This document shows positions 1-25,963 of a stretch of DNA of 25,963 bases, piece by piece. This DNA is from a bacterium. GTDB taxonomy: Bacteria; AUK180. The notes under the pieces were generated by a model. It worked only from the letters and a program-made list of their open reading frames with translations, made no database searches and was not told the DNA's origin. The position numbers and the translations under genes were made by a program. The stretch is from assembly GCA_030622125.1 (NCBI GenBank), contig JAUXGM010000010.1, positions 1 to 25,963 of the forward strand, read 5' to 3'. Position 1 is the stretch's first letter; each line of letters begins with the position of its first letter.

Positions 1-26
1 AGTCCGGGACACACCTCAACTTTCTT

Positions 27-77
27 GGGACGCACCTTCGGAGTTTATCCCGTATCTGATACGGGAAGGTACGTCCC
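27..77. repeat. Nested hairpin module, copy 1
   Basis: The outer arms are GGGACGCACCTT (27-38) and AAGGTACGTCCC (66-77), complementary except for one C-A pair, which becomes G-T on the other strand. Inside is a second palindrome, CCCGTATC-t-GATACGGG (49-65). The whole 51-nt unit recurs without a difference in inverted orientation at 8670-8720. Confidence 0.9.
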
Positions 78-171
78 GCCTGTTTTCGGAGTATTTTCTT
101 TTGAACTTTTGATTCTATTTCCTTTGGCTATATCGTTTTCGGGTGGTCTATCGTTATCTAATGAAGAATCC

Positions 172-217
172 GGGACACATCTCAACTTTAAAATATCCAA
201 AGTTGAGGTAATGTCCC
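172..217. repeat. Hairpin module with AAAGTTGAG arm
   Basis: The arms are GGGACA plus CTCAACTTT and AAAGTTGAG plus TGTCCC, separated by a small internal loop, with about 10 nt at the tip. The same module is at 8896-8941 with a slightly different tip. The outer GGGAC/GTCCC pairs are shared with the other hairpin modules of the window. Confidence 0.85.
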
Positions 218-257
218 TCTTTTATGGCTTTTTGGAGTTTAAGATTGTTTTTCTTAC

Positions 258-292
258 CAACCTCTAACCTCCAGCCTCTATCCTCTATATTT
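258..292. repeat. Heptanucleotide tandem repeat (YAACCTC type)
   Basis: Four 7-nt units are in register: CAACCTC, TAACCTC, CAGCCTC and TATCCTC, followed by a degenerate TATATTT. A run of the same type occurs at about 19007-19036. It is non-coding and lies just past the lepA stop. Confidence 0.8.
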
Positions 293-329
293 TTGTCCCT
301 AACCTCTTTTTTTTGGTGTGTCCCAAAAC

Positions 330-2132
330 TCAGTCTATCTTCATTACCTTTATAAATGCTTCTTTCGGAATACTGACATTTCCGATAGAACGCATTTTTT
401 TCTTACCGGCTTTTTGTTTTTCAAGTAATTTTCTCTTTCGTGTAATATCGCCGCCATAGCATTTAGCTGTAACATCTTTTCTCAAAGCAGAAATTCTTTC
501 TCCGGCAATGACCTTTCCTCCGATCACTGCTTGAAGTTTGATCACAAAAAGATGTCTCGGTATCTCTTCTCTTAATTTTTTTATTATCTTCCGTCCCCTC
601 GTCTCCGCTTTTGAACGTTCGGAAAGAAAGGAAAAGGATGGTACAATCTTGCCGTTCATTAAAATGTCTACTCTTATGATATCACTTTTAACATAATGAA
701 TATTCCCATAATCAAGGGAAGAATACCCCTTTGTTGCACTTTTCATTCTATCAAAGAAGTTCGTAATGATCTCGGAAAGGGGAACATCAAAATGTAATAT
801 TATTCTATTATCACCTATATATTCAATTTTTTTGTTTAGAATCCCTCTTTTTTCCTCTATAAGACGGATCAGCGGATCAATATAATTGATGTAACTTATA
901 ATTGTTGCATTTACATAAGGTTCTTTAACATAATCTATTTTTACAGGATCAGGATACTGTTCGGTGCTACTTAATATAATTTCATCACCTTTTTTTAGAT
1001 GAATTTTATAGACAACCGACGGTGTGGTTATAACAACATCAGTATTGAATTGTCTTTGTAGTCTCTCAACAATGATCTCAAGATGCAAAAGTCCCAAAAA
1101 ACCTACTCTGAATCCAAATCCCAAACTTGCAGAAACCTCGGGCTTATACTCAATAGCAGAATCACTAAGGACAATCTTCTCTATTGAATCCCTTAATTTT
1201 TTGTAATCCTCATTTTCAACGGGATAAACCCCGGCATATACCATTGGCTTAATCCTTTTAAAACCTTTTAAAATAGGGAGTTTTTCCTGTTTACGGATTA
1301 AAACGGTGTCACCAATACTAACATCTTTTAATTGTTTAATACCGGCAATAATGTAACCGACATCGCCACTTTTAAGTTCATCCGTCGGAAATAAGTTCGC
1401 TTTAAATATTCCAACTTCCATTATCTCATGTACACTGCCGGAAAAATTCAGATATAGTTCATCTCCTTTTTTAAATTTTCCATCAAATATCCTGACATGT
1501 AAAATAACCCCACGGTAATTATCAAACTCGGCATCAAATATTAATCCTCTTGCCGCTTCAAATTCGGATTTTGGGGGCTGAATTTTATCCTTTATGCTCT
1601 CCAATAAATTCTCAACATTCTGTCCCGTTTTAGCGGAGATCATTATTATTTCATCCTTGTTAAAGGCAAATACTTCTTCCAATTCTCGTATAACCTCGTC
1701 AATTGCAGCATTTTCAAGATCAATTTTATTTATTACCGGTATTATATCAAGCCCGAGATTGAATGCAAGATACATATGCGAAAATGTCTGGGCTTGCAAC
1801 CCCTGACTCGCATCAACAAGAAGTATCGCACCTTCACAGGCGGCAAGACTTCTTGATACTTCATAAGTAAAATCAACATGTCCGGGGGTATCGATTAAAT
1901 TATATGTATAAATATTTCCGTTGCTTGATTTAAAATCTAAGGTTATTGGCTGTGCCTTTATTGTAATTCCTCTCTCTCTTTCAATATCCATTTTATCCAA
2001 AAACTGCGGTTTCATTTTTCTTTCCGATATTGTATTTGTTAATTCCAACATTCTATCTGCAAGAGTAGATTTACCATGATCAATATGGGCAATGATTGAA
2101 AAATTACGAATGAATTTCAAATTTTTGTTCAT
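330..2132 (-). CDS. lepA: Elongation factor 4 (LepA), ribosome GTPase
   Basis: LepA/EF-4 is a translational GTPase that acts on ribosomes, with reported roles in back-translocation and ribosome assembly. At 600 aa it has the usual family length. The G-domain motifs are clear: G1 AHIDHGKS (15-22), G2 RGIT (54-57), G3 DTPGHVD (81-87), G4 NKID (135-138) and G5 SAK. The LepA-specific C-terminal domain is intact, with the YGGDITRKRKLLEKQKAGKK stretch and a basic tail, which sets it apart from EF-G. The ATG shares its A with the TAA of rho upstream (TAATG), so translation is probably coupled to rho. No hairpin terminator is visible after the stop; the repeat block begins there. Identification is secure. 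Confidence 0.98.
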   Translation of the reverse strand: MNKNLKFIRNFSIIAHIDHGKSTLADRMLELTNTISERKMKPQFLDKMDIERERGITIKAQPITLDFKSSNGNIYTYNLIDTPGHVDFTYEVSRSLAACEGAILLVDASQGLQAQTFSHMYLAFNLGLDIIPVINKIDLENAAIDEVIRELEEVFAFNKDEIIMISAKTGQNVENLLESIKDKIQPPKSEFEAARGLIFDAEFDNYRGVILHVRIFDGKFKKGDELYLNFSGSVHEIMEVGIFKANLFPTDELKSGDVGYIIAGIKQLKDVSIGDTVLIRKQEKLPILKGFKRIKPMVYAGVYPVENEDYKKLRDSIEKIVLSDSAIEYKPEVSASLGFGFRVGFLGLLHLEIIVERLQRQFNTDVVITTPSVVYKIHLKKGDEIILSSTEQYPDPVKIDYVKEPYVNATIISYINYIDPLIRLIEEKRGILNKKIEYIGDNRIILHFDVPLSEIITNFFDRMKSATKGYSSLDYGNIHYVKSDIIRVDILMNGKIVPSFSFLSERSKAETRGRKIIKKLREEIPRHLFVIKLQAVIGGKVIAGERISALRKDVTAKCYGGDITRKRKLLEKQKAGKKKMRSIGNVSIPKEAFIKVMKID

Positions 2133-3490
2133 TAGAATTTATGCATATTCTTTAGATATTCCTCATTTGTTTCTGTTTTTTTCATATATTTTAAAATAAA
2201 CTCTATTTGTTCAACAGGATTCATATTATTAAGTATCCTTCTCATAACCACCATTTTTGTCACTTCTTCTTCTGATAAAAGCAGTTCCTCTTTCCGCGTA
2301 CCGGATTTTTGAAGGTTTATCGCCGGGTATACCCGTAAATCAGAAATATTTCTATCAAGATGTATCTCCATATTTCCCGTTCCTTTAAATTCTTCAAAAA
2401 TAACCTCGTCCATTCTTGAACCTGTATCTATCAAGGCAGTTGCAATGATGGTTAAACTGCCACCCTCTGCTGTGTTTCGTGCAGCACCAAAAAACCTTTT
2501 TGGTTCTCTAACCGCCGATGACTCCAAACCACCGGAAAGAACTCTTCCCGATGAAGGTTGAACAGTATTATTTGCTCTGGCATATCTTGTCAAGCTATCC
2601 ATTAATATTATAACATCTTTACCTGTTTCAACTAACCGCTTTGCATATTTCAATGTCATAGAAGCCGCTTGTATCTGTTGATGCGGTGGTTCATCAAAGG
2701 TTGAACTTATGACCAGTCCATCAACTGATTTTTCCATATCGGTAACTTCTTCCGGACGTTCGTCTATTAAGAGTACAATGAGTTTTACCTCCGGATGGTT
2801 GGTAGAAATAGCATTTGCAAGATTCTTTAAGATCGTGGTTTTCCCAGTCCTTGGAGGAGCTACTATAAGTCCCCTTTGCCCCTTACCAAGCGGGGTAAAA
2901 AGGTTCATTATCCGCGTAGAATAAATATTCGATTTATACTCCAGGTTTAGTTTTTCATCTGGGTAAAGTGGTGTTAGATTTTCAAATAATGTTCTTCCTG
3001 TAATTGCATCTGCCGGCTGATCATTGATCTTTAAGATCACCATCATTGCCCAGTATTTTTCTCCATCGTTTTTTGGCGGCTTGATAATGCCAAAGACCAT
3101 ATCTCCATCCCTGAGTAAATATTTCCTAACATTTTGCGGTGAAACATATATATCATCATTACTTGGGATAAAATTTTCCTTAACATTTCTCAAGAAACCA
3201 AAAGATGCCTGCCCTTGGATTTGAAGAATGCCGCCGCCGAGATAAAATTTTGAACCTTTTTGTTTTAATCTTGTATCAATGATCTTTTGAACAAGCTCAT
3301 GTTTTTTATAGCTCAAAAAATTTTCTATCGCTATCTCTTTTGCAATTACTTGCAGCTCTTTGACCGATTTTTCTTGTAAAAGTTTTTGATTCAAGAATTC
3401 ATCATTCTCTAACTCTTTTAACACTTCTTTTTCATAATTTTCATAATTGTTTTTAATTTCCTTGCCGGAATTGTTTTTCTTTTTTGCCAT
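2132..3490 (-). CDS. rho: Transcription termination factor Rho
   Basis: Rho is the hexameric RNA helicase that ends transcription of untranslated RNA. The protein has 452 aa. A Lys/Asn/Glu-rich extension of about 35 residues comes first, then a Rho_N helical domain (about 38-75), an S1/cold-shock RNA-binding domain (about 80-155) and the RecA-like ATPase. The P-loop [13 protein letters not shown] is at 207-219, with Arg-Thr where E. coli has Lys-Ala in PPKAGKT. The Walker B strand DVIILMD ends near 298 and the TRYARA and [19 protein letters not shown] segments follow. An AGGAG lies 7 nt before the ATG. The gene starts 12 bp after the diguanylate cyclase stop and shares one base with lepA, which suggests one transcript. 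Identification is secure. Confidence 0.98.
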
Positions 3491-3502
3491 TTAGATCTCC
3501 TA

Positions 3503-4690
3503 TTATATTTCCGTTCTATTTTTACCTGATGACTTGGCACGATACATTTTATCATCTGCCTTTTTTAAAAGCTCAAACGGTGTGGTCCCATCATCAGGAT
3601 AAGTTGCAATACCACAGCTCACCGTTATTTTTCGCATAACACCTATATCTGAAAAATTATAGTTTTCCATTGCATTTCGTACCTCTTCCATATTATTATA
3701 TGCCTCATCTACATCCACACCGATCATAATAACTACAAACTCCTCACCACCATAGCGCCCTGTAAAATATCCATAATCGGAAAGCTTTTTCAATTGATCG
3801 GAAAATATCTTTAATACACTGTCCCCAATAATGTGTCCATAATTATCATTAACTAATTTAAAATCATCAATATCAAAAAAAGCTACTGAAAGCGGCATCT
3901 TTCTTCTTACACATCTATTAAAGTCCTCAATTAAAATTTCGATTAGAATTCTTTTTTTATATAACCCCGTAAGATAATCGGTTTTTGAATAGTTATCATA
4001 TTTTTTAAAAAAATATATCTTTAAAATTGCTAAAAGTGCACTTTCTATGAAAATAGAAAGTTCGGCTGAAAGCTCTTTTTCTTCCGATAATCGAAATGCA
4101 AACAAGATTTGGAGTTTGCCGTTTATTTTTGTTTTGTAATAAATATTATCTTTCAATTTAATTAATGAATTGGTTCTTCTCATTTTTATTAAGGGTAACG
4201 CTAAGCCATGTTCATATTTTTGTATTACCTTTTTTCCCTCTTGAATAGAAATTGCAATATCAGATATCAGGAAAATATCATTAAAATATTTGCTGAATAT
4301 ATCAAAGATATTTTTATAATCATTTTCAAATCGTATTTTTTCAAATATATCAAATATCTGAGTGTAGAACACTTCCATCATTTTGTTGTATTTGATCTTA
4401 TCTCCTAATTTTTTTAATTTTGTTTCTATCTTCTGAATTTCAGCCTCAATATCAACACATTTCTTTTCTATTTTTCTGATCTTAATATTGTGGATTTGGA
4501 TTAATAGAATTAAAATTATAATAGACATTAAAACAAGCAGATAATTTTTATCCTTTAATAATATTAATAAAACAAATGAAAGTAAAAATAAAAGAGCATA
4601 GAGTGAATAAAACACTTTTTTCCTATCTTTATAGAAAAGGAAAAAAAACAAATAAGGAATTGTCATCATTATGAAAAAAACTATTTTCAT
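3503..4690 (-). CDS. Membrane-anchored diguanylate cyclase (GGDEF)
   Basis: This predicted enzyme makes cyclic di-GMP from two GTP. Of 395 aa, the first 70 form two or three membrane segments. A coiled coil follows (about 72-105), then an unassigned, possibly GAF-like sensor region (about 110-225), then the GGDEF domain (about 238-395). The active-site motif is GGEEF (314-318) and the metal/substrate region FFDIDDFKLVNDNYGH is intact, so it should be active. The product-inhibition site RxxD, normally five residues before GGEEF, reads DYGY, so allosteric feedback is probably absent. No clear ribosome-binding site precedes the ATG. It lies just downstream of tRNA-Ser, with no strong terminator hairpin between, and 12 bp before rho. 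The sensed signal is unknown. Confidence 0.93.
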   Translation of the reverse strand: MKIVFFIMMTIPYLFFFLFYKDRKKVFYSLYALLFLLSFVLLILLKDKNYLLVLMSIIILILLIQIHNIKIRKIEKKCVDIEAEIQKIETKLKKLGDKIKYNKMMEVFYTQIFDIFEKIRFENDYKNIFDIFSKYFNDIFLISDIAISIQEGKKVIQKYEHGLALPLIKMRRTNSLIKLKDNIYYKTKINGKLQILFAFRLSEEKELSAELSIFIESALLAILKIYFFKKYDNYSKTDYLTGLYKKRILIEILIEDFNRCVRRKMPLSVAFFDIDDFKLVNDNYGHIIGDSVLKIFSDQLKKLSDYGYFTGRYGGEEFVVIMIGVDVDEAYNNMEEVRNAMENYNFSDIGVMRKITVSCGIATYPDDGTTPFELLKKADDKMYRAKSSGKNRTEI

Positions 4691-4707
4691 GAAGTTTTAA
4701 AAAAAAC

Positions 4708-4798
4708 TGGCGGAGAGGCCGGGATTTGAACCCGGGGTACGATTAACTCGTACAACTGCTTAGCAGGCAGCCCCCTTAAGCCACTCGGGCACCTCTCC
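4708..4798 (-). tRNA. tRNA-Ser (anticodon GCT)
   Basis: This 91-nt class II tRNA folds fully. The acceptor stem is GGAGAGG/CCTCTCC, and a G discriminator and encoded CCA follow (CCA at 4710-4708). The anticodon stem GCTGC/GCAGT encloses the loop CTGCTAA with anticodon GCT, reading AGC and AGT. A long variable arm (TTGTACGAG/ATCGTACC) and a standard T arm with GGTTCAAAT are present. The 3' end runs straight into a T-rich stretch before the diguanylate cyclase gene. A promoter at 4871-4899 fits its expression. Confidence 0.97.
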
Positions 4799-4870
4799 AT
4801 TTTAAATTCCTTACCTAATATCATCCTTGTGTATTTGGTAAAGATTTACATTGTTTTCTGAATTTTTTAT

Positions 4871-4899
4871 ATTATACATTTTTTTTAATTAAAAATCAA
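4871..4899 (-). promoter_or_regulatory. Sigma70-type promoter for tRNA-Ser
   Basis: On the minus strand, TTGATT (4899-4894), a 17-nt spacer and a perfect TATAAT (4876-4871). Transcription would start near 4864, about 65 nt before the tRNA. The diguanylate cyclase-rho-lepA genes could be read from the same start. It lies between the Gx-family stop and the tRNA. Confidence 0.7.
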
Positions 4900-4902
4900 G
4901 TG

Positions 4903-5400
4903 CTAAGATGCCAGCCTCTTAACCACCGTCCCAACTAATGTTCCCATAAAGACACCTAATAAGATCGCAACTCCAATAAGCGTATTGTTTATTGGGAAAC
5001 CGCCAAGAAGAAAAAGAACAAAAAGTTGTGTGAGATTGTGGATGACTCCACCAATTATGCTGATGCCGTAGATTGAAAATATTTTTAATTGAAAAAATAC
5101 GATCATTAAAAGACAACTAAAAAAAGCCCCCGAGATTCCCATTAAAAACATTGGCGTAAAAAGTCTGCCGAGCACTATTGCTGAAAAAAGAGTTTTCAGA
5201 AGTGTTGTCAAAAACGCAAGTTTGAAATCTTTTCTTATGATCAACCAGATTACTACGGCATTCGCAAGTCCCAATCTTAGAAACGGTATCGGTTTCGGTA
5301 TCATGCCTTCAAATGCACTTAGTAAAGTTGCTAAGACAACATAGTATAGTATTGTAAAATCAGATCTCTTTATCTTATAATCATTGGGAAACCGCATCAA
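4903..5400 (-). CDS. Gx-family membrane protein (HepS1-like)
   Basis: A small integral membrane protein (164 or 165 aa) with about five hydrophobic segments. The sequence around PIPFLRLGLANAVVIW and LGRLFTPMFLMGISGAFFS is typical of the Gx transporter family, often labelled heptaprenyl diphosphate synthase component I. The true substrate is not settled; a role in quinone or isoprenoid precursor handling is usually suggested. Two starts are adjacent, TTG at 5400 and ATG at 5397; an AGGAG 9 nt before the TTG favours neither strongly. The frame overlaps the end of the NusG-II gene by about 20 bp. Pairing of Gx and NusG-II proteins recurs in many bacteria, which supports both calls. Confidence 0.85.
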   Translation of the reverse strand: MMRFPNDYKIKRSDFTILYYVVLATLLSAFEGMIPKPIPFLRLGLANAVVIWLIIRKDFKLAFLTTLLKTLFSAIVLGRLFTPMFLMGISGAFFSCLLMIVFFQLKIFSIYGISIIGGVIHNLTQLFVLFLLGGFPINNTLIGVAILLGVFMGTLVGTVVKRLAS

Positions 5401-5749
5401 CCTTACTTTCTCCTTTTATCCTTATAACGATCCTGTTTGGAACGCATATTATTTCAGATCCCGCTTTTTGAATAAAACCCATCCTTTTACATATTTTTTC
5501 TTTACAACTCGTTTCAACTACCCCTATTTTTCCATTTTTTACTTGAACCTTAAATTTACCCACCTTACCCTGAAAGGTGTAAGCTTGATCTACTCTCAGA
5601 TCTATTGTTTTCAGAATTTCTCCTGATATATAAACATCTGCCATTGAACCGATCTTATTAAAATGGTTAAAGAAGATAAAGAAAAATCCCAATCCTATGA
5701 GAAAAAGATAAAGTAGATAATCAAATAGAGTTAATTTATTATGTGCCAA
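5381..5749 (-). CDS. NusG domain II-containing exported protein
   Basis: A 122-aa protein with one N-terminal membrane segment (about 10-28) and a NusG-domain-II-like beta domain outside the membrane (about 38-115). The family signature is clear: [14 protein letters not shown] followed by [12 protein letters not shown], with Cys82, Cys87 and Cys102. It is not the transcription factor NusG, as the N-terminal NGN domain is absent. The start is a TTG inside the last codons of ahcY (11-bp overlap), with no better start before residue 36. It also overlaps the Gx-family gene downstream. Such proteins often accompany Gx or Rnf/ApbE genes; their precise function is unknown. Confidence 0.85.
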
Positions 5750-6989
5750 TTTCCCATGATGAGAGGTATTTTCTCTGTTCTTCCGTCAATTCATCTATCT
5801 CAATACCCAGTGTTTTTAGTTTCAATTTTGCAATATTAACATCAATCGCAGTTGGTATTACATAGACCTTTTTTTCAAGTTTTTTATAATTATTCCAGAT
5901 ATACTCGGCAGAAAGAGATTGATTTGCAAACGACATATCCATAACCATTGACGGATGCCCCTCTGCTGCAGAAAGATTAATCAATCTACCGTCTGCAAGG
6001 AGATTTATCCTTCTACCATCTTCCATAATGTATGTTTCAACAAAATCTCTTGCCGTATATGATTTTTTTGCTTTATCTTTTAAGTAATTTTTGTTGATCT
6101 CAACATCAAAGTGCCCTGAATTACAGACGATTGCATTATCTTTCATTTTATCTAAATGGATTTTGTCAATAACATTTATATCACCCGTAGAAGTAATAAA
6201 AACATCTCCGATTGCAGCAGCTTTTTCCATTTTCATTACTCTGAAACCATCCATAACCGCTTCAAGTGCTTTTACGGGATCAACCTCTGTTACGATAACA
6301 TTAGAGCCCATTCCTCTTGCCTTTGTTGCAATTCCTCTTGAACACCATCCGTACCCGGCAACAACAACATTTATCCCGGCAAAAAGAATATTTGTAGCCC
6401 TGATTATGCCGTCTAATGTTGATTGCCCGGTGCCATAACGGTTATCAAAAAGATGCTTTGTCAATGCATCATTTACAGCAATTATCGGATATTTCAAAGC
6501 CTTGTTATCTGCCATAGCTTTTAATCTTATGACGCCGGTCGTTGTTTCTTCTGTTCCACCCAGAACATCAAAATCATAATTTTTTTTGTGGTATGTCGCA
6601 ACAAGATCGGCACCATCATCCATTGTGATCTGCGGTTTCATATCAAGAAGAGAGGCAAGGTGTCTGTAATAGGTTTCATTGTCTTCACCGGTTATAGAAA
6701 ACACCGATATGCCATAATGTTTTACAAGTGCCGCTGCAACATTATCCTGTGTTGAAAGCGGATTTGAAGCAGCAAGCCGAACCTCTGCACCACCGGCTTT
6801 CAATGTTCTCATCAGATTCGCTGTTTCAGTTGTAACATGAAGACACCCGGCAATTCGGACACCGTTAAGAGGTTTTTCTTCCTCAAATCTTTTCCTTATC
6901 GCCCTTAAAACGGGCATATTTCTTTCCGCCCATTCTATTCGTTTTTTTCCTGCATCAGCAAGGTTCAAGTCCTTTACATCGTATTCCAT
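5739..6989 (-). CDS. ahcY: Adenosylhomocysteinase, short type
   Basis: This enzyme splits S-adenosylhomocysteine into adenosine and homocysteine using bound NAD, relieving inhibition of methyltransferases. Its 416 aa carry the substrate segments [13 protein letters not shown] (48-60), [15 protein letters not shown] (74-88), [13 protein letters not shown] (144-156) and [18 protein letters not shown] (173-190), and the NAD fold GYGWCSRG (212-219). The C terminus reads [14 protein letters not shown]. It lacks both the insertion and the KPDHYRY-type tail of the eukaryotic/proteobacterial form, so it belongs to the archaeal/Thermotoga-like type. AGGAG lies 6 nt before the ATG. It follows metG by 8 bp, so two genes of methionine use sit in one operon. 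Confidence 0.97.
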
Positions 6990-6997
6990 ATATTCTC

Positions 6998-8506
6998 CTA
7001 TTTTAATCGCATAAATATCGGTTCATCCTTTTTATAGATGGATTTTTTATCAAGCCTGCCCCATTCAAGATCTTTTTTAAGATCTATTTTATTTTTACAA
7101 TTCAATCTTTCTAATATTTTATTGGCAGTATCAGGTATTATCGGGTATAACATAAGTGAGACATTTCTTACCGCTTCCAATACTGTATATAATATCGCTG
7201 CTGTTCTATTTTTGTCATCTTTCCCAGATTTGAATGGTGCTGCATCGTTTATATAGCCGTTTATGTATCTGAGGAAATCCATTACCGCATCTATTGCTTG
7301 CGGTAATTTAAAATTATCAAAATTTCTAATGTATTCTTCTCTTCTTTTTTCATATTCCGCTATCAGTTTATCTTCCATATCGGTATTCTCAATAATGTAA
7401 TCCAAACTTCCATCAAGGTATTTTTCAACCATTGTCAAAGTTCTATGCAGTGTATTTGAAACAATATTGACAAGTTCGGTGTTGAATTTTCCCACTAATC
7501 TCTCTTCACTGAATTCCGTATCCGAACCCTCTGAAAGTTCCGAAAGAAGGAAAAATCGTAATGGATCGATACCATATTTATCAACAAGCTCAAATGGGTC
7601 AACTACCACTCCACTTCTTTTTGACATCTTTCCTCCTTTTAAAAGCCAGTATCCATGTGCATAAACGGTTGGAAGCGGAATATCAAGTGCCTCTAAAATA
7701 CTGAACCAGAATAATGTGTGGAACCACAAGATATCCTTTCCGATAACATGGATATCCGCAGGCCAGTATCTATTGAACATTTCCATATCATCGGAATATC
7801 CAATTGCCGTAATGTAGTTCAATATTGCATCGAACCAAACATAACATACCTGTGAATCGTCAAAAGGAAGCCTTACACCCCAATCAAAATGAGACCTTGA
7901 AATGGATTTATCATCCATTGAATCATCTAATTTTCCCATTATTTCATTGTATCTAATTCGTGGTCTTATCAAATTCGGATCACTTTTTAATTTTTCTCTT
8001 ATAATATCTTTATATTTTGATATCTTGAAAAAGTAATTTTCCTGCTCTTCCCATTTAACCTCACCGCCGCAAGTTGGACATTTACCATCCGTAAGCTGTT
8101 TTTCATTCCAAAAACTTTCGCATGGGATACAATGATAAGCTTCATATTTTCCCTTATAAATATCGCCTTTATTATATAGTTTTTGCAAGACATCTCTTAC
8201 CCTTTTTTCATGATACTCATCAGTCGTTCTGATAAATTTATCATATTTTACATTAAGTAATTTCCAAAGTTCTTTAAAATAAGAAACATTTTCATCTGCA
8301 AGTTGCTGCGGAGTTATATTTTTTTCTCTTGCCGCTTCAAAGATCTTTTGCCCATGTTCATCGGAACCGGTTAGAAAAAAAGTATCAAACCCCATCGCTT
8401 TTTTATATCTTATGACAGCGTCGCTGAAAAGAGTCGTATAGGTATGTCCGACATGCAGTTTGGAATTTACATAGTAAAGTGGTGTTGTCAAATAAAATTT
8501 TGCCAT
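6998..8506 (-). CDS. metG: Methionyl-tRNA synthetase
   Basis: It charges tRNA-Met with methionine in the cytoplasm. At 502 aa it is the short form without the C-terminal tRNA-binding (EMAP-like) domain. The class I signature HVGH is at 18-21. A zinc knuckle has Cys126, Cys129, Cys143 and Cys146 (CIPC...CPTC). The second signature is KMSKR (293-297) in place of the usual KMSKS. The anticodon-binding helical domain fills the rest. A TTGAAA-17-TATAAT promoter sits just upstream (8527-8555). It is the first gene of the metG-ahcY-NusG-II-Gx operon. Identification is secure. Confidence 0.97.
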
Positions 8507-8526
8507 ATTGCTTTTACTTAATTTTT

Positions 8527-8555
8527 ATTATAACACTTTACTAATTTTTTTTCAA
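8527..8555 (-). promoter_or_regulatory. Sigma70-type promoter for metG operon
   Basis: On the minus strand, TTGAAA (8555-8550), a 17-nt spacer and TATAAT (8532-8527). Transcription should start near 8520, giving a leader of only about 15 nt before the ATG at 8506. It bounds one side of the repeat island. Confidence 0.75.
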
Positions 8556-8669
8556 ATGAAATTTTGAATTATATTGTTACAATATGAAAATGTTAAACTT
8601 TTCAAAATTCTTTTGAAATTGTTGCAATATCTTTTCGCCTACGTTTCAGAGGGACATTGTTCCATATAA

Positions 8670-8720
8670 GGGACGTACCTTCCCGTATCAGATACGGGAT
8701 AAACTCCGAAGGTGCGTCCC
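8670..8720. repeat. Nested hairpin module, copy 2
   Basis: An exact inverted copy (51 of 51 nt) of 27-77. The outer arms are 8670-8681 and 8709-8720, and the inner palindrome is 8682-8698. Perfect identity in non-coding DNA implies recent copying or ongoing gene conversion. Confidence 0.9.
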
Positions 8721-8791
8721 GACACATCTCTTATTGGTAGCGGAACATTTGTTTCTGTAATAGAATTTGCAGCTGGATTCCCTTGGTAACA

Positions 8792-8829
8792 GGGGACACT
8801 CTTTTTCGCTTTGCGAAAAGGGGTGCCCC
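8792..8829. repeat. Long GGGGAC...CCCC hairpin
   Basis: An almost continuous stem: GGGG/CCCC, CAC/GTG and CTTTTTCGC/GCGAAAAGG around a TTT tip, with one bulged A. It has no T tail on either strand, so it is not a standard terminator. It shares the GGGAC start with the other modules. Confidence 0.8.
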
Positions 8830-8895
8830 ACTTGCCGTCAATGCTATTGTTTTTTTGTTTTCGGAGTATTTTCTTTTAACCTTTGAAATGAATCC

Positions 8896-8941
8896 GGGAC
8901 ACACCTCAACTTTAAAAATCAGAAAGTTGAGGTAATGTCCC
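8896..8941. repeat. Hairpin module with AAAGTTGAGG arm, copy 2
   Basis: GGGACA and CCTCAACTTT pair with AAAGTTGAGG and TGTCCC across a 9-nt tip and a small internal loop. It is homologous to 172-217, and the sequence after it (CTCTTTTATGGCTTTT) is also shared. Confidence 0.85.
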
Positions 8942-8977
8942 TCTTTTATGGCTTTTCGGAATTTAATATTGTTTTAC

Positions 8978-9009
8978 TTATTTCCTTATTCCCTTATTTT
9001 CTTATTGCT
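8978..9009. repeat. Octanucleotide tandem repeat (TTATTYYC)
   Basis: Units TTATTTCC, TTATTCCC, TTATTTTC and TTATTGCT. Short runs of the same unit appear near 9225-9243 and, inverted, near 10893-10909. Confidence 0.75.
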
Positions 9010-9064
9010 TTGTCTATACTATTCTCGGGTGGTCTATCGTTATCTAAGGAAGAGTCCGGGACAC

Positions 9065-9110
9065 ACCAATAGAAGTGGGAAGTGAAGAAGTGAGAAGTGA
9101 AGAAGTAAAG
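9065..9110. repeat. GAAGTG tandem repeat, 15-nt unit
   Basis: GAAGTG occurs with alternating 7- and 8-nt spacing, giving a 15-nt unit GAAGTGRGAAGTGAA repeated twice and then a partial GAAGTA. Confidence 0.75.
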
Positions 9111-9240
9111 ACAAATGAAAAATGAAGAATAAAATAAAGATAGATTCTTCAATCGCTATCGCTCAATCAGAATGACAGAAAAACTCTAAATCCCAAATTT
9201 CAAATCTTAAATTTAAATTTTCTTTCCTTATTTTCTTATT

Positions 9241-9294
9241 TTAGACTTTCGACTTTCGACTTTTGACCTTCGACCTTTGACTTGTCTTTGACAT
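9241..9294. repeat. Heptanucleotide tandem repeat (GACTTTC)
   Basis: Units in register: GACTTTC, GACTTTC, GACTTTT, GACCTTC, GACCTTT, GACTTGT and a degenerate tail. Just before it, about 9187-9215 holds a second 7-nt run of AAATCCC/AAATTTC/AAATCTT type. Confidence 0.85.
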
Positions 9295-9319
9295 TTTTTA
9301 AAAAAAATCAACAAAAAAC

Positions 9320-9348
9320 TTGAAAAAAGTAAAAAAATTTTATATAAT
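9320..9348 (+). promoter_or_regulatory. Sigma70-type promoter for FHA operon
   Basis: TTGAAA (9320-9325), a 17-nt spacer and TATAAT (9343-9348). The predicted start near 9355 leaves a leader of about 10 nt, with an AAAGG overlapping it, before the ATG at 9364. Confidence 0.75.
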
Positions 9349-9363
9349 AACAAAAGGTATAAT

Positions 9364-10011
9364 ATGGAAACCATAATTATTAAAGAAGCTGAAAGAATAG
9401 TTAGAACTGTTCACTTAGAGAAAGATAAATATATGATCGGCTCGGATACTGATTGTGATATTGTTTTAGACAATATTCTTGTCGCTCCAAGGCATGCAAA
9501 ACTTTCAAAGGAAAATGGAGAGTGGATATTCAGGGACCTTAACAGTGATGACGGATCATTCTTAGATAATACTAAAGTTATGGAACATAATCTTGAAGAC
9601 GGTGACGAGATACAAATAGGGAATTTTGTTCTTATCTATGATTCAGGATTTATATCAGAAGAAGAAACCGAGACAAAGATCGTTTATGAACAATCAGCTA
9701 AAAACAAAACCTCTCCGAGATTATCCATACCTAAATTGCTTGGTAAAGATCGACTTGGAAAGACAGTAGAATATATTATCAATAAACAACGAATGATAAT
9801 CGGAAGATCGCTTCAAGCCGATATAACAATAGAAGATATTACAATATCAAGAATGCACGCTGAAATCTCAATAAAGAATGGTAAATTTTACATCAAAGAT
9901 CTCGATGCAAGAAATGGAACATTTGTAAATAAAAATAAAGTCAGTATATCTGAGATCACAAACGGTGATATTATAACATTTGGAACCTACTCTGTAAAAT
10001 TCATAATCTAA
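9364..10011 (+). CDS. Double FHA-domain protein
   Basis: A cytoplasmic 215-aa protein made of two forkhead-associated domains (about 1-95 and 130-215), a fold that binds phosphothreonine peptides. The second domain has the binding motifs IIGRS (145-149), ISRMH (161-165) and NGTFVN (184-189). The first is divergent: IGSD for GRS, APRH for SRxH and DDGSF for NGT, so it may bind weakly or serve as structure. There is no catalytic domain or signal peptide, and no Ser/Thr kinase or phosphatase in this window. The stop overlaps the next start by one base (TAATG), tying it to the radical SAM protein. The partner is unknown. Confidence 0.93.
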   Translation: METIIIKEAERIVRTVHLEKDKYMIGSDTDCDIVLDNILVAPRHAKLSKENGEWIFRDLNSDDGSFLDNTKVMEHNLEDGDEIQIGNFVLIYDSGFISEEETETKIVYEQSAKNKTSPRLSIPKLLGKDRLGKTVEYIINKQRMIIGRSLQADITIEDITISRMHAEISIKNGKFYIKDLDARNGTFVNKNKVSISEITNGDIITFGTYSVKFII

Positions 10012-10877
10012 TGGAAAATAATTCCATCACTTTTTTAAATAATTCCGCTAAGGAATGCAACCTTTGCCCCCGAAATTGCAAAATAGATAGATTTGGCAAA
10101 AAAACCGGTATATGCGGTGTAAATACCTTACGTTATTGTGCTGCAAATCTTCATTATGGTGAAGAACCGACGATAAGTGGTAATAATGGTTCCGGAACGG
10201 TTTTTTTCTCCGGTTGTTCCCTGAAATGTTTGTTCTGTCAAAATTACCCTAATTCCCAATATTGTTACGGTAAAGATATATCTATAGATGAATTAAGCAA
10301 GATCTTTTTAAAATTACAAAAGAAAAATGCACACAATATCAACCTTGTTACGCCTACACACCTATCGTTTTTAATAATACCTGCTATAATAAATGCAAAA
10401 AAGCTCGGTTTGAATATCCCAATAGTTTACAATACATCCGGATATGAAAATTTATTCATTCTAAAAAAGATAATCAAGTATATAAATATTTTTCTCTATG
10501 ATATGAAATATTCCGATAACAGACTTGCTGCAAAATACAGCGGAGTTGTCGACTATGTAGAGAACAATAGAAGATCATTCGAATTCATATTGAAAAGCAA
10601 GAAAAACAGATTCAATAAAGACGGTATAATGCAGGAAGGAATTATTGTCAGGCACTTAGTCCTTCCGAATTATATAGGTAACACATTAGAGGTTTTAAAA
10701 TATTTATCACCATTTAAAGAACAAATATATATATCATTAATGTTTCAATACTTCCCGACCTATAAAGCGGGAAATTACCCGAAAATCAATAGAAAGATTA
10801 CACGAGCAGAAAGGAGTAAGGTTTTAAAATATTTTAATGCGCTGAAATTCCCACAGGGTTGGGTGCAGGAGTTATAA
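10011..10877 (+). CDS. PflX-like radical SAM protein
   Basis: This 288-aa protein resembles the PflX/COG1313 group, relatives of the pyruvate formate-lyase activating enzyme. An N-terminal Cys set (Cys16, Cys19, Cys23, Cys35; CNLCPRNC...GICG) precedes the radical SAM motif CSLKCLFC (Cys69, Cys73, Cys76), which binds the 4Fe-4S cluster and S-adenosylmethionine. YGEEPTISG and QNYPNSQ are typical of the group. No glycyl-radical enzyme gene is nearby, so activation of one is not supported; the true substrate of the group is not established. It overlaps the FHA gene by 1 bp and is followed by a probable terminator. Confidence 0.9.
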   Translation: MENNSITFLNNSAKECNLCPRNCKIDRFGKKTGICGVNTLRYCAANLHYGEEPTISGNNGSGTVFFSGCSLKCLFCQNYPNSQYCYGKDISIDELSKIFLKLQKKNAHNINLVTPTHLSFLIIPAIINAKKLGLNIPIVYNTSGYENLFILKKIIKYINIFLYDMKYSDNRLAAKYSGVVDYVENNRRSFEFILKSKKNRFNKDGIMQEGIIVRHLVLPNYIGNTLEVLKYLSPFKEQIYISLMFQYFPTYKAGNYPKINRKITRAERSKVLKYFNALKFPQGWVQEL

Positions 10878-10908
10878 AAAGAAGTTGATACGGGAATAAG
10901 GGAATAAG

Positions 10909-10933
10909 AAAAGGTGTTTTGCTACCTTTTTTT
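10909..10933 (+). terminator. Probable Rho-independent terminator
   Basis: An 8-bp stem AAAAGGTG/TACCTTTT (one G-T pair) with a 6-nt loop runs into seven T. It ends the FHA-radical SAM transcript and overlaps the last codons of the convergent preA gene, so it may act for both strands. The stem is A/T-heavy, hence moderate confidence. Confidence 0.6.
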
Positions 10934-12121
10934 CAATGTTATTGCATCGACCGGGCAAACGCCGGTGCAAAATCCGCAACCGACACATTTTTCCTTGTCA
11001 ACATCTAATTTATCATTCTCTATGAAGATTGCTTGATGACCGCCATCGTAACAGGCAATATAACATTTATTACATTGAATACATTTATCCTGATTTATCT
11101 TTGCGATCGGAGCATCTTCTTTTTTATATTCTATTTCATCGAGTCCAACAAGAAATGGAAGAGCTTTTCCTATAATCTCATTTACATTTTTGAACCTTTT
11201 CCTTAATAAATAATTGTTCAGACCATCATTTAAACTGTCAATGATCCTAAAACCATTATACATTGCAGCGGTTCCTATCTGAACAATTGAAGCACCTGCC
11301 ATCATAAGTTCTATTGCATCTTTGTAATTTGAAACACCACCGACTCCTAATATCGGTATACCAACACCTTTTGCCACCTGTGAAATACTTTTTAATGTTA
11401 TCGGTTTTACAGACGGACCGGTTATTCCCGCATAACTTCCATAACCATTAACCGTTGGAAGCGGTTTACCGGTTTCTATGTCAATACCGATCAATCCTAA
11501 TACCGAATTAGTTACAACAACTGCATCACCGCCGCCTTTTTTTACTGCCGCGGCAATTTCGGTAATATCAGTAACCTGTGGAGTGATCTTTATTAAAACT
11601 GGAATATCCTTTGCCGCTTCCTTAACCCAACTTGTTGCGATTTCCGTTGCTTTTGCTGATTGAGCAAGCATCCTTCCGGGATCTTCGCCTATATTGCCCT
11701 GTGGACAGGAAAATGAGCATTCTATCATATCTGCACCGGATTTTATCAATGTCTTTGTAAGCAGTTGCCATTCTTTTTTATTTCTCCCCATTATACTTGG
11801 AATTATTATCTTGCTTGGAAATTTTGATTTCAATTTTTTCACTACTCTTGCAACTTCTATTAAAGGGTGTTCGGAGATCAAATCAATATTTCCAAGAGTC
11901 ATCATATTTCCGCTATTGTCTTTTATGGCGTACATCATTGGATATTTCAGATCAACGGAACTTGAACCTACTGCGGTTGTTTTTAAAATTGCTCCTGCCC
12001 AACCTGCATACAGGGCTTCAACAAGCATATCCGAATCATCTGTTGATGGTGTAGCTGCTAATATAAATGGATTTTCAAATTCACAACCTAAAAAATTTAT
12101 TTTTACTTTATCAAAGATCAT
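10922..12121 (-). CDS. preA: PreA-like dihydropyrimidine dehydrogenase subunit
   Basis: A 399-aa protein with a dihydroorotate-dehydrogenase-like FMN barrel (about 5-300) and a C-terminal ferredoxin domain with two 4Fe-4S sites: Cys347/350/353/357 and Cys379/382/385/389. In the known PreT-PreA enzyme this subunit reduces uracil or thymine (or the reverse) with electrons from PreT. The flavin/substrate segments ECSFSCPQG (134-142), VTNS and GVGGVSN are present. In the active-site loop after SCPQG, the position of the catalytic Cys of mammalian enzyme (Cys671) seems to hold Leu or Ala, so substrate is uncertain. AGGAG lies 6 nt before the ATG. preT is 9 bp upstream. No dihydropyrimidinase is nearby. 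Confidence 0.85.
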   Translation of the reverse strand: MIFDKVKINFLGCEFENPFILAATPSTDDSDMLVEALYAGWAGAILKTTAVGSSSVDLKYPMMYAIKDNSGNMMTLGNIDLISEHPLIEVARVVKKLKSKFPSKIIIPSIMGRNKKEWQLLTKTLIKSGADMIECSFSCPQGNIGEDPGRMLAQSAKATEIATSWVKEAAKDIPVLIKITPQVTDITEIAAAVKKGGGDAVVVTNSVLGLIGIDIETGKPLPTVNGYGSYAGITGPSVKPITLKSISQVAKGVGIPILGVGGVSNYKDAIELMMAGASIVQIGTAAMYNGFRIIDSLNDGLNNYLLRKRFKNVNEIIGKALPFLVGLDEIEYKKEDAPIAKINQDKCIQCNKCYIACYDGGHQAIFIENDKLDVDKEKCVGCGFCTGVCPVDAITLKKR

Positions 12122-12130
12122 TTTTCTCTC

Positions 12131-13375
12131 CTACATTTCAGCTTTTATAAGTTTAGTAACCATTTTTGCAATCTTTACCGCTTCAACAGCAGTAGCACCG
12201 CCATTAACGACATCACCGACCAGGTAAACATTGTCAATGGAGGTTTGGTAATCATCCCCAACAACCGGACCGTTATTGTCCAATACAATCCCCATTTTTT
12301 GGAAGATCTTTTTATCATATCCTTGACCTGTTGCAAGAACAACAGCACTACATTTTACCTTAAAATTGGAATCTTTTATCGGTATCGGTTTTGGACGGCC
12401 AAGCGTCACCTTTACCAATTTATTTTCAATAAATTCTACAAAAAGATCGCCTTGATTATTTCTATTTATTTGAATTGGAGAAGCAAGATAATTAAATGAA
12501 ACCCCTGTATTATCCGCATTTTCAAGTTCTTCCTTTGTGGCAGGCATTTCCGCCCTACTTCTTCGATAATAGATACTCACCTTTTTTCCAACCTTAAATG
12601 CTTGTATAGCACAATCAATAGCAGCAGCACCGCCGCCAATAACAACAATGTGATGCCCAAGTTTTTTAGGACGACTTAAACGGTTCAGATGCAAAAAATC
12701 ATTCACAAGAAAAACATTTTTATGACCGGTGCCTTTTATTGAAATTCCTTTTTGGTAAAGACCTGTGGCAATTATTACCGCATCGTATTCCTTTATGAGG
12801 TCTTTTAAAAAAAGATTCTTTCCAAATGCCTTATTATATTCAATTTTAAGTTCTTTTTTCAATATTCTTTCAAAATCTCGTTTTTTTGCTTCTTCCGTTA
12901 TTCTTTCTTTTGGTAAGATCGTATCTATAATTCCGCCAATATGATTTTCTTTTTCAAAAATTTTTACACCGATACCGGCTCTTAATAAAAACTCTGCTGC
13001 GGCAAGCCCACCCGGACCGGCACCGACTATTGCAACCTTCCTACCGATATATTTGTTATGGATTGTAGCATATTTAAAACTGGCAGCATAATTTTGCAAA
13101 AGCGGGATATTTATCGGTTTCCCAAGTTTTCCAAGATTGCAACTTCCTCTACAAAGCTCATCCGTAGGACATATTTCCGAACAAATAGCAGAGAGTGGAT
13201 TCTCTTCATAAACAAGCAGTGTAGCTCTTTTATTGTTATCCTCTGCAATTGCTTTTATAAATTCGGGAATATTTATTTTTGCAGGACATGCTTTAATACA
13301 TGGTGCATCATAGCAATATAAGCACCTTTTCGCTTCATTTTTAATGTTGATTAATTCCTTTTCCGTATACTTCAT
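12131..13375 (-). CDS. preT: PreT-like NAD(P)H oxidoreductase subunit
   Basis: The electron-input partner of PreA, related to the small subunit of glutamate synthase: FAD and NAD(P)H feed 4Fe-4S clusters. It has 414 aa from the ATG at 13375, chosen because AGGAG sits 6 nt upstream; a longer frame to 13474 would add a hydrophobic stretch with no ribosome site. The N-terminal Cys clusters are Cys18/21/26/30 and Cys65/69/75/79. The FAD fold is VAIVGAGPGG (near 114-123), the NAD(P)H fold VVIGGGAAAIDCA (near 250) and the C-terminal FAD segment YLVGDVVNGGATAVEA. It is 9 bp before preA, forming one operon. Confidence 0.88.
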   Translation of the reverse strand: MKYTEKELINIKNEAKRCLYCYDAPCIKACPAKINIPEFIKAIAEDNNKRATLLVYEENPLSAICSEICPTDELCRGSCNLGKLGKPINIPLLQNYAASFKYATIHNKYIGRKVAIVGAGPGGLAAAEFLLRAGIGVKIFEKENHIGGIIDTILPKERITEEAKKRDFERILKKELKIEYNKAFGKNLFLKDLIKEYDAVIIATGLYQKGISIKGTGHKNVFLVNDFLHLNRLSRPKKLGHHIVVIGGGAAAIDCAIQAFKVGKKVSIYYRRSRAEMPATKEELENADNTGVSFNYLASPIQINRNNQGDLFVEFIENKLVKVTLGRPKPIPIKDSNFKVKCSAVVLATGQGYDKKIFQKMGIVLDNNGPVVGDDYQTSIDNVYLVGDVVNGGATAVEAVKIAKMVTKLIKAEM

Positions 13376-13387
13376 AAACACTCCTAT

Positions 13388-13415
13388 TTGATTTTTTTTA
13401 AATATAATATATAAT
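13388..13415 (+). promoter_or_regulatory. Possible promoter for DHH-CCA gene
   Basis: TTGATT (13388-13393), a 16-nt spacer and TATAAT (13410-13415). It lies just upstream of preT, which is divergent, and would give a leader of about 90 nt. The region is so AT-rich that chance matches are likely. Confidence 0.45.
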
Positions 13416-13510
13416 CTAATAGAAAAATGAAAAAAAATCAAGCATAAAATGAAAATTTTAAAAATTGCTGCCAATACTTATCGAATAGAAAAAGAAAATG
13501 GAGCAACACA

Positions 13511-15868
13511 ATGATTCTTATTATAACACACAATAACTCTGATTTTGACAGTCTTGCCTCAGTTTACTTTTTATCAAAATTGTATAAGGATAGTTTTATA
13601 TTGAAACCAATATCATTTGAAGAAGAGGTGGCAAGCTACATTAAAAGTAGTTCTTTAAAATTCCCATTTATTGAGAAAATTATCCCTGATAAGATTGAAC
13701 TTGTTATCTTTGCCGATTATCCAAAGAATAATGAAATATTAAAAAAATATGGTCTAACGAATAAAAAAATTGCTGTTTATGACCATCATTCATCAAATAA
13801 ATACGGAAGTAATATTGCTTTACTTTATTCCATTTTCAAAAACAAAATTAAAGATCTATCATCGGAAGAAGCATTACTTGCACTACTTGGTATCTATCAG
13901 GATACGGGAGGATTGACTTATGCATCTACCAAATCAACAGATTATATGGCAAGTAGTTTTTTTCTGAAATTCAAGCCGCATATTGAAAAAATTCCATATT
14001 ATTTGAAATATTTTGATCTAAATGATAAGGCATTAGAGATCATATCGGCTATCTCTAAAAATGCAACGGTTATGGGACCGTCCATCAGCAAAGTAATTAT
14101 CTCAAAATATGAAGTAAAAGATTATTATAAGGGTTATTCTATTTTGTTAAATCATTTGTTAAATATAAAAAAAGTATCGGCGATCTTTGTAATATTTATT
14201 TTTAAAAAGAGAATTATTTTAACGGGCAGAAGCATAGATCCATTTTTAAATGTTAATGAAATTTTAAACAATATAAAAAAAGGAAATGGACATTCATTGG
14301 CAAGTTCTCGCATTTTTAAAGGTGGTGATGCCCATATAATTAAAAGAAAATTACAATTAGTGGTTACCGACTATGTATTTTCGCAAAAGCTTTCCCTTTT
14401 TTTAGATAAGGTAAAGTTAGATCCGGAATTTTTTGTTCAAAAACAAAAAAACATTATAGGAACTCACAGAACATTATGGGAATATTTTGACCTGATATCA
14501 AAAGGAAAAAAAACTATAATTTCTTATAAAAATAAATACATCGGGGAAAAAGTAAAAAAATTGCTTCTTCCGCAAGTATTGATAACTTCACCGATGTTGA
14601 GTTTTCATGATAGAAAGAAAAATAATATTGCCGTTTCACTAAAAAAATATATATCAAGGGCATTTCCGGAAAAAGTAAAAAATCTTATTAAATTGATCTT
14701 AGCAATTTCGGAAAAGGAAAATGTTCGAATATTTATTGTTGGCGGAATACCGAGAGAACTCATGTTAAGATATTTAAGAAATGAAGAGGGTTTTCCATTC
14801 CAGGAGATTGATTTAGTGGTTGAAGGTAAAAATGCAATAACAATTGCAAAAAGATTATATAAAAATATGAAAAATGGGAAATTGCACACTTATAAGGAAT
14901 TCAAGACGGCGACTATTAAGATACCGAAAGAGGAACTCGATATGGATAAGGATCTATCCCTTGATTTTGCTACTGCAAGAAAGGAACATTATCAGTATGG
15001 GGGTGCACTACCAATTGTTAAAGATACTGATCTTGAAAATGATCTTTACAGAAGGGATTTTACAATAAACAGTATCGCAATTAGTTTAAATAAAGGAGAA
15101 TTCGGAGCTATCTATGATTATTTTGGTGGGCAAAATGATCTAAAAAACAAACGATTAAGAATACTTCATCAAAAATCATTTTTTGATGACCCAACAAGGG
15201 TATTGCGACTGATAAGATTTAAAAATAATCTCGATTTCATGATAGAGAAGAAAACAGAAAAAATTCTTCAATTTTCTCTTAATTTTGGGATCACGGAAGC
15301 AATAAAGGGTTTACGTTTAACACGGGAATTAAAACTAATATTTGAAAGTCAAAGACCGATAAACGGCATTGAAACACTTGAAAAATATGATCTAATATAT
15401 GAAATGTTCGGTATTGATAAACTCAATATTGATGAGATAAAAAATTTAAATAATGGAATAAATTGGTTTATCCGTCTCTATCCCGGTACTGAGATAAAAA
15501 AATATCTTATCTTTTTCGGATATTTTTTAAGGTTATCAAAAAAAATAGGGATAGATGAAACATTTGCTTTTAATAAAAAGGAACACAAAATAATAGATGA
15601 GATCTGTCATCTAAAAAAAACGCAATTAACGGGAAACTCAAGATTTTCTACATTTGATAAACATTTTAATTGGTTATCAATAGAGGCAAAAATATTTCAA
15701 ATTACACAATTTGAGGGTAGGACAAAAGAAAAATATATTCAGTATCTTCTCAAACTAATAAAATATAGACCTCGATTAAATGGTAGCGAAGTAAAAGAAC
15801 GCGGTTATAAAAATGAAGAGATCGGCATCTTCCTCACCAAAGAACGTCACCGTTGGCTGGATATGTAA
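13511..15868 (+). CDS. DHH phosphoesterase-CCA/poly(A) polymerase fusion
   Basis: A 785-aa fusion. The N-terminal DHH phosphoesterase (1-290) has HNNSDFD (7-13), Asp69, DHH (91-93), Asp131 in YQDTGG and the DHHA1 motif GNGHSLASS (258-266). The C-terminal half (about 395-785) is a tRNA nucleotidyltransferase/poly(A) polymerase: VGGIPRELML (410-419), EIDLVV (432-437), RRDFTIN (514-520) and DPTRVLRLIRF. Relatives with this architecture, for example in Aquifex and cyanobacteria, carry two CBS domains between and are longer; here the middle (about 300-390) is short and barely CBS-like. The metal motif reads E-x-D where D-x-D is usual. GGAG lies 7 nt before the ATG. Likely role: adding or repairing tRNA 3' ends, plus nucleotide or oligonucleotide cleavage. 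Confidence 0.9.
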   Translation: MILIITHNNSDFDSLASVYFLSKLYKDSFILKPISFEEEVASYIKSSSLKFPFIEKIIPDKIELVIFADYPKNNEILKKYGLTNKKIAVYDHHSSNKYGSNIALLYSIFKNKIKDLSSEEALLALLGIYQDTGGLTYASTKSTDYMASSFFLKFKPHIEKIPYYLKYFDLNDKALEIISAISKNATVMGPSISKVIISKYEVKDYYKGYSILLNHLLNIKKVSAIFVIFIFKKRIILTGRSIDPFLNVNEILNNIKKGNGHSLASSRIFKGGDAHIIKRKLQLVVTDYVFSQKLSLFLDKVKLDPEFFVQKQKNIIGTHRTLWEYFDLISKGKKTIISYKNKYIGEKVKKLLLPQVLITSPMLSFHDRKKNNIAVSLKKYISRAFPEKVKNLIKLILAISEKENVRIFIVGGIPRELMLRYLRNEEGFPFQEIDLVVEGKNAITIAKRLYKNMKNGKLHTYKEFKTATIKIPKEELDMDKDLSLDFATARKEHYQYGGALPIVKDTDLENDLYRRDFTINSIAISLNKGEFGAIYDYFGGQNDLKNKRLRILHQKSFFDDPTRVLRLIRFKNNLDFMIEKKTEKILQFSLNFGITEAIKGLRLTRELKLIFESQRPINGIETLEKYDLIYEMFGIDKLNIDEIKNLNNGINWFIRLYPGTEIKKYLIFFGYFLRLSKKIGIDETFAFNKKEHKIIDEICHLKKTQLTGNSRFSTFDKHFNWLSIEAKIFQITQFEGRTKEKYIQYLLKLIKYRPRLNGSEVKERGYKNEEIGIFLTKERHRWLDM

Positions 15869-15896
15869 AAAAATAATAATATGATGAACATCAAAT

Positions 15897-16661
15897 TTAT
15901 TTTAGTGAAAGTTTTTTACTGTTTTTTCTAATATAAAATAAAAAAATTGCTGCTGAAAAAATTAAAAATACCAACAATAAAGGATTATTTTTAAAAATAA
16001 AATAATCAGAAATAATAATATTATTTATTTCTGTGTTGGCTATTAAATTAAGAATAATATGAAATCCAATGGGATAGAATATATTTTGGGTTTTTAAGTA
16101 TATATAACAGAAAAAAATTGACATTATAAAGAGAGGAACTGATGCTTGTATGTTAAGGTGAAGTATAGTAAATATAATAGAATTAAAAATAATTGCCAGC
16201 CACTTCTTTTCAATTTTTTTTAAAAAATAATTTAACATCATTCCACGAAATATAATTTCTTCGCAAATGGGGGCAATAATTACCGTGGTAATAAATAAAT
16301 CAAGCTTGCTGTCAAAAAAATTAGTAATTGATTGAAATCCAAATGAAGGAAGATATTTCGCTATATAAAACAAATAATTTATTGTAAGTATATAAAAAAA
16401 CGAAAATAAAAAAATAAATATATGTATAGAAATCCCTATTTTAATTTTATTGTTTTTGGGGAAATATTTTTTTATATTACTTCGATTTTTATAATATATG
16501 ATGATAACAGGAATTATACTAAGTGTTGTAGGAATTGGGAATTTTAATGTTTTTAATAAATTGTAAAATAATATTTGAAGGAAGCAAGAAATAAAAATAA
16601 TATGCCATATCCTTTTTTGTTGTTCTTCAATAATAGTTTTTTTATATTTTTCTAAATTCAT
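15897..16661 (-). CDS. CPBP intramembrane metalloprotease 1
   Basis: A 254-aa membrane protein with about seven hydrophobic segments and all three CPBP (Abi/CAAX protease-like) motifs: EEIIFRG (Glu134, Glu135, Arg139), FTILH (Phe164-His168) and HIILN (His201-Asn205). It should be an active metal-dependent protease of the membrane. Glu134/Glu135 match the positions in the second CPBP protein upstream, so the two are probably paralogues. The DNA is visibly more AT-rich than the housekeeping genes. A 158-bp gap with no clear promoter precedes it. In bacteria CPBP proteins act in peptide maturation, bacteriocin immunity or sigma-factor signalling; here the overlapping lipoprotein unit is the likely context. 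Confidence 0.9.
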   Translation of the reverse strand: MNLEKYKKTIIEEQQKRIWHIIFISCFLQILFYNLLKTLKFPIPTTLSIIPVIIIYYKNRSNIKKYFPKNNKIKIGISIHIFIFLFSFFYILTINYLFYIAKYLPSFGFQSITNFFDSKLDLFITTVIIAPICEEIIFRGMMLNYFLKKIEKKWLAIIFNSIIFTILHLNIQASVPLFIMSIFFCYIYLKTQNIFYPIGFHIILNLIANTEINNIIISDYFIFKNNPLLLVFLIFSAAIFLFYIRKNSKKLSLK

Positions 16662-16819
16662 TTTTTATAATGTAATGCATCCTTAATATTAAACAAAAAA
16701 GTCAATTTTTTGCTTTGCATTTTCATTGTTTTGGTTTTAGCATATTTTACACTCTTTTTCAAATTTACTCTCCATAAAAATTTATAATAATATTTAAAAC
16801 ATTATATATTCTTTTCGTA

Positions 16820-17602
16820 TTAAATAATTTGTTCTTTTCTTTTAAAAATTTTTAAAACAAAAATAAATAATAAAATCTGAGATGTTATTAATAATAGCAT
16901 GCTTATTAAAAACAATGGTTTCAACAAAAAATTAGGATCAATCAAAAACTTTTGAGAAATCGGTATAGCAATAAATTCACTATGAATATTTAATAAACTA
17001 TGTGTAATAATAGAATAAGTTATATTTTCAGTAATAATATAGACAACTCCAAGTATTATTGCCCACAATAAATGAAAGAAAAAATTATCATAATGACACT
17101 CATGTAAATAAACAAAAATTATTGAACTTATTAAAATAGCAATATATTTATTTGTATTTTTTTCAAAAAATTTTTGTAGTAACCCCCTAAATAATATCTC
17201 CTCATATAATGGTGCAAAAATGGTTGTCATAATTATAATGTTAATGCTGTTAATATTGATCCAAAGGTCACTATTTTTTATGTTATACAAAAAAAGAATA
17301 ATTATAGAAATAATAAAGAAAAAAACATATAAATAATAAAATTTTATTTCTTTTATATTATTTCTTTTAAATAAAAATAACCCTTTAATTTTTATCCTAA
17401 ACAAAAATAGAGCGAAAAAAAATACTATCAACGCTATAATTTGATAAAAAAATATGGTATTGAGGGGCAAATGCCCCCCAACCCACGGAATTGAGATTAA
17501 TTTATATAATCCCTTTCCGATAAAAAATAAAATAACAGCAAATAAAAATAATTTTATATCTTTTATTTTCTTATTTTTTATTGTATTTGACATTCCATAC
17601 AT
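16820..17602 (-). CDS. CPBP intramembrane metalloprotease 2
   Basis: A 260-aa membrane protein with about seven hydrophobic segments. The CPBP motifs are complete: EEILFRG (Glu134, Glu135, Arg139), FVYLH (Phe163-His167) and HSLLN (His191-Asn195). The reading frame begins inside the end of the lipoprotein gene: ATG at 17602 overlaps by 25 bp, or the next ATG at 17593 by 16 bp. Neither has a clear ribosome site, so translation is probably coupled to the lipoprotein. This tight link makes the lipoprotein its most likely substrate or partner, by inference only. The gene is very AT-rich. Confidence 0.9.
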   Translation of the reverse strand: MYGMSNTIKNKKIKDIKLFLFAVILFFIGKGLYKLISIPWVGGHLPLNTIFFYQIIALIVFFFALFLFRIKIKGLFLFKRNNIKEIKFYYLYVFFFIISIIILFLYNIKNSDLWININSINIIIMTTIFAPLYEEILFRGLLQKFFEKNTNKYIAILISSIIFVYLHECHYDNFFFHLLWAIILGVVYIITENITYSIITHSLLNIHSEFIAIPISQKFLIDPNFLLKPLFLISMLLLITSQILLFIFVLKIFKRKEQII

Positions 17603-18399
17603 TTTTTACATGCCGTTGTTGCATCACATTTTTTTATTTCATTATCTCTTGTTCCCACATCTTCTGGCGTTCTAAAACTGTTATAAAATGTACGCCAAGC
17701 AGCAATATAACACTCTGTACAGGTTGGACAATATACAGTTATACACAGTTGTTTTAGATATGGCTCAATAATATAGTCGTATGATAGTTTTACTACAAGT
17801 GCTCCGATGAACCAGCTAATCGGATCCATACCAGATATCTGACAAAAATTGAACATAATCGGATCTACCCCAATTAATTCAAGATCAGGATTATTTATGT
17901 AAAATTTTATTATTTCAAAATATTGATAAACTTTAACTCCAGTTAAATATTCATCTTCTGGAATCCACTTAAAAATTTTTTCATTAATATCATTTTCAAT
18001 TTTTTTCAATGCACCGTTATAATTTTTAACCTCCAACATGTTAATTAAGGCATAAACTTTATTTAAAAAAGCTTTTTTATGATTATCAGAATCAAATTGT
18101 ATGTAATCCTCATTAATACCGTTAGCAATTGTAATTGCAAAATCTTCAATTCCAGGATTTAACACCACTAAATTTTCCAATTCTTCTTCAGGAAATTCAC
18201 TTACTTCTAATATTCTAAAAGTATAATTCCCACAAAAATCTGGATTTAATCCGACATTTTCAGAATTTAATAATTTTATATTGTTATTATTTGGGGTCGT
18301 CTGCATGTCAGTGGTCTTTGAACACCCCACATAGACTAAACCAATGATAGCAATCAAAACTATCGCAATTATTGAAATATTTTTTTTGTTTTTAAGCAT
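17578..18399 (-). CDS. Cys-rich lipoprotein of unknown function
   Basis: I do not recognise a family. The 273-aa product starts with a lysine-rich signal peptide and a lipoprotein-like cleavage site before Cys26 (VYVGC; the Tyr is atypical). The body (about 45-200) is acidic and helical. The C terminus has eight Cys in two matching modules, Cys219-x4-Cys224-x2-Cys227-x2-Cys230 and Cys258-x5-Cys264-x2-Cys267-x2-Cys270, separated by 27 residues. An amphipathic stretch (about 196-216) precedes them. This looks like a metal-binding or disulfide-linked tail, or a cleavable Cys-rich peptide. A strong AGGAGG is 6 nt before the ATG. A long leader precedes it and CPBP protease 2 overlaps its end. Confidence 0.85.
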   Translation of the reverse strand: MLKNKKNISIIAIVLIAIIGLVYVGCSKTTDMQTTPNNNNIKLLNSENVGLNPDFCGNYTFRILEVSEFPEEELENLVVLNPGIEDFAITIANGINEDYIQFDSDNHKKAFLNKVYALINMLEVKNYNGALKKIENDINEKIFKWIPEDEYLTGVKVYQYFEIIKFYINNPDLELIGVDPIMFNFCQISGMDPISWFIGALVVKLSYDYIIEPYLKQLCITVYCPTCTECYIAAWRTFYNSFRTPEDVGTRDNEIKKCDATTACKKCMECQIQ

Positions 18400-18652
18400 T
18401 ACTGCCTCCTATAATTTTTAAGTATCTTGGCTTATTTTTTAAAGTGCAAACACCAATACTGCACTCTTACTTTATCTCTATCTGAAAATAAAAACAATGA
18501 CCATTGGACATTATGCCTTAGTAATTTCACACAAGACATTTGCAAATAACAATCCTTTAAATGATTGTTTGTTAACCTGTCAGAAAACTAATTTTCGGTT
18601 TTTTCTCTATAATCAAACCATAACCATAACATTTTAAAAGAACAGTATCATT

Positions 18653-18676
18653 TCCCCCATACAATTTTGTGGGGGA
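18653..18676 (-). other. GC-rich hairpin in lipoprotein leader
   Basis: Arms TCCCCCATA and TGTGGGGGA form nine pairs (one G-T) around a 6-nt loop. Neither strand has a T tail, so it is not a standard terminator. It stands out in AT-rich surroundings and sits inside the larger inverted repeat 18581-18703. Confidence 0.65.
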
Positions 18677-18784
18677 CCAACAGAATAAATTTAGTTTTCC
18701 TGATGGAAATGGTTTTTATATAAAGAGCAATCGAACATAATATTTTTAGATTATACTTTCTGTTTAGAGCGAATATAACAAGAA

Positions 18785-18868
18785 TTATAACGAATGGGGG
18801 GGGGTAATAATAGATTTAATTTGAAGTAATTGCGGATAATTAAGTTGATTTTGTTTTTTCATTCTCAT
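18785..18868 (-). CDS. Possible small ORF with C9 tract
   Basis: From the ATG at 18868 (a second ATG is at 18862) the frame encodes 27 aa. It contains nine C in a row (18804-18796), read ACC CCC CCC C. One extra C would keep the frame open to 18648, giving 73 aa with a hydrophobic stretch after the tract (PFVIILVIFAL). One fewer C gives a stop after about 17 codons. The ATG lies 17 nt after the TATAAT, the same short-leader layout seen for the FHA gene. There is no clear ribosome site and no recognised homology, so this may be chance. Confidence 0.3.
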   Translation of the reverse strand: MRMKKQNQLNYPQLLQIKSIITPPHSL

Positions 18869-18884
18869 TATCAAAATTTATGCT

Positions 18885-18912
18885 ATTATATCATTTAAAA
18901 TTTTAAAGTCAA
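18885..18912 (-). promoter_or_regulatory. Near-consensus promoter of lipoprotein operon
   Basis: On the minus strand, TTGACT (18912-18907), a 16-nt spacer and a perfect TATAAT (18890-18885). Predicted start is near 18878. It would drive the small ORF, lipoprotein and both CPBP genes. Confidence 0.7.
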
Positions 18913-18951
18913 GTACTTTTTTTATTTTTTTTTTGGTACTTCTTCTGTTTG

Positions 18952-19040
18952 ACGCTGATGCAATTGTTTTTTTGTTTTCGGAATTTAGCATTTGTCTTTG
19001 TCTTCACTAACCTCCAACCTCCAACATCTAACCTCTATAT
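18952..19040. repeat. Repeat fragment and heptanucleotide run
   Basis: The segment around TTGTTTTTTTGTTTTCGGA (18964-18982) matches 8845-8863, including flanking bases, so it is a partial copy of the island repeat. It is followed by 7-nt units at about 19007-19036 (TAACCTC, CAACCTC, CAACATC, TAACCTC), the type seen at 258-285. The run ends just before the CapA stop. Confidence 0.75.
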
Positions 19041-19043
19041 CTC

Positions 19044-20084
19044 CTATCGTCCCTTGCTCAGTTTTCCATTATCATTAATTATTAGGGTTGTGTTTGGAAA
19101 ATCGATTTTTATTAATTCTTTGATCAATTTAATTGAGTGCTTATCTTTATCATAGATCGGAATGCCCCTATCTATCAAGATAACGGGAATTATTTGTCCG
19201 CTTATAAAATCTCCAGCCATATCGAGTTCAACATCAAGAATAAGTGAATGATTATTAGGCTCACCAAGATAAAAACGACCGTAAGTACAAAAATTACCAA
19301 GTGAATATGCTATCAATTTTTGTTTATATATCTCCATTGCTCTTGGAACATGGGGACCATGCCCGATAACAAGATCTGCACCGTGATCAATTGCAGTATG
19401 TGCAAATTTTATCACATTACCTCTATTGGAACTTCCGTAATATTCGTCTTTATTTTCGGTATGTAAAGAGGCTTTTCCTTCACCGCCGCCATGAAAAGTA
19501 ACAATAAGAATATCTACCTTTTTTTCTGAACTTTTAACCAATTTTTTTACTTTCCTAATGTTCTTATAATTATTAAAATAATCTGTCCAATAAAATCCAA
19601 GGATACCGATTTTGATATTTTTTTTATTGAGTATTACGAGCTGGTTTTTTATACCGACGGATTTTATTCCTGCTTTTTTTAAATTATTGATCGTCTGCAT
19701 CAACCCAATTTCCCCAAAGTCAAAGGAATGATTGTTTGCAACATTAAGAATGTCAAAGCCGGCTTTCTTTAAATATGCAATATACGAAATCGGCATTTTA
19801 AAAGCAAAATAATTTTTTTTGTCCGTATCCTTAGTGGATTTATCAAAATTTGTAAATGTACCCTCTAAATTTCCCATTAGAATGGCTGCATTTCTTAAAT
19901 GCTCCTGAACTTCCGTAAATAAATTGATGCCATCCTCAGGTGGAAGTACCGGTTTGGGATAGAGTGTCCCCATCATGATGTCACCGACCGCTTTTATTGT
20001 AACCAGGGTGGTCTCTTCTCCCGATAGTATTGCAATTGAAAGAATCATAAAAAATATAAGAAAATAAATTTTAAGCCCTGTCAC
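19044..20084 (-). CDS. CapA-like exported metallophosphatase-fold protein
   Basis: A 346-aa protein of the CapA family, named for poly-gamma-glutamate capsule synthesis but widespread with varied roles. An N-terminal hydrophobic segment (about 5-21) acts as signal peptide or anchor. Family motifs: VGDIMMG (33-39, Asp35), GNLEG (71-75), NVANNHSFDFG (114-124), FHGGGEG (197-203) and IGHGPHVPRAME (240-251, His242 and His245). The start is unclear: the GTG at 20084 touches an AGGA, too close for a ribosome site, and no better start lies near; the next ATG is at codon 13. It begins 15 bp after the pilin gene and probably shares its promoter. No other capsule genes are nearby. Confidence 0.88.
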   Translation of the reverse strand: MTGLKIYFLIFFMILSIAILSGEETTLVTIKAVGDIMMGTLYPKPVLPPEDGINLFTEVQEHLRNAAILMGNLEGTFTNFDKSTKDTDKKNYFAFKMPISYIAYLKKAGFDILNVANNHSFDFGEIGLMQTINNLKKAGIKSVGIKNQLVILNKKNIKIGILGFYWTDYFNNYKNIRKVKKLVKSSEKKVDILIVTFHGGGEGKASLHTENKDEYYGSSNRGNVIKFAHTAIDHGADLVIGHGPHVPRAMEIYKQKLIAYSLGNFCTYGRFYLGEPNNHSLILDVELDMAGDFISGQIIPVILIDRGIPIYDKDKHSIKLIKELIKIDFPNTTLIINDNGKLSKGR

Positions 20085-20099
20085 TCCTGAATTTCTGAT

Positions 20100-20363
20100 T
20101 TAACACCGCCCTGTGATACATAAATAAGTGTTGTCAATGTTTTTTTTAGGTGCATAGTAGTGAAGAAGGGTTGGATTCGGACAAGAAAGTGTATAATTAC
20201 TGCCGGTATGAGTATAATTATAGGAAACAAAACTCACCGGACAGGAAGCAAATTTTGCTTTCTTTTTTGTGTATGCCATGCTTGGAATTGCAATTGCCGC
20301 TAAGATACCGATGATCGCTACTACTACCATAAGTTCAATAAGTGTCAAACCTCTCTTTTTCAT
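20100..20363 (-). CDS. Short Cys-rich type IV pilin-like protein
   Basis: An 87-aa prepilin. The type III signal MKKRG is followed by LTLIELMVVVAIIGILAAIA; cleavage after Gly5 leaves an 82-residue protein starting with Leu (Phe is usual) and with the conserved Glu at position 5. The mature part is short for a major pilin and holds four Cys (41, 61, 82 and 87 of the precursor), enough for two disulfides; the last is the final residue. It is probably a minor pilin or pseudopilin. No assembly ATPase, peptidase or secretin is in the window. A TTGACA-17-TATATT promoter lies upstream, and the CapA-like gene follows 15 bp later. Confidence 0.9.
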   Translation of the reverse strand: MKKRGLTLIELMVVVAIIGILAAIAIPSMAYTKKKAKFASCPVSFVSYNYTHTGSNYTLSCPNPTLLHYYAPKKNIDNTYLCITGRC

Positions 20364-20383
20364 TTTAGAAACCTATAAATATT

Positions 20384-20412
20384 AATATACAATATTTTTT
20401 TTTCTTTGTCAA
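20384..20412 (-). promoter_or_regulatory. Sigma70-type promoter for pilin-CapA
   Basis: On the minus strand, a perfect TTGACA (20412-20407), a 17-nt spacer and TATATT (20389-20384). Predicted start is near 20377, about 14 nt before the ATG. Its -35 box lies 6 bp from that of the divergent S-component promoter. Confidence 0.75.
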
Positions 20413-20417
20413 ATTTT

Positions 20418-20445
20418 TTGCAAAATCAAGATTTTTTGTTATAAT
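20418..20445 (+). promoter_or_regulatory. Promoter for S component operon
   Basis: TTGCAA (20418-20423), a 16-nt spacer and TATAAT (20440-20445), 15 nt before the ATG at 20461. It is back to back with the pilin promoter, so the two could compete or share a regulator. Confidence 0.6.
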
Positions 20446-20460
20446 AAGAAAAGATAAAAT

Positions 20461-21015
20461 ATGAAAACTAAAAAATATACATTTAAGGTTACCGTTTATG
20501 ATCTGCTTATCATAGGATTGATGGCGGCAACAGCAACCGCATTGAAGCCGATACTTGCAGGTATTGTTCATACATTGAAAGCATCATTAAATATGCCGGG
20601 CGGAACATTGGTCGGTGGAATCTATATGCTTCCAATAGTCATTGGAAAAACATTGTCAAGATATAATTTTACAGGTTTTTTCATTGGACTTGTGCAAGCA
20701 CTACTGATGATCGTAATGGGCGCTTATGGTACAAACGGTCCCCTTTCTTTAATATCATTTTCACTTCCCGGACTTGTTATTGATCTTATATATTTTCTCA
20801 TTAAAAATAACAAATTACAGGTAATTCTGTCCACTGCACTTGGAAATCTTACAGGTCTTTTTATTGTTTTGGTCGTTCTTTCAAAACTTCCCTTTAATAT
20901 AATTAGCTTTTATATGTTTATCGCTCTTTTAACGGGTGTAATTATCGGTTATTTTAATTTTGCAATCGTTAAGGCATTTAAAAGTGTAATTGAACAGTTA
21001 CATCTTAATATATGA
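20461..21015 (+). CDS. Predicted ECF transporter S component
   Basis: A 184-aa membrane protein with about five or six hydrophobic segments. Short polar loops and glycine-rich segments (TLVGGIYMLPIVIGKTL, MGAYGTNGPLSLISFSLPG) resemble the substrate-binding S subunits of ECF vitamin/metal transporters. The specificity is unknown; no vitamin riboswitch or biosynthetic gene is nearby. It overlaps the ATPase gene by 4 bp (ATGA), which supports a transport role. No EcfT subunit is adjacent. Assignment rests on topology and context more than on a signature. Confidence 0.65.
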   Translation: MKTKKYTFKVTVYDLLIIGLMAATATALKPILAGIVHTLKASLNMPGGTLVGGIYMLPIVIGKTLSRYNFTGFFIGLVQALLMIVMGAYGTNGPLSLISFSLPGLVIDLIYFLIKNNKLQVILSTALGNLTGLFIVLVVLSKLPFNIISFYMFIALLTGVIIGYFNFAIVKAFKSVIEQLHLNI

Positions 21016-21635
21016 AACTTGAGATAAAAGATCTCTTTATTGAATCGGTTGACGGTAATAAGATAGTTAATGATTTTTCATTTATTCAGGAAGATGAAAT
21101 AATTATCGGTTTAATAGGAAAAGGCGGATGCGGCAAAACCACACTTGCTTATGCAATATCGGGGATCATACCCAAATTTCTTAATTATTATAAAAAGGGA
21201 GAAATTTTTATTGACAATATCAATATTGATACAATTGAAAAGAGTGAGATCGGCAAATATGTCGGCATAGTTTTTCAAAATCCCGATTATCAAATATTTT
21301 TTAATAATGTGGAAAGTGAGGTCGGTTTTCCCGTTAATTTCTCTAAGGGACAAACGGAAAAGATCATGGAACTTCTTGGTATTGAGGATTTGAAAAATAA
21401 AAAAACAGATTATCTTTCGTATGGAGAAAAAAAACTTGTTATACTTGCTTCTAATCTTAGTTTAGATCCAAAAATAATTGTGTTGGATGAGGTATTTTCA
21501 TCCCTTGATAAATACTACAAAAAAAAGATCATAAATTTTTTAAAGCAGCTAAAAAAACAGGGAAAGATCATCATTATAATTGAAAATGAAATAGATAAAA
21601 TACCTTACTTTGATAGAATTACAGAGTTGCTATAA
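21012..21635 (+). CDS. Atypical ECF/ABC ATP-binding protein
   Basis: A short (207 aa) ABC ATPase. Walker A is GKGGCGKTT (36-44), the Q loop GIVFQNPDYQ (Gln89), the signature LSYGE (135-139), Walker B IIVLDE (155-160) and the D loop SSLD. VFQNPDYQ is typical of EcfA/CbiO-type ATPases. The H loop is altered: THD-like sequence is replaced by ENE (191-193), so Asn stands where the switch His is expected. The usual C-terminal domain of EcfA proteins is missing. It overlaps the S component by 4 bp and is followed after 2 bp by the rhomboid gene. It may need a second ATPase to work, or have a regulatory role. Confidence 0.85.
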   Translation: MKLEIKDLFIESVDGNKIVNDFSFIQEDEIIIGLIGKGGCGKTTLAYAISGIIPKFLNYYKKGEIFIDNINIDTIEKSEIGKYVGIVFQNPDYQIFFNNVESEVGFPVNFSKGQTEKIMELLGIEDLKNKKTDYLSYGEKKLVILASNLSLDPKIIVLDEVFSSLDKYYKKKIINFLKQLKKQGKIIIIIENEIDKIPYFDRITELL

Positions 21636-21637
21636 CT

Positions 21638-23458
21638 ATGTTTTTGATACCGATAGGAAGCGATAGAAGGTTTAGAAAATTTCCTATAATTACCCTAATA
21701 CTGATTATTATTTTTGTTACGATTTTTATCTTGACAGATAAAAAAATTAAAGATACAAAAAAGGAAATATTACTCATCGAACAAAAAATGCAGCACCTTT
21801 TGATAGAAAAATTTCAGTATGGAACGGAACTTCAAAAAATAAATTGTAGAAAAATGAAATATGTTTATGACCTTTCATTAATGAAAATATTTTCGGGGAC
21901 TTATAGGTTTGAAAGTGAAATATCACAGCAAGAATACCTTTGCCTTTACACCCGTTATGAGATGCTGAAAAAGAAAGACCCACTTTTAGTATATGGTTTT
22001 GATCCCAAAAATCCATCAATAGTTACTGCGTTTTCCAGTATTTTTATTCATAATGGTGTTCTTCATCTTCTATTTAATTTATGGTTCTTATTTCTTTTTG
22101 GTGCATTGATAGAAGATTTCCTTGGTAAATATTATTATCCTATATTTCTGTTTTTTGTATCGGTAGCCACCAATTATTTCCATTGTTTATTTGGTAATGC
22201 TCTTATCCTCGGTAGTTCAGGACTGATCGCCGGACTTATGGCTGCTTTTTTGATCTTGTTTTTTAAGGCAAATATCCAATATTTTTTTACGCTCTTTGGA
22301 TTTTGGAATAGGACATTTTTTCTTAAAGCATACTATGCTTTCCCGCTTTGGTTTGCAATGGAATTTTTTAAATCTTACATATATAAAAACAGTGAGATAC
22401 CGATATCGGGACAATTTGGGGGATTTTTAAGTGGTTTTCTCTTAATTGTCATTATAAGGTTTACTCCTCTTTATACGATTTTTAAGGATAGATATTTTGC
22501 AAGTTCAACGAAAGTAAATCCCAAAAGTTATATTGACGATATTGATGAGCTTATCTCAAAAGGCAAATTAAAAGAAGCGTTGAATCTCACAAGTAAAGCA
22601 TTGGTTATTGCTCCTGAATATATACCATTGTTCAAAGAAAAGATAACGATCTATAAACTTATGGATGATATGGATTCACTTTTCTTAATATATAAACCTT
22701 ACTTTAAATTACTTATTAAAAAAGGTGTCAATTTTTCGGCAGAATTCTTAGAAGCATACAGCAGATTTAAGTTCAAGATCATTGATAAGGGCGATTACCC
22801 GATAGTTCTTTCAAATCTTATAAATGATGACAGATATAAAAAAGTAGAAAAATTTTCACATCTTTTAAAGAAACGGATATCCGATAAAAATTCAAAAATA
22901 TATTCTGAGATCTTAATAAATGAAATACTTGCTCTCATTAACTTAAAGAAATATGATCAGGCATTGATAAGATTAAATGAGGGTTTTTTACTAAATGAAA
23001 AAAACAGATCGGAAATAGTAAAATATAAGGAATTACGAATAGATCTTTTTTCAAAAAAATTTGATGAACTTTCCTTTAATCTTGTTTTAAGATTAATAAA
23101 GCTTGATGATTTTAGATTAAAGAAAATGGAAAAGGAATTTTTAACATTTTTTGAAAAGCTTTCCGGAATAAAGAACATAAAATTTACCTTTGGACAATTT
23201 TTATATTATGCAAAACTTTTAACAGAAAAACATAATTATACAAAAGCATTTCGTATATATACATCAGTAATTAAAATTTATAAGGATCATTCCTTGAAAT
23301 ATGTTGTTTACTATCGGATGGCTCACCTTTTTTTAATACGGAAAAATAAAAAAAGAGCAATCAAATACTATAAAAAAGCCTTATTTTACTGTAACAACAA
23401 GAAACGGCTGCTCCTCATTAGCAAAGAACTTCATGAATTCATGGGGGACGGTGGTTAG
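21638..23458 (+). CDS. Rhomboid-like protein with TPR tail, His missing
   Basis: A 606-aa membrane protein. A first membrane segment (about 15-32) is followed by a helical loop (about 35-115), then the rhomboid core (about 125-285): HNGVLHLLFNLWFLFLFG (138-155), GSSG (192-195, with the catalytic-type Ser194) and GQFGGFLSG (258-266). In active rhomboids the last motif carries His; here it is Gln259, so proteolysis is doubtful. The rest (about 300-606) is helical with TPR-like repeats, most clearly near 545-600. No ribosome site is visible; it starts 2 bp after the ATPase stop, so coupling is likely. Its last six codons lie in the left arm of an inverted repeat. Confidence 0.88.
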   Translation: MFLIPIGSDRRFRKFPIITLILIIIFVTIFILTDKKIKDTKKEILLIEQKMQHLLIEKFQYGTELQKINCRKMKYVYDLSLMKIFSGTYRFESEISQQEYLCLYTRYEMLKKKDPLLVYGFDPKNPSIVTAFSSIFIHNGVLHLLFNLWFLFLFGALIEDFLGKYYYPIFLFFVSVATNYFHCLFGNALILGSSGLIAGLMAAFLILFFKANIQYFFTLFGFWNRTFFLKAYYAFPLWFAMEFFKSYIYKNSEIPISGQFGGFLSGFLLIVIIRFTPLYTIFKDRYFASSTKVNPKSYIDDIDELISKGKLKEALNLTSKALVIAPEYIPLFKEKITIYKLMDDMDSLFLIYKPYFKLLIKKGVNFSAEFLEAYSRFKFKIIDKGDYPIVLSNLINDDRYKKVEKFSHLLKKRISDKNSKIYSEILINEILALINLKKYDQALIRLNEGFLLNEKNRSEIVKYKELRIDLFSKKFDELSFNLVLRLIKLDDFRLKKMEKEFLTFFEKLSGIKNIKFTFGQFLYYAKLLTEKHNYTKAFRIYTSVIKIYKDHSLKYVVYYRMAHLFLIRKNKKRAIKYYKKALFYCNNKKRLLLISKELHEFMGDGG

Positions 23459-23639
23459 TTTGATTAGTTTCCTCGTATATTATTATATACCTCTTTTAGC
23501 CATATTTCTTTTATCATTGGGAAATATTAATTTAACAGTTTTTAATTTTTTTTTTGTTTTTTTTTGCTAAAAGCCTAATTCTTGATATACAGGCACATTA
23601 AAATTTAGTAAGTTAATGTAAGCTAACCACCGTCCCCAT
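23441..23639. repeat. Inverted-repeat element between convergent genes
   Basis: The arms are 23441-23458 and 23623-23639, perfectly complementary over 17 nt except one extra G on the left (ATGGGG(G)ACGGTGGTTAG). The left arm encodes the rhomboid protein's last residues (MGDGG-stop); the right begins 3 bp past the OmpA gene stop. Inside are the smaller inverted pairs CTTTTAGC/GCTAAAAG (23493-23500, 23566-23573) and GTATAT/ATATAC (23475-23490), and long T runs. This looks like a MITE-like insertion, or a long-range hairpin shared by both transcripts. Confidence 0.75.
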
Positions 23640-23641
23640 TT

Positions 23642-25699
23642 TTACTTCAATTTCTCAAGCAGTAACTTGACCTTTTCGTTTAAACTGCTGTTCGGATAGG
23701 TTTTGGGAAATGATTTTAATAATTCTTTTGCATTACCTACTTTATTTGTTTTGATAAGACAGGCAATAATCTTAAACATTGCTTCATCATCATTATCATA
23801 ATTTTTTGCATTCATATATCTATAATTATTAAGTACTTTTTTAAAATAGTCAATTGCCTTTTGATAATTTCCATTACTATACTCAAGTTGTCCTAAAATA
23901 TAATGTGCATCTTCATATTGCTGTGAGTTCGGTACAATAGATGTTTTTTCAAAGTAAGTTTTTGCATCTTTAATATTTTTCTTTTTTAAAAATTCATTTC
24001 CACAAGAAAAATAAAGATCATTGAGTTTTTTCTTATTTTTTAATTTTTTTATGATACTTTTTTCACTTTTAATTTCATTTTCAACAAGAGCAATTGCTTT
24101 AATGTAGTTCTTTTCTTTTTTATACTTATTGTAAAGTTCATCAAAAGAAGGTAGCTCCGGGGCTTCTTTCTTTGGTGAAACCTTTTTCTCCGGCGTTGTG
24201 ATCTCCTTTGGTTTTGGTTTTGGTTTTGGTTTTGGGCTTTCCGCTTTAATTTTTGGAAATTCATCTACTATGCTCTTCTCTATTTCCTGTCTTATAGAAT
24301 ATTCACTTCTATATTTATCTTTTTTAATAAGATAAAAATCAACACGTCGGTTGAGTTTTCTACCTACAACACTTTTATTAGAAGCGAGCGGCATCTTAAA
24401 TGAGAATGAAAATATAGAAATATTTTTTACTCTGCTTGTATTTTTTAATCGCCTTCCTATATAAGATTTGACTGATTCCGCTCTACTTTTTGCAAGATAA
24501 TAATTATTTTTAAGCGAACCCCTGTTGTCTGTATGTCCCTCAATGAAAATATAGTAATCAGGATGCTTATTTACAATTTCTGCGATCCTATCCAATGTTT
24601 TATAAGATATAGATAATATATTTGCCGAACCTGTCCTGAATTGAATGCTTTTGCCTTTTAATTGTATACCTTCTTCTCTCTTGATCAACTTAACCTCTTC
24701 CTCTATAACTTCCTCCTTCTCTTGTGGAAATACCGGTCTTGGAACGGCAAAAGAAAATCTGTATTTCGGACGGATTATTAAATGGTCAAATTTATAAAAT
24801 ATTTTCCTTCGGGGTAAAATTGATGGTACTGCACTCTTTTTAATGTAGAAACGATTGCCTGCAAGTCCGTATTTTTTTGCTATCGGAAGCAGGGTATCTT
24901 TATACCCGAATCCGACATTGATCGCTATTCCCCTATTTTCCTTCAGGGCTTTAAGGACAGTTTGAATATTTGCAAGACCAATATTGATAGTTATATTTTT
25001 TTGAATAAAGCGTAAACCCATACCAATACCTCTGGATGAGTATTCTAAAAAAACGCAGCCCTCCTTGTAATCGGTAAATTTTAACCGATATTCACCTCCA
25101 AAGAAAAAACCGCTGTTTTTCATTTTCCCAACACCAATAAAATCACGACCGCCAATGCCAAATGAAAGGAGAAAATTTTTATTTTTCTTAAATATCAAAT
25201 ATTTTGAAAAAACTATAAAAAATGAATTATTTGAGATATTTTTGGAATCATTTCCTGTGGGACTAATATTACTCACACCTGTAATATTTCTCAAACCAAA
25301 AGCAATGGAGGGCAAATATTTAAGCTTGGGATTAGCAAGTAATTTTTCTTGAGAATATCTTTCAACCGGATCATCAAAAACCCTGATCTTAAACTGCCCT
25401 GCACCATATTGACCACTTCCTTGAACCAAAGTGTACTGAATCCAGGTGAATTCCATTTTAAGTTTATTTTTAGGAATATGGTAACAAAAACTAATAGAGG
25501 CATCCTCCTCAAACCAATCGGTATTAAATTTATATCCATAAGGTGTTGTTGCCATAAGTTGTGACATATTGAATGAATATTGGAAGTTATCAAGTAGTCG
25601 TGTTGTCGGTACATACATAAGATCATTTGGATAATTAAGGTATGTCCCATACATTATTAAAAATTCAAATAAGAGAAGAGAAAGCACAAACTTCTTCAT
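23642..25699 (-). CDS. OmpA-family envelope protein with TPR tail
   Basis: A 685-aa secreted protein. After a signal peptide (about 1-20) comes a beta-rich, glycine/aromatic-alternating region (about 25-300) that is probably an outer-membrane barrel. The OmpA peptidoglycan-binding domain (about 345-460) has IEGHTDNRGS (386-395) and GRKLNRRVDF (446-455). A (Pro-Lys)5 linker follows, encoded by a hexamer repeat at 24206-24235, then a TPR-like domain (about 515-685; YILGQLEYSNGNYQKAIDYF). It should tether the outer membrane to the cell wall. It is strong evidence for a double membrane. The order barrel-OmpA-TPR is unusual. No clear ribosome site precedes the ATG; the gene appears monocistronic. 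Confidence 0.9.
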   Translation of the reverse strand: MKKFVLSLLLFEFLIMYGTYLNYPNDLMYVPTTRLLDNFQYSFNMSQLMATTPYGYKFNTDWFEEDASISFCYHIPKNKLKMEFTWIQYTLVQGSGQYGAGQFKIRVFDDPVERYSQEKLLANPKLKYLPSIAFGLRNITGVSNISPTGNDSKNISNNSFFIVFSKYLIFKKNKNFLLSFGIGGRDFIGVGKMKNSGFFFGGEYRLKFTDYKEGCVFLEYSSRGIGMGLRFIQKNITINIGLANIQTVLKALKENRGIAINVGFGYKDTLLPIAKKYGLAGNRFYIKKSAVPSILPRRKIFYKFDHLIIRPKYRFSFAVPRPVFPQEKEEVIEEEVKLIKREEGIQLKGKSIQFRTGSANILSISYKTLDRIAEIVNKHPDYYIFIEGHTDNRGSLKNNYYLAKSRAESVKSYIGRRLKNTSRVKNISIFSFSFKMPLASNKSVVGRKLNRRVDFYLIKKDKYRSEYSIRQEIEKSIVDEFPKIKAESPKPKPKPKPKEITTPEKKVSPKKEAPELPSFDELYNKYKKEKNYIKAIALVENEIKSEKSIIKKLKNKKKLNDLYFSCGNEFLKKKNIKDAKTYFEKTSIVPNSQQYEDAHYILGQLEYSNGNYQKAIDYFKKVLNNYRYMNAKNYDNDDEAMFKIIACLIKTNKVGNAKELLKSFPKTYPNSSLNEKVKLLLEKLK

Positions 25700-25740
25700 T
25701 TTTTTGTTTTATTTGCAAGTTTTGTGCCGAAAGAAAAAAT

Positions 25741-25766
25741 GTAGGGGTAAACCTGTATGTCTACCC
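25741..25766. repeat. GGGTAAAC/GTCTACCC hairpin
   Basis: Arms GGGTAAAC (25745-25752) and GTCTACCC (25759-25766) pair at seven of eight positions around CTGTAT, after GTAG. From memory it resembles a GTAGGGGC...GCCC hairpin seen between genes in many uncultivated bacteria; I cannot verify that here. Confidence 0.6.
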
Positions 25767-25792
25767 GTTGATAGGAAAACAATGTTAATCTC

Positions 25793-25963
25793 CGTCCCAA
25801 ACAAAAGAGGGACATTACCGAATACAATTGACAATGGACAATGGACAATTGACAATGAAAAAAAGACAAATACAAACTCAGAAAACAGGCGGGACGTACC
25901 TTGGATGTTTAGGTGCGTCCCAAGAAAGTTGAGGTGTGTCCCGGATTCTTCCTTAGATAACGA
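25793..25963. repeat. Composite repeat block, right end
   Basis: This non-coding block holds GTCCC/GGGAC (25793-25812), a heptanucleotide run CAATTGA/CAATGGA (25825-25858), hairpin module copy 3 (25891-25921; arms GGGACGTACCT and AGGTGCGTCCC, loop replaced by eight or nine other bases) and a 35-nt exact inverted match (25911-25945) to positions 3-37. The final bases TTAGATAACGA are the inverted start of the segment also found near 141 and 9027. Confidence 0.85.

Follow-up and report, generated by a model that had tools for sequence, protein, structure and literature searches.

The window analysed here, a stretch of 25,963 nucleotides from a bacterium of the AUK180 lineage, carries one cassette of a polymorphic, lineage-specific lipoprotein family which most likely, at a probability that we place close to even, would work as a contact-delivered toxin/immunity-like system, its Cys-rich tails being membrane-active and its immunity proteins residing in the membrane. 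Three species, from deep-sea and marine hydrothermal sediments, make up the candidate phylum AUK180 (Candidatus Uvuciota; PMC11382960). The family to which the lipoprotein belongs is modular, with a constant 5' end, interchangeable tails and a matching partner gene.

The gene layout described by an earlier, sequence-only reading of the window was confirmed. The lipoprotein gene (17578..18399, minus strand, as are the tail, domain, partner and leader features below) encodes 273 aa with a type II signal peptide and lipobox (VGC, Cys26; 18322..18399), the stretch DMQTTP, a helical central domain and a Cys-rich tail. Its 3' end overlaps the gene of the membrane protein CPBP1 (16820..17602, 260 aa) by 25 bp, an overlap that shrinks to 16 bp when translation is taken to begin at the second ATG, and CPBP2 (15897..16661, 254 aa) follows. 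Both were genuine CPBPs as had been claimed: they scored 67.8 and 84.0 bits against the Pfam Rce1-like model (PF02517, cut-off 22.4), and the motifs EExxxR, FxxxH and HxxxN were intact (EEILFR, FVYLH and HSLLN in P0002; EEIIFR, FTILH and HIILN in P0003). The lipoprotein itself matched no Pfam or NCBIfam family above the curated cut-off. GC contents in the cassette were 0.20, 0.20 and 0.29, and the GC3 values of 0.17, 0.19 and 0.21, compared to 0.24-0.33 in the other window genes measured, bore out that the unit is AT-rich, third codon positions included. The cassette adjoins a gene (window 13511-15868) whose 785-aa product resembles a fusion of a DHH phosphoesterase with a tRNA nucleotidyltransferase; this gene is conserved in all relatives, and its other neighbour varies among G001/G004, G003 and G002. 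A very short type IV pilin-like protein of 87 aa with four Cys is encoded at 20100-20363 of the window, beside a CapA-like gene.

Relatives of the lipoprotein were found in 6 of the 386 genomes searched, all in the window's class, which was sampled by seven genomes, and none outside it; they lie in the window's own taxonomic family (G001-G004) and in the wider class (G006), and the genomes of the window and its relatives are fragmented assemblies. When the window lipoprotein (P0001) was searched alone, the sole match was the AUK180 record JAGGYO01, which corresponds to G002; the AUK180 genome (Candidatus Uvuciota) is a close relative carrying the family. No relatives were found in plasmid and viral collections, and defence system models gave a chance-level match only. 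At least 10-11 copies were counted in G001. Each member opens with a lipoprotein signal, in most cases followed by a short 'DxQTTP'-like stretch; a helical central domain comes next, and the protein ends in a paralogue-specific tail, about 50-110 residues long except in C103, where it is longer. The central domain, at about residues 83-170 of the window protein (17890..18153, 'F..K..AFLNK...'), is common to the whole family according to the alignment and the 386-genome search, and falls into two diverged subtypes. No Pfam or NCBIfam domain was detected above cut-off in ten members, including any nuclease or other known toxin domain. FIMAH (PF22888) was rejected as an identity for the central domain, the best member (G006_C303) scoring 12.5 bits against a cut-off of 24.8. 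Three phospholipase-D-like lipoproteins of relatives (L049:532-1686, L067:6542-7627, L074:3814-4899) have a similar D-F/L-x-T-x-P stretch after the lipobox, which may serve to sort surface lipoproteins in this lineage. In G001_C9 (L061:7431-8282), an in-frame TGA interrupts the lipoprotein gene near the N terminus, so that a pseudogene or an error of sequencing is possible; the partner CPBP gene is intact.

The tail of the window lipoprotein (residues 186-273, 17581..17844) comprises an amphipathic segment and a putative helical hairpin with twin Cys modules. Cys residues are present at 26, 56, 186, 219, 224, 227, 230, 258, 264, 267 and 270, and the eight C-terminal ones form modules exactly where they had been reported, C219-x4-C224-x2-C227-x2-C230 (17710..17745) and C258-x5-C264-x2-C267-x2-C270 (17590..17628). 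Compared to 1 Cys in the 155 remaining residues of the mature lipoprotein, the tail contained 9 in 88, and Cys were likewise concentrated in the tails of the aligned family members. The spacing is 4-2-2-27-5-2-2 in the window and 2-2-21-5-2 in G001_C151a and G003_C9, and it exceeds chance because the pattern C-x2-C-x2-C ... C-x5-C-x2-C recurs in homologues of other genera. Looser counterparts were present in G001_C57, G001_C151b and G002_C213 and in none of the other members, and a second tail class, with the spacing ...16-4-1-2-1, was represented by G001_C99 and C81 and in a similar shorter form by C9. Conservation of the modules among homologues, on which the sequence-only reading depended, was found in a subset, but many homologues have other Cys patterns. 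A hydrophobic segment precedes the Cys modules in the window tail, and the C-terminal end has no basic stretch. AlphaFold, run on the tail alone and without relatives, returned an all-helical model of low confidence (pLDDT 63), too weak for a fold search; the model of the full lipoprotein, also without relatives, was useless (pLDDT 37), and a profile search of the PDB gave chance matches only (E 0.11 or worse).

The constant part of the family is most evident at the nucleotide level. The 5' block of the window gene (leader, start codon and signal peptide; 18293..18925) was 83% identical to that of an unlinked lipoprotein gene, G000_C25, from -526 to +106, rising to 86% in a 520-nt stretch of its upstream part, and the mature proteins are unrelated. 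Identities of 83-89% were found among G001_C103, C81 and C30 (about -158 to +64), of 90% between G001_C151a and C151b (-38 to +65), and of 85-87% across the first 100 nt of the G002 members; at the protein level, the N terminus of the window lipoprotein was 45-76% identical to the N termini of otherwise dissimilar lipoproteins. Between unlinked members, the 5' identity (83-90%) ended at +64 to +106 nt, just past the lipobox, and the mature parts were unrelated or far diverged, so that the tails and partners look reassorted, and the 5' modules appear to be recombining or duplicating. G001_C30 was 87% identical over its full length to its G004 orthologue, but its signal peptide looked nearer to those of other G001 genes, which suggests homogenisation within a genome. 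A second mature domain type, with Cys-containing WTxEELNEYAE repeats behind a similar signal, was seen in G000_C25 (L013:16112-16825), L065:7729-8445 and L064:7339-8043; G000_C25 also has the window-type leader, and its downstream neighbour is secreted and in places gluzincin peptidase-like.

The leader contains a promoter, TTGACT-16-TATAAT with a TG extension (18885..18912; 11/12 matches), which is predicted to be strong and also occurs in G000_C25 and the G002 copies. Downstream lies a poly-C tract of 9 C (18796..18804), with 8, 10 and 12 C in other copies. A phase-variable leader peptide, encoded by an upstream ORF through this tract, was considered and rejected: 19 of 28 changed codons were non-synonymous, and the frame appears free of coding selection because substitutions fall evenly over the codon positions (11/12/9). 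Further on, a hairpin CCCCCA...TGGGGG is followed by a boxA-like TGTTCTTT(G/T)AAAA (18653..18676) in four leaders, with weak covariation; together, the hairpin and the boxA-like TGTTCTTTTAAAATG (window 18631-18676) are reminiscent of rRNA antitermination leaders. The leader matched no known RNA family, with no Rfam match above threshold.

At nearly all loci, a partner gene was found directly downstream of the lipoprotein gene. The partners are CPBPs in the window, C99, C81 and C9, and in C30 and C34 a 667-aa protein with an N-terminal CPBP domain, in which FALFN replaces FxxxH (G001_C30/G004_C34). Unrelated multi-TM proteins (3-6 TM, 120-165 aa) follow C57, C151a, C151b, C213, G003_C9, C128 and C1, and the partner of G003_C31 (241 aa, six TM, without EExxxR) is possibly a degenerate CPBP. 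Members with soluble tails (G001_C137, G001_C103, G004_C35, G006_C303) have secreted or lipoprotein partners. In two soluble-tail members, which end in C-x-C motifs (L017:11072-13559, L057:5399-8101), propeller-like lipoproteins of about 550 aa come next, a possible secreted partner class. All tails of the TM-type or CPBP class with a readable downstream gene were followed by a multi-TM partner whose gene overlaps or lies no more than about 31 bp away, except G002_C183, for which no convincing partner was found. The class of the partner thus tracks the tail. The window is a partial exception and the matching imperfect, because its tail spacing resembles tails that pair elsewhere with small 4-TM proteins, yet its partner is a CPBP. 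G001_C151a and G003_C9, with related Cys tails (SW Z = 16.5) and diverged central domains, had small membrane partners that resemble each other more than those of any other non-orthologous pair (Z about 4.3-4.7, 0/500 shuffles), and for the other same-tail pair (C151b, C213) the partner similarity ranked third of 27, similarity between small hydrophobic proteins being hard to judge. The family also showed an accessory distribution: the C151 cluster of G001 was absent at the syntenic C18 site of its congener G004, where the flanking DUF134-like gene is 94% identical. No orphan immunity genes were found, the weak matches L146 and L147 not being adjacent to relatives.

The link between the lipoprotein and CPBPs was evaluated in G001 alone, taking gene number as one per kb. 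The window was left out because it was the starting point. In G001, 5 of 12 CPBP genes touched the lipoprotein family compared to 0.09 expected (P about 8e-9). In a CPBP tree, the family-linked proteins clustered (3 label changes vs 7.1 in shuffles) without forming one clade; they sat on long branches, and several unlinked CPBPs had close orthologues. CPBP2 was related to CPBP1 with SW Z = 11.2 and to the CPBP linked to G001_C81 with 19.5. The adjacency is far above chance, but about 7 of 21 family loci adjoin a CPBP domain, the majority of the rest having small multi-TM partners of unrelated sequence, and CPBP as a universal partner was rejected, other partner types being common.

A constant carrier, a swappable tail, a co-translated tail-matched partner and an accessory distribution together make the pattern of a polymorphic toxin/immunity system, and the pairing of membrane-type tails with membrane partners suggested membrane-active toxins. 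The lipoprotein would be displayed at the cell surface, and its Cys-rich, amphipathic or membrane-spanning tail, probably stabilised by disulfides, would attack related cells nearby at their membrane. Protection of the producer would fall to the co-translated membrane partner, which would bind the tail or cleave it within the membrane; in the window, CPBP1 would be this partner and CPBP2 may confer a second or alternative specificity. Because the partner slot also accommodates unrelated proteins and CPBP-like ones with degenerate catalytic sites, binding or sequestration is favoured over a common proteolytic step, and the pattern fits a binding role for all partners. The window CPBPs, in which all catalytic motifs are kept, could act by cleavage. 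More tentatively, and with confidence well short of even, the family may represent a new class of contact-dependent antagonism, in which disulfide-rich, membrane-active helical tails are swapped, integral membrane proteins are the cognate guards, CPBPs have been recruited as tail-specific immunity, and 5' modules recombine within a genome.

The sequence-only reading had proposed a precursor-plus-protease unit. Its lipoprotein-CPBP link is real and its Cys module recurs, but 'precursor plus protease' does not describe what the loci have in common, because CPBP is only one of several partner types. What would speak against the proposal was found in half measure: most homologue loci have no adjacent CPBP, and the Cys modules are kept only in a subset. 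In its fullest form, this explanation holds that the CPBPs cut the Cys-rich tail from a precursor and free a peptide (a bacteriocin, a pheromone or another signal), the small membrane proteins elsewhere being exporters or helpers. Both window CPBPs keep every motif, the translational overlap suggests a fixed ratio, and the CAAX protease SilX of S. anginosus, a CPBP proposed to process a signal peptide, is required to make the bacteriocin but not to confer immunity (PMC9298176). At most loci, however, the partner is not a recognisable protease, related partners have lost catalytic residues, and the cassette has neither a double-glycine leader nor an ABC exporter. The constant 5' end, variable tail and matching partner therefore favoured guarding, that is immunity, over maturation, which we consider unlikely as a general account but deserving some weight; maturation is possible at loci with intact CPBPs, the window included.

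The homogenised 5' ends on diverged mature parts, the leader tract of 8-12 C, and the existence of members that differ in mature domain and are paired with secreted proteins (G000_C25, G003_C19) would also be expected of variable surface lipoproteins, in which one promoter, leader and signal is copied onto many mature domains for antigenic (Vsp/Vlp-like) or phage-receptor diversification and the downstream membrane genes are assembly helpers or incidental. Tight tail-matched membrane partners and the CPBP enrichment are left unexplained by this account, and the poly-C tract lies in a non-coding leader whose apparent upstream ORF has no codon-position bias; we regard it as quite unlikely. A sensor or sorting unit, in which a CPBP anchors or frees the lipoprotein by cutting it close to the membrane, as myxosortases do, or relays a signal, is highly improbable. 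CPBP myxosortases sort Cys-containing C termini in Myxococcota (PMC11980579), and the window CPBPs gave sub-threshold matches to the Mrt models, but the scores were far below the cut-offs (29.3 bits vs 100 for Mrt_core, 41.7 vs 75 for MrtJ), the tail order is the reverse of MYXO-CTERM, with the hydrophobic segment before the Cys and no Arg-rich end, and the cassette has no regulator gene. A myxosortase/MYXO-CTERM identity was rejected on model scores and tail order; the likeness is limited to a CPBP protease and C-terminal Cys, and here each CPBP gene lies beside its one lipoprotein.

Under the toxin/immunity reading, the closest system in layout is SitA/SitI of myxobacteria, the organisms from which polymorphic lipoprotein toxins, killing with nucleases, are known in detail (PMC5562445, PMC8546572). 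Both have a lipobox N terminus, a constant N-terminal and a polymorphic C-terminal part, a partner gene immediately downstream, an accessory distribution, several copies per genome and lineage-restricted N-terminal domains. The likeness is one of layout: the tails of SitA work as nucleases in the cytoplasm and are countered by immunity proteins of the SUKH or other types, whereas the tails here are small hydrophobic or Cys-rich ones with integral membrane partners. With the CPBP/Abi bacteriocin immunity or processing factors (PF02517; SilX, PMC9298176), the window shares true CPBPs with intact motifs, encoded together with a variable-tail protein. Those factors, SilX and reportedly others, go with small secreted peptides bearing peptide leaders, whereas here the CPBPs accompany lipoproteins with a large central domain and are interchangeable with unrelated membrane proteins; a 273-aa lipoprotein with a type II signal peptide also differs from a class II bacteriocin, with its short precursor and double-glycine leader. 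In the contact-dependent glycine-zipper bacteriocin CdzC/CdzD with CdzI, the hydrophobic toxin stays on the cell surface and immunity comes from a small transmembrane protein, and the G002_C183 tail looks glycine-zipper-like, but the Cdz proteins leave the cell through a type I system and have not been described as lipoproteins (PMC5380434), and most tails here are Cys-rich helices. Halocin C8 was considered as an analogue of the Cys-rich tails and is not claimed as one.

If the toxin/immunity reading is true, lipoprotein carriers combined with Cys-rich tails that act on membranes, and with CPBPs or small membrane proteins as partners, would extend the principle of polymorphic lipoprotein toxins to an uncultured candidate phylum. 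The family would also be a natural test of whether prokaryotic CPBPs serve as proteases or in immunity, because the partner position within one family seems to be taken by intact CPBPs at some loci, by CPBP-like proteins with degenerate catalytic sites at others, and elsewhere by unrelated membrane proteins.
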